Source: Tomocerus qinae
Taxonomy: Eukaryota; Arthropoda; Collembola; Entomobryomorpha; Tomoceridae
Length of the DNA stretch: 64,000 bases
Direction: 5' to 3'
Assembly (NCBI GenBank): GCA_020055645.1
Contig: CM034547.1
Span: forward strand, 3,658,001-3,722,000
Translations under genes and position numbers: made by a program
Notes under the pieces: generated by a model
The model's input: only the letters and a program-made list of their open reading frames with translations
Database searches by the model: none
What the model was told of the DNA's origin: nothing
Part shown: positions 1 through 64,000 of the stretch, in pieces
Layout of the letters: every line of letters starts with the position of its first letter
How positions within the stretch are numbered: the first letter of the stretch is position 1

Positions 1-548
1 AAACTTCACACTCATCTCCAGTATCTTTCATTTTGCAAGGTCAGCATACATCTCTATATACAACAGTGTTGCTTCCCCTATATTATAGTAGTCCCAGAGA
101 AAATCGTTTTGCATAGGATTCTGCATTCATATTATTCATTTTGAGTCTCCTTATGGACTTGGATGTATAAACATTTTGGCTTTCTAAACTTTTGTAGTTT
201 AGACATTCTAAATGTGAAAACTTATAGCCATTTTAATAAATTTCAATTCATTTCAATAAATTAGAATAAAAGATCCTACTCCGAACCCAACTTTGTTTGG
301 CCTTCATGCATCAACCCACCACGATAAGTATTTATATCTGTTGGCCAGAGTTCGGGGACAGGTAGACACATCTGTGTCGCTCTATATTGACCACGGGAAA
401 CACCGTCCGTGAGGAAGTCGATGTTTTTATATAATTCCAGAGGTCAAATGCAGAATGTGCCTCTGCAGAGCGATTTCTCCGTGACCATAAGCTGAGTTGT
501 CACGGATGATTACTCGTTTCTTGTTCTATATTTATGGATGATTTGCAG

Positions 549-851
549 ACGCAGCTCCAGGAGCCGTCGAACATCAGGAAAGGGATCCGGCTGGTGAAGA
601 ATGCATTTACGCTCACAGCCATCTTCATCATTTTTCATCTGCCCATTGGAATTCTGTATTTCCCTATGGCGATTCCCAAGCAGGTTTTATCCGAACGAAT
701 ACTCTCCTATCTTCCTCTCTACAGAGACTACATCTACATCATCGGATATTTGCATGGAGCTTTGTACTCCGTGATGATATTCATGACAAGCAGCGAACTG
801 AGAGAACATCTTTATAATTGCTTTTCCAGGCCTTGTTGTTTCAGTAACTAA
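549..851 (+). CDS. C-terminal exon of a class A GPCR-like receptor (partial)
   Basis: This reads as the last exon of a seven-transmembrane receptor. It opens after the acceptor TTTGCAG at 542-548 in phase 0 and runs 100 codons to a TAA. The first ~20 residues are polar and basic (QEPSNIRKGIRLVKNAF), like the end of a third cytoplasmic loop. Two hydrophobic stretches follow: LTAIFIIFHLPIGILYF (helix VI-like, with a Pro) and YIYIIGYLHGALYSVMIF (helix VII-like, in the place of NPxxY). A short cytoplasmic tail holds two cysteines, CC, a possible palmitoylation site. Upstream exons are not recognisable in bases 1-548 and probably lie outside the window. The ligand cannot be inferred; a peptide or orphan receptor is a guess. 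Confidence 0.6.
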   Translation, partial: TQLQEPSNIRKGIRLVKNAFTLTAIFIIFHLPIGILYFPMAIPKQVLSERILSYLPLYRDYIYIIGYLHGALYSVMIFMTSSELREHLYNCFSRPCCFSN

Positions 852-2449
852 AACATCCATTTCTCTGAATTAGTCTGTTTCTATTTTAGTCATTGCAGAA
901 TTACTTTTGGTGATGCACTAAGTACCTACTCTACTAATTATAATATTTCTCCATTATTGTTGTTTATATTCAATATAGCTAAGAGTATATTTTTTGTATC
1001 TCAAGGATGTATATATTTATGAACAAATATTTAGTAATTGTAACTTCGTACCTGATATTAATTTTAATACACGTTATTATAATTGCTGAAACCTACAATC
1101 TAATACCTAATAATATTATTATGTGAAATGAAATAGTTATATAATAAATATATCCTAATGAATTTTTGTCGCTGTTTTGGTGCGCTGTCTTAAATAAATT
1201 CGTGGATCCATACATGCCTACCTCTAATGTAGGTAGTTTAACTTATTTTCACTATTTTTACTAGCTTTCCTTTCACACAAAAGACAAAAACAGATGAAAA
1301 GCTCTTTTCTTTATGTACTGCCTTATAGAAACGTAACTTTTCTTAAGTTGGCTATTACTTTCTTTCTTTTTGTAACTACAAACACGGCATATTAAAGCCT
1401 TATTACATTGTTTTATGATACATTATGGCAATCTTAAGCTTACAGACTTCGACACCATCTGCCATTACAAAAACTGTCACGTACAAGCCATACATAACAC
1501 GTATAGCAACGTTCTGCCACTGAAACGAAATAATTTTCATACTGCTACTGAATAATATCATGAATCAGGAAAATTGCATCCAAAACGCACCCAATGCAGG
1601 TTTATAATTCACATGACTGAACTCTACGGCTCAGTTTTTTGGGAATGATGAAGCATCAGTTACTATGTACCACAATTCTACACACAATTTCATGGTAATG
1701 AAATTCTGACCACCATAATAAAGCCATATAAAACCTTTCTCAAGGCTCTAGAGACACTCATCCGATTGATACTGCTCAGAATTGACGTTTTCTGAAAAAC
1801 TGCTAGAAAATAGGTGCTAGTACAGGAAAATTATTCCTTGACATGACAAAAAGCATTTTGATTGGAATAAATTCATATTGCATAGGTATAAAATGAAATG
1901 TAGCTAAAATACTTACCACTTTTGCAAGAAGCGTTAATATTCTCATTTTATTTACCCACTGCCCACTACTACTACTAAATAAAAGCATTAAACATCATTC
2001 CCACTGCACACCCAATGATTACGCCAAAATAAACATAATTCTGCCCACGATTCTTCCTCCATTGCTTATATATCTTTCCTAAAAAATCGAATTTTTATTA
2101 GCGATTTCGTACCCTTACTGTTTTAAGTCGCAAGGCAGCTGCCTTGTAGAAAGATTCTGTGCATTTGGGCGTCCTTCGTCTCACTAGACCACCCAATTCG
2201 TATACAATACCTTCTTTAATACCTTATTGTACATTTTCGCATGAGGATGTGCACAAATCTGGTATACTGTTATATATCTGTAAAAACATAATGCAGAATA
2301 AAAATGCCACATTTCAGTAAATAGTTTACAAGTTTGACCTTATAATAAGTATCTATAGCTTAAATAAATACTACATAATAATAAGTATTTGATGAATATT
2401 TTTATGCGTTGTAACGTTAGTCTACTTCATTCAAGGATTAAAAATGAGT
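852..2449. other. Intergenic stretch, no gene recognised
   Basis: AT-rich sequence with no convincing coding exon on either strand. A short minus-strand stretch near 1917-1960 starts MRILTLLAK before a possible donor (GTGGTAAGTA). I could not attach it to any downstream exon. Confidence 0.5.
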
Positions 2450-2455
2450 TTTATT
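2450..2455 (-). terminator. Poly(A) signal AATAAA of the Ser/Asn-rich gene
   Basis: AATAAA on the minus strand, about 55 bases past the stop codon at 2507-2509. A second AATAAA overlaps the last codons. Confidence 0.5.
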
Positions 2456-2506
2456 TCGAGGAAGAATACGAAACCTATGAAAGTTTTTACTAAGTTCATT
2501 GAACAC

Positions 2507-3957
2507 TTATCCTTTATTGACGATTGTAAGTTTATTTTTTGATTTTGAAGGCTTTTTGTGTTTTTTGCCGGAGCCATCACTAAAAGTTTCACTTTCGCTG
2601 GCAGCTCCAAAGTTGTTAGAAGAGTCAAATTCCACTTTCTCCATTTGGCTGGAAGAATCGGTGCCGGAGCTGCTGGAGCTTGACTTGGACTTAGAATTGC
2701 TAGTGGAACTGTTAGAGCTTGGTGTAGACTTAGAATTGCTAGTGGAACTGCTAGAGCTTGATGTAGACTTAGAATTGCTAGTAGAACTGCTAGAGCTTGG
2801 TGTAGACTTAGAACCGCTAGTAGAACTGCTCCCGCTTTTGGTTTTAGTAGAGCCGCCCGAAGCGTCGAAACTGCTACTTGATGAATCTTGCTGAGAACTT
2901 TGGGAAGAGTGGGAAGAACTGCTGGACGAACTTTGGGAATAGCTGCTTGAGGATTCTTTTTGGGAGGAACTACTTGAAGATTCTTTTTGGGAAGAACTGC
3001 TTGAAGATTCTTTTTGGGAGGAACTGCTTGAAGATTCTTTTTGGGAGGAACTACTTGAAGATTCTTGGTTTGAAGAACTACTTGAAGCATCCTGTTTGGA
3101 ACTCTGCTGTAGATTCTTGGATGAGGTATTAGAAGCGTCATTTGAAGATTGTGAATCGGAAGAACCTGAAGAGTCCTGATTTGATCTTGAGGAATCTTGC
3201 TGAGTATTTTGCGAAGAACTTGATCCCCATTTTTGATTGGAATTCTGATTTGATTTTTGATTTGAATTTTGGTTGGAATTCTGGTTTGAATTTTGATTGG
3301 AAGTTTGATTTGAATTTTGGTTGGAATTCTGATTTGATTTTTGATTGGAATTTTGATTTGAATTTTGGTTGAAATTCTGGTTTGAATTTTGATTGGAATT
3401 TTGGTTGAAATTCTGATTTGAATTTTGGTTGGAATTCTGGTTTGAATTTTGGTTGGAATTCTGGTTTGAATTTTGGTTGGAATTCTGGTTTGAATTTTGA
3501 AACGAAGTGCCTTGAGCTTGCTGACTGAACATGTTATTGCTTGCTCCATAGGATGAATCCTTTTTATTTTTGTTACCTGAAGAAGAACTGCCACTTTTGA
3601 ACATGTCACCAAGTGCCTTTAAAGGGTCTTTGGTTCCATTATTGTTGGTTCCAACATTCTTTCCCGCATTACTCTGTAGCCACGAGCTTCCCCCTGACGA
3701 AGAACTTCCCCCAGACCAAGAACTGCCCCCAGAAGACGAACTGCCCCCAGACGATGAGTCACCACCTTTGATGCAATCTGGATCATCATCGTCTCCAAGA
3801 ATAGCATCTAAGTGGTTTGGATCGCTGGGATTCGATGGGGCACCTTTAGGTTTACAGTTCCTGCCCGTGCTGCCACCGCTTTGATTTTCCCATGGCTTGC
3901 TATTCACAATATGGTCCACACCGTTCAGTTTGTCTGCTCCAAAAGTACTGAAACCGG
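2507..3957 (-). CDS. Low-complexity Ser/Asn/Gln-rich protein, probable structural or adhesive protein (5' exon missing)
   Basis: A single long exon of ~483 codons begins after the acceptor GATGTTGCAG in phase 1, as in the neighbouring secreted genes. The first ~60 residues are ordinary sequence with two cysteines and an acidic patch (GDDDDPDC). Next come Gly/Ser blocks (GGSSSSGGSSW), about 80 residues of Asn/Gln/Ser repeat (QNSNQNSN, about 24 bp per unit), four copies of a 9-residue Ser-rich unit (27 bp, SSSSSSQKE), and three copies of a 13-residue unit (39 bp, ending in TSNSKSTP). The tail is basic (GKKHKKPSKSKNK). The composition resembles silk, glue or cuticle-associated proteins, but no known family is recognised. 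No first exon or signal peptide was found with confidence upstream. Ala and Val are rare, so a globular enzyme is unlikely. Confidence 0.65.
3231..3500 (-). repeat. Tandem repeat encoding Asn/Gln/Ser units
   Basis: Imperfect repeats of a TTTGAATTTTGGTTGGAATT-type unit, coding on the minus strand for alternating N-Q-N-S. The units are multiples of 3 bp, so long open frames appear on both strands. Only the Ser/Asn frame continues into non-repetitive sequence at both ends. Confidence 0.7.
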
Positions 3958-4780
3958 CTGCAACATCAATCAACCCTTCTTTAGATTAGTTTCAAAGGCA
4001 GGTCTACTATTAGAACAGTCGAGAATTTATATCGATGGAATGTTTATGCATTTAGGGAGACCTTACAATATTATGTCAATATTTTTGAAATACAATTTCA
4101 ATATCACTACATTTTTATAGATTTTTCAAATGGGGAATACAATTATATAATTAAAATTGACCTGTTTATTGCGTATTAAAAAATATATTTACGCAGCAAG
4201 TCCTTTAGTATGTTGGTAATTTATTATATGCTATTCTGTATTCTATAAATAAGAAGAGTTTTCTAAAATTTCTGAAATACGAAACTGGACCAAGACAGTT
4301 GAATGCTTCGAATTTTTAGTCCACAAAACATTACACACTTAGAATAGGTTCCACGTACAAAGATACAACACTATTATTTCGCTTTATTGCAATGATATAA
4401 ATGCTAAGAAAAAATACTTCATTGATAACACTGCACAATGCTTTCAAAGCCTATAATTATGTTCAGGAACTGATATTAAAGGAGATAAAAATTATATTTT
4501 TATAATTTGTATCGAGTGTGTTACATAATGCGAACATGTTGAAAATAATATGCATTCTAGTACTTGGCAGGGGGCAAGTGTAAATCACATGGATGTGATG
4601 GCGATGATGGTATGGTGGGTGTGGGTGATAACTGTTGATACTCTGTATGGTAAATGTAATTCTTTTATTCTCCATGCAATAAGTACAGAATGTAAAAGGT
4701 GACTTATAATATTTTATTACTCCACTAACTTACAAAGTTGACACTAAAATTATTCAAGTCATTTATCGCCAATGAATATA
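3958..4780. other. Intergenic stretch between two minus-strand genes
   Basis: AT-rich, no clear exon. The first exon of the Ser/Asn-rich gene may lie here. A minus-strand run starting at about 4555 (MHIIFNMFAL, then GTAACA in the right phase) is a weak candidate. Confidence 0.3.
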
Positions 4781-4786
4781 TTTATT
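4781..4786 (-). terminator. Poly(A) signal AATAAA of the repeated-exon basic gene
   Basis: AATAAA on the minus strand, 6 bases past the stop codon at 4793-4795. It supports the placement of the terminal exon. Confidence 0.55.
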
Positions 4787-4792
4787 TGTAAT

Positions 4793-6467
4793 TCAAAAAT
4801 ATTGACTAATGGTCAATGATGTGAGGCCTCCAGGTGGAAAGTCCAGTTTTTTAGGAGGGCCAGTAAATAATTCTTGGCAATAGTTATCAACCTATTATAT
4901 ATTATATATTATAGTAGCAATAATTACCTAAACCAAGAAATACACAAAAAATTGTGCACTTTGACAATTTTTTTAGGCTGGACACACTGGTGGAAAGTGA
5001 TTACAAGGGTGGAGAAAACTTGAAATTAACTTACCTAATTTTTCCACGTCGCCCAACCCTCGACCCAATTCTACTGGGGCTGCTGGGTCCGCATTGACTT
5101 TTGCAATTAGGGCTTTTGCTTTTGGTTTAGGCTTTTTAACTATAGCACAGATTAACATTTTAATTTATTATTGTACCATGAGGATATAAAATTTATTTTA
5201 TTTAAGGCCCGTTCTCACCGATTTCTTCGCTGCTGCTACTGTCGCTTGATATTTTTTTAAGCTTGCCTTTCCTTGCCTGAAGAGCTAAATATATTTAAAC
5301 TGTAAGACCTTCGAATCTAAACTGTCTACAAGTGTGTGTATATCAGAACCATTCAGAACTAGGACGTAAATCGTAGCATAATTCCATGATTTGAACTTAC
5401 GTTGAACACGCTGCTTGAGCTTACGAATTATGGGTTTCACCGTCACCCAATCTTCTCCGCCAGAAACGGTTTGTGGTGGTAAACTCCCGTCTGCCGCTCT
5501 TCCGCTTCCTACAATATTTGTGTACAGTACCGTTTTTTTACCTTGAATTTTCGGGTCCGCAATGGTGAACTCAACCAAAGGCACCTCTTCGTCGCTATTC
5601 TCCTTGGACTTCGTGATCTTATGTAATTTCCTGTGCTTAGGCGCTGAAACAATAAAGAGAACACATAAAATATTACATGGCAATTAAGCGACTTTGTTGC
5701 CTCAGTAGGATGCCATACTGCTAAGTACTATCAACTACCACCGAATCTCAACAGGTTGACGACTTTTATCTCAATTCAAGTTTTCCAGCTTACACTGAGT
5801 GCGAGGACGGAGTTTGCGAATTACGGGGGCAGGGGCGGGCGGCTCAGTAGCCCAAACCCACTTATTATAATTTGGGTCTGCAGTACTTCCACTTCCGAAT
5901 AGAGTTTTTCCTTGATGGCGAAGGCGGAGTGCTGCTCTGGGGACATATTCCTCACTGCTACTTACATACTCTTGCACCTTCCTGTGTTTATGACCTAGTA
6001 AAATGTTATTAAATGTTTAAAAATCTAAAGTTCATGCTTTTAAAAACTCCAAATATAAAAATTTCGAATTTTCTATTTTTATATTTTTAAAATCTCATAA
6101 AAAGAAATTTTTTTCTCAAATTACCAAAACATTTCGCGTTCGTGTGATTTTATATAATTTTTAAGCAATTTTGTCTCATTATCGACAATAAGAGCCAAAA
6201 ATATTTTCGCGTGTTTGGTTCGGTATCAAAGCGAGCTACTCTGGCTGGCCGAACCGGATATGAGCAAGTGTGGTTTATAAGCAATGTAGACGGAGGAATA
6301 ATTTTAAAATATTTAATAAAAATCGGTCTTATTGCCTTGAGCCCGACTGGGAAGTGTGCGAATTATAGGTGTTTGGCTAGCAGCTGCTTTTCCTCTTGGG
6401 TAGTCGTAGTCATCGTATTCATGGTGTCTGTGCTTGTGTCTCCTAGAACTCCGCTTTACTCTCAAAC
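4793..6467 (-). CDS. Repeated-exon basic protein of the P-I-I-R cluster (signal exon not assigned)
   Basis: Six exons, all joined in phase 1: 6467-6336, 5994-5794, 5643-5401, 5284-5219, 5139-5035 and 4872-4793 (stop TGA). Three or four exons are diverged copies of one module. Each starts with a basic His/Lys/Arg cluster (RRHKHRHHEYDD, GHKHRKVQEYVSSSEE, PKHRKLHKITKS), passes through acidic or Gly/Ser sequence (GSGSTADPNYNKW) and ends in a P-(I/V)-I-R motif (TPIIRTLPSRAQ, APVIRKLRPRTQ, KPIIRKLKQRVQ). The tail is Pro/Lys-rich. The first exon listed needs a GC donor (CTCAAG|GCAATA); the phase fits exactly. The last acceptor (GCCAAG) is weak. The signal-peptide exon at 8319-8373 has the right phase to be the missing start. 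No known family is recognised. The protein is likely secreted, basic and disordered. Confidence 0.55.
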
Positions 6468-7207
6468 CTATAGTATACATAATAAGCATACTTTAAAAAG
6501 AAAATAGTTGTGGACATAATATTTTAGATTTCTATAATATTTGAATGGACAAGGCCGGGAAACAGCATTCACGTTGGAGTGCTCCATTTGGGGAGCTGAA
6601 AATATACTTTCAATACACCAGAGGTTACCCAGCCACATTGGCTTGGTGGAGCACAGAGTCGTCTGACTAATCAATGTGTGCTTCCACTGCCAGTTCGAAT
6701 CTTTGGCTGGGTGAAATGGCAGAGTGGTCTTTGTTGGGCTAAGTTTTCCGACAAAAATCCCAAAACAGTAACTCGAAATGACTTCTCGGGTATTAATTAA
6801 CACTAATAATGAGAAAGTTGGTAATTGGCCCGTAAATAAGTCCTGCGCCCAGTACTGTCACTCTGTAGGGAGGTAGTACATATACATATAACATACATAC
6901 CTACACATAAATATTAAATATAATTAAAAAATTGCATACATTACTTGCGCATGCGTGCTAACAAAGTTCATCTAATTCATACGATTCATCTGACTGAGCC
7001 ATAGCCAGAAGGGAATGTATCAAGCATATTTTCTGTTACTTTTCCAGTTACTCCCCAAAAATATTTCTGGCTATGGCCCTGTTCGCTTTAATGCGTACTG
7101 GAACTAAGGTAGAACGGTTACAACCGACGTATGCATTCAAAGATCAAAGCAGGTGTCAAATTGCGTTATACTGTATAAATGATGGTTTCCTAATTCTAAG
7201 GCCGTAA
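6468..7207. other. Intergenic or intronic stretch
   Basis: No supported exon. Minus-strand sequence around 6520-6800 is open but has no splice or family evidence. Confidence 0.35.
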
Positions 7208-7484
7208 CCGGGGCTGCAATTTCTTCACGGAGTCGCTGAGGACCTCCAGGTTGGGCGCTCGGCGCCCTGAGCGCTCTAATAACACTAATTTTGGCGCCGA
7301 AGGCGCCCAAAAACCAATATTTGGTAGCCCCAAGCGCCCAAAACAGATATAATATTTGGTAGCCACAAGCACCCAAAAACTGATATTTTTGTGGGTCAAG
7401 GACTAGATCTGCCCAAAGTATGCTTTGGGCGCCCAGGTCGCCTATGCGCCCCTCCGGGCGCCCAAAGAAGAAATTACAGCCCGG
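7208..7484. mobile_element. GC-rich inverted-repeat element
   Basis: A GC-rich island of ~277 bp in AT-rich surroundings. Its ends form an imperfect 18-19 bp inverted repeat: CCGGGGCTGCAATTTCTTC at 7208-7226 and GAAGAAATTACAGCCCGG at 7467-7484. Inside are many copies of GCGCCCAAAA/TTTGGGCGCC. It looks like a non-autonomous DNA element. No target duplication was established. Confidence 0.5.
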
Positions 7485-8145
7485 CCATAATATGGCTGCT
7501 TTTGTAATTCTCTTTATTTTGAAGCTGTCTGACAGTTTTTATAAAATTGATGACGTTTGTAATAACCAAAATCGATACTGATTGGTTTGGGTTTTCGAGC
7601 ATCTCATATGTTAGCATAAAAGTTGACATCCTAGCTCAATTTTGATACCTGAAACAATTATTTAGTGTTCTTATTATGGTCATCACGATACTATTTATAT
7701 TATCGAAATTTAGCCGTTTAGGCTGGGTTATCAAAGTTCAAAAGGTGGAAAGTTAAAGAAAAATTTAAAAAATCCGCCATATCCTTAAAACGGAGAGTTT
7801 TTTGAAAGAATGTCTCCGAAAAAGGGTTTCTTTAACAGTAATTTCAGCCCCCAACCAAAAGTTTTTTAGCAAACCTTCAACGTATTATAGTTAGTTATGT
7901 ATTTTCTAATGTAGGCATCTCAATTTTCAAAAATAACATCAACATTTGATCAACGTATTCTTTCGATTGTCTAGCAGTAGGAATTAAGAAAGCTAATGGT
8001 TAAGTGTCAGCAGGGTAAGAGCAGTATTTTTACTGATTTGGTTATTGTGCACCTGTATAATGTGGACACTCTAATAAAGCTAATATGAATATGAATCTTG
8101 AAAAATGGGGAGCATAAACATCATGGGACAAAAAAGGAATATTTA
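7485..8145. other. Intergenic stretch
   Basis: No gene, RNA or strong repeat recognised. Confidence 0.4.
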
Positions 8146-8373
8146 TTAGTATTTGTATATTGCACCTGATTCAGCTCCAGGCTCATAGTCGTCATACGAG
8201 TTTACTTCCTCAAAAGCAGAATATATTTCTAAAAGAAATCAAAATATTATTTCACCCTGGCCCTGCCCTGTAGTAAATGGGAGGAGTATATTATTTTCTT
8301 CGTACTAGACTTACATACCTGCTCTGACTACCCAAGAAAAGGTTAAAACTAAAATGAATTGCACAATTTTCAT
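8146..8373 (-). CDS. Tiny secreted peptide gene (45 aa, two exons)
   Basis: Exon 1 (8373-8319) encodes MKIVQFILVLTFSWVVRA, a textbook signal peptide, and ends in phase 1 at CAG|GTATGTAAG. Exon 2 (8228-8146) begins after TTCTTTTAG, continues EIYSAFEEVNSYDDYEPGA and ends at TAA. The mature peptide would be ~27 residues, acidic and Tyr-rich, with no cysteine. The product may be a secreted short peptide. Alternatively exon 2 is an alternative last exon, and exon 1 is also the signal exon of the basic repeated-exon gene downstream (4793-6467), because the phase is the same. It has the same architecture (signal exon, phase 1 intron) as the other minus-strand genes of this cluster. No family is recognised. 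Confidence 0.5.
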
Positions 8374-10082
8374 TTTAAATTAGCAGGCAAACAGATATCT
8401 CTGGAATAATTTAACCATCAAAAGGAGATTGAGAATTGAAAAAGTCAATGAACCTTCTGTAAAAACCAGGAAATGACAAATGCATATAGACTGTAGGCTG
8501 AGCATTTTTCTCCACTTACTTGGTTAACGAACTTAATTTGGATGACATTAATTAAAATAGCAGTTAATTGATTATTGTACTTCACTATAGGATGAGGGCG
8601 TGGTTTTGAAAATAACAATTTCTACCTTGCTACTGCATATTGATTGATGCTATTTATTTACTTCGGTTAGTGCATGCATTCTTTAAGTAGAAATTCATAC
8701 TAACTAACTACGTTCCATGCAAGTATAGAGAAACTAGTTTAGGGAAGGGCTGTCATATAAACCTTGAGACTAAAAATTTCCTTTATTTTTATTAAACGGG
8801 CCAAAAATAGCCTAAAAATGGCAGATAATCGCTTAAATTATACTGAAGCGCGAAATTTTTTTTGCCATTTGAGAAAAAATTTCCTTTTCTTGGATGGGGA
8901 GAAGGGTGGTCTTCAACCCTTACAGCCCCCCTCAATACGCCCTTTCAACGTTCCTAACTTAAATATAAAGCATTTACCAAGCCACCAATTCAATAAGAAC
9001 GATTTTTGAAATATTCGAAATATCACAGTTTTATTATTTCGAGATATGCCGCAGTTTAGGGGTAGGGGCACCGCCCCCAAAAAAATAAAGAACTTTTTGC
9101 CTAAAAACGTAAAAAATGTCTAAACCTTCTAAAAATTCAATAACAGTACTTGTGGTCTACATGTACTGTTATTGATATTACACAATACAATATTACATAA
9201 AGCAGTCAATTCTGCTACTGTGTATTCACGCAAGTTAATATGACAATAAGATTGGAGAATAATAGAAAACGGTTGAAGTAAGGCAGTGGTTGCACAAACA
9301 CCTACCAATGTTATTGTTTTAATTAGGTTAGGTTTGGTACCTCGAAAGTGGGTCCTAGTATGCCCTGTGTATTTCATGGCGCGATTTTTAGAATGTGCAG
9401 CCAATGTATTACTTCAACCTAGAAAACAGATAAGAAAACAATAGACGACTTCGAGGTTGAATGAACTGCTCATCCTCAATCCTATCTCTATTTTCAACCT
9501 TGAACTAGATGTCACCTTTGCTCACTCAACCGCGAACTCGGTTTTCTAATGTCATTGCCAAAACTTGCGTGAATTAGTAGTACTGGTACTGGTAGCAAAT
9601 CATTAGATAATTTTGTGACGCGATTTGTGATTTAGGGCTATAATATTAAAGCTTTCTCCATTAAAAGATATTGAAGGATAATTGAAAATGCCTTCTACAA
9701 AACTCATTGTGCGTATGCATGACATGGTGATTGGTGAGGGCCAAGATTTGAAGCGTTACCTACAACTAAACGTACATACTCCAAGGCATAATATATACAT
9801 AAATATTGATAAATGTATTCAGTATTTTCCATTTGGTATTAAATTCATTGGTTTATTACACATTTAACTAGCCAAAACCAAACTAGTAATACTTAGCAGC
9901 GCAAGTACGCTAGAAACAGTCAAACAAGAACAGGTAATGGTAATAGGTTTTGATCGTTCAATGAAGTGAATGAAAAATTGTAAAATGGTGCATGTTAAAA
10001 TAAATATATTTTTATGTAACAATGATCTAAAATATTTCATCTATGTCCAATGCCCAACCCATAAGTACAACTCTATCTTGAA
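8374..10082. other. Intergenic stretch with degenerate repeat sequence
   Basis: No supported exon. Sequence at ~8770-9120 (GCGCGAAATTTTTTTTGCC, GAGAAAAAATTTCC, GGCACCGCCCCCAAAAAAATAAAG) resembles the interior of the MITE at 49764-49940 and of the inverted-repeat element at 10871-11034, so it is probably old element debris. Confidence 0.4.
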
Positions 10083-12508
10083 TCATGCTACAGGCTCATC
10101 ATCCCTGTAAGTTAAAAAGGATAATAAGATTATTTATATCACTGAAATTAGGACAAATTGTTGCACAACTCACCCTTCGTCCATTTCAAATTCCTCTGGT
10201 AAGGTTGCTTGGACTTTAGTAGGTTGTCGAACACCATTCTGTGCATTTAGCGGTGGACTGCAAAGTTGGGAATATATTTGTTCATTAATTACAAAACATA
10301 GTTTGTAAAGGCGTGCGTTAGGAATACAATAATTAGCATAGATGTCTTGTACAAGGACAAAATTACAGCCAAAGAAAATATACAAGCGGCAAGAATAAAA
10401 AACCCAATCCTAGAGTGGGACAGTCGAATGTAGTACAAACAAGGGAAACAGATCAAAATTCTTTTATTCTATTACGATGGGTATTTATTGATGTATGTAG
10501 GTCCAAAGCTTAGAGGTTTAGGCGGCTGCTTATAAGGTTGAGTTGATTGAGACCCAAATCCATCACTTTGTCCATCATCCTGGTCACTATCTAACTGAGA
10601 ATACGGCGAAAACTGTGGACTGGTGTTATGGGGCTTAGATATCGGATACGCCACAACACTGCAAAATAGATAAATACATTACAAGCAATTATACAGTTTG
10701 CTTAAGGGGGCGCACCCCTCCGTCGAGATATCTAGCAGAATGTGGCATGAACTATTTACATTTAGTTGAGTACAAAAACATTCAAATTTTAATTTTTTGG
10801 GAAATCAAAGAAAACTCAAAAGCGCTTCGGTTTTCAATCTTGATTTTTTTACCTAATATTCGTACAGGGTCCTGGAGGGTCACAAGTTTCCGTTTTGTTC
10901 AAAAAGTCTTTTAGTTATTTTTTTAAAATTATAAAACTACCCCGCCAAAAAAATAAAAAACTTTTTGGTTGAATGGCCACTGTGACTTTTGTAGGTCAAA
11001 ATCATAGCATGTCTGAAACTTGTGACCCTCCAGGGTCTTTAGTCTAAGTTTAGAGACTAACTATCGCCAGATTGATTGAAAATTAGGTGACTTATTCATG
11101 ATTTCCTTGAATAGGAAAACACATGGAAAGCCTACCACTACTACACCTCCTTAACCGTTATTATTCTGTAACTTTGAATATCACAGCCTAAAAATTGTCG
11201 GTGATTTTTTTACTTGTAATACTTTTGATTTCGTATACCAATTTATTACATACTGACACTGAAATGAATAATTCTCTTCAAAACATCATAAAATGGAAAA
11301 AGTGTTCCTTGCTCAGACGTTTACTTTACCTTTCTTTGGGTTTCGATCCGAAATAGCCCTTACCTCCCCCATAAGCATCAAAAATTATGGGAGGGGGTTG
11401 TGGAGGCTTAGAAATAGGATGTGGGGAATATGGGGTGTTAGATACTGGGTACACCACAGCACTGTGAAATAGAATACAATAGTTTTACACATGCACAGCA
11501 GTTTAATAAACATCACCGGAGATTTTGCCAAATAGTCGTTTGCGTAGTAATTTAGAAAGTCACAGTCATAAAAAATAATTTAACGTGTTTCTACTTTACC
11601 TTTCCTTGGGTTTCGATCCGAAATAGCCCTTACCTCCCCCGTAAGCAGCAGTATTTACGAGGGAGGGTTGAGGAAGCTTAGAAAATGGAGGTGGTGAAAA
11701 CTGAGAGGACTGGGGCTCAGATACCACCGGGTACACCACAATAGCACTACAAAACATTTAAATACAATATTTAAATTATCATTAACAATCAGAAATAAAA
11801 GTTGTACTGATATGATAGTAATAATTAATAATAGAAAAGTTCTCTAATTTACAAAAATCAATTAGTAAGATTTACTTTAGGTATAGTCGCTGTCTTAAAA
11901 ATAAAGTTTTCCTAATTAATAGTCAATCGTTTCTTACTAAAAGACAATAATTGAGTATTTTTTTTCAAAGTCAGAAAATGTAGAAAGTGTTTCCTGCAGA
12001 TTTCAACGGATTTTTTTTACCTTTCTTTGGGTTTGGAACCGAAGTATCCCTTTCCTCCGCCATAGGCAACAATACCTCGACCCCTTTCAGATCCTCTTGA
12101 TCTACGTGGCTTTTCTGAGCTCTCACTCTGACTTCCTTCAACGATGATTCTAGGCCACAAATCTACAGAGGTGTATTTTGACTGAACGCTTTTTGGAATG
12201 GAAATAATGGAGTTGGGCCAGTCTTTGGTGAATATACTATAATGGAAATGAGTTTACCTTTTGCATGTTTGTGGCCATGTCTGCTATGCCTGCGAGTTCT
12301 GCATTCTGTGCAGTAATAATATATTACTTCATTTTGTATTTTAATTGTGATCAAATTAATTATTGTAAATTTGCAACATGTTCCTTTTTATTTTCATTTA
12401 TTTATACATAGCCTGTAATGACATTGAAAAGTCTATTCCATGAGTTAAAAACGTACCTGAGACAGAAGCACATGAGAAAACAATCACTAAAATGATTGAT
12501 GTTTTCAT
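10083..12508 (-). CDS. Secreted Gly/Pro-rich protein with tandemly duplicated YGGGKGYFGSKPKE exons
   Basis: Main form: exons 12508-12457, 12305-12258, 12162-12021, 11746-11600, 11461-11330 and 10658-10472, giving 235 aa. Exon 1 is a signal peptide (MKTSIILVIVFSCASVS) ending in phase 1. Exon 2 is a His/Arg cluster (TRRHSRHGHKHAK). Exon 3 holds LWPRIIVEG and an Arg/Ser-rich stretch. Exons 3, 4 and 5 each end in the same 14 residues, YGGGKGYFGSKPKE, before a phase 2 donor. Exons 4, 5 and 6 each start with a VVYPV-type sequence followed by Pro-rich spacer, so they are diverged copies of one exon. A second 3' end is possible: exon 10257-10174 (84 bp, phase 2 at both ends) plus 10104-10083, ending DEGDDEPVA. 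No known family is recognised. The protein is likely extracellular, disordered and perhaps structural. Confidence 0.7.
10463..10468 (-). terminator. Poly(A) signal AATAAA
   Basis: AATAAA on the minus strand just past the TAA at 10472-10474. It supports exon 10658-10472 as a genuine last exon. Confidence 0.5.
10871..11034. mobile_element. Short inverted-repeat element in an intron
   Basis: Perfect 20-bp inverted repeats, CCTGGAGGGTCACAAGTTTC (10871-10890) and its complement at 11015-11034, bracket ~124 bp of AT-rich sequence. It lies in the intron between the last duplicated exon and the terminal exon of the Gly/Pro-rich gene. It is probably a MITE. Its interior resembles sequence at ~9060-9110. 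Confidence 0.55.
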
Positions 12509-13816
12509 GGTTTACTAATTCGTACAAAATGAAGAGGGTGGAAATAAAAAGCATTGATGAATTGGCTTTGTTGCATTGCGGGTCGAGAACCTTAAGTTCT
12601 AATTGTAGCTCTGAACTCCCAACTACAGACTTAGTATTTAAAAATGCCGAACAATAGAGTAGGAATTTATGGTTGTAAGTGAGATGACTATTATAGTTGA
12701 AGTCGGAGTCATTACTATTCATTAACCATTTCCGTATATCTTATCAAATCATTTTTCTGCACTGTGCTGTTGTAATTTGTACTCTACAAGCACACAAGAG
12801 AGTAGACCTGCTACGTATAAATTATTGATATGTTTATGAAAGCACCGTGCTGCTCTAATAACTCTTTTAATTGTGAACACTACGTTTTGAATAAAATATG
12901 ATACTCTAAATACTCTATATCACTCCTTATGTACGTAATAGTGTAAACTTACCTTCAATGAATGTATAATTGAGAGTCTTGAGGGTGAGCTTTGGTCAAA
13001 GCTATTTGTTTTGGTTAAATCCTGAATTAAAATCTATAAAGTAATGGAATGTTGGTCTTTATTCGTAGAATCGAAAAAAAAGAATGAATCCTAATATTAC
13101 GCTATACCTTGAACTTCTAAAATTGGCAAAATCATGTTAAAGCATCATAAAAAAACAGAAAGGGCTGAAGTAATCACCTTGCGGTAATATCGGCACAACA
13201 GAACACAAATTTGACAGTTTTTTTAAATGGTTTGAAAAGATTGAAAATTATCAGCCATGTATTTCGTCTAGTCGTCTCCTTTAGCCTTTGCAGTCATTAA
13301 GTGCCCTCATGGTAGATGCCGAGCAGTAACTAATAATTTATATTATGTGGCCATCGAATAAATGTTAGCATCAAAGTATTTTGGGTTTCCATTATTATTA
13401 TTATTAGCTAGCGCATTCGAAGGAGAATTCATTACATTTCTGTGAGTCGTTGTTGAGTTGTATATTTGTATTATACGCAAACTCACTTTATAGAAATATT
13501 ACATGCATCTGTCATACAGTCACCCTTGTTGTTTGATCTGCGGAGTATCTGGGATCCTTTCCACAACTCACTGGATTTTTAAAATGAAATTAAGTTTAAA
13601 CCATTTTTTGTCATCATCAAAATGACGATTGTGATTGCAATGTGCAAAATTAACCCCTTTGCAGAAGTTGTTCCAAAACCAAAATATCAATTGGACATTT
13701 TACATTTTCTTAATTTAAACTTTTAATTTTTAATATTTAATGTTTAATATTTATTTGAAATTCGTTTACTATTTATTTAAACATTCAACGTTTAATCTCT
13801 ATTTCATATTTATTTC
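12509..13816. other. Intergenic stretch upstream of the Gly/Pro-rich gene
   Basis: AT-rich. It should contain the promoter of the minus-strand gene starting at 12508, but no convincing TATA/initiator pair was identified. Confidence 0.4.
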
Positions 13817-14656
13817 GGCTGAATTTAGGCAGCGGTACTTTGTTGCCACTGTCCCCGCTGTCGCCGCTGTTGCCGCTGGGAGGTTTGGGGGGTTAGCGGC
13901 AACAGCATAATAGCGGAGACAGTGGCAACAGCGGCAACAGTGGCGACACACAAAAACCACTGGTGGCAACAGCGGCGACACAGCTAAAACCACTGGTGGC
14001 AACAGCGGCGACACAGCTAAAACCACTAGCGGCAACAGAGACACATTGGCTGAATTTAGGCTGCGGGATCTCGTTGCTGCAATTGGCCCCGTTGCCCCAA
14101 GTTAAGCCAATTAACCTATCGTCTTTTCCATTTGCATCCCGTCACTATTTTTGCATCTTTTTTGACCTAACCTAATTAAAAATAAACATGCTACATTTTT
14201 GTTTATTTTTTATTAGGTTAGGTCAAAAAGAGGCAAAAATAGTGACGGGAGGCAAAATGTTAAAGTAATAGGTAAAGTGAAGCATGGGGCAACGGGGGCA
14301 ATTGAGGCAACGAGATCCCGCTGCCTAAATTCAGCGGACACATTAATCTGATATCCTCTGTTGCCGCTGTTGAGCATTGAGCTCAGAGCAGCAGTGCACT
14401 GGCTTAGGTTTAGCGGCAACTGAGGAAATCAGATTAATGTGTCTCTGTTGCCGCTAGTGGTTTTAGCTGTGCCGCCGCTGTTGCCGCTAGTGGATTTTGC
14501 GTGTCGCCGCTGTTGCCACCAGTGGTTTTTGTGTGTCGCCACTGTTGCCACTGTTTCCGCTTTTATGCTGTTGCCGCTGACCCCCCTTACCCCCTAGTGG
14601 CAACAGCGGCGACAGCGGGGACAGTGGCAACAAAGTACCGCTGCCTAAATTCAGCC
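13817..14656. mobile_element. 840-bp foldback element with nested inner copy and 8-bp flanking duplication
   Basis: Both ends are near-perfect inverted copies starting GGCTGAATTTAGGCAGCGG and continuing through Cys-codon-poor GTTGCCGCTG-type repeats for roughly 100 bp. The same terminus recurs inside, at 14048 and (inverted) at ~14335, giving a smaller foldback within the larger one. TTTATTTC stands directly outside both ends, consistent with an 8-bp target duplication, although the flanks are themselves (ATTTCATATTT)n repeats. There is no transposase, so it is non-autonomous. Confidence 0.75.
14048..14335. mobile_element. Inner foldback copy, with a TTAGGTTAGG-type motif in its stem
   Basis: The inner ends are GGCTGAATTTAGGCTGCGG on the left and the complement on the right. 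The arms continue inward through CCCGTCACTATTTTTGC and GACCTAACCTAATT, pairing almost to the centre near 14194. The stem includes CCTAACCTAA / TTAGGTTAGG, the arthropod telomere-type pentamer. Confidence 0.65.
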
Positions 14657-14830
14657 TTTATTTCATATTCATTTATTATTTATTTAAACATTTAATCTCT
14701 ATTTCATATTTATTTCATATTTATTTCATATTTATTTCATATTTATTTCATATTTATTTCATATTCATTTAATATTTATTAGTATTTATTTAATATTTAT
14801 TTAGTAATAATTATTTAATATTTATTTAAT
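14657..14830. repeat. AT-rich microsatellite, (ATTTCATATTT)n and (ATTTATTTAAT)n
   Basis: Tandem 11-bp ATTTCATATTT units, grading into ATTTAATATTT-type units. Similar sequence also flanks the left end of the foldback at ~13740-13816, so the foldback inserted into the repeat. Confidence 0.7.
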
Positions 14831-15063
14831 ATTTATTTAGTATATATTTAATATAATTTAATTACATTAAATGATTATTTATTAAAAAATAGAAGTCTCG
14901 TTCTTCATTCAACAATTTAAAGCAATTTTTTTCAAAGGCCAACAAAGATTTTATCCAGCCACCAAGTAAATATAGCCCCTACTATATTACTACCTAAAAA
15001 TTAGCACTATGGTGTTTGAGATCCATCTGCTGCTGGTGCAGGTACTTCGGCTGGAGGTGAGGA

Positions 15064-16571
15064 TCAATCCGTTGGTGGAGGAGCAGACCCGTCACCGGGT
15101 GGAGATCCATCGCCGGGTGGAGGCGGAGATCCATCGCCTGGTGGAGGCGAAGATCCATCGCCGGGTGGAGGCGGAGATCCATCGCCGGGTGGAGGCGAAG
15201 ATCCATCGCCGGGTGGAGGCGAAGATCCATCGCCGGGTGGAGGCGGAGATCCATCGCCGGGTGGAGGCGAAGATCCATCGCCGGGTGGAGGCGGAGATCC
15301 ATCGCCGGGTGGAGGCGAAGATCCATCGCCGGGTGGAGGCGGAGATCCATCGCCGGTTGGAGGCGGAGATCCATCGCCGGGTGGAGGCGGAGATCCATCG
15401 CCGGGTGGAGGCGGAGATCCATCGCCGGGTGGAGGCGGAGATCCATCGCCGGGTGGAGGCGGAGATCCATCGCCGGGTGGAGGCGGAGATCCATCGCCGG
15501 GTGGAGGTGGAGATCCATCGCCGGGTGGAGGCGGAGATCCATCGCCGGGTGGAGGCGGAGATCCATCGCCGGGTGGAGGCGGAGATCCATCGCCGATTGG
15601 AGGTAGAGATTCATCGCCGATTGGAGGTAGAGATCCATCGCCGATTGGAGGTAGAGATTCATCGCCGATTGGAGGTAGAGATCCATCGCCGGTTGGAGGT
15701 GGATATCCATCTTGTGTTTCATCTTCAATTTCTAGAGCATTATCTTCATTTTGGGCAGATGGAAATTTTCGCCTATTCGTTGAACTTCCGGTGGGTCCAA
15801 TAATAGCTATAACCACATTTAAAATTTATTAGTATTCAGTATTCACTGCCACTATCAACAAACCCTAACATTGCACCCGTCGAAATAATAAGGGCACCCA
15901 TTACCATGTTACAGCTGTACAAAGAAATACCGGAACGGGAGTACTGTTCACATATAGGGCACAGCTAAATAATAATGGCTAAATGTGAATTCGTTCACAC
16001 AATTCTTTATTATCCCGTAAATGTGGAACAATAAATTATAAAATGCACCCCTAGTGCCCATAGGAATCAATACATCTTTAGTTTAGATTAGGTTTTTCGA
16101 TTTTTAATCTTTTTGACAATTTGAATTTGGGATTGCCGTGCCCTCCGGACCCCCTCTAGATACGTGCCTGCGCGTCGGTACTCCGTATTTGAAAACTGAA
16201 ACTACTACCGAAAAATATTCTTTCTTGGGTATTTCCCATTTGCACTCCGGTATACTGCCTGATATCTTCAGTATACACATAGCATGATTAGCATGATGTA
16301 CCCGTGTTGGCATGTTTATATATAATTATAATTAACTACTGTCCAAATGTCGAATTCGTCTCTTAGCATTTTTTACCTCCGTATAAGTGACTCGGCTTCC
16401 AAATCGATTTGTGTGTATACTGCAGCGGGTTCGGTATCGGTTTAAGTACTCCGTGCTGTACATAACTCGGTTGTCGAGGGATTTGAGAAATGAAAACATG
16501 TTCTCCTACTGCTGGATCGGGTTCGGGTTCACCATTTACTTCTACAGGTCCTAGTCCCGATAGTAGTGTTC
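15064..16571 (-). CDS. Secreted-cluster protein with PPPPGDGS octapeptide repeats (5' exon missing)
   Basis: Two exons are seen, 16571-16377 and 15806-15064, joined in phase 1 (TACGGAG|GTAAAA to TTATAG|CTATTA). The first encodes a 64-residue non-repetitive stretch (TLLSGLGPVEVNGEPEPDP, later SQIPRQPSYVQHGVLKPIP). The second begins AIIGPTGSSTNRRKFPSAQ, has an acidic linker, then about 25 copies of an 8-residue unit (PPPPGDGS, with early variants LPPIGDES and LPPIGDGS), and ends SAPPPTD and TGA. The first exon starts in phase 1, so a signal exon further upstream is expected but was not found. The repeats should form an extended, acidic polyproline-like chain. No family is recognised. A cuticular, silk-like or adhesive role is a guess from composition and neighbours. 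Confidence 0.6.
15090..15700 (-). repeat. 24-bp coding minisatellite (PPPPGDGS)n
   Basis: About 25 head-to-tail copies of a 24-bp unit (plus-strand form GGCGGAGATCCATCGCCGGG with GTGGAG-type ends). Central copies are almost identical, differing mainly at GGC(G/A)GA. Copies at 15590-15700 are more diverged, so the array seems to have homogenised from the 3' side. Three frames are open because the unit is a multiple of 3. Confidence 0.85.
16156..16170. mobile_element. Solo right terminus of the hAT-like MITE family
   Basis: CTAGATACGTGCCTG preceded by a C-rich run (CCGGACCCCCT), matching the right end of the complete copy at 49764-49940. No left terminus is recognised nearby. Confidence 0.45.
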
Positions 16572-16724
16572 CTAAACCTAATTAATAAAATCCCATTGCC
16601 AATTTAAATCAAAAGAGTATAATATAATGTTGGTTGGATTAAGGCTGACTCAGCTGAAGCCAATTTTTGGGGCCACTTTAAAAGATAACCTTTAGTAAAA
16701 GGTCGCTGACATTAAGTAGTACCA

Positions 16725-16891
16725 ATTAAGAGAATAGCGAACCGAGGCCTCGGTTTATTTATTTTAATTTATTTTAATAAAACGTTGCCTCGCGAGGCAA
16801 CGTTTTATTAAAATAAATTTGCGCACCTTTAGTTTAGAGTAAATTGAGCAATACGTACTTCGGCGAGAGCTTCTTTTCGCTATCTCTTAAT
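16725..16891. mobile_element. Small foldback element with a 54-bp perfect palindrome
   Basis: Bases 16766-16819 are a perfect palindrome (27-bp arms) centred on GCCTCG/CGAGGC, so the transcript or single strand would form an uninterrupted hairpin. Outer ends ATTAAGAGAATAGCGAA (16725) and TTCGCTATCTCTTAAT (ending 16891) are also inverted, with one base of difference, which suggests a ~167-bp inverted-repeat element. Confidence 0.6.
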
Positions 16892-18678
16892 AAGCGTAAG
16901 CCATTTTTAGTACAGATGAGGCCTTATGAGCTTCCTTCCATGTTTCTAAATTATTAATAGATGTTAATAGTAAAAGCTGGTCAAATTTTGGGAGTAACAA
17001 GTTGAAATTTACACATCAAAATGAAACCAAACCTAGTTTCAGTTAGATAAACGAAATTTTAGGTTAAAATATCACTAATTTTCCACCCATGAATTTGTAA
17101 GGTTTCATGGGAATAGTCAAAAAAATATTTGCAAAAATTTTTTTAAAGGCTAAAAATAGCTTTTTTGTAAAAAGTTTGGGCGTTTCTCGAGAAATTTCTT
17201 GTAATGTACAGTATGTCTTGAAAGTAAGTACCCATAATGCCATAGGAAGTCAATATCCATAATATTATCTAACTATAGTAAGCGCCGTCAGTAACAAAAC
17301 AACTGTGTTGTAACATAATCGCGCAAAAAAAATTTAGCAATATTTGGTCTTGTTTGAGAAAAAACTTTCCTCAGATTAAGGGGGTACTGCCCCCTCGCCC
17401 TCTACTAGATACGTGCTTGCAATTTCAAATGATCACCCTATTACCCTTACCTCCATATATAAAGGCGAGTAATATTCGTAAATGCATCATTTTGAATTTG
17501 AATTCAATCTGTTCTATTGCTTTATTTAAAACGCTGTTTGAAATGGCATTAAAATGAGCTATTTTTTAGTAGTGAAGTGGACATATTGTGACGTTTGGAA
17601 ATCAAGAACGAGGTTGAAAGAACGAAAACTCCAACTTCCCACCCCAGAAAGTTCCACCTGCTGGTAAGAAATAAAAAATCAATTTTAATCTGCAAGGACT
17701 TTAGCCACAAAATCTTAAATATTGGGTCAAAACAATGAAATTACCATTACGTAGTTATTTTTCGGGGCTTTTATTTCATTCTTCAATATATTCAATAATG
17801 TGATATATATGCCTATAATTTATTATTCTACTTTTAAATAAACCATGCTTGAATGGATGTAAAAAGATTGTGGACGTATAGTAGTAGAAAAAATCAATAT
17901 TTTGAAGTCCAATCACGCTTTTCGCCCATTTCCCCAGTTAAGGGTTTATTTAGTCTGTGCATGTAGAAGCAATGTTGCCGAAACTCGTTCTAGAATGAAT
18001 TAAAGTTACATCGATTTTGGGTTTTTGAACCACAGAAAGGGCATGTCGCTTTTCAAACTTTATGTTACTTTTGATTGACACCTAAATTACGTCACATATC
18101 GTGCTTAGTGCTTACAGCCAGATTGGGCGTTCCTATAAAGTAGCTCCACTACTAAATAACTATGTCACTTTTCAGCCTCTGTTGTTTTGATTTTATAGCT
18201 TTACATTATTTCCGGGTTGTGTGAATGGAAACAATTCAGCCCTCTGACACAAAAGAAGATGGAGAGTACCTCCTGGAAACTACAATCTAGAAATGAATAC
18301 ATTATGCCAAATGAAATGATAAAACTGGAATTAGTGACAACATGCAGATTTTTAAGTTGATGATTCTTGAATTGACATGATATTTTAATATGAGGTTATG
18401 GAATACATAAAATGGAAACAATAGATAGCTATAGGGACCATTAACAAAATGGAAGATGCATAGAAGTAATAAGCACCAATAAATACTATATAATAATATG
18501 TTAGGAACTATAAAGTGAACGTCGTCGTATAAGAATCAATGATAAGTAAGTCAGTCTTCGTCGTAGGTTGATTTTGAAACCTGAATGACCAGACAAAAAT
18601 TAATTCATTTGAAACGTTTTAAATAGATCAACTTGACTTACAAAATGTCCGTACCTACACTGTCAGTATTTTTCCCAA
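16892..18678. other. Intergenic stretch
   Basis: Apart from the solo MITE terminus at 17405-17419 I see no gene. The signal exon of the PPPPGDGS gene may be here or beyond. Confidence 0.4.
17405..17419. mobile_element. Solo right terminus of the hAT-like MITE family
   Basis: CTAGATACGTGCTTG preceded by TCAGATTAAGGGGGTACTGC, closely matching the right third of the element at 49764-49940. The left end appears lost. Confidence 0.5.
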
Positions 18679-18972
18679 CTAGGATTCAGCAACCAAGTCA
18701 TCTTTCATTTGGTTGTAAGGTGGAAACACAATAGATCTTTTGAAGTATCCTCGCTGTGGGCGAATTATCGGTTTGAAATCCATTGGAACAAAGTTTCCGG
18801 GGTCGTCATATGCCCCAAAGTCTGGATTCTTCTCCATTGCCTCCGAAAAAGCTAAATACCAAATCAAATCTTAAAAAACTTGTTACACGACAATTCACAA
18901 CATTATAAAAACTTTGATTTCCACATTACCGACTAACACAACACCAACTATGAGTAAATCCAAAAGTTTCAT
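18679..18972 (-). CDS. Small secreted protein, 71 aa, two exons
   Basis: Exon 1 (18972-18930) encodes a short signal peptide, MKLLDLLIVGVVLV, ending in phase 1. Exon 2 (18851-18679) starts after GGTATTTAG and ends at TAG. The mature part (~55 aa) has no cysteines. It contains FKPIIRPQRGYFKR, which combines the P-I-I-R motif of the basic repeated-exon gene with the GYF core of the YGGGKGYFGSKPKE exons of the Gly/Pro-rich gene. This makes it a plausible minimal member of the same cluster. Both splice sites are good and the phases match, so the model is complete. The function is unknown; it is likely an extracellular or cuticle/secretion component. Confidence 0.65.
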
Positions 18973-20688
18973 AGCGATTTGACAATGTGAGATATTCACA
19001 AACGAAAGCACTCACTGGACGGTCTTCATCGACAAACTAATCAAAAATTATTGCGAATGTCAAATAGGAGCTACGCAGAACGAAATAGACAATAATGCTG
19101 GCAATTTGCCATAGAATATTATTGTATTTGAGTGTGTTCAAGATAGCCATTCATTTGGAGTACATCACAATCCCCTCTGAGTATGAACACCTATGTCCTT
19201 TGTAATTATTAACGCAGTATGGCGTGTAATATCTGCCTATCTATATAATATACCTATCGGAGTGTATATAGGGATATTGCACAATATCGACTATTTTTAC
19301 AATAGGAATATTTCTAAATATATTGCAAGTAGTGCATTGTATTGCAGAGTGTTGACTATATTTGAATGGTATATATATACATGTGCTATTTACATATTTC
19401 CTTGAACGAAGTCAAGATAGTACTACAATTGTGTATGGTTAAAATGCTGTAATGATCATCGTCCGTAAATAATGCAGATACTATACCAAGATTGTTTGTG
19501 CTCAATGAAACTTTATTCGTGGATAAAATCTATCTCTTTGTGCTGGGATGTATACTACTATAGTAAATAATACATAATAAAGGTAATTGCACATCTGTAG
19601 ATTACCTTAAATCGAACTTCCTCGCCTCTTCAGTCATTTAATGGACGGTTCTATCTATCTACTACAGACAAAGAATATTGCAACAGACACAAATACACTT
19701 TTACAGTAGTAAGTGGCGTTCATTGCTTCAGCGATTTCAAACAGTTGCTAAATCATAACATGCAGTAATCATCCATTCAGCATTCTTCATTTCACCTTCT
19801 GTTTTTAATTGGAAATTACGCATAGCAAACTATAGAATCCTATATTGTTAAGAATGAATGGCACCTTAATGTTCAGATCTCTATTTCATTTGGGAGACTC
19901 GTAGAAGGAGTGCCTGTTCATCCTGATGCAGGAAATGGTTTAAGTGGATGATGATTATCATGCAATTTGTTTCTACTATTAATTCATCATAAAACCAGCG
20001 CCAGATAAACCAAAAGCTGTATATACTTTTTGTGGTAGGAGTGTCGTCTAATTTGTCTAGTATCATTATTTGTGTGCTTTCTAAACATTCAACTATACAC
20101 CCTCCTACTAGTTTCAATTGACTATTTTTTGCTAACTTGCTAATTTTTAATTTTGGTTACATAGTTAGAAGCCCCGAGAATCCCCGCCCGCGTGGTTTAC
20201 AGCCTACAGAAATGATTGTTCCCAGGAGCTTGCAAGAGAAGCCATTGCTGGCTCATTTAATCAATTCTCAGGGTTCTAAGCGATAAAAACTGGTTTAAAT
20301 GACTGAAAATAAAGTCGTAATTACTAAAACGTGGTTTGCCTTTTTTTGTTTAAATTAATGCAATAAAGTCTATGTTCAAACGGACTCAAACGGTAAGCCA
20401 CGTACAAGCATAATGTTAAATCACAATTCTTCGTGGGCGAATTGGGCGATGATTCCTGTGAGTAAATTGCCTATCGGATACCTTTATTAATTTTAATCAA
20501 TTTCAACTGATGACAAATGCCCTTGGTATAAAATGACCGAAATCAAAAACTGGATGGAAAGATGTTTTTCCGTGGTATATGGAACATTGAAACTGGGTCA
20601 AATCTGAGAATCATTTATTGAGTGAAGAAAACTTAATTAATGGAGTAACAAGTAGTGAGTAAACACAGACTTAATTAGGAAAACAGTG
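18973..20688. other. Intergenic stretch
   Basis: No supported exon, RNA or repeat. AT-rich, with scattered short tandem-like TATA runs. Confidence 0.4.
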
Positions 20689-20694
20689 TTTATT
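20689..20694 (-). terminator. Poly(A) signal AATAAA of the EGF-type gene
   Basis: AATAAA on the minus strand, ~20 bases past the stop codon at 20713-20715. Confidence 0.5.
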
Positions 20695-20712
20695 TGCAGA
20701 TGAATAGAGAAG

Positions 20713-23700
20713 TTAGGCAAGACAGGATACGTAGGGGTTTCCGTAGAATCCGTCGTTGCAAGCGCAGAGCGGCGTGTGTTGGACGACGAGGCATTTGGCA
20801 TTGTTTCCACACATGCTTCCATTCCCATTGTAGTAGTGATTGCTCTTGTTGAAGGGATCTTGGCTCGGGTTCTCGTTGGTGTTGGGAATGGCACAAGGGT
20901 CGACGCAGACAGACTGCATGCATATCTCATTGGACTTGCACTCCGTATGTCGTCCGCAGCTCCCGCTCTTCTTCTCAATCTTGGTGCACATCACAGAAGC
21001 ATCTCCAGAATGACCCTCGGGACATCCGCAAACGGGTCTGCCCAGAAAAATGCGGCAAACGGAATTAACACCACAGAGCTTTTTACATAATTCATTAGAG
21101 GAACTGCTCGCTGGCTCTATTGGCTGAGGACTTCCACCCGAATGCCCGTTTAAACTACTTGCGGCAATGAATCCATGTTCACGGTAATCAGAACCGACAT
21201 TGGCAAAACTGCTACTCTTTACATTATTGATATCCAGGTGTGGTTTACTCGGGTACGAATGATGTCCGAATTTATTCGGGAAGGCAGGATAATAATCTTG
21301 ATTGTTTTCTCTATTATGATGAATTTGATGTGTCCTATGCTGGAAGCTTCCAGATGAGTCAAGGTCACCTTCTGAAACTATTAAAATTATAATTTATCTT
21401 TCGCCTTCTAAATATACTTTTAAGTTATTAAAATCAATTATTGCAGTGGCAGATTAAAAGGGGATTCATATATTTGGAATTACAGATTCAAAGAGAACGG
21501 CAATAGAGTATTGTCCAGTTTACATTTTTAAAATCCACCCATAAATTATTAAACTCTGATTAATTTTGAATGCTTTTTTGAAGTTATTTAAAGGAGAAAT
21601 ACAATAGGGAAATTTATTTCACTTTTTATTTCATGTTTTGAGAAATTTTTCGATAATCTTATTTCCCTTTTTCAATTCTACCTTCAACGTTTTCCCAAAG
21701 TCTCGGAATTTAGAAAAATACAAAATTGCAATGACTTTTAGCGGGAAAGAAAACTCCAGTAAAACTTAATGAATATAGTAAATTATTCGCTGGTTCGCAC
21801 ACACTTTAAAATAACATCAGGTGAAGTGTGTATATTAATTAGAAAAAGCTGACGTTGTCTACCTGAGGTATCAGCACAAGCTACGATGTTATTGACCATC
21901 TTGCAGTTGGTGTACTGCCCCATAGGGTCTTTGACGCCAGAGTGAGAATTGTGGTGTTGGTAGTGATGTTGGTAATGTCCCTGTTGAACACTGCCATGAT
22001 TTTGTCCATGCACACCGTGAGGATAGTGACTATTGTCATTGTAATTGCTACTACCCGCATGATGGTTATTGCTGTGGCTGTTGTAGTGGACAGATTCATG
22101 GACCTGGTTTCTATCGGGGAACATCTGAGTGTGTTGGGTCGTCGGATAATAATTATCTGGCCGAGTAGATGGGAAAGTGTCTTCCCTGTAGACAGGAGTT
22201 GTCCGAACAGGCGCCGTCACCGACACTCGTTGAGTGGCATGATGATCATTCCGGTGTATATCTACCCGGGCACTACTGGCATAATAAGGAGTAGGTGTAT
22301 TTACTGTAGTGGTGGTGGGTGAGTGATTAGCAGTCCGAGGAGCATCTGTTTGCGTCGTTCTAGGAGATTCTGTTGCTGAAGGGGATTTGTAGAGATCGGT
22401 GCTCACGTCTAGGGAAGTGGCAAACGACGATTGCTGTGGATTTATTTGTTGCTGACCTACTCCCTCCTTTTTCTGGTTGTAAGCAGTGGGGATTATCACC
22501 GGCGTGTTCGGATTGTAACTATTCGGGTAGGCATACTGCACTCCGCCGTCATTCATTCCGATGGGCACGGACGGATGACTATCGGGTGAAGGCTGAAGTT
22601 GTGGCTCGGTCGACTGCACTGCAGCTGACGTTGACGTTGACATTGGCCTTTCAGTCCGAACTGTTGTGAATGCAGTCACTGTCGTTCCTTGGGTTGACTC
22701 CCTTTCAGTTGTCGACGATTCTGCTGTCGTCGATGCACCTTGAATTCAAATCATTTCATCCTCTCCTGAGAATTATTGACTTAATATCTTAGACCTAATT
22801 AGTAATTGACTTGACCCATGCCCGTGCATATTTCGTATGCAGGTCCATTTCAAGGACGCAATGCTATATACAACTGCACTACTAAAAGAGTTATGCTCAT
22901 ACTAAAGTAAAGTAGACTGCATGTACAGAAACGTGCGTGGAGAACACAGAAATTGTAGATGCAAATGAAGTTCCCCGAATCTCAGTTGGCTTTCAAGGAA
23001 ATTCAATCTCAACTGACGATAAGAACATCCAGAAATCTTTGTGGTTTACTTTTACTGTAAAGTATATTAGACAGGTTAGATACATTAGTGCCCTCCTATT
23101 TGAGTATACCGTATAGATTATATTCATTGATGATGATTGTTGTTGAAGTCATAACAGTAATAAGAAACAATTCTTCCTTGGGACTGCCTTGACTATTCAC
23201 ATTCGCAGATTCACACTATTTGGTTCAGTGTTACGATGTTTACAAAGAAAAGTTTGTCTAGAATCACATTTCCCAATTCTGAGTGAGTCTTGGTAGAAAC
23301 TGAAGATTTCATCACAATATAATTAACTAGAGATAGAATCGAATCGAGCAACACACGCGAAAGAGAATTATATTCTAAGGCTGGAAACGTGACTGATTGT
23401 ATAAAAGGAGGATGCGACAGAGCCTTTCCCTTCCTTATGATGTACAATTCATGAAAGTTATTTTGCTATTCTCGGAATATCAATTTACTGTCTGTCTGTT
23501 AATGCATCTAGCCCTCCACCAGCCACAGAAATCCTAAATGACAACCTATTTCTTACCTCTAAATATATTAAAACCAAAGTTCTTCAAAGTCTTTTTAAGC
23601 TTGCTCCTTCTGATCCTGATAGCTGCCCTTGTCCTCATTAAATATTTGACAACATGTAATTCGATTTTCTGGGTTGAATTAAATTTACTCTGTTGTTCAC

Positions 23701-25172
23701 TCAATCAAAATCTTTGGAGCATAAACCTATGTAAAGGTTAGATAGATATTTTTAATAAGTCTCTCCTGTAGTTTTAATCTCGACAAATCTTTAGCTGATT
23801 TGAGCCCTATGTAATCAGAACTAACATATGCTAAAAGAGAACTAGAAGTACAAACGAAGTGTGGACGAAGTAATATACTAACCTGGCAATGGTTTGCACT
23901 CTTCAAAGGGATCCCCAACTGTGTCATCATTGCAAGTACAAACGACCAAATTCAACATCGCATTTGCATGGCATCTAGCACCTTTCCCGCAAGGCCCTCC
24001 CACGCATGGATCTGTTGATAGGAATTAAAATGTAAAAATAGTCAAGGAATGGCTTGTAGGTTTTAAACTCCCTTTTGCTCTCTTCTTAAGTTACAAGTCA
24101 ATCTAAATTATTACTTCTGAAGGATTTTATGCCTCAACTTTCTAAACTTCGATTCAGGTTAACACAGTTAGAATTCAGAATACTTGAAAGTTATTTCAAG
24201 CTATATAAAATAATATTTTACTCCCATATGCATGCACTTATTCATATTTAATAATGCATTGAATGATTAGGCTTCAGTAGTCTCCATGAAAGAATTTGAA
24301 TAGTTTGGGGCAACGCAAACAAGATATTAAGTGAAAATAGAGATGATTCCAATTGAACATTTTTCAAAGTTTGTGTCATTGTCTATTTGACTCATGTTAA
24401 TAGTCTATAAATAATATTACATACTTTACCTGTCCGTCAGATTAGGTGTATAACTAAAATTACAATCTCAAAAACACAATGGTTAAATAGTATTTTAAAG
24501 CACAAATCAGGATTAACGAATCAATGGTAAGAATTTAAAGTGCTATAAATTCAAATTCTGATTTATTAATGTGTCCATATTAATACAATTGTTAATACAC
24601 ACTGGCCACTATGATTACAATATTGAATCATATTAGTGCAAGCACTACTCTTACCCACCTGACACAAAGTGTGACATAAATGAAGAAACCAAAACAATGA
24701 GAAAGACCACAATGACAAATGTTTTCCATTTTGATTTGAAGACCTTATGACTGTTATTCATGAGACTATCTGTAGTACTATTGTACTTAGCATTATTGGT
24801 TCATGCAACAAAAATGGTCATTGAAAGAATTCATTCAGAGTATAAAGTCGGTAGGTCGTAAATTGATTTTATGTACCCCATGCCGAAAATTATTATAATA
24901 TTTTTTAATTAACATCATTTGGGGCAATTTATGGCATTCGAAATTTACGGCACACTCATACCTGGACGGAATTCATATTGATACAGAAGGAAATATTCCA
25001 GCGAATTTAGTTCTAATATTAATACGGATAAATGATAATTACTACTAAAAGCAATTCTTCTACCAATAATTACTACTTAAAATTATGTACCTTCAGATTG
25101 AGTGAGGACAATTGCGCCAAAACCGATTCCAATGGCAAGCCAAGTAGTTAAAAGCGAAAGTTTGGGATTCAT
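20713..25172 (-). CDS. Secreted EGF/Dumpy-like protein with long Ser/Thr/His-rich linker
   Basis: Four exons, all phase 1: 25172-25091, 24011-23883, 22738-21863 and 21371-20713, giving 581 aa. Exon 1 is a signal peptide (MNPKLSLLTTWLAIGIGFGA). Exon 2 is one EGF-like module (DPCVGGPCGKGARCHANAM, then VVCTCNDD and EECKPLP). Exon 3 is a ~290-residue linker rich in Thr, Ser, Pro, Asn and His (YQHHYQHHNSHS), likely O-glycosylated. Exon 4 ends with two Cys-rich modules of the Dumpy type (CGVNSVCRIFLGRPVCGC, and CGNNAKCLVVQHTPLCAC followed by NDGFYGNPYVSC) separated by a six-cysteine segment. Such proteins sit in apical extracellular matrix or act as adhesion or scaffold components in arthropods. 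No transmembrane segment is seen. A second candidate first exon lies at 24761-24659. Confidence 0.7.
24659..24761 (-). other. Candidate alternative first exon of the EGF/Dumpy-like gene
   Basis: Reads MNNSHKVFKSKWK, then a strongly hydrophobic run FVIVVFLIVLVSSF, then MSHFVS, and ends in phase 1 at GTCAG|GTGGGTAAG. It could splice directly to the EGF exon at 24011 in place of the signal exon at 25172-25091. It would give a signal-anchor-like start with a basic cytoplasmic leader. It could instead be the first exon of an unrecognised nested gene. Confidence 0.45.
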
Positions 25173-25306
25173 TTCTAAATCTGTATCAGTGACACTGGGT
25201 TTTAAAAGTTAAAATAAATAGCTTGAATGTTCACCATTAATTCAAACTGAAATTATCTGTAAGTAGTAGTAGTGCACATTATAACGAGTTTTTGAGTCTC
25301 TATGTG

Positions 25307-25314
25307 TATTTATA
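25307..25314 (-). promoter_or_regulatory. Possible TATA box (TATAAATA) for the EGF/Dumpy-like gene
   Basis: TATAAATA on the minus strand, ~135 bases upstream of the ATG at 25172. A CTACTTACAG between the two may be a 5' UTR acceptor. Position and sequence are suggestive only. Confidence 0.25.
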
Positions 25315-27920
25315 GATTGTAAATAGACGTTTTGTGTGTAAACTACGAATTACGAAGAAACGATGAGGCGAAAAGGAGTAGTATGGATATTAGGAGCAAC
25401 TTTAGAAAAATAATTGCGAGTTGCATAAAGTTTCATTGTTTTGTTGATCTGCTAATCGCCTTCGCAAAAAGGGAAGGCGTAAGATTTCCTGCAGATTCCC
25501 CGTACTTGAATATTGCATAAGCATTCTACCTGTTTACATCCTTCCTCGTCATTTCCCACTAGAAAAAGACAGTCAGAAGAATATGAAGACTCATCTTTCC
25601 TACGAAAGAGATTCTCTTGACAGATAAACGTGTAGTCAGTTGAAAGTCTCATCTCATACACATGTTAGCGGTAATCAGGGAATTCAGGCGTTGTAAAATT
25701 CATATCTATGTACACAGATTTTTTTCGTAATGGCGACGTTTCTAGGAGTCTAAATTGTCTTAGAGTGCTATTAAAGTGAAGAAGTGGCATGGGTTTATGT
25801 GCATCAATTGTTAAGGGGTGTAGCTGTCATTAGGACACAATATTCAAGCTTTTCATCTTTACTATTTTGAACTCGTAGGATAGAAATGTAATTAGATTTA
25901 ATTGAACTTTTACATTTTAAGCATGGAAAACTAAATACTTCTAAATTCTCTTTAGGGATAGTCATTAATCGTATTTGTTGAATTCAGTACTTCCCGCTAA
26001 CCCGTACACATGCAATATGCACATTTATTACGGACGTACATGGTAGGGCAATAGAAGGTAACAAAATATAATTTTTTGGAGTGTTACATACACTCTACAT
26101 GTCCAAAAAACAAAACACAATCCATGTAAAGCAAAACGCCTAAACAGTCCGCAAAAGGTTTAAATACCTCAGTAGAGTGACTGCCCTGTTAGGTTAGGAC
26201 TCTCTCCTCCTATTTCCCTGGCATGATGCATTCTCCATGCATAATGAGTGGTGTAAAATAATCGAGTGGAGAAGCATTGAATATATGTGGATGGAACTGT
26301 TTTGTGAAATGAAAATCTAAGGCAAGATTTGCTAAAACCATTTTCTGCATGCAAAATAGCAATATTGCTAATCTAATCCCACGTACGTACATTTCACTAC
26401 CTTTAAAAAATACAACTCCATCGTGTGCATTTTTGTACAGCTTCACATCATAGCTTAGTAATTGATCCACTGCATCCCACATTTTACGAAGGAAAACAAA
26501 CGTCAGTGATAGTACATGTTTGCAATAAGAATTTAAGTTTATAGATTTATTTTTGAATCATCTGCATGATCGATTTGAGTATTCATCCTGTAGTACAACA
26601 ACTTGTTATTATTAAAGTTCCTCCTAATTTACATGACGAGTAATAACTCATAGTAATAAAACAGTATATTATTATAGGGTTAATGACAGTATGAAAGCGC
26701 AAAAAATTCCAACAACCAACTCAGGACCAACATGGCTTAGTTGGGACTAGCCCAAAATGAAGTGAACACCTTTCTGTCAACAGAATGACATGGCTAGACC
26801 CAGTTAGGTTAGAATAACAATTTGTCAATGAATAAATAACAATTATTTTTAAATAAGTTACTGTCACCTTGCTTATTGCTACTCTAAATTGCCGTTTGTG
26901 ATTGTAAACCATTTATCATTACTTGGTTATGAATTATTTTCTAATTTGATCTTTGAAGGCGCAAGATTTAATGTGTAATGCTTATGGACAGGTTCATGTA
27001 GTGATACCATGTATTTGTGTACTAAATGTACTTGTTAAAGGCACAATTAAATGATGAGTATAAGTACGCAATAATCACACGCATTGATGTAAATATGTAA
27101 TGGCTACTACAAATGAGTAATGAGCGTGAGTACATTTGGAAATAACTGCATGTAGGAAGATTACTACTGCGCTGTAGTTTTTATTTGGAGTAGTATTATA
27201 TTTGTATTTGAAACTGTAGTTCTGGTGTATTGAGCATGGATGAACATTGAGTGTAATATTTATGAAGTAAACATTTATTATATAAATGATGATATTTACT
27301 TGTAAAAGGTTAATAAAGTGGTAATAGTAACATAGCGTAATCGCTGTGGCTACCTCCTGCTTGCAGATGGAGAGATGAATGGGGCCGAGAGGGTTAAGCT
27401 ATACTTATTTAGGTTGGAGTAGCACTCCACTTTGCAATGTACGTAGTATACACCCAACAAGAGCATCTCTTAGGGATGAGCATATCAGAACGATACACAA
27501 AGTGATCTACAGAATCCAAGTCAAGTTCATTAACATCAAGCGTGACAGAACATGTTGTGCAACTTTTTTTACCTGCCATATTACATTGCACTGCCATAAA
27601 GTGCAGAATCCAACTTTGCCCATCACTTACTTACATTACCTACAATACGTGTTAGCTAACTATATGCTATGTAATATTCTTCACTATATCTCCACATCTA
27701 TCCACTCGGGGTTTCAATCTGGGATCAAACTGAATTAAGCAATGAAATTGACCCCAAGGAATTTTGCCGGAAAATTTTAATAAATTTTGAAGCTCTTTAA
27801 CTGCGTTTCTATTAAAAGCTTATTTATTCTGTCCCAAATGTTGAATTTCAAGTTTAAAAATTAAATAATGGATCGAGGATCGTAATATTCTTAAGATCAG
27901 GCTGAATTAAGTAATGAAAA
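25315..27920. other. Intergenic stretch with a local direct duplication
   Basis: No supported exon. Bases ~27728-27890 (GAATTAAGCAATGAAATTGA ... GGATCGAGGATCG) are repeated in diverged form at ~27904-28245 (GAATTAAGTAATGAAAA ... GGGTCGAGGATTTGG). The second copy is split by the element at 27921-28096. Confidence 0.45.
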
Positions 27921-28096
27921 GGATCTGGGATACTTTTGGGCATCTGCACGTGCTCAAAAGTATCCGGATACCTTTGAGCACCATGGAAAAGACATAACCT
28001 AACATAACCTAACCTAACCTAACCTAATATTTACCAGGAGAGTTCAAAGGTATCCCGACACCTTTGAGCACGTGCAGGTGCTCAAAGGTATCCCAC
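27921..28096. mobile_element. 176-bp inverted-repeat element carrying telomere-type CCTAA repeats
   Basis: Flanked on both sides by ATGAAAA (27914-27920 and 28097-28103), a likely 7-bp target duplication. The diverged uninterrupted copy of the locus at ~27738 reads AATGAAATTGACCCC, which supports an insertion. Arms of ~55 bp pair: GGGATACTTTTG and GCACGTGCTCAAAAGTATCC on the left, GGATACCTTTGAGCACC-type complements on the right. The centre (27993-28027) is (ACATAACCT)(AACCT)n. Confidence 0.65.
27993..28027. repeat. Interstitial TTAGG-type repeat tract
   Basis: CATAACCTAACATAACCTAA followed by further CCTAA units. TTAGG is the usual arthropod telomere pentamer. The tract is only ~35 bp and sits in the loop of an inverted-repeat element. 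Confidence 0.75.
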
Positions 28097-28103
28097 ATGA
28101 AAA

Positions 28104-28896
28104 TGACCCCAAAGAAACTCTCCACTTGTATTTGTTTGGAGCATTTTTAATCCAATTGCATAATTTGGCTAGTTTTCGCTGAGAACTTTCGACGTCCCAA
28201 TTAGTAAATTAAAGGATGGGTCGAGGATTTGGCGTACATTGGTACCCTGAGTTTAAGTGACAAGCAAAGAAGGGTTAGAACAATACTTGAGAGTGTTAGG
28301 AGTTGAACGGTTCGGTTAAGTTACTAATCCTCATTTGATTTGAAGAGAAGCGAAGCGAGTAAGGTAACTCGAGTCTTGACTTGTGTATAGTTTAATCCAG
28401 TCACCCACAAAAGATAACTAACTGCCTGCTGACTTGCTGTATACTACGAAAAGGCAGTCGAGTGCTGAATCAAAAGATCTACTTAACCATAATAGTTCTG
28501 TGTCCAAGCGAGTTGTGGGTTAGGCTGAGGTCGCAGTATAGGAGTCTCAAATAAAAGTAGACTGACACTGATGATGATGAGGGCTGGTAGGAAAACGAGT
28601 TCGGCTGACGATATGATGCGCTGTTCTAGAGACCTGAAGTACAGGTAATTGGATCTTGCTACTTCTTTTGTTCATTACGTGTAGCTACCTACTCTGCAGA
28701 AGAAGGCAGATGCGTATGCCTATCTCCTATTGAGTCCACAATTACAGTCGAGTTAGTTTAAGTACGGCGAGAGATCAACCGGACGACGACACGGCAGTAG
28801 CTCGAGCAATCTCAGACTGCCACTCCGCTGTGTCTAGTCTCGACGTCCTCCTTTTATTTACATCCTATTTTAGCCACTTCCAATCCATCACCCACG
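28104..28896. other. Intergenic stretch upstream of the + strand EGF gene
   Basis: No supported exon. The last ~100 bases (CAATCTCAGACTGCCACTCC) are GC-richer and may be 5' UTR and promoter. No clear TATA box. Confidence 0.35.
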
Positions 28897-31800
28897 ATGG
28901 TTGATTGGCTAGCTCTCAATGTCATTGTCGCCCTGGTCATCAGCATCCCCCCTGGACTTCAGGCTGGCAAAGGTAGGTAGACGCTCCCTCCCAATTAAAT
29001 ATTGTCTAATATCTCCCTGATAACTTGCAGCCCCGCCTTGCGAAGACCCGGGAGTCTGCGGGCCCTACAGCCAGTGCTTGGAGGTTGACAACTTGAAAAG
29101 ACGCAGCGATGACGCCGCTGCCCTCAACTGGAGCTCAACCATCTCCAGAGCTCTCAAAAGATTCCAGAACAAGCAAGGCCTTGAGCCGGGCAGCAATTCC
29201 TCCCAAACCGTTCTCTGTGCTTGTCTCCCGCACCACATCGGAGCTCCGCCGAAATGTCGCCCGCTCTCTTGTGCCCACAATGCAGATTGCCCGACACAAT
29301 TCTCATGCGTCAAGTAAGAAAATCCCTACACTCTCCTACCACTACTACATCATTCCAAAAACTCGTGTTTTAATATTTACTCGCTGACAGGGGATTATGC
29401 AAAGACCCTTGTCAAGGAATTTGTGGTCTGGGAGCCGAGTGCAAAGTTGTCAATCACTTCCCAGTTTGTCGCTGCTTAAAAGGTAATTTTATTTACTATC
29501 TAATTAAGTATTTGAAATCCTATAAGGATTTAATTAATTATTGTTTAAATTGTCTGCAGGTTTTAACGGAGATCCTTTCTTCCAGTGTAAAGGTAATCGT
29601 AATTCTCTATTTATTATATTGTACATCTTAGTGTTATAAATTCTGTATGGTTATCGATAGCCAGATCGCAAGCGTAATAATAGGATCGTAGCTATAACTG
29701 TTTAGTTGTTTTTAACCTGAATAGATACCGTATTTGCTCTTTAATCAGAGCAGATCTATTTTGTTTTCATTCTTGTATGGAAAGTTGATGGGATTGACCG
29801 CCGAGAGTTCATCTGTCAATGTCATAATCATGCTTGTCAATCTGCCCACGCAGTTAAACCCAAGATCGCATTGTCCGTGGCATTGCACTATAGTAATTGA
29901 GTGATGGATTGGTAATTCTTGTTGGTATTTCATTTCAGCTTCCTACTGCAGTGACAACGATCAGTGCCCACCTGATTTGGCCTGTAAAGGCAATCTTTGT
30001 CGTGACCCTTGCGATGGGGTCAAATGCGGTGCCAACGCCAAGTGCTGGGTCGTCAGACATCATGCTACTTGCGTTTGTGTTCCTGGCTACAGTGGAAACC
30101 CCTTTGAGGCTTGTGCTGCTGTTGTTGAAGGTCACTTATCACTTATTTAATCACTACTTAACCATAACTACCTGCTTTCTATCTTAATTAAAAAAATCTC
30201 CTTAAAATAAGGTTTAATCCTCGCCTGTCAAAATCCATGCACATTCAGTAATCTAGTCCAATTTTACCACTTTAACATTTTTTACCACTGGTATTTTTGT
30301 ACACTGTCTATATATTGGAGTATGGGAACACAGATAATAAGAGACGGACAGACAAAAACCAGAGACAATTTTAATTCCTTTGTGATCTCAAGTGGCCCCC
30401 ATCATCACCGCTCTGTCCATGTCCTTACTCCAGCATGAATGGAATAGATAAAGTGAATATTGATTCTTATATCTTTGTTCTAAGGCTAAAGTGTTAAATG
30501 ATGTTATGTGCAGATGAGATAGCTGCCAGATGCAATTTGGATGTGGATTGTCTCCCGAATGAAGCTTGTGTGAATGGCTATTGCCGAGATCCTTGTGTAG
30601 GCTATTGCAGAGGTCTTTGGAAGAAGTGCGAAGTGATCGAACACAAGCCGAGATGTTCCTGTGAGGTCAACACTTACTCTGCAGATGATGGAAATTGTCT
30701 TCTCAACTCAGGTGAGATGAATAAAATGTTTAGTTGACAATTTATGGGATATTTGTTTAAGGAGAAGCTTAAGAAGAAAGAAATTGTTACACTTTAATTT
30801 AATAGTTTTTAAAACTTTGAAATGTATCTTCTTGAATTTGGAGTATTAGTGTTTAATCTATTTAAAATTAGGTCTCAATATTATGCATTATTGTCCAATA
30901 AAGGCAAAATCAGCTGAGTGGGTTTTGTTTGATATTTTCCAGGATCCTACTGCGGCCGAGACCCCATTCGTGTTTGCGGTCAAAATTCGCAGTGCATAGA
31001 GTCAACGGTGGGGCCTGTGTGTCGATGCTTGCAAGGCTATGTGGGCAACCCTCCGAATTGTAAAGCCTGTGTCAGCGCCTACGAGTGCGGGAAGAGTGAC
31101 CAGACGTGTCTGAATGGGCGCTGTGTCCACGCCTGCACTACTGTGCACTGCACGGCCAACGCCGTCTGCGTGGTGGAGGACGACAAGCCTCAATGCAAAT
31201 GTCTCAAGGGCTACGAGGGAGACGGAACCGAGTCGTGCGAGAAAATCAAAACCCCGACGAATCTCCCCTCTTGCTACAACGACACGCAGTGCACGGACTT
31301 TGAATCCTGTATCAACGGACGTTGTCAGTCTCCATGCATGGGCACCTGTGGAAATGCCGCCGAATGCATCAGTTAGTTCATTCATTCACATCCACGCATC
31401 CTCTAATAATTATTTTACAACATTCGCTGACTTGGAATTGTTTTTTTCAGTTAAAAATCACATTCCGTCGTGCTACTGTCCAGCTGGATTCACAGGTTCG
31501 TAAATATATAACAAATGCTTTTAATTCCAGTTTTATTCTTGCTAACATGTTAATGTTTGTGTATAGGTGACCCATATTACTGGTGTGCTAAAATGCCTCC
31601 ACGTCCTCCATGTAAGTCTTGTCATGATATTTTCTGTAATTATTTTTGTCTGATTTTATTTAGCTTCGGTTAAGAAAGTGTGATTTAATTTCCGGATGTT
31701 TTGATTATTTGTTACTTGCAGTCGAGGGAGATGAGTGTGATACAGATTCGGACTGTCCGGACGATATGAGTTGTGGGTTGCATGGTTTCTGTGTTAGTCC

Positions 31801-32423
31801 GTGTAATCACGTTTGTGCCATGCACACTGGAGCCAAATGCGAAGCCAAACGACACAGAGCTACTTGCTGGTGTCCGAATGTAGGTCAGCCGTGGAAACGA
31901 TGCTTCACTTCTGACGAGCAGAGAAATGCGACCATGCTGGGACATCAAGGTGACCAGTTTAATTAGCATAAAGGAAAGAAAGCCTTTCGGGTAGTTTTAA
32001 TTAATTTATGTATGGATTGATGATCACAGGGCCTTACAGTCTGGTGAACAAGAGGAGGGTCAATGCCTGCAATCCTTCGCCCTGCGGTGAGTTTTTTTTG
32101 TTTTTCTCCATTCTCCGTCATCAACAACTAAATGCATGTTTGTAATTACTGCAGGCACAATGGCTTCCTGCCACATCAGCCGGAACCGGGCGGTGTGCCA
32201 CTGTCTGCCCGGCTACAACGGTATCCCTCCAGCGTGCACTCCCAAATGCTTCAAAGATCACGACTGTCCCGAGAACATGGCCTGCATCCACGGCGTGTGC
32301 GGAGATCCGTGCCACTCGAAATGCTCTAGAAACGAATACACTTTCTGCACCGTCATAGAACACAAACCGAACTGTGTGGATGCCACTAATGAGAATCTCC
32401 TTCTACGAATTGCCAGCGGGTAG
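28897..32423 (+). CDS. Secreted multi-EGF (Dumpy/Notch-type module) protein, 12 exons
   Basis: Exons 28897-28972, 29031-29313, 29391-29482, 29560-29592, 29939-30130, 30514-30711, 30943-31371, 31451-31495, 31567-31611, 31722-31949, 32030-32086 and 32155-32423 give 648 aa. Phases match at every junction. Exon 1 is a signal peptide (VDWLALNVIVALVISIPPG). The rest is a string of cysteine-rich modules, roughly ten, of two alternating kinds. One is EGF-like (CGLGAECKVVNHFPVCRCLK, CGANAKCWVVRHHATCVC). The other is a shorter DPY-type spacer (YCSDNDQCPPDLACKGNLC, ECDTDSDCPDDMSCGLHGFC). This alternation is typical of Dumpy and related arthropod extracellular matrix proteins. No transmembrane helix is present, so it is probably secreted. 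The end is abrupt after an EHKPNC half-module, so the last module is incomplete. Confidence 0.8.
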
Positions 32424-32551
32424 ACACCAGACTAACCCTTTTAGAAATTACATTATTACATCTACATTTTATTTTGTATTTATTTGTACTATACAAACAC
32501 AAACTCCTTTCATCCATGTATTTTTATTTATCTATGCACCCAACGACAACA

Positions 32552-32557
32552 AATAAA
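32552..32557 (+). terminator. Poly(A) signal AATAAA
   Basis: AATAAA about 130 bases after the stop codon of the multi-EGF gene. Confidence 0.45.
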
Positions 32558-33430
32558 ATGCTAAATGCCATTTTTACAAACACAATCAAATCATGCACAA
32601 ATATGCTAAACGCATATTAAATTCTATACCCAAACATTTTCTTCCACAGATGCACAAATTATCCAGGGTGAATATTTACGCATTCACATTCACTAAATTC
32701 GCCAAGTTTTAATAACATCAGTGTGTTTTAAGACACTCATTTTGAAGGTCTTACTGTCGGAGCTTTACGAGCTGTGCCGCTTCCTAAAATCCAATAAAAA
32801 GGAAATTGTAGCGGCATTTCAAGAATTCATCAAAAACATTTCCGTAAAAATGACAAGCATTCCCCCACACATATGAGTAAAGCATATTCCTCTGCTTCAT
32901 GACGTTTTTTCACATGTGTAATTTTATTCTATGAATTAAAAAGGTGAATGGGCATTTGTAGAAATTGTGACCTAATCTTAGTAAATTCCTTGTGCGAGTA
33001 GAAAGGAGAATTTAATGAATGACTAGGACGGGGTACTAGGATATGACTAATTTGTGGATGCCCGTAGCAACATTGTTAGGCCAAGGATGGCAATGAATTT
33101 TGTGCAACATGACGGAATGGTTTTGGTGGCAATGAATGCATGAAAATCGAGAAAGAGGAAAGAGAGGGAGAACAACAGAATGTGACGTCTCTGTGATTTG
33201 TGACATCGCATCGTCTTCACGGAGACCATGCCACAGAGTGACCACCACACATCCTTTTTCCGTAGAGGAAAATACTAATTAAATTCTGAGTACCTAATTA
33301 GAACCAACAACACGAGAACATGCTCAACTCCACTCTCTGCACGTAAATGAAGTTTAAAGGAATCGAGTTGACTGACAGACGACGGCTAATTCCGAGCATC
33401 ACTCAACAAGCAATAACCTTCAAATGAATT
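32558..33430. other. Intergenic stretch
   Basis: No supported exon or repeat. Confidence 0.4.
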
Positions 33431-33440
33431 ATATATAAAA
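33431..33440 (+). promoter_or_regulatory. Possible TATA box of the decarboxylase gene
   Basis: ATATATAAAA, ~30 bases before a CAGT initiator-like site at 33462 and ~95 bases before the ATG at 33526. Confidence 0.35.
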
Positions 33441-33525
33441 TCATTTGTCTTCAGTTCAATCCAGTCAAAACAGTCGTCACTGTCCGAAGCACAAATTCCT
33501 CCTTTCATTATAACAATTCGCAAGA

Positions 33526-36347
33526 ATGTCAGGTTTGGCAAAAGATCCAAAGTTTTTCGTCACTGCCCCTAAGCCAGAGGCTCATGAGAAATACATCCGG
33601 GACATTTTTGAAGTCATCCTCGAAGACTTACTATTTAAAGGGATCAGCAGAACGGAGCCTGTCCTCCGGTTTAAACTACCTGAAGACCTGAAACAGATCC
33701 TAAATTTAGACTTAAAAAATGAGCCTGCTGAGAGTCAGGATCATCTCATTCAGCTTATCAAGCAAACCATCTACCACAGTGTCAAACCTGGACATCCTCG
33801 CTTCATTAACCAACTCTATTCCGGGTAAATCTTTGTAAACCACAATTATTTAATTTCATAATATCATTTCATCTACATCTACGATCAGAAGATGTATAAT
33901 TTCATACTAGACAAAGCTCATTTGAATTGTATGTACTTTGAGCTGACAATTTTTGTGCATTGACAAACAGCAGTTCACTTCATCCGACCGAAATGTTTAT
34001 TATTTTTCATCGTTATTTTATACCAATTGTATTTGGTTCAATTCAACGTAATAGCAGGAAGACTGAATATTATTAGATATTGAGATTGAGGTTGGAATGT
34101 ATCATTGTGTCTCTGAACATAGATTTTGTTTAGGATTAGTTTTTCTATGATTAGGATATTTGTTTTTAACTTTAGAAATGGAAGACGGTATGTAGTGTTA
34201 GACTTGCTGCAGCTTGAGATTGACACAAAAGCATGTTCTTTGGGAGTTGAAGAAATTGAAAATTGTATGCGTCTGACACTTTTTGCATACGAATGTGGTA
34301 TAAAATGGACACATTGAGGAAAATGATAAGAAAATCAATTCCTAGGAAAATTAATGTTAAATAGGTACAAATAAGTACATTCGAGTTTGTTTACCTTAAA
34401 AGTGTGCTAATATTATCCAACCCACTATAATAATCAGCATTAATTTAATTTATACATTCGCAAAAAGATGGTTTGAGTGTTGTTCAATGAATATTTATTG
34501 TTGACAGAATGGATCCTTACGGAGTGTCAGCTGAATGGGTAACTTCAGCTATAAATGCGTCAGTGTACACATACGAAGTGGCTCCTGTGTTCACACTCAT
34601 GGAGAATGAAGTATTTGAGAAAATGAGGAATATTATTGGCTTTCCTACAGGAAAAGGAGACGGGCTTTTCTGTCCAGGAGGATCTATTGCTAATGGTTAT
34701 GCTATCTCCCTAGCCCGATTTAGGAAACGACCTGAAATCAAAGTAATCTATTCACACACACCTAAACCAACAATAATACTCGATTATGATCTTCGAGATA
34801 ATCAATTACGCATTTATTAAATTAGGACAACGGGCTGTTTGGCATTCCTGAGATGGTAATGTTCGTTTCTGAAGATGCGCATTATTCCTTCAAGAAACTC
34901 GCATCTTTTCAAGGTATTTAGATAGAATGTTTAATTTATCACTCGTTTGCGGTGATAATTCCGAAAAACTAATTTGTATTGAAATACAAAGGGATGGGAG
35001 GCAATCATGTTATCGGAGTGAAGGTGGACGCGCGAGGGAAAATGGACCCTTGCCATTTGATCAGAGCTATTGAAACCGCTTTGGCCCAGGGCCAAGAACC
35101 CTTTTTAGTTTGTGCGACGGCAGGTAAACTTTAGCCATCTAAATAGACTTCTGGGTTGTTTCCTAATTAATTAATCAAGGTTTCACTAGGTACGACTGTA
35201 TTGGGAGCTTTCGATCCTATTGACATAATGGGGTCAATTTGTACAAAGTACGGTTTGTGGTTCCACGTAGATGCCGCTTGGGGAGGCGGAGCGCTGATGT
35301 CCGACAAATATCGAGAGTTGATGAAGGGCATTGAAAAGTATGTTTTCAAATGGTTTGGGGAATGCGGGACTTGAAATTTTTGTTAGCGGAGATTCTGAAT
35401 TACAGGGCGGACTCTGTGACGTGGAATCCCCATAAACTTCTCTGTGCTCCGCAACAATGCTCGACACTTTTACTGAAACACGAGAAAATCGCTAGCGATG
35501 CTCATGCAACTCATGCCACGTATCTATTCCAACAAGACAAGTTCTACGATGCCAGTCAGTACGACACCGGCGACAAACACATTCAGTGCGGAAGGAGGGC
35601 CGATGTCTTCAAGTTTTGGATGATGTGGAAGGCAAAGGTAATTTCATCTCGCGTAAGATTTTTTAGAGGCCAGCTTGTTTGTAATTTTAATTTCTGCTGC
35701 CAGGGGAAGCAAGGCTTTGCTGCTCACATAGACCACGTATTTTCAATGGCAGAATATTGCGTTGAACAACTAGCAAAACGATCTCCATCTTTCAAGCTTC
35801 TTCTGGATCGACCTGAGTGCACCAACGTTAGTTTCTGGTACATCCCGCCCTCGCTTCAAGGCTTGGACCCAGAGTCTCGAGAGTTTATTACTAAAATTCA
35901 TAAGGTCATTTACAGATTTTGTAACACTCATTTTGTCCAACTTTGTATACATTGTGGTATAAAATGCACTATGCGCAAATGATAAGAAAGTAGTAATTTT
36001 AAGAAGTTTATGCATGGCACTGTGTTGGTACCAAGTTGGTACTAGAACGAATTTTAAAATTGACATTCCACTTTTACCTTTTCTTAGTCAAATTCCTTAT
36101 TTACATATTCTATAATGTGTGGCTAATATTATTTGTAGACTGCCTTACTAAAATATTACGTTTTACTCCGCAGGTGGCTCCTAAAATAAAAGAGAGGATG
36201 ATGAAAGAGGGCACTATGATGGTCACGTATCAACCAGTACGAAATTATCCCAACTTTTTCCGAATAGTAATACAAAGTTCCGAAGTGCAGAAAGAAGATA
36301 TCGACTTCTTCTTGGATGAAATCGAAAAGTTTGGCAAAGATCTTTGA
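33526..36347 (+). CDS. Group II PLP-dependent acidic amino-acid decarboxylase (CSAD/GADL1/ADC-like)
   Basis: Eight exons (33526-33824, 34508-34742, 34826-34913, 34992-35123, 35190-35337, 35406-35637, 35704-35904, 36174-36347) give 502 aa, the usual length for cysteine sulfinate, glutamate and aspartate decarboxylases. Seen: [11 protein letters not shown] and [16 protein letters not shown] near the N-terminus; [17 protein letters not shown]; the cofactor-stacking His in [10 protein letters not shown]; the PLP Asp in [10 protein letters not shown]; and the Schiff-base Lys in [10 protein letters not shown] (about residue 311), followed by CSTLLL. In this family the enzyme removes CO2 from cysteine sulfinate, glutamate or aspartate to give hypotaurine, GABA or beta-alanine. 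Which substrate applies cannot be settled by eye. The [11 protein letters not shown] segment and short N-terminus look more like CSAD/aspartate decarboxylase than classical GAD. In arthropods beta-alanine feeds cuticle tanning. Confidence 0.85.
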
Positions 36348-36425
36348 TGGCGCAATCAACTCGTCAGTCTATTCTACCATATTGAAATGACATTTTGATG
36401 TTCCCATTCTTATGCTCTCTTTCCA

Positions 36426-36431
36426 AATAAA
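36426..36431 (+). terminator. Poly(A) signal AATAAA
   Basis: AATAAA ~80 bases after the decarboxylase stop codon. Confidence 0.5.
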
Positions 36432-37109
36432 AATTATCATCACTTAAAATTAAACAGCTTGTTTTTACTCTTAATTACGACACTAGATTATTTTCGATTA
36501 TGAACTTACATCTGTAACTTATAAAGATCAACAATAGAAATTAACAAGGCTTAATTAATTGATAACTCTTGCGAAACTATTAAACATTAAACAGCATAAA
36601 ACCGAATGGGGAGCTTTAAGAAAATATGATATGGCTGTCAAGCCAAGTGTAACTAATACAAGAGAAAACGAAACTTGCAAAAATGCTCCTTGCCAATGTA
36701 GATTCAAGCGGTCATGACGTCATTAGGTACTTTTACACTTTACACGTTCAGTTTGGGGATAGGGAGGTTACGGGAGGTAGTAATAAGTTGAAAACTGGCG
36801 ACTATAACCTCAAAACCCTCGAAACTATATTTTACACTCAAAAATGGAGATTTCGAGACCAAGCTTCACCCACCTTGGTAACGACCAAAGAGCTGGGTAA
36901 CGACGAAAAAATATTTATGCAAGTGCAGAAAGTTGAACTATGGTGCAGTCAGATTGGATTAGCGTTTTGCAATTTTCAAGAAATAGATGTGTCATTTTAT
37001 ATACTCCTATAATAAAAATTCTTGGGACCATATTATGAACCTCGGTTGAATGCACCAAAGTTTGTGCACAGTAGAGCCGATAGTGAGTGGACAGTGATAT
37101 TTGTACGTA
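36432..37109. other. Intergenic stretch
   Basis: A 109-codon open frame at 36683-37012 has no family signature and no support. It should hold the promoter of the arrestin gene. Confidence 0.4.
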
Positions 37110-40100
37110 ATGAGTGTCAGAATTTCTCACATTCAAATTCGGGGGGAGGAGCATTTTAACAGGAATCACATTGCTGGAGACACAGTCGATGGCTACATTC
37201 AATTTGTAGTGCTAAATCCTTGCAAAATATATAGTAAATATATATTAATAATTATTCTGCTACTGATTATGGTTTACTCTTTCAAATTACCTACTCCTAG
37301 TTTAGAATGTGATGAAATCTATTGCAGTCCTTACCGTCGGCCTGTACGGAACTGGGAAGTCCAAATGGGTTGTGGAAACAGACAAGAAAAAGCACAGAGT
37401 CAAAGGCTATGAAGAATACAACTCTGTTTTTGATCTGATTCGAGATGGTGAATACAAATTAAATGGTTACACAATGATCGGAACCAAAATGGAAGCAAAA
37501 CTAAAAAGTTTTAATTTTGTGGATGCAATTTTTTGCAAAAGGGTTTTGTAGTTTACTCGAAAATGGTTGTTTGCAGGAGAGACAGTGAAGTACCCAGTGG
37601 GGAAGTACAATGTGCCATTTCGTATTCAGATGAAGGACATTTTGCCAGAATCCTATGACGGACCTCACAGCAAAATAAAATACGTGCTGAGAGCCAAGTT
37701 GAGAACGGACGGTGAAGGAGATCGTTTGTCAGAGATTGTGACTATCAGACACGAGCACAAAGTGCACATCCGTGCCATGCGGGATCTCAATAAGCTTTTG
37801 GACAAAAAAGGACTGCCAATAGGAGCGAGAAAAATCAAGTTTGACAGCGCATTTATCGAGGAACTCGGATGCTGGTTCTCCACTTTGGGGAAAGTTGTCT
37901 ACCAGATCTACTGCCTACGCCAAGGATTTATTCGGGGAGAGGAACTCGAGTTGAAAGTCATTGTACTCAATCACACAACCTCCAAGTCTTGCTTCTTACA
38001 CTTTTCTTTTGAACAGGTACTCTCTTCCACTCAATAATTACCAATAAATTTGACAATGATGATAATTATTTCTAATCATGCGTTTGTATTATTTTTATAG
38101 CGTACCATGAATATTAACGATAACAAAGCTTTAGAACGTTCAATGACTATCATTAAGCCCATTGCGAAGATGGACGGTGATATGCTTCTTCCCGGACAGG
38201 AAACTGAGAAAACTGTAGTATTCAAGATTCCGAAAGATATTCCAATCTCTGGATGCCGTGATTCTAATATTGTGGACATTTCATACAATATCAAAGTAAA
38301 TTCCGTTACTGAATAATGGCAGTATGCATAATGGCGAGTCAGAGGTTACTCCTAACCCGAAGTCACAAAATAGTCTAAAACTTGACCTTAGTACAACCTA
38401 GGGTTAATTTTTTTGTATTGCAATAGCAAAGTAACTATTGGCAACTGACCATGGTCGTCCACCGGGGTCACATTTTGGACTCGGGGTAAAGGGTTACGTT
38501 ACTCTTACCTGTCATTATGCATACTGCCCTAAGTATTAATTTTACTACAAATACCTTGCCAAATACTAATGAGTATGTTCAACTCCAACCGTTTCGCACA
38601 ATCTCTCCAGAGATTTTCAGCAATCAAAGACAAAACTCAATTGCTTTGTAATTGTCGAATAAAGTTCAATATATTATTCCAAGTTCATTCCCGGCAGAAT
38701 GTCTCCGAAGAGCAAAATGTCATTCTTCTCTATTGACTTCAACGTATTGTTACATTACGACAACATGTCCGTACAGAAAGGATAGGAGATTTATACTTGC
38801 TATCCTTCTAATGCTAACAAAGTTTGCATAGGGTTAGATTTGTCGCCAAGTCAGTCTGTGTTAAAATGGGTTTTAACCTGTGAAAGCTATGTCACACCCT
38901 ACTGCCCCGTACGAAAGTCATTTTGGATATGATCTCTAAGCTGTTTCCATAGGGCTGTAAAAAAACAGATCAAATTGGTCAATCTCCATTTAAGTTTACA
39001 AATTTGATCTGTATTTTACAGCCCTATGGAAACAGCTTAGAGATCATATCCAAAATGACTTACGTACGGGGCAGTAGGGTGTGACATAGCTTTCACAGGT
39101 TAAAACCCATTTTAACACAGACTGACTTGGCGACAAATCTAACCCTATGCAAACTTTGTTAGCATTAGAAGGATAGCAAGTATAAATCTCCTATCCTTTC
39201 TGTACGGACATGTTGTCGTAATGTAACAATATTCTGCGTCGGCAATTAATTTTATCCTGAGTATGAAAATGTCAGTTTCCTACCGAGTTGTGGTTTTGTG
39301 TTTTTGCGACACAAGCCATTTTCAATTTCGCACAGCAGACATGGACATGGCACTAATTTCTTATTTCAAGGAATCTTTCTTGAAAAATGAAATATTTGAA
39401 ACAAATGAAATGAATACAATGTGCATGTGTACACGCATGAGCAATTCATTTATTTCGCGCGAAATTTATTGAAATAAATGCCATGTACTCTATTTATTTC
39501 ATTTATTTAATTTTTCAAGGAAATTGGGAGTGAAATTTTTTGCGAAATATTTCAAAAATTTCACCTATTTATTTCCGTGAAATATTTCAAGTGCCAGTCT
39601 GTCGCACAGTGTAGTTAAATAATCATTTTGGAAGGTGAAAGACCTACAGTTGAGTCGGATACTATGTGAACTCGATGCGACATAAACGGCCGTCTTACGG
39701 TTAGTTTTCTGAGTACTATATTCATTATCGCCATGACTACAGTTCAAATGCTTTTATGTTGGTGAATGGTGAATAATAAATATAGTACTCAGAAAACTAA
39801 CCGTAAGACGGCCGTTTATGTCGCATCGAGTTCACATAGTATCCGACTCAACTGTATAGAATCTGTTGGTAGTTGGGATGCACGTGCATGGAATAGGCAG
39901 GCCAGAGGAGAGTGGGAGTAGTGGGTGACCACACGGATGAAAGTTCGGCCGACCAGAAATAATAAGCACTGCTTCCAGCAAGTATGAATATTTAATCTGC
40001 ATAATATGTGATTTTTTTTAATTTTCAGTTGCAATTTGAGCTTTTCTCTGAAACTTCGGGGATGAAAACGATTAAAAGGAATATAATTGTTCCGTTAATA

Positions 40101-40277
40101 ATTGGAGATATACCAGTGGACCCGTCTAAATGGAAACATTTGCAGAATCAAAAGAAATGGGTAAACCCCCAAAAATTCTTTGGAGGAAAGCGGAAATCAT
40201 GGGACTCTTATGAAATGATCAGAACAAAGAGATTTAATAGAGAAGCTTTCTACAAACTCAAGTTGAAGAAATGTTAG
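37110..40277 (+). CDS. Alpha-arrestin / arrestin domain-containing protein
   Basis: Five exons (37110-37205, 37306-37447, 37577-38016, 38101-38295, 40029-40277) give 373 aa, normal for ARRDC proteins. The arrestin N domain shows GDTVDGYIQF, then SIAVLTVGLYGTGKSKW, and YPVGKYNVPFRIQMKDILPE with a following YVLRAKL strand. The C domain shows YCLRQGFIRGEELELKVIV, the polar-core-like NIVDISYNIK and the end strand NIIVPLIIGDIPV. Alpha-arrestins are cytoplasmic adaptors that link membrane receptors and transporters to ubiquitin ligases and endocytosis. The basic C-terminal tail (KSWDSYEMIRTKRF) has no PPxY motif, so recruitment of Nedd4-type ligases is not evident. Introns 1-3 are short; intron 4 is 1.7 kb and holds two foldback elements. 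The exon 1 donor (CAATTT|GTAGTG) was chosen for phase. Confidence 0.75.
38748..39229. mobile_element. 482-bp long-inverted-repeat element in the arrestin intron
   Basis: Near-perfect arms of ~220 bp start TTGTTACATTACGACAACAT and end with the exact complement. TA dinucleotides flank both ends (38746-38747, 39230-39231). The short loop is near 38980. Arms differ by only a few bases, so the insertion is young or gene conversion keeps them alike. No transposase is present. Confidence 0.75.
39647..39854. mobile_element. 208-bp Tc1/mariner-like MITE in the same intron
   Basis: Perfect inverted arms of ~77 bp start CAGTTGAGTCGGATACTATG and are bracketed by TA (39645-39646, 39855-39856). CAGT termini plus a TA duplication are typical of Tc1/mariner elements. 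The loop is ~55 bp. Confidence 0.8.
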
Positions 40278-40845
40278 ATTTGAAATCTATCTTCATCTTC
40301 GTCCATGTAAAAATCCTTATGCGTAGGAAGTCCACAGTGTAAACATTTCTATGAGTTTATCTTCTTCCCCGCATGGAATAATTAACTGGCCAGTGACATC
40401 AACATCATAAAATATCTTTTCAGAGACGGGAAGAAGTCAGTATAGTCAATTCATTATAGAGTACAAGGTTCTAATACTAATGTTACACCAAAAGAAAATA
40501 ATAGTGCTGAATTGAACGGATATCTTAAAATGTTTTATTTCGTTGAATAATATTATTAGTTGGTGATATGAATTTGCACATTTTGAATTGTATCGGAAAT
40601 TGATTATACAATAATTGCATCCAGTCGTCCAACCACAATTAAGCAAATGCATTTGAAATTATTTTGTTTTATTGCATGGGAGACAAAGGAGACTTCCGAC
40701 CTGAATCCCAAACTAAATTAGATTGTTGATTTGATTACCAATTAGTATAATCATATTGTAGCAAGTCACATAGGAATTAGTTTTATAGATAATTTTTGAG
40801 CAACAGTTAATTGACAGAAATACTTAATTAATACTTATAAATATT
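40278..40845. other. Intergenic stretch between convergent genes
   Basis: 3' ends of the arrestin (+) and membrane-protein (-) genes meet here. Nothing else recognised. Confidence 0.4.
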
Positions 40846-41506
40846 CTAAAACGTTGACCACAGAGGGCCTCTTAGAACTTGTTTTGCATCAGTATCGGAA
40901 TGAGATCGAAGAATGGGAACTCCGAGCCATACAAATATATTTGTTAGAATGAAGTCAGCAGCAAAGCAATGGACCATTGTTTCCGGGTAGACCCCTTGAA
41001 TGATTAGCGCTCCAAATGTAGTCATTAATATAAAGGTCGACCCCAATTGAAGCCGGATCCACCATTTGGCATTGTTCAGCTGTCTTTCCTGGTAGAAAAT
41101 TGAAAATAGTATCTATTGCATGTATAACAAGAGAAATGTAAAATTATACCGGTTTGCGAATATTAAGGATGAACCACAGGGAGACGGAGCCTTGGACAAG
41201 GCCACAAATGATCCCAGCAAAAGACACGCTCTGCCATACAGGTCGGATTTGCTGTAACAATTCCTGGCTTTTTTCTATTGAAACAATATCTTTGATGTTG
41301 ATGATCATTTTTGTTCTGTTTATACTTCCGGCATTGATTTTTATTTTAATATTTAATTCTGTAGAATTGACTGTAGAATCCAAAGCCATGAGAGTTTCTT
41401 GGCCTGAAATAAATATTGTGGCAGCACCTAGAATCTAATGTCACATCCTCACATAAATAATCAAGTTACCTTTAATAATTATTTTGTTGATGATATTTAA
41501 TTTCAT
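40846..41506 (-). CDS. Small multi-pass membrane protein of unknown function
   Basis: Three exons (41506-41470, 41403-41150, 41088-40846) give 177 aa, with good splice sites and matching phases. It starts MKLNIINKIIIKGQETLMA. A ~60-residue region with two N-glycosylation-type sites (NST, NRT) follows. Three hydrophobic segments come next: SVSFAGIICGLVQGSVSLWF, GSTFILMTTFGALIIQGVY and HCFAADFILTNIFVWLGVPI. They are joined by a basic loop (NIRKPERQLNNAKWWIRLQ). The tail ends DAKQVLRGPLWSTF. I do not recognise the family. It could be a small tetraspan-like protein whose first hydrophobic segment is weak. It is the only minus-strand gene in an otherwise + strand block. Confidence 0.55.
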
Positions 41507-42544
41507 GGTTAACTTACTAAGGACAAAAGACTTAAAAAACCTACACCCTTCTCAATTGAAATTCTGCAAGGCTTCATAATTTCTGTGTTAGGGAAGTTTT
41601 AAATCAAGTAGCTGCAGTGCCGAGCAAAAGAAGAGTATTTTTAATTAAAATTCTGCACGAGATAAAAAACAATTTCTTGGAGCATGTGATATATATACAT
41701 ATGTGATATATGTACATATATAAGTTCAGCTAGGAAAACTCATTTATTTTTGTTGTAAATTCACTATGATTTCCATTATATTATTTATCTCAACAAGGAA
41801 AAGTAGAAAAAAGCGGATGCCTATGGTTGGGTGGGATTAGCCCGTGCCAGCTAGCTGGTATCATACTAGCTATAGTATATAGTTAATAAATTGTGTATTG
41901 TGGTTAATTATTTATTCCTTTTCGTGCTGCTATATAAATGAAAAATTGAAACTATTACTTATATGAATTTGTATAATAATATTTGCAAGTAGTAAGCTAT
42001 ATCATTGTATACAATAACTCATTTTACCCAGAGGCCCTATAGCTTAGACGATAGTGCTCACCTATAACATAGCTGCACAGGTAACCTTATTAGCATGTCG
42101 TGTGGTTAGTAGTTCAATAAGCTGAACTGACATAATTGAGATTGGAATAAGTGTGCAAATTGTACCTAACATCAACATGCTTTTGACTTTGATATTATTT
42201 AAACAAGGATTTAATATGTAACACCTGTTACTACATATGAATTGAGATCTTGATTCTTTTTCTTCATGTAACGTTCGATTAAATGTTCTATATTTACATA
42301 TCTAAGTACACCATAAACAGATCCTACACTTAAAAGCGTTTTTAAGCCAATAATAGGTTTAATATAAATATTCCACCAGCTTTACTGTGCAAAGTACATA
42401 CTATCCTCATCTTACATATTTTACTACTCTTTAAAAAATGTTATAAATGCCTTTCTACTTTAGCTGAATAAAGGAATGGGAAAAGGCAAAGCCACAGAAA
42501 TCGATTGGTTTTTACCGTAGTCGCTTGAAATAAAAATCTTCCGA
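41507..42544. other. Intergenic stretch between divergent genes
   Basis: Contains alternating ATATATACATATGTGATATA-type sequence near 41690 and no supported exon. Confidence 0.4.
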
Positions 42545-44077
42545 ATGAGGTGTCTCCAGAGATTTTGTAGTGCATGGGTTTTGGTTTTATTTGTTATTAA
42601 TATTATGGTTCTCTATCGCAAGTTTCCGGATGCATCAACGGATCGGTTTTGTCGTTTGAAAGATAAAGGTACTCGTGCATTAATATGGTATAATAAATAA
42701 TTGAAATTAATCTTGCATGCTCACGCCGATTATGAATCACTTTTCAGAAAAGAACCAGTCATTTAAATCCATTGAAAATCTGCAGCTACAATATTATAGT
42801 CAAAGGAAGCAGACTAGTTATAATATCTCCATGAAAGAATCCGAGGCGTCGGAAGCACAGAATCTGCTAAATGGCATCCGAGTCACAAAATATTGCTATG
42901 AAGGTCATGACAGAAGTTCTACGATGATTATTGCTGTGAAATCTAATGTAGACAACTTTGATTGGCGAAACGCCATTCGAATGACTTGGGGCCACTACCA
43001 TCTCCATTCTAAAATATCTGTCGTATTTCTAATGAGTAAATATTCATCATTTATTTTATTAAGATTATTTATTATTTTTAATTCTAATCTTCATGACACT
43101 TTTTAGGGGGACCGGCCAATGAAAGCGTCTTTGCAAATAGGATTAGATCAAAGAGGGTTTACAAAGAGATGAATACTTATAAAGATATAGTCATTCTTAA
43201 TGTTGATAACAGGAATGCTCACGATGAAACACTTTACACATTTTTATGGCTACAACTGAATTGCCCTGAAGCAAAGTCAGCTTTAATTTTGGAAGAAAAT
43301 ACTTTTTTGAATACACCGACATTCATAGATATGATCTCCACATCTAAGGTATACAATAAATATTTTATTTTTACGATTCCTAGTTAGCTGAACCGTTGAA
43401 CATTTTATTGTTTACTAGCTTATCAATGATTACTATATCTCCAAAACTTCAGAAGTGTGTTTAAATAGTATAGTAGTAGATTAGTAATCTATATTCTGGT
43501 ATCTAAAATCTAAAAAAAAATGGTGTAGACAAATACGTAAAATTATGAACTTGATTGACAGTAGTAAATTGAATATCAAGGAAAAAAGCGTTTCGTTATT
43601 CTATGGGAAAATAGAAACAAGGCTGGAGAATTTCTTAGAAAGAAGGGATAACAAATGGACTATAACGGCAACATTTGTTTGCATGAGCTTAATATCTCGG
43701 ATCCTCGTCCTCAACACCCCAGGTGAGAATTAATTGTAACCCACGTACTGATTACATCAATTAACTAAATTCGAAAATATGTAGCAGTTTGGGAGCTGGA
43801 ACCAGCAAGCCCTCTGAACATTTTGGACAGACTATTTTCTAAAGATAAATCAGTTAGAAAAATCCACGTGCAGCAGAAGATCGTTTTGGTCCACGGGGCG
43901 ACTAGCTTAGATTACTGTAATTTGAATGAAGCTATCTGTGTCCCAATCGACGCCGTGCCTGGACCTGTCGGACATTACGGTTTGTGGCATCATATGTCCA
44001 TTACATCATCATTTTGCTCCAATGCTACCTCTTCTATCTCAAATTCCAATCGCGTTACAACTCAGTATAATTTTTAA
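42545..44077 (+). CDS. Beta-1,3-glycosyltransferase (GT31)-like type II membrane protein, DxD motif missing
   Basis: Exons 42545-42668, 42748-43035, 43107-43348, ~43582-43722 and 43788-44077. Exon 1 encodes a short basic cytoplasmic tail and a signal anchor (WVLVLFVINIMVLY), as for Golgi glycosyltransferases. The family hallmark (R)xAIRxTWG is present as DWRNAIRMTWG, followed by SVVFLM and a region like the family's E(s)xxYxDIxxxDxxDxxxNLTxK (EMNTYKDIVILNVDNRNAHD). Where galactosyltransferases have the metal-binding DDD/DxD before VFVN, this protein reads ALILEENTFLN, so the catalytic metal site looks lost. The fourth exon's 5' boundary is uncertain: no strong phase-0 acceptor, and ATATCAAG|GAAAAA at 43581 is the best I found. 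It may be an inactive paralogue, or a decaying gene. Confidence 0.6.
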
Positions 44078-44082
44078 ATTTT

Positions 44083-44088
44083 AATAAA
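44083..44088 (+). terminator. Poly(A) signal AATAAA
   Basis: AATAAA six bases past the glycosyltransferase-like stop codon. Confidence 0.35.
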
Positions 44089-44727
44089 TACTTTTCTACT
44101 TCTTACAATTCAAATCTTAATTTCTTGTCATAATCAGGTGTATAATTTATCTGTTATCTTATTAGAAACGATACACGAACACTAACATACATTACCTTTT
44201 AGATGTATCAGTACATTCGTTCGTATCATCCCCGTTTTCTCCGCTACAACCACCATCCCCCAACCCCAAGCCGTGCATAAAACGGTTGCTAAGCTATTTA
44301 TTTGAAATTTATACTTCAATAATACAAAACAATTTGAAGGGGATCTGAAAACGAGGGATTAGAGTGAAGGCAACAGTATATCACAACACATTTATTTATT
44401 CATTTGCACTGCCAAATTATTTCTCCTGAGGGAGTGACAATGCAGGAGAAGTTAACAGGAGGTTCCAGCTGCAATATTATTAACTCCGGGCGGTAATTCT
44501 TGGAAATTATGTTATTTATTTCAATGCCAACCGACACTTGACCGACACCCATTGTAACCACAACTCATAGCGGGAGATTATCGGCGACAGGGAAAAAATT
44601 AATCAAGATTTCCTGTATTCTATTTTTATTACTTTCTTTAGGAAGAAATATATTATCATTGATTTCGTTCTCGACGACTGACTCCTTGTTAGATTTCAAG
44701 ATCATATTATAAACGGATTAATCAAAA
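44089..44727. other. Intergenic stretch
   Basis: No supported exon or repeat. Confidence 0.4.
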
Positions 44728-46598
44728 ATGTCTCCACTAAAAAAACACTGGGCAGATTTGAAGGTTGCCGATGATGTCATCGATGACAGTGATTCCCCTA
44801 TGAAGCAGAAGAAATTGAAGAAACGATCCATGCGTCTAAGGGGAAGTAAATTCATAGGAAATAATCATCAAGTGGTTTACATCAGAAGACCTGAAAACGA
44901 CTGGCAGTCCGAGGTCTCTGATGACAATTTATTAGAACCAGAGTTAACAGACTTGTCAACACCTCCTCGGCCTCGGAATGTCAGCGCTAAAGTTGAGAAA
45001 CTAGTCAAGGGCAATGAGAATCCAACAGAAACTTTGGGCAATATTCCATCTCTAACCTACAATCAAAAGATGACGAATTGGTTCGTTCTGAATGAGATTT
45101 CTGATGGCCAACATATTCAAAAGAACAAAATGGAAGATAAGAAACTGCAGAGAGATAAAATGAAAATCAGAGAGAGAAATACTCGGCTGAAGTTATTATC
45201 AGAAAAACAGGTAACCCGATTTTCTCCAGCAACCGAGCAGGCGGATTACATATTCGAGGAAAATAAAAACCAGCAGGTCCGCACAAAATATCTCGGATTT
45301 GATATGGAGCGTCAGGAGGATGCAAAGGAAGTAAAATATACTCGACTTTTCGACGGAGTGGAAAATATCAAGGGGGATTTTGAAAAGGCCAAACGCAATA
45401 TGGGAGTCACGCATGAGCCACCGACGAAGGAGGAACTCCGACAACAACGATGGGATGTCGTCATTCGTAAACATTTACAGGAAAAGATCGAAGCCGGTCA
45501 GAAGGGATATGTCAATACTAATAAGGACCAGAAAATAAAATTCGGTGTTCTTCCACCTCGACGCGGAGATCAAAATCAAACGGATGTAATTAATGCATTG
45601 CGAAAAAGCATTAGGGAAATGTCGACGAAAATATCATTAGTGCCTCCACTAGAAGTTCCGCAGAAACCGAATGAATACACTGTTCCCGAACTGAAGTGTC
45701 TGTTGGAACTTCAAAGCAAAGGACCAATTCCAAAATTCACAATCGGGCAACTCAGAAAACTTCTGCATAGTTTAGGGTTCACTAGAAATGTAGTGAATTA
45801 TGAAGAATTTGTCGATAAGTTGAATAGCGTCGCGATGAAAAAATATGGTTACAGCCTGAACAGTATCAAATTGAAGGGCTACCTTCGAAAACAAGCCAAC
45901 AAATTAATAACCCATCAGGAACTTCAAGAGTTGAGGAAAAGAGCTTCCACTGACAAAATACATCAGAAAATTGAAGAAGCCAATCAAAATATTACCGCAT
46001 TTTTGAAAAAGGGACGTGCTCAAGTTGGCGACAATTCTAACCGAAGGCCGCTGTTGAAATTATTTCCTCCAACTTACATGGTACAAAGAGAAAATAAAAT
46101 TTGAGGTTTTGATTTGTGTTTAAGTGTTTTTAATGATTTCTGTAGAGCGCAAAGAGCAGTGGTGTTGATCACATTTCGAAACCCTACATTCCACCAAAAA
46201 CCTATCGGGAGAAAAAGAGAATCAGAGAAGCCGACGAATTCTGGAAGAAATATGGCAAAGATGAGCAGCCGAATACAAATTGGAATACATTTCGGATGGA
46301 TTTGGAATGGAAGCATCAATCAAATTTGATGAAAGGTCCTGGTTTTCCTGTCCAAATCAAAGAGAAGTATCCTCTCATTTTCGGGACCGATACCGGCCCC
46401 GTCTCCCTCTCTCCCAACTTCACAACTCCGGATCTTATTGCTGCTCTTAATAGGATTATTCACCATCCCATGCCTTTGGAACAGATGATGGATATTTATG
46501 AAAAGAAAATTGATGAATACCGTTCAAAATTCCCAAGACTCTTTCGCTTTGAACAAGGAAATCACCCACCACAACCGACTAACCCTAAAAAATACTAA
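44728..46598 (+). CDS. Lys-rich charged protein of unknown function with an EF-hand-like segment
   Basis: Two exons (44728-46080 and 46146-46598, phase 0, donor ACATG|GTACAA) give 601 aa. The N-terminal half is highly charged and low in cysteine, with basic patches (KQKKLKKRSMRLRG) and a helical Lys/Arg/Glu region that could be coiled coil (MEDKKLQRDKMKIRERN). Around residues 330-390 a helix-loop-helix-like stretch (FTIGQLRKLLHSLGF followed by NYEEFVDKLNSVAMKK) resembles degenerate EF-hands without the full Ca-binding loop. The C-terminal region contains PYIPPKTYREKKRIREADEF and a Trp-rich segment (FWKKYG, NWNTF, DLEWKH). No signal peptide or membrane helix is seen, so it is probably cytoplasmic. 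I do not recognise the family. Proximity to the axonemal p28 gene hints at a cilium or sperm role, but that is only context. Confidence 0.65.
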
Positions 46599-46754
46599 TT
46601 TCCATCATCACACTTGCTCAGATTTTAGATAGGTACCACTAGACGATTGACAACAGTAAACATTAGTGCAAGATTTCTTCAGTAATTGTCTGTAATTTTA
46701 TAGATCCATTTTATATTTACTTCGTCTTGTGCATTTTTAAAAATGGTTCTTTTT

Positions 46755-46760
46755 AATAAA
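46755..46760 (+). terminator. Poly(A) signal AATAAA
   Basis: AATAAA ~155 bases after the stop codon of the Lys-rich gene. Confidence 0.4.
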
Positions 46761-47509
46761 CCGAGTACTTGCAATTTATTATTCAATCGCAAAAATAAAA
46801 TAATTATTTATTCACCAACATAATGCTATTCTAATAAGACAAATCTTTTATGTAACTACGTATCTCTCGAGTAGGACTTACCTGTAAATACACTTCCGTG
46901 ATAGGTATTAAAATGTGTATACTGATGTTGTAACGCTGTGTCAAAAGACGAGTTGCCAAAATAGCCTAATTGTCAGCCAAAACGCAGAAAAAACTCAACT
47001 TCTCTCACGTGTAGTAGGGATTTGGCTGTGAACTGTGAACAAATGCGGGGAGAGTAAGATATATATTAGATGTCCTAGATTGAGCGCCCCGTTTATCATC
47101 ATCGTAATAAACAGAATAGGGATGGATTGTCTTCAGTTCCAGTCCTCAGCTGTCCATATAAACCTGTTCCACAGTGACAAGAAATTGGAAGTAATTTAAC
47201 ACTAGTTATTGCTATACTTCTATGTATATTATTTTCATTTATTAGAATTGGCGGTTAGATTGTAACAAATCTGTTCCCAATGAATTTCTTTTCTCAGCAA
47301 CCAAGAGATTTCCAGTAGAATTTTGGTGAAATTTTGCATTAGGAAAAGAACTCGGAAAATTTTTGGTATGGTTTTCATTTTTAAGCTTTTTAAAATTAAT
47401 TTCGTGCGTCTCATTTAAGTCATATGCTGTTTTCAGTAATCCAACCGAACTTGGTTTATCTTTTACTAATAAATGCAATTGTCTCTTCGCAGATATTGTA
47501 AAATAAACC
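46761..47509. other. Intergenic stretch and 5' UTR of the F-box gene
   Basis: A TCTCTTCGCAG just upstream of the ATG at 47510 looks like a 5' UTR acceptor. Otherwise nothing recognised. Confidence 0.4.
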
Positions 47510-49202
47510 ATGGAAGGCCATGTTTCTGATTGTGGTGCTGACGGGCTACAGGAAATGTTTGATGAGAATATCACCATTACTAATCATCAGGGCAGTCTTA
47601 GTAGTATTGTCACAGGTCTCGTGCCTGCTAATGAAGAACTTGACGATGATGACGATAAATCCGTTTCCTCCTTTCCCGTTGTATTCAATGACGTGGTAAA
47701 TCACATAAAACTATCTTTTAGCCATGAGCAAACTATTTAAGATTAATTAATTGATGTTTGTTTTGTAGATTTTGCGTCGGATATTTACATTTTTAGAGTG
47801 GGAGACCCTTTTCAACTGTCGAATGGTATGTAACAAATGGAAAATAATCTCGGAGCCATTCTTCCGAAAACGGTCTCGAATTTTCTTCGACTTTGACAAA
47901 GATGTGGATAGGCAGGTTGGTGAAGATGATTGTTGTACCTCGGAAGACAAAATGCTAGCGAACTTGAACGAGATATTTGAAAACTGTACCGAAGCGGAAA
48001 ACCCATTTACTGCGTTCAGATTTAAAGGTGTGATTCCTTTGAATATTCCTGTGCTGGAAGTATTTTTTAAGGAGAAGGGCAATTTCATCAAAGAGCTTAC
48101 CCTGGAAAGAGTGACTCTAAAAGATGTACAAGGAAAAATGCTGCAAAGCTACAATATCAGTCCCTTGATCGGATCCAACACGACCAAACTGAATGTAGAT
48201 TGCGAATTTTCGACGGATTTCATCGTTTCTCTAGATAGGCTAAGTTCCATTCAATATTTGACTTTACGAGGATGTAGAATCATTTTAAATGGAAGTCGAA
48301 TATCTCCGAGGGAAGTGCACTTGTCATTTATTCGACGAGATGGAGACGATTCGAATTCAACGGATATCGTTGTCAACGACTTCGTGGATTTTCAGCACAT
48401 AAAGAAACTGAAGCTGCGAGGAGATGCTACAGCTGTTGATATGAGTTGTGGCACGATATTTCTAAACACTCTCCACCTGGAAAGAGGGAAAGTCCTTAAT
48501 TGGTCGAAAAGTAAATGGGACGTGAATAAAGTCACTTTGAAACGAGTTCGTTTTATAAATCAGAACGAAATGAAGATCAAAGAATTGGAGATAATCGATT
48601 CGTCCGTTAATATTTCAACTCTTCCACAAATGATTGAAAGAGTTATTTTGGCAAGAAACTCAGAGATAACCTGTGGAGTTCCAGTTTCTTTTCCTCATTT
48701 GAAATATTTGCAGCTGAGACATAACAATATTTCTTGCGTGACGCATTTCGCCAATTGCCCAATGTTGCGCGATATTCACTTGAAAACCAACTCGTATTCA
48801 AGATTGGACTTGAACAGCATACCGAAAACGGTTGAGAGGATGAAACTAGAAGAAATCGAAATCATCGGAGATGGATCCTGTGAAATTGGCACTCTGATCC
48901 TCAAAGACTACTCTTGGGATAATATCGACCGCCTGTTGACTAGACTCCTGCCTAAGAACCTTGTAGTTAAGATGGATTCCATTACGGACAGTGATGTGGG
49001 CAGAGTATTTCATTTTCTCGACACACATTTGGAAGGCAAGAACATTTTCCTCGGACGATTCATGTTGCTCGAAGAAGGAAATGAATTCCAATCCTCACCT
49101 CTGTCCAAATTCATCGACGGAAGACGAGAGTATTACTTTTTCAAAGATCGAATCGGAAACGCTATGTCGAAAGCTTTTTTTGAAACGAAACTGAAATTGT
49201 AA
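47510..49202 (+). CDS. F-box protein with leucine-rich-repeat-like C-terminal region
   Basis: Two exons (47510-47695, 47769-49202, phase 0) give 539 aa. Residues 1-60 are acidic and disordered (ELDDDDDKSVSSFP). An F-box follows at about residues 60-98: VFNDVILRRIFTFLEWETLF, then NCRMVCNKWKIISEPFF. It has the usual L-R-x-I-F-x-x-L and C-x-x-V-C-x-x-W pattern. The remainder is a series of irregular repeats with Leu/Ile strands (LTLRGCRII, LKLRGDATAV, LNTLHLERGKV, LKYLQLRHNNIS, LRDIHLKTNSY) typical of FBXL substrate-binding domains. F-box proteins bind Skp1 and present substrates to the SCF ubiquitin ligase. The target is unknown. Arthropod genomes carry many fast-evolving members of this type, so orthology should not be assumed. 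Confidence 0.7.
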
Positions 49203-50615
49203 TTCGTGCTTCTTTGTATGTTGTTCGTGTAAATTGAAGATTGCCATTTTCAGCTTACCACTGTCGTAATTAACAGTCAAAACTCCAGGGGAAGTCTAGT
49301 CAAAGGCACTTGAATCACCTGTAGGAGAACATATGCAATCTGCCCTCTCCTATAAGCATAGCATTAATTTTATTGATGTTTGCATTCGCAATTCTAGTTG
49401 TATTTATAGTTCAGTCAGTCTACGAAAAATAGGTATATGCTAATAATTGATAGGTATATATCGACGGTTGTTGAGAATAATAATAATATAGTCACGTAGT
49501 ACCATTTACACTACAGATGTACCTTGCTTGCACGAAAAAGTTAACTAGTCATTTATTAATTATTTCTGAACAAAGACTAATTTACTCGAAGTTACCTACT
49601 TTTTAGAATGTACGTAGTAAGCCTGTGACATCGGATAAAGTCAGTCCGGAGTTGAGTCAGTTAAAGAGTGCCAAAAATGGAAGCCAAATTGTAGTGGCAT
49701 ATTTTATTTAATACGGTACCTTCTTCCAATCCAAATCCCAATGCTGTAAAAGTACCTTACATTCAGGCACGTATCTAGAAATTTGTTCAAGGAGGGACGG
49801 AAGCAAAAATTATACCAAAAATAAGACATTCGCGCGAAGCGCGAAAAATTTTTGCAATTTTAGGCCATTTTTGAAAAAAAAATTCTCTTTTTCTCAGATT
49901 TAGGCTGCGTCCCCCCCGCCCCCTACTAAATACGTGCTTGCTTACATTACATGTTTCTGTTACATACAGAAAACAGTAAATAGTGTATTTCTCAGTAATT
50001 TTGCCTACTATCTATTAATATTTAATTTGAGTAGAAGAGAGGGAGGGGTTTTGACTCTGAAACGACTTTTCAATAGTAAAGTGCTCTACAGATAAAATTA
50101 AGTTACAACTCTATCTAAAAGAAAATCTCTGAATTATTTTTTTACTTTAACAATTTATAATCTGTACAAGCTTCTGTGATGGATTCTGTGAATTTGCGTG
50201 CAATAAAATAATGTTATTCCTGAGTTTTCATGAATGAATACTTCAATTTATTTGCCATACTTCAGTTCAGTTCAACATTCAAATTAATTTTTTAGTACTC
50301 AAAGCTACTTACTATTCAATCCTAAGCCACGTCAGCCTACGGCCTAGAGTAAGCGAAAGCAAGAACGAAAGCTCATCCAAAAATACCCATCATCACTGTC
50401 ACCAGGCTACTGATCTAACTTTTTTGTTTATTATTACAAAATAAACCAAAATTCGGCCCAATTTTAGTCTCAGTCAATATCTGAACGAGCACTCTGCATT
50501 GTATTTTCATAAAGTCAAATTCATAAGGTTCAATTTGGTTACACTCAAAGCTATAATCCCGATCGATTTAGATTATTACTGTCTGCAATTAGAGATAATT
50601 AACATTTTGGTCAAC
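49203..50615. other. Intergenic stretch containing a complete MITE
   Basis: Apart from the element at 49764-49940 no gene or RNA is recognised. Confidence 0.45.
49764..49940. mobile_element. 177-bp hAT-like MITE with perfect 8-bp target duplication
   Basis: Terminal inverted repeats CAGGCACGTATCTAG (left) and CTAAATACGTGCTTG (right, two mismatches) lie inside a perfect 8-bp direct repeat CTTACATT (49756-49763 and 49941-49948). An 8-bp duplication and CAGGC-type ends are hallmarks of hAT transposons. The interior has a small hairpin (TTCGCGCGAAGCGCGAA) and T/A runs, with no coding capacity. Related right ends occur at 16156-16170 and 17405-17419. Confidence 0.85.
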
Positions 50616-51880
50616 ATGTCTGCCGACCGGAAAGTGACCGAAGAAAACACATTGGTGAAGTATGAGAAGGCGATTTTAGTCACATCTCGAAATGACAACA
50701 TCATGACACCTGAACAAAGAGCTAAGGTCGTTCATTTAGAGCTCCATTTGCATAGCCTTTCTCTGTCAAATATACACATTTCATGAGTCTTGATATAAAT
50801 TAATGTAATGTTAATGTAAATATTTGTATATTTTTACAGATAGTGAAACGCCGGCTTTCATCGTCCAATTTCGAAGGGGGTCCCCGCATAGTCGTAGGCA
50901 AAGGCCAAGGTGGGGGATTGACAAAGAAAGAAACAGAAGCCATTCTACAGTTGCTAATTCCACCCATAGAATGGGCGGAGGGAGAAAATATCTGGAGACA
51001 AACGGTAAGATAAACAACGACAAATTGATTTCACAATTTCTTAATTGATGCTTACTGACTAGTTAATTAAATCAATGTATAAGAATATGACCCTGTTCCT
51101 CCAAATATGACTTGATATTGACATTTGATTTTTATTGTAAGGTGTGTACTATCCCTTCAGAGCCACATGAAGTTATCGAACTGGAAAATATGCTAGACAC
51201 ACGTCTGAAGTTCCATCATGCTCGTGAAAGTGGAATCTGTCCTGTCAGGCGAGAACTGATGACCCAATGCTTAGGTACCGACATTTTGATTTCTTTTTAC
51301 AATATATATTTCAATATTGCACCAAACTATAAACAATATCATGTGATTTACTTACAAAATTTTGAAAAACATTTGTGGTACCAGACGAGTTGATCCGACA
51401 AGAAACAATTCACTGTGCTGACCGAGGTCTTCTTCTATTTCAAATCCGGAATGAGTATTTGAAAACGCTAGACGCATATCAAGCAATCTACGAAAGCACC
51501 GTATCTTTCAAGGTCAAAAAATCTCTGCAGACAGAATTATCGGATCGAGAGGTGGACAAAGAAATCCAGGAAATTACAAATGAAATCGAGCAAATTGAAA
51601 AGGATATCCTCGAAATGGAAGAGCAGATCCAAATAGAAGAAAAACGATTTTCACAGCTATTGGCGAACGATGAACGGAAACGAAGGGAAGAGTTGGAAGT
51701 TCAGTGGCAAATCATGGCTCAGCTTAAGGTAAATCCCTCAATGTTTTCACTCTCGCTTTCTCGTCATCATCTTGTATATGAGTTATTTGAAAGACAATAA
51801 CTTCTTAGAATCAATTGATGGATATCGTTGCACCAAAGAAACAACATGGAGGTGGTGGAGGAGGCGGTGGTGGTGACTAA
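50616..51880 (+). CDS. DNALI1: Axonemal dynein light intermediate/inner-arm light chain p28
   Basis: Five exons (50616-50726, 50840-51004, 51142-51274, 51385-51728, 51809-51880) give 274 aa, close to the ~250-260 aa usual for p28. Family features seen: LVKYEKAILVTSR near the N-terminus; ILQLLIPPIEWAEGENIWRQ; the highly conserved block LDTRLKFHHARESGICPVRR, then ELMTQCLDELIRQE; CADRGLLLFQIRNEYLKTLD; AYQAIYESTVSF; and a C-terminal coiled coil of ~70 residues (EIEQIEKDILEMEEQIQIEE). p28 is a subunit of inner dynein arms in motile cilia and sperm flagella, where it binds actin and single-headed heavy chains. The last exon adds a Gly-rich tail (HGGGGGGGGGD) encoded by GGTGGTGGAGG repeats. In arthropods expression is expected mainly in testis. 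Confidence 0.9.
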
Positions 51881-52059
51881 CACGATCCAGCTACTCTCAT
51901 ATGCTAAGTTTGATGCATGAACATGGCAAGGCAAATAATATTCGGGGAAACGAAGGAGACTGGGAAATGTTTAATATTTATGAATCCCAAAGAATAAGAC
52001 TAAATCACAGTTATATTGAAAAATGTGATGATATATAGTAGAGTATAGGATTATTGCGT

Positions 52060-52065
52060 AATAAA
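52060..52065 (+). terminator. Poly(A) signal AATAAA
   Basis: AATAAA ~180 bases after the p28 stop codon, followed by a second AATAAA-like motif. Confidence 0.4.
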
Positions 52066-52642
52066 AATAAATAAGTTTTATTGAACTCCTTTTTCTTAGC
52101 GTTTATCACTAAAGTTGATGAGTGAGCTATATTCATTCCGTGTTGGGTTTGTATTACTAACGAATGTCCACCCTTCCATTTATGTACAATGCAGTACTGG
52201 CAGAAACCTAGCGTGTAAAATGGGTTAAAAAAATGTTGAAATATGTAATAGCTGTTTTGAGTTTTGAAACAAAGAAGTCGATGCATTAGTCGGAATTTCA
52301 ATATAACGGCTTTTATATAAAGGATTATTTACGTATACAGTCATGTGTGTGTGTGACCTTGTCGTCTCTTGTGTTGTACAGTGTGTTATCTGTATTTGCG
52401 TGCCCGCGTGAGAGTAAACTTGAACAAGTTAAAGTAGTCTTAGTGGGTAACTCAATTGTTTTCAAGTATTATTATAAATTATGGGACACATTTACTCAAT
52501 TCATAATTAAATATTGTAATAAAAACCAATTAGAAAATTATTTTATTACCTCAACTAATTCCCAAGTAGTTAATGTTTTCCTGAAAATTAAAAGTGACTT
52601 ATATTATTCTATTTCACTCGGGTGAGTCTTCCAGCTGTCAAA
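52066..52642. other. Intergenic stretch
   Basis: An open frame at 52347-52625 has no recognisable features. It is probably promoter and 5' UTR of the next gene. Confidence 0.35.
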
Positions 52643-54739
<2,097 letters not shown>

Positions 54740-54777
54740 GTATATTGATAGGAGACATCAACTGTATTTAAGCAACA

Positions 54778-54783
54778 AATAAA
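54778..54783 (+). terminator. Poly(A) signal AATAAA
   Basis: AATAAA ~40 bases after the PTGR1-like stop codon. Confidence 0.5.
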
Positions 54784-55518
54784 TCAGAAATGACCCAACT
54801 AAGTTTAATGTTTTGGTTTAAAATTATGCCCGTAAGCATCTACTGAGTCTATTATGGATTGGTTAGTACAAATATTACAAGGAGAGGCTTTTCTGTTTCA
54901 TGAGCATTTCCCTCACTTCATGAAGTATTTTGACAAATGCAGAGATTTCCTGAGAAGGCCAAACATGTTTTAAAATAAAAGGTATGGAAATGGGACGCGT
55001 TTTAATGTTTTGCCCATCAAATTGGAACATTCTTCATTTCTTGCATTTTTCTACAAAGCCTTTTTATCACTATCCTATCATCCCAAATTCCAAAAGCCAA
55101 CATGAATAATCGAGACAGACAGGCCATGATCCAGCAGAAAAGGCAGATTGACTCGAAGACCTGCCTTTGGCCATGACCAACCTGTTGGTTTCAGTTGTTC
55201 TGTTTACTTTCTTGAATATTTATATGTATATGCAATGTATTATCAACTAGATATCATTTATTTGATGAGCTGCATGTAGATGTTATATGCAACCCATGAT
55301 ACAATGTACCAAGTACATCGGATATCTATTACTTAACACTTACAATTTATACCTATAATTACATAGCATAATATATCATAATAATCTTATTAAACGCAAA
55401 CAAATACTTAACGCTATGAGTTGGGATTGTGACTACAACAACTAATTGCTCGGCACAGGAGATTTTTGAAGCATCACTTTTGATTGCCAACGCAGTTATA
55501 TTTTTTACATTTATCAAA
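54784..55518. other. Intergenic stretch
   Basis: No supported exon or repeat. Confidence 0.4.
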
Positions 55519-57874
55519 ATGTATTTAGAAATAGTGTTTTGTCTTTCGGCTGTTGTTGTTCTACTGCTATATTTTCAAAAGCGACCTCAGCGATTTCCGA
55601 AAGGTATTTAGTACAAATTGGCATTTTAACATATTTACTTACGAGGCACTTATATGCTCAATGCTTATCATTACTCTACTATAATAATTACTGATATAGT
55701 TGCCTACACCGAGGCAGGACAGACGAAAATATAAATAAATAAATGATATACAAATCCATTTATATGTTTGTATGCTCATACCATTGTTATTACTGCCTAT
55801 CTCTGTCTCCAAAGGTGCATATAGTTAGTCATTATATTAATAGTTTATGAATAAATTAAATCAAAACTGTTTTATATGATTTAAAAATTATGGATTTTCA
55901 TTTTCATGTCCTATGTCTCCCATTTTCACGTAAAATGCTGTATACGTGTGTAAAAGCGAGTAGTATAAAATAAATAAGAGCTTTTTACCTTCCTAGGTCC
56001 ATTTAGTTGGCCTGGGGTTGGCAATTTATTGCAACTAGGATTGGAAGCACACATCTCTTTGTCAAATCTGAGAGACATTTTTGGCAGTATTGTCGGAGTG
56101 GATTTTGGTAGTCGAAGGGTAGTTGAAAATATCTCAATACCTACTAAAATGTTTTACTTGTTTCTAAAAAGCTATTGTGTCATTTACAGAGCTATTGTTT
56201 CATTTACAGAGCTATTGTTTCATTTACAGAGCTATTGTTTCATTTACAGAGCTATTGTTTCATTTACAGAGCTATTGTTTCATTTACAGAGCTATTGTTT
56301 TATTTACAGAGCTATTGTTATTCATGACATCAAGCAAATAAAGGAAGCGTTTAATTTGCATGCACTCTCCGGTCGGCCAAGTGTTAGACATTTTGGAGAA
56401 ATTACTACCGGAATTAATCGGGGTTAAATGCACAAGAATCTTTTATGTCTTATTAATTTTGTTTTATTTAAAGGCATCTTTATGAATTATGGTGTTATAT
56501 ATTTAGGTTTAGCCTTTTCATCTGGCAAGCAGTGGATGGAGCAGAGAGGTTTCATTTTAAAAACTTTGGGGACTTTTGGCCTCGGTCGCCATTCTAAAAT
56601 GGAGAGTCTTATCCATCAGGAAATTCAAGAACTGATCAAAATATTTGAAACGGAAATGGGCAGTCCTATAAACACAGACAAAATATTTTACGTGTCCGTG
56701 CTCAATTCTCTATGGACAATTGTCACTGGAGAGAGATTAGAGACGAGTGACCCAAAAGTTAGAAAGATAATTGACCATTTGTCAAGGTAAATTAACACAA
56801 AACGTTTTATACATGCAGAAAGGAGGAAAAGTAAGGACATTGAATTTTTACATCCAGTTACATGAGATCGCCGAAAGCTTTTGGGACTCTGATTTTCTTT
56901 CCTTGGTTCGGTACTCTGATGCCTAAATTATCGGGATATAACAAGGTCGTTGAGAATGTGACTGCTGTACTGGGTTTCATCGAAACTTTCATTGACTCTC
57001 ATAAAGAAACGTATGAAGAGGGCACAAAAAGAGATTTGATCGATTGTTATTTGGACGAAATCAAAAAGTCAGCTGATCCCAACTCCAGTTTTTATAAATC
57101 TGCAGGAGGTAACATTTGTTTTGAATTTTTATGTTAGACTACTTTATTAAAAACATGTCGCTGTGCTCACAGAAAGTAACATGCTACATGGACTTCACGA
57201 TTTATTCGTCGGTGGAACGGAGACAACATCTACTAGTTTGGCTTGGACATTTTTCTTGTTGGCCCATTTTCCTGAAAAGCAAGAGAAACTCTTCCAGGCT
57301 ATTGACAATGTCGTAGGAAAAGACAGACTGCCGTCGTTTGAAGACAGGAAAAGGTACTTAGTCAATATTTTTACAATGCAGAAATATAAACAAGTCTGAA
57401 ACAATATTTTGTAATTGTGCTAGTTTGCCAATGGCTGAAGCTGTGGTGATGGAAGTGCTACGATTTACATCAGTCCTTCCCCTGGGGTTGGTGAGGGAGG
57501 CTTTAGAGGACTTTGAATTTCATGGCTACATCATTCCAAAGGGAACTTTAGTCAATGCTAATCAATTCCACGTCCACCACAATTTGGAAATCTGGGGGGA
57601 TGCAAATAATTTCCGTCCTGAAAGATTTCTAACAAAAGATGGATCTGTCAATACTCGACACGAAGCGTTCATTCCGTTTGGAACTGGAAAAAGAATTTGC
57701 CCTGGAGAAAATTTAGCTAGAGACCAGTTATTCTTGTTCATTACGAGTTTGGTTCAGCGATTCAAATTTTCATTCGATTTAAGAAATCCTATTCCTCCGT
57801 TGCGAAGCAAGTTGGGCACATCGTTCTTGATGCCAGCGGAGCACAAATTAGTTCTGACTAAACGTACATTGTAA
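55519..57874 (+). CDS. Cytochrome P450, CYP2-clan-like
   Basis: Seven exons: 55519-55603, 55997-56118, 56290(?)-56422, 56507-56786, 56858-57108, 57173-57353 and 57424-57874, about 500 aa. Seen: N-terminal membrane anchor (FCLSAVVVLLLYF) and basic RPQRFPKG hinge; PFSWPGVGNLLQLG; IKEAFNLHALSGRP; WMEQRGFILKTLG (helix C, WxxxR); the I-helix oxygen motif GGTETTS; ExxR in VVMEVLRF; the PERF region FRPERFL; and the heme loop FGTGKRICPG with the Cys thiolate. The enzyme would be an endoplasmic-reticulum monooxygenase acting on hydrophobic substrates. Exon 3 lies behind seven tandem copies of a 20-bp unit with a splice acceptor. With the phase-0 donor CGAAGG|GTAGTT, the acceptor nearest the exon (56310) breaks the frame, whereas the next one up (56290) restores it with seven extra residues. 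Confidence 0.85.
56171..56310 (+). repeat. Seven tandem copies of a 20-bp unit containing a 3' splice site
   Basis: Unit GCTATTGTTTCATTTACAGA, seven copies back to back, then a partial copy (GCTATTGTTA) that is the true start of P450 exon 3. Copies 2-6 are identical; copies 1 and 7 have one change each. Each unit carries a pyrimidine run and ACAG, so seven acceptors stand 20 bp apart (exon starts 56190, 56210, 56230, 56250, 56270, 56290, 56310). Confidence 0.95.
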
Positions 57875-58490
57875 CCTCAAACGAAAGGGTGGGCTAACCA
57901 CCGGTGAGTTAGCTGACTATATTATCTCTTTGTTTCAACCACAAGATACTTCAATCAATAATCAACCTGTTGATGCTTGGAATCACGCCACTTTTTCCCA
58001 AGACCGTTATTTATTTATTTAAAAATACTTTTGTAGTATTTACACAAACTCTTAAAAGTGGATTTCAGCTCCGATAACGGCAACTCATGATTTGATGATA
58101 ATCGATCAAGTATTTGTATTTACCAATACGCACTTCATTCAAGATATTTTATGATACCTATATTTCAATGTCATTAGTTAAACATCGTAATAAATGTTTA
58201 AAAATAAAATTTAAAGCAACTTGGATGAAACTTATCATTACGAAATGCGCAATAATTCTGTCGATATGAAAGTATGTATTATTTTCGTATTATTTCGACA
58301 CTTTGGATAGAGTACAACTATAGATATATATAATTTGACAATAGCTATTGAAGAGATAGCTTTTAAGTGGCGTACGTCAATTAAGTGCCTTATGCTTGAA
58401 CTTATAACTACAGTTACAGTACAGAAAAATCGTGTTTTCAATTTATTCACTGCCTTCTCTGTATAGGATGACCAATAAATATTTGTTAAT
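57875..58490. other. Intergenic stretch
   Basis: No supported exon or repeat. Confidence 0.4.
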
Positions 58491-60515
58491 ATGGCAAACC
58501 CTTATTTCATTTTAATCACATTTATTTTACTCCTGGGTTCAGCTGAAAATGCAATCGGCAAATCAGAAAACCGACTTGGAACAAATCAGGTACACCGTAC
58601 ACCCTTTCTCTTTAGATTTCTATTAGTATTTTTAATTTGTTTTGAACAATCTTCAGGTGAGATTTTTTATTCAATTTGTTTGGATAATGATTTGATCTTT
58701 TACATGCAAGTTCATACTCACGGCTATGACTCAATATACAATATCATAAGATCTCCCAGCTATTACTTGGATCATGGTGCAAGTTAAATGATACATGATG
58801 TAGAGAGTATTTCTATCCAGCAAGTGATTCACCCCCAAATTGTCAACACTATAGCCTTACCTAAAAGGTGTTGACAATTTGGGGTTCTCCCCCAGTAGTG
58901 CATAGGCATTGATAAATAATGTAGCAACAAAATATTCTAAAGGTAAGATTAGCTGCATTTTTATAAATCCATTCTGAGCTCAATTTCGTGTGATAGTGAT
59001 TTGATTTGTACAAATGTACGTATTTTAATGCGATTCTTTATTACGTATTAGGAAATAGACACAAAAACCTCAGGTGCAGGTGATACCGCTTGTAAAAATG
59101 CGTTTGAAGGATTTGGTGTTCATATGGGATCTATTGGTCACTTGATAAGGGCGAGTCCTCAACTGATAGAAGAATTAGCAGATACACTCTACAATGATTT
59201 ACTTTTGAGGCAGGTAAAAATTACATGGAAAGTATTCTACAGAAGTTGTTGGCTTTAGTTTAGTGGGACTGTGCCAAATAAAACAATTCTCATACAAATA
59301 TGTTGATAGTTTATGATTTTGTAATACAGACGTTTTCGAACATCATATGAGCCATTTTTTTCTCCTTCGGAAGATGTGTATGATATATCCTGTCAAAATC
59401 CCTTCAGCTGCACGTGGAACTTGATGCATAGGGCCATGGCAAAGTACCCGGATGCAACGTATATGGCTTCGATCTGGAGTCCGCCCTATTATATGAAAAA
59501 TGCAGGGGATGGGTTGAAGATTGAGTACGAGTCTAAATACTACCAGTACATCAAGAACATCACGGAACTGATAAAGTCAACATTTAACCAAACGATTGAA
59601 CTCGTTTCCCTTGTAAATGAGCCAGAGAACTTTGTTGTTAGTTGGGATCATTGTAATATGGGTCCACATCAGCTTTGCAGAATGGTGGAAACTTTTAACG
59701 ATCCTTTGGTGTCCGCCTGCACGGAAAATGCCTGGTTCTCCATTACAAATGTGTACATGGACTACAATAATGCAGGAGTCAGCTGTCGACGAGCTTGCAA
59801 GACAATTCTGACACATGCCTATGCAGTTAACTTCAATTTGTCATCGCCCGACTTCCTCTCCGCTTCCTACGACAAAAACGAATATCGCTCTAGATTTGAA
59901 CAACCGATTTGGCAGACTGAAGTCTCAAGCACTTATGGAAATGCACATCTGAATCAAATGGAAGAAGGCCTAACGTTGGCAAAGAACATCATCCAGTTTT
60001 TAGGAACAACTTGTGTCTCCAGATATTACTTTTGGATAGCTTTTACTTTTGGACATTCAGGAGAGTCTCTCATCTGGGCGGATGAAATTCAACAGACGCT
60101 AACCTTTCCGAAGAAATACTTCGTGTACAGACATTTCACGCTCGCCGACCACGAAAATCCCTACTCGAATATTAAGAGATGTGATCAAGACGTGTTTAGT
60201 GGACTCTGCCTTCAGTTTAGTAATACAAATAAGCAACAATCCACGTCAGTTTTTATCAATCAAAATGAAAATGCCACCTTTGCTGCTAATTTAAAAAGAT
60301 GTGACGTATTGTGTTGCACAACCAAGGAGAGTGATTACACTTGTGACTATGAAAAAGAAGCATTGATACCATCCTTATCAGTGTGCTCGTGCAAAACTGT
60401 AACAGAAGCGACTAGTACAACGGAAAGTTCAAATGGACATATAAAATTGAAACAAAGTTGTGCTATTTTGATAATTAATATCATTATTTTCTCTTTTCAT
60501 GTAAAATTATTCTAA
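58491..60515 (+). CDS. GPI-anchored GH30-type glycoside hydrolase (glucosylceramidase/endoglycanase-like)
   Basis: Three exons (58491-58589, 59052-59209, 59330-60515), about 480 aa. Signal peptide MANPYFILITFILLLGSAEN. Then KNAFEGFGVHMGS, the usual N-terminal GFG motif of GH30. Further on are WSPPYYMKN (WSPP motif); VSLVNEPEN with the acid/base Glu; IWQTEVSS with the nucleophile Glu; and a C-terminal beta-sandwich region (KYFVYRHFTLADHE). The end is Cys-rich (CDVLCCTTKE, CSCKT), then a Ser/Thr stretch and a hydrophobic tail (CAILIINIIIFSFHV) that looks like a GPI signal. Such enzymes cleave beta-linked glucose, xylose or similar from glycolipids or polysaccharides. The exon 2 donor that keeps the frame is a GC site (TTGAG|GCAGGT). 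The overlapping canonical CAG|GTAAAA would frameshift. It is either a GC-AG intron or a damaged gene. Confidence 0.7.
58833..58884. repeat. Perfect 17-bp hairpin in intron 1 of the GH30-type gene
   Basis: CCCCAAATTGTCAACAC (58833-58849) and its exact complement at 58868-58884, with an 18-base loop. Confidence 0.8.
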
Positions 60516-61979
60516 TTTCAATGCTAGTTGACTTTCGCCAACTCACCAAATAATTAAATAATTTTAATAACTGTTTCACGCAATCTCTCTGTAAATCTTT
60601 TCATCCAGAAGAAATAACATTCTATATCACTTGTCATACTGCCACTAATATATTTAATCACATAAAGTAAAAAAGTCGTCTTTAATCTTACAATTTTCAT
60701 TGCATAAACTAGTTAAACGCAGGAGGGCAGTGGAATAGGTATACTAATTTAAACAAAAGGCTGTAGTAATCAAGAAGTACCTTGGAGAGATTTTTCTTTC
60801 AAGATAAACTATCTTTTCAATCAATCATGCACTTCAAAGTGTTAGCAAATCAAACTCAAACTGGATTAAGTGTATTACGGAGATTTGATCACTGCTACCG
60901 AAGGCAGCAATGAATATCCTTATTCCGTAGTCTATTACTGTCAGCGCTAATCGAAGACTCAACAAACAGAGTATGGTATAAGTCAGATAAGAAAAATTGC
61001 ATTACTACGATCAACGTTGCTAATAATCTATTTTAAATGTGTTGACTAATGCTAAACAACGAATGGTTGTATTTATTCATTCCTGTAACGAATATGACTT
61101 ATAAATAAATCCTGCTTAATTAGTGAAACCTAACTATGCAATAACAAATTATTTTGCATTTCAATCAATTAGAGCAATATGAAACTCCATGTCCCACGGT
61201 TTCATTTATGGTGTATAATATAGCAGGAGTTGTCTTATGCTATGATATTCTGATTATAGGAATTTAAATGATTACATAACCACCCTTGAAACGTACTGAA
61301 TCAAATGACGGATAATGTAGCAATTACGTGATTAATTATAGGAACTGTTGATCCTTCTGCGTGACAGAAATCCCATTCTTTATCAGCTGCAAATACCTGT
61401 CAACATGTAGGGCAGAGTGGATTAATAATTGTGGTCGTTATTTATGTAATACAAAACTCTTCTCAACCTCACTATTCATTGGAAAGCTGACGGAGACCTA
61501 GACCTACTCAGTCTGGTAAGTGATAAAATAGTAGACTTTATCTTCTTTAGATTTTTAGAAATTAAAAATGAAATATAGAGAAGAGGAAGGAAGAAATGAT
61601 TATCTTCTTAACTTGACCCTTCCTATTTCATTTTTTCAACGATAAACTCGTAACCCCCCTTCCCACGTTATGCATATCTGTAGAGTTATGAATCTGGGAA
61701 GATAATTGGATTACCTTAGATTTCCTCCCGGGTTAGATCTCCTCCCCTCTTAAACTACCTCCCGGCAGACTTCCTACCTGTTAGACTTCCTCCAGGTTAG
61801 ACTACCTCCCGATACGAAAAACATACAGATACGGCAGAATGAAAATCGAAACTTGAATATCTATCGAAAGTTTTGATTTCCATTCAGCTTTACTCTAGAT
61901 TTTTGTACAGACATTTCAATGTAAAAGAGTACAACTTATGTTAATATTTTACAATTTACCTACAGAGCCAAGAAGTAAA
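60516..61979. other. Intergenic stretch; degenerate Pro-codon-like repeat near the 3' end
   Basis: No supported exon up to the next gene. At 61716-61815 there are about five to six degenerate 17-20 bp units of the form TTAGACT(A/T)CCTCCCGG. TTACCTACAG at ~61957-61966 may be the acceptor of a 5' UTR intron of the next gene. Confidence 0.45.
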
Positions 61980-63359
61980 ATGCAGCCTTTAGTTTTGGGA
62001 GCATTTGTTGCATGTGCTCTGCTGAGTGCAGGAGTGACCGAGGGAGCAAACTTCCAGACATCTGCGGGATTCGAAGGATCGTTGTATGCCAACGTTGCCC
62101 GTCCTCGAGGGATGATGGTCGATGAGGCTGGAGATGTTCTCGTCGTATCTCAAAACTCAAATAGAATTCTGGCATTGAGGGACACAACCAACAGGGATGG
62201 CTCGATCTCAGCTGATGAGAAGACAATTGTGGACGCTGCAGGGCTAAGACTCAACCACGGTATTGCTTTCCACAGCGGCTTCCTCTACGCCTCCAGCGAA
62301 ACCACCGTTTACCGTTGGCCCTACACCCCCGGACAATTCTCGACTATCACCGTCCCTGCACAGACCGTTGTCCACAGCATTCCCCCCAGGGGACACAACA
62401 CCAGAACACTCGCCATTAACAGCCAAGGCATGTTGCATGTCAGCGTTGGCTCCAATGCCAATGTCGATCAAAATTCCGATCGCGCCAGAATCCGAACCTT
62501 CAATATGAACCAAGCTATCCCCGAAGGTGGAATCGAATTTATCTTTGGCGGGGTAATTATTTCATAGTCCGATTAATTAATTAGCTTAGTTACTCTATTT
62601 TACAGAAAATATTTTGTAGGTATTCGCTGATGGACTTAGAAACGAAGTTGGATTAGCATTCGACTCGAATGGCGTCCTTTGGGGAGTTGAGAACGGCGCG
62701 GATCAATTAAATCGCCCAGATATCGGAGGAGATGTCCACAATGGAAATCCTGCCGAGGAGATGAACAAATTCAACCGCCCTGTAGGAACCCATTATGGCT
62801 ACCCCTACTGCTTCAGCACTTACAACTTGCCAGGCTATGAAGCTGGCACTCAATTCGCTTGGCCATCGTTTATGAATGACGGAGTCCACACCGACACCTG
62901 GTGCAGAAACACAGCCAATGTAATAACTTCTGCACTCAATAATTACTTTTCACATCAAAGTATCAAACTGTATAAAAATATGGATTTGGATATATTTAGA
63001 ATCAACCTCCAGCACTTGCCATGCCAGCCCACGTTGCACCCTTGGGAATTCAATTCTACGATGGAACAGGATGCGGCGAGATAGAAGGAGCTTTTCCATG
63101 CAGCGCCACTGGAGACGCTTTCGTCGCCTTTCACGGATCTTGGAACAGCGACCAGAAAGTAGGCTACAAGGTTGTCCAAATTAAATTCCAAAATGGTGAT
63201 CCCACAGGAGAAATGACTGACGTCATCTTCGAACCAAATCGCCAATCTTGCGGAGACTGCTTCAGGCCAGTTAATGCCGTCTTTAACAAGAAGGGACATT
63301 TGATCATCTCTGTGGATGACAGCAATGAAGTCTTTAGAGTTACATACAGTGGAGCCTAG
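61980..63359 (+). CDS. Secreted beta-propeller sugar dehydrogenase (L-sorbosone dehydrogenase-like / PQQ GDH-B family)
   Basis: Three exons (61980-62552, 62620-62919, 63000-63359, all phase 0) give 410 aa. Signal peptide MQPLVLGAFVACALLSAGVT. The body is a six-blade propeller of the soluble quinoprotein glucose/sorbosone dehydrogenase type. It has ARPRGMMVDEAGDVLVVSQN, the conserved LNHGIAF with the catalytic-type His, LHVSVGSNANVDQNSDRARI (VGS-N), GGVFADGLRNEVGLAFDSNG (GLRN), GGDVHNGNPAEEMNKF, and YGYPYCF. Later come DAFVAFHGSWNSDQKVGYKV and a DDSNEVFRVTY end. In bacteria and fungi these enzymes oxidise sugars at a periplasmic or extracellular site. Four to six cysteines suggest extracellular disulfides. 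The gene has animal-type introns. Its codon third positions are more GC-rich than the neighbours'. Acquisition by horizontal transfer followed by intron gain is possible but unproven. Confidence 0.75.
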
Positions 63360-63390
63360 ACCTAGATAATTATTCGAACTTTCTCATTGG

Positions 63391-63396
63391 AATAAA
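63391..63396 (+). terminator. Poly(A) signal AATAAA
   Basis: AATAAA ~30 bases after the dehydrogenase stop codon. Confidence 0.5.
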
Positions 63397-64000
63397 TATT
63401 TATTTCCGAATTGTTCTTCAATTTCTTTCCATGACGGAGTTGACATTTCTTTATGAATCACTTTTAATCACAACTGTTAGGTTATCACATTCATTAGAGG
63501 TTCGTGATGAAAAACCTTTGCAATTTACTATGCATATAAGACAAAGTACTATTGAATGGGAATAATTAATTAGTCAGAACATTGAATTATGCATATGGCT
63601 TTTGGCATTCAGGTGAATGAATTGAATACATGATAAGATTTGAATAGGAATTAGTATGACAAACAAGATTGATTTCCTTTGTCTGATTTTAGTACTGCTT
63701 GTGTTAAAATTGAAAACTATTCATAATAAATAACATTAACAGAATCTAGAAATACTGCTTATTTTGCTGGTTGATTTCTGTAACTTGACATGACCTTTAG
63801 TTACTTTTATGTAAATGATGGTTCTATTTAATTCACATCGGATGACCAACTTTGTACATTTATATTCATCTATACGTATTACTGTGCACTGTGCAGTCAC
63901 TGTATTATGCAACATTCCGTCAATCTAGCGAAGATTCTAAAGGATATATTTAGTGAGCAAGTACCCCAAAATGTTATGAAAGTGTAGCCGACATGTGACA
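63397..64000. other. Intergenic stretch to window end
   Basis: AT-rich, nothing recognised. Confidence 0.4.

Follow-up and report, generated by a model that had tools for sequence, protein, structure and literature searches.

A seven-fold tandem array of splice acceptors at the intron 2/exon 3 border of a P450 gene in Tomocerus qinae

Duplications of intron-exon borders have been described in amphioxus, whose globin genes carry minisatellite-like border repeats termed 'mirage' (PMC3087553). That report also cites border repeats in Adh3, with units of 10-72 bp, and gives copy numbers of 6 and 3 for different haplotypes of BflGb6. The inner units of the amphioxus mirages are homogenised while the outer ones are excluded, and splice signals often lie within the units. 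RT-PCR suggests that regular splicing is undisturbed by these repeats, and new introns have been suggested to originate from border-spanning repeats (PMC3087553). Several AGs likewise compete at one intron end in tandem acceptors of the NAGNAG or short-distance type (PMC2875228, PMC3250501). According to PMC2875228, the first AG is found by scanning and the proximal AG is used as the AG-to-AG distance grows; the distances in its minigenes were varied by a few nucleotides, and preferred distal AGs are also reported there. An intronic tandem repeat is also tied to splice choice in hTERT, where a VNTR of 38-nt repeats lies inside intron 6 and affects exon skipping (PMC8150890), whereas the array described here is located at an intron-exon border.

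This array is a border-spanning minisatellite of the already known kind. It was found within 64 kb of the T. qinae genome (the window, i.e. the whole stretch of DNA that was analysed). Tandem Repeats Finder called a repeat at 56170-56319 with a period of 20, 7.5 copies and 98% matches. Together with a pattern search, this call resolves into seven 20-bp units of the consensus AGCTATTGTTTCATTTACAG (56170..56309, + strand), each with ACAG at its end, and a partial eighth unit of 10 bp (56310..56319, + strand), which at the same time forms the opening ten bases of conserved exon 3 sequence. The seven-fold array of acceptors at the intron 2/exon 3 border, as claimed in a preliminary description of this DNA, was thereby confirmed. 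Each unit combines ten bases from the end of intron 2 with ten from the start of exon 3, and the array spans the exon-intron border. The ACAG motifs offer exon starts at 56190, 56210, 56230, 56250, 56270, 56290, and 56310, and since every junction reads ACAGAG, an extra AG follows two bases downstream of each. A repeat at a 3' splice site is also known from the (TG)mTn tract of CFTR intron 8, but this tract alters exon inclusion and not the choice among acceptor copies.

As in the amphioxus cases (BflGb6, BflGb9, Adh3), the border is duplicated in tandem and AG signals are contained in the units. The likeness extends to the pattern of divergence, although the sample is small: units 2-6 are identical, while the outer two units (1 and 7) carry one base change each. 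The differences concern the host gene (a P450 instead of globin or Adh3), the unit length (20 bp compared to 150-160 bp in BflGb6 and 10-72 bp in Adh3), and the acceptors, which are complete in all seven units here but present in only some of the globin units described in PMC3087553. NAGNAG and short-distance sites differ in that here a complete acceptor module is repeated seven times at 20-nt intervals and shifts the frame. Narrower literature searches for repeated acceptors or border minisatellites (titles and abstract starts, with partly blunt wording) gave no match; a wider one led to PMC3087553. With up to three mismatches allowed, the unit pattern matched seven times in the window, always inside the array (0.02 matches expected from shuffles), and no second array was found elsewhere in the window by this search. 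Divisibility of the array periods by three was dropped as evidence as too weak: it applies to 7 of 16 window arrays (16 of 20 Tandem Repeats Finder rows, after overlapping ones were dropped), the 20-bp P450 array not being among them. Other repeats of the window include two arrays with unit lengths of 33 and 32 bp (13933-14038 and 14445-14549), whose consensuses look reverse complementary by eye, a 24-bp array of 25.5 copies (15101-15711) that is open on the + strand as GDPSPGGG repeats, and six to seven interstitial TAACC copies (27995-28027), which we take to be the arthropod-type TTAGG telomere repeat, a run that speaks against amphioxus as the host.

The array sits in a seven-exon CYP2-like P450 gene on the + strand (55519-57874). 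Exon 1 (55519..55603, 85 nt) starts at the ATG, exon 2 (55997..56118) ends in phase 0 (CGA AGG), and the conserved part of exon 3 (AIVIHDIKQIKEAF...; 56310..56422) is followed by exons 4 (56507..56786), 5 (56858..57108), 6 (57173..57353), and 7 (57424..57874), the latter carrying the heme motif FGTGKRICPG and running to the stop codon. The five other introns are all GT-AG, and from exon 4 onwards the reading frame stays open up to the stop codon. The heme, ExxR, I-helix, and PERF patterns are hallmarks of P450s; all of them are kept in the protein, and no second lesion was found in its coding sequence. Three of five open frames tested from the gene matched PF00067 separately, and CYP2B, 2R1, 2E1, and 2C8 top the solved relatives among the best 60 of 318 matched sequences. 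A tblastn search found no second P450 in the window (best outside match, E 0.36). Scans with six peptide patterns, which detect close relatives only, gave one bacterial relative with 28% identity among genome contigs and none among viral contigs.

For scoring splice sites, matrices were built from 16 introns other than intron 2, located in the P450 gene and two neighbour genes. We take the latter to be DNALI1-like and PTGR1-like, with names and borders derived from human proteins. Pfam support for these assignments was limited to ADH domains in the PTGR1-like gene, one of them below the cut-off. A further open frame at 59325-60515 is GH30/GH59-like, with Pfam GH59 below the cut-off; with a threshold of E 0.001, 7n6h (AcXbh30A), presumably a bacterial protein, was its sole relative of solved structure. 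The intron 2 donor (AGG|GTAGTT; 56119..56124, + strand) is ordinary, with a score of 7.3 compared to 0.2 to 10.4 for the 16 other donors, each left out in turn. A weak donor-like GT after 56107 (phase 1, score -0.8) also has in-frame partners. This poor second donor, 11 nt upstream, and the intron 2 donor lie in an 11-bp near-repeat (9/11 identical; 56107..56128, + strand), but the duplication was judged to be due to chance, with 136 such adjacent pairs in the window. At the 3' end, the seven ACAG sites are of similar strength (8.0 to 13.4), as is typical of tandem 3' splice sites, compared to -0.5 to 11.9 for the 16 other acceptors. The highest score was obtained for 56310 (13.4), followed by the acceptors of units 2-6 (10.9 each) and the first ACAG, 56190 (8.0). 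The acceptors of 56272 and 56212, two bases further downstream, reach only -1.8 compared to 10.9 for the adjacent ACAG sites.

The sequence TACTAA (56142..56147, + strand) is branch-point-like; a strict YNYTRAY is absent from intron 2, and weaker branch-like motifs occur in most units, 23-27 nt upstream of the next ACAG. The next AGs downstream of TACTAA end at 56171 (AAAAAG, score -2.6) and at 56189 (the first ACAG, at 42 nt). AG scanning would favour 56190 (PMC2875228), while the site score favours 56310. This raises the possibility, which we regard as unlikely though by no means negligible, that all seven acceptors compete, with the first one or two downstream of the branch point prevailing. 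Most transcripts of the assembled haplotype would then be frameshifted and the output low, with 56230, 56290, or non-splicing yielding a minority of full-length product. All seven sites indeed score like real acceptors, and use of 56190 results in a 71-nt intron, a length within the 64-84 nt seen for four of the gene's five other introns. With the GGG donor, the 56190 product ends after 114 aa at a stop 95 nt upstream of the exon 3/4 junction, which would expose the transcript to decay according to the 50-nt rule. AG scanning and the preference for the proximal AG also point to competition (PMC2875228), but the minigenes in question span a few nucleotides and not 20, and distal AGs are sometimes preferred. 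Moreover, of all seven sites the first ACAG has the lowest score, and the amphioxus mirages are reported to be without effect on regular splicing (PMC3087553). Intron length was dropped as a guide to the acceptor, since the 16 other window introns are too spread (64-393 nt, median 110.5).

We next consider the coding side of the junction. Against the Pfam P450 profile, the insertion-free protein encoded with one G less scored 334.1 bits (positions 1-456 of 462), compared to 321.0 bits with seven and 314.7 bits with 27 additional residues. The insertion thus costs 13 and 19 bits, respectively, and the best Pfam stretch of the +27 product lacks the first 44 profile positions. The additional residues would fall in what we assume to be the first beta hairpin of the P450, and the insertion site is ungapped in the four CYP2B/2B4 alignments inspected. 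Judged from the sequence, a junction CGA AG|A GCT without inserted residues is the best fit to the family, in agreement with the ancestral junction suggested in the preliminary description. The donor reads GGG at 56117-56119, and exon 2 then ends in phase 0. Since the insertion-free junction needs an exon 2 that is one base shorter, it can fairly be inferred, as had been suggested before, that the donor carries one G too many. A donor with one G less scores 8.3 compared to 7.3 for the GGG donor, and a one-base error at this position would remove the frame puzzle. No frameshift was seen elsewhere in the ~3.3 kb of coding sequence of the three genes (825, 1020, and about 1480 nt), which counts against a sequence error, although the exon borders were chosen to keep the frame.

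Translation from the phase-0 donor at 56118 verified that only two of the seven ACAG starts are in frame, 56290 (+7) and 56230 (+27), with products of 500 and 520 aa that both reach the normal stop; the AG two bases past ACAG adds 56272 and 56212 as further in-frame starts. Splicing to 56310 leads, again as described before, to TGA as codon six, and the product ends after 74 aa. If the extra G is real, the gene could be a young pseudogene or null allele with a broken frame and an incidental array. The early stops after 74 and 114 aa (56310 and 56190) are consistent with this, but the heme, ExxR, I-helix, and PERF motifs and an otherwise intact coding sequence argue against decay, and we consider a null copy rather improbable. 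The unspliced frame through the array had correctly been reported to be open; its translation is 557 aa long. Shuffling left all three frames of the unit open in 2777, and the 51-nt prefix open in 4220, of 20000 trials each; multiplied, with one third for the phase, these rates give a chance of ~1%. This is unusual, but it is a rough product that assumes independence, and the feature was noticed after the fact. The open frame was therefore rejected as proof of lost splicing, and the unspliced reading is a possible minor product.

The preliminary description had further claimed that the array decides the P450 frame and that the repeated acceptors supply compensation for the extra G. Neither claim was borne out. 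A unit of 20 leaves a remainder of two on division by three, and therefore in-frame acceptors exist for any donor phase (two, two, and three of the seven for phases 0, 1, and 2, respectively). Rescue is thus automatic and says nothing about compensation. Furthermore, neither 56310, the best-scoring acceptor, nor 56190, the first ACAG, keeps the frame, and regular splicing is reported to be left intact by published border repeats of this kind (PMC3087553). A preference for 56290 or 56230 together with a real G would lengthen the P450 by 7 or 27 residues, and both products still score as P450. But the identical units 2-6 provide acceptors that score alike, so that 56290 and 56230 are not singled out, and the insertion lowers the profile score; such compensation appears quite improbable. 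More doubtful still is a eukaryotic contingency locus of splice acceptors, in which the first ACAG would be taken and the unit number, changing by slippage as is known for mirages, would set the frame: with the GGG donor, 2, 5, or 8 units would be ON and 7 OFF. The case for this switch is arithmetical, namely a unit that is not a multiple of three, and the frame would depend on the acceptor used.

By analogy to amphioxus, we put first, tentatively and at somewhat below even chances, a mirage-type minisatellite with 56310 as the authentic and mainly used border, and the extra G as a separate matter (an error or allele, or a null if real). The alternatives follow with falling likelihood: competing acceptors, then a null copy, then compensation, and last the frame switch by repeat number. 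The mirage-type minisatellite would have arisen by tandem duplication of the intron 2/exon 3 border and expansion to seven units, presumably by slippage or unequal exchange. The authentic border would be the last acceptor, 56310, which joins the conserved exon directly. Its score, the family fit, and the amphioxus precedent suggest that the spliceosome mainly uses this site and that the array leaves with the intron; it is because of this precedent that we put use of 56310 ahead of use of the first acceptor. In the true or common sequence, exon 2 would then most likely end in CGA AG, giving an insertion-free P450, while splicing to 56310 with a real extra G would produce a null copy. Several points count against the mirage-type reading. 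The given sequence has GGG, and 56310 is then out of frame; the coding sequence shows no other frameshift; AG scanning would favour 56190; the globin repeats are longer and carry splice signals in only some of their units; and the splice-site matrices are built on 16 introns.

Seven near-identical acceptors 20 nt apart represent a natural test of AG choice by the spliceosome, and since each choice results in its own length and frame, plain RNA-seq would show the preference. The array adds a further case of a border-spanning repeat, apparently outside amphioxus. If the frame depended on the number of copies, an animal protein would be switched by a repeat that acts through splicing.
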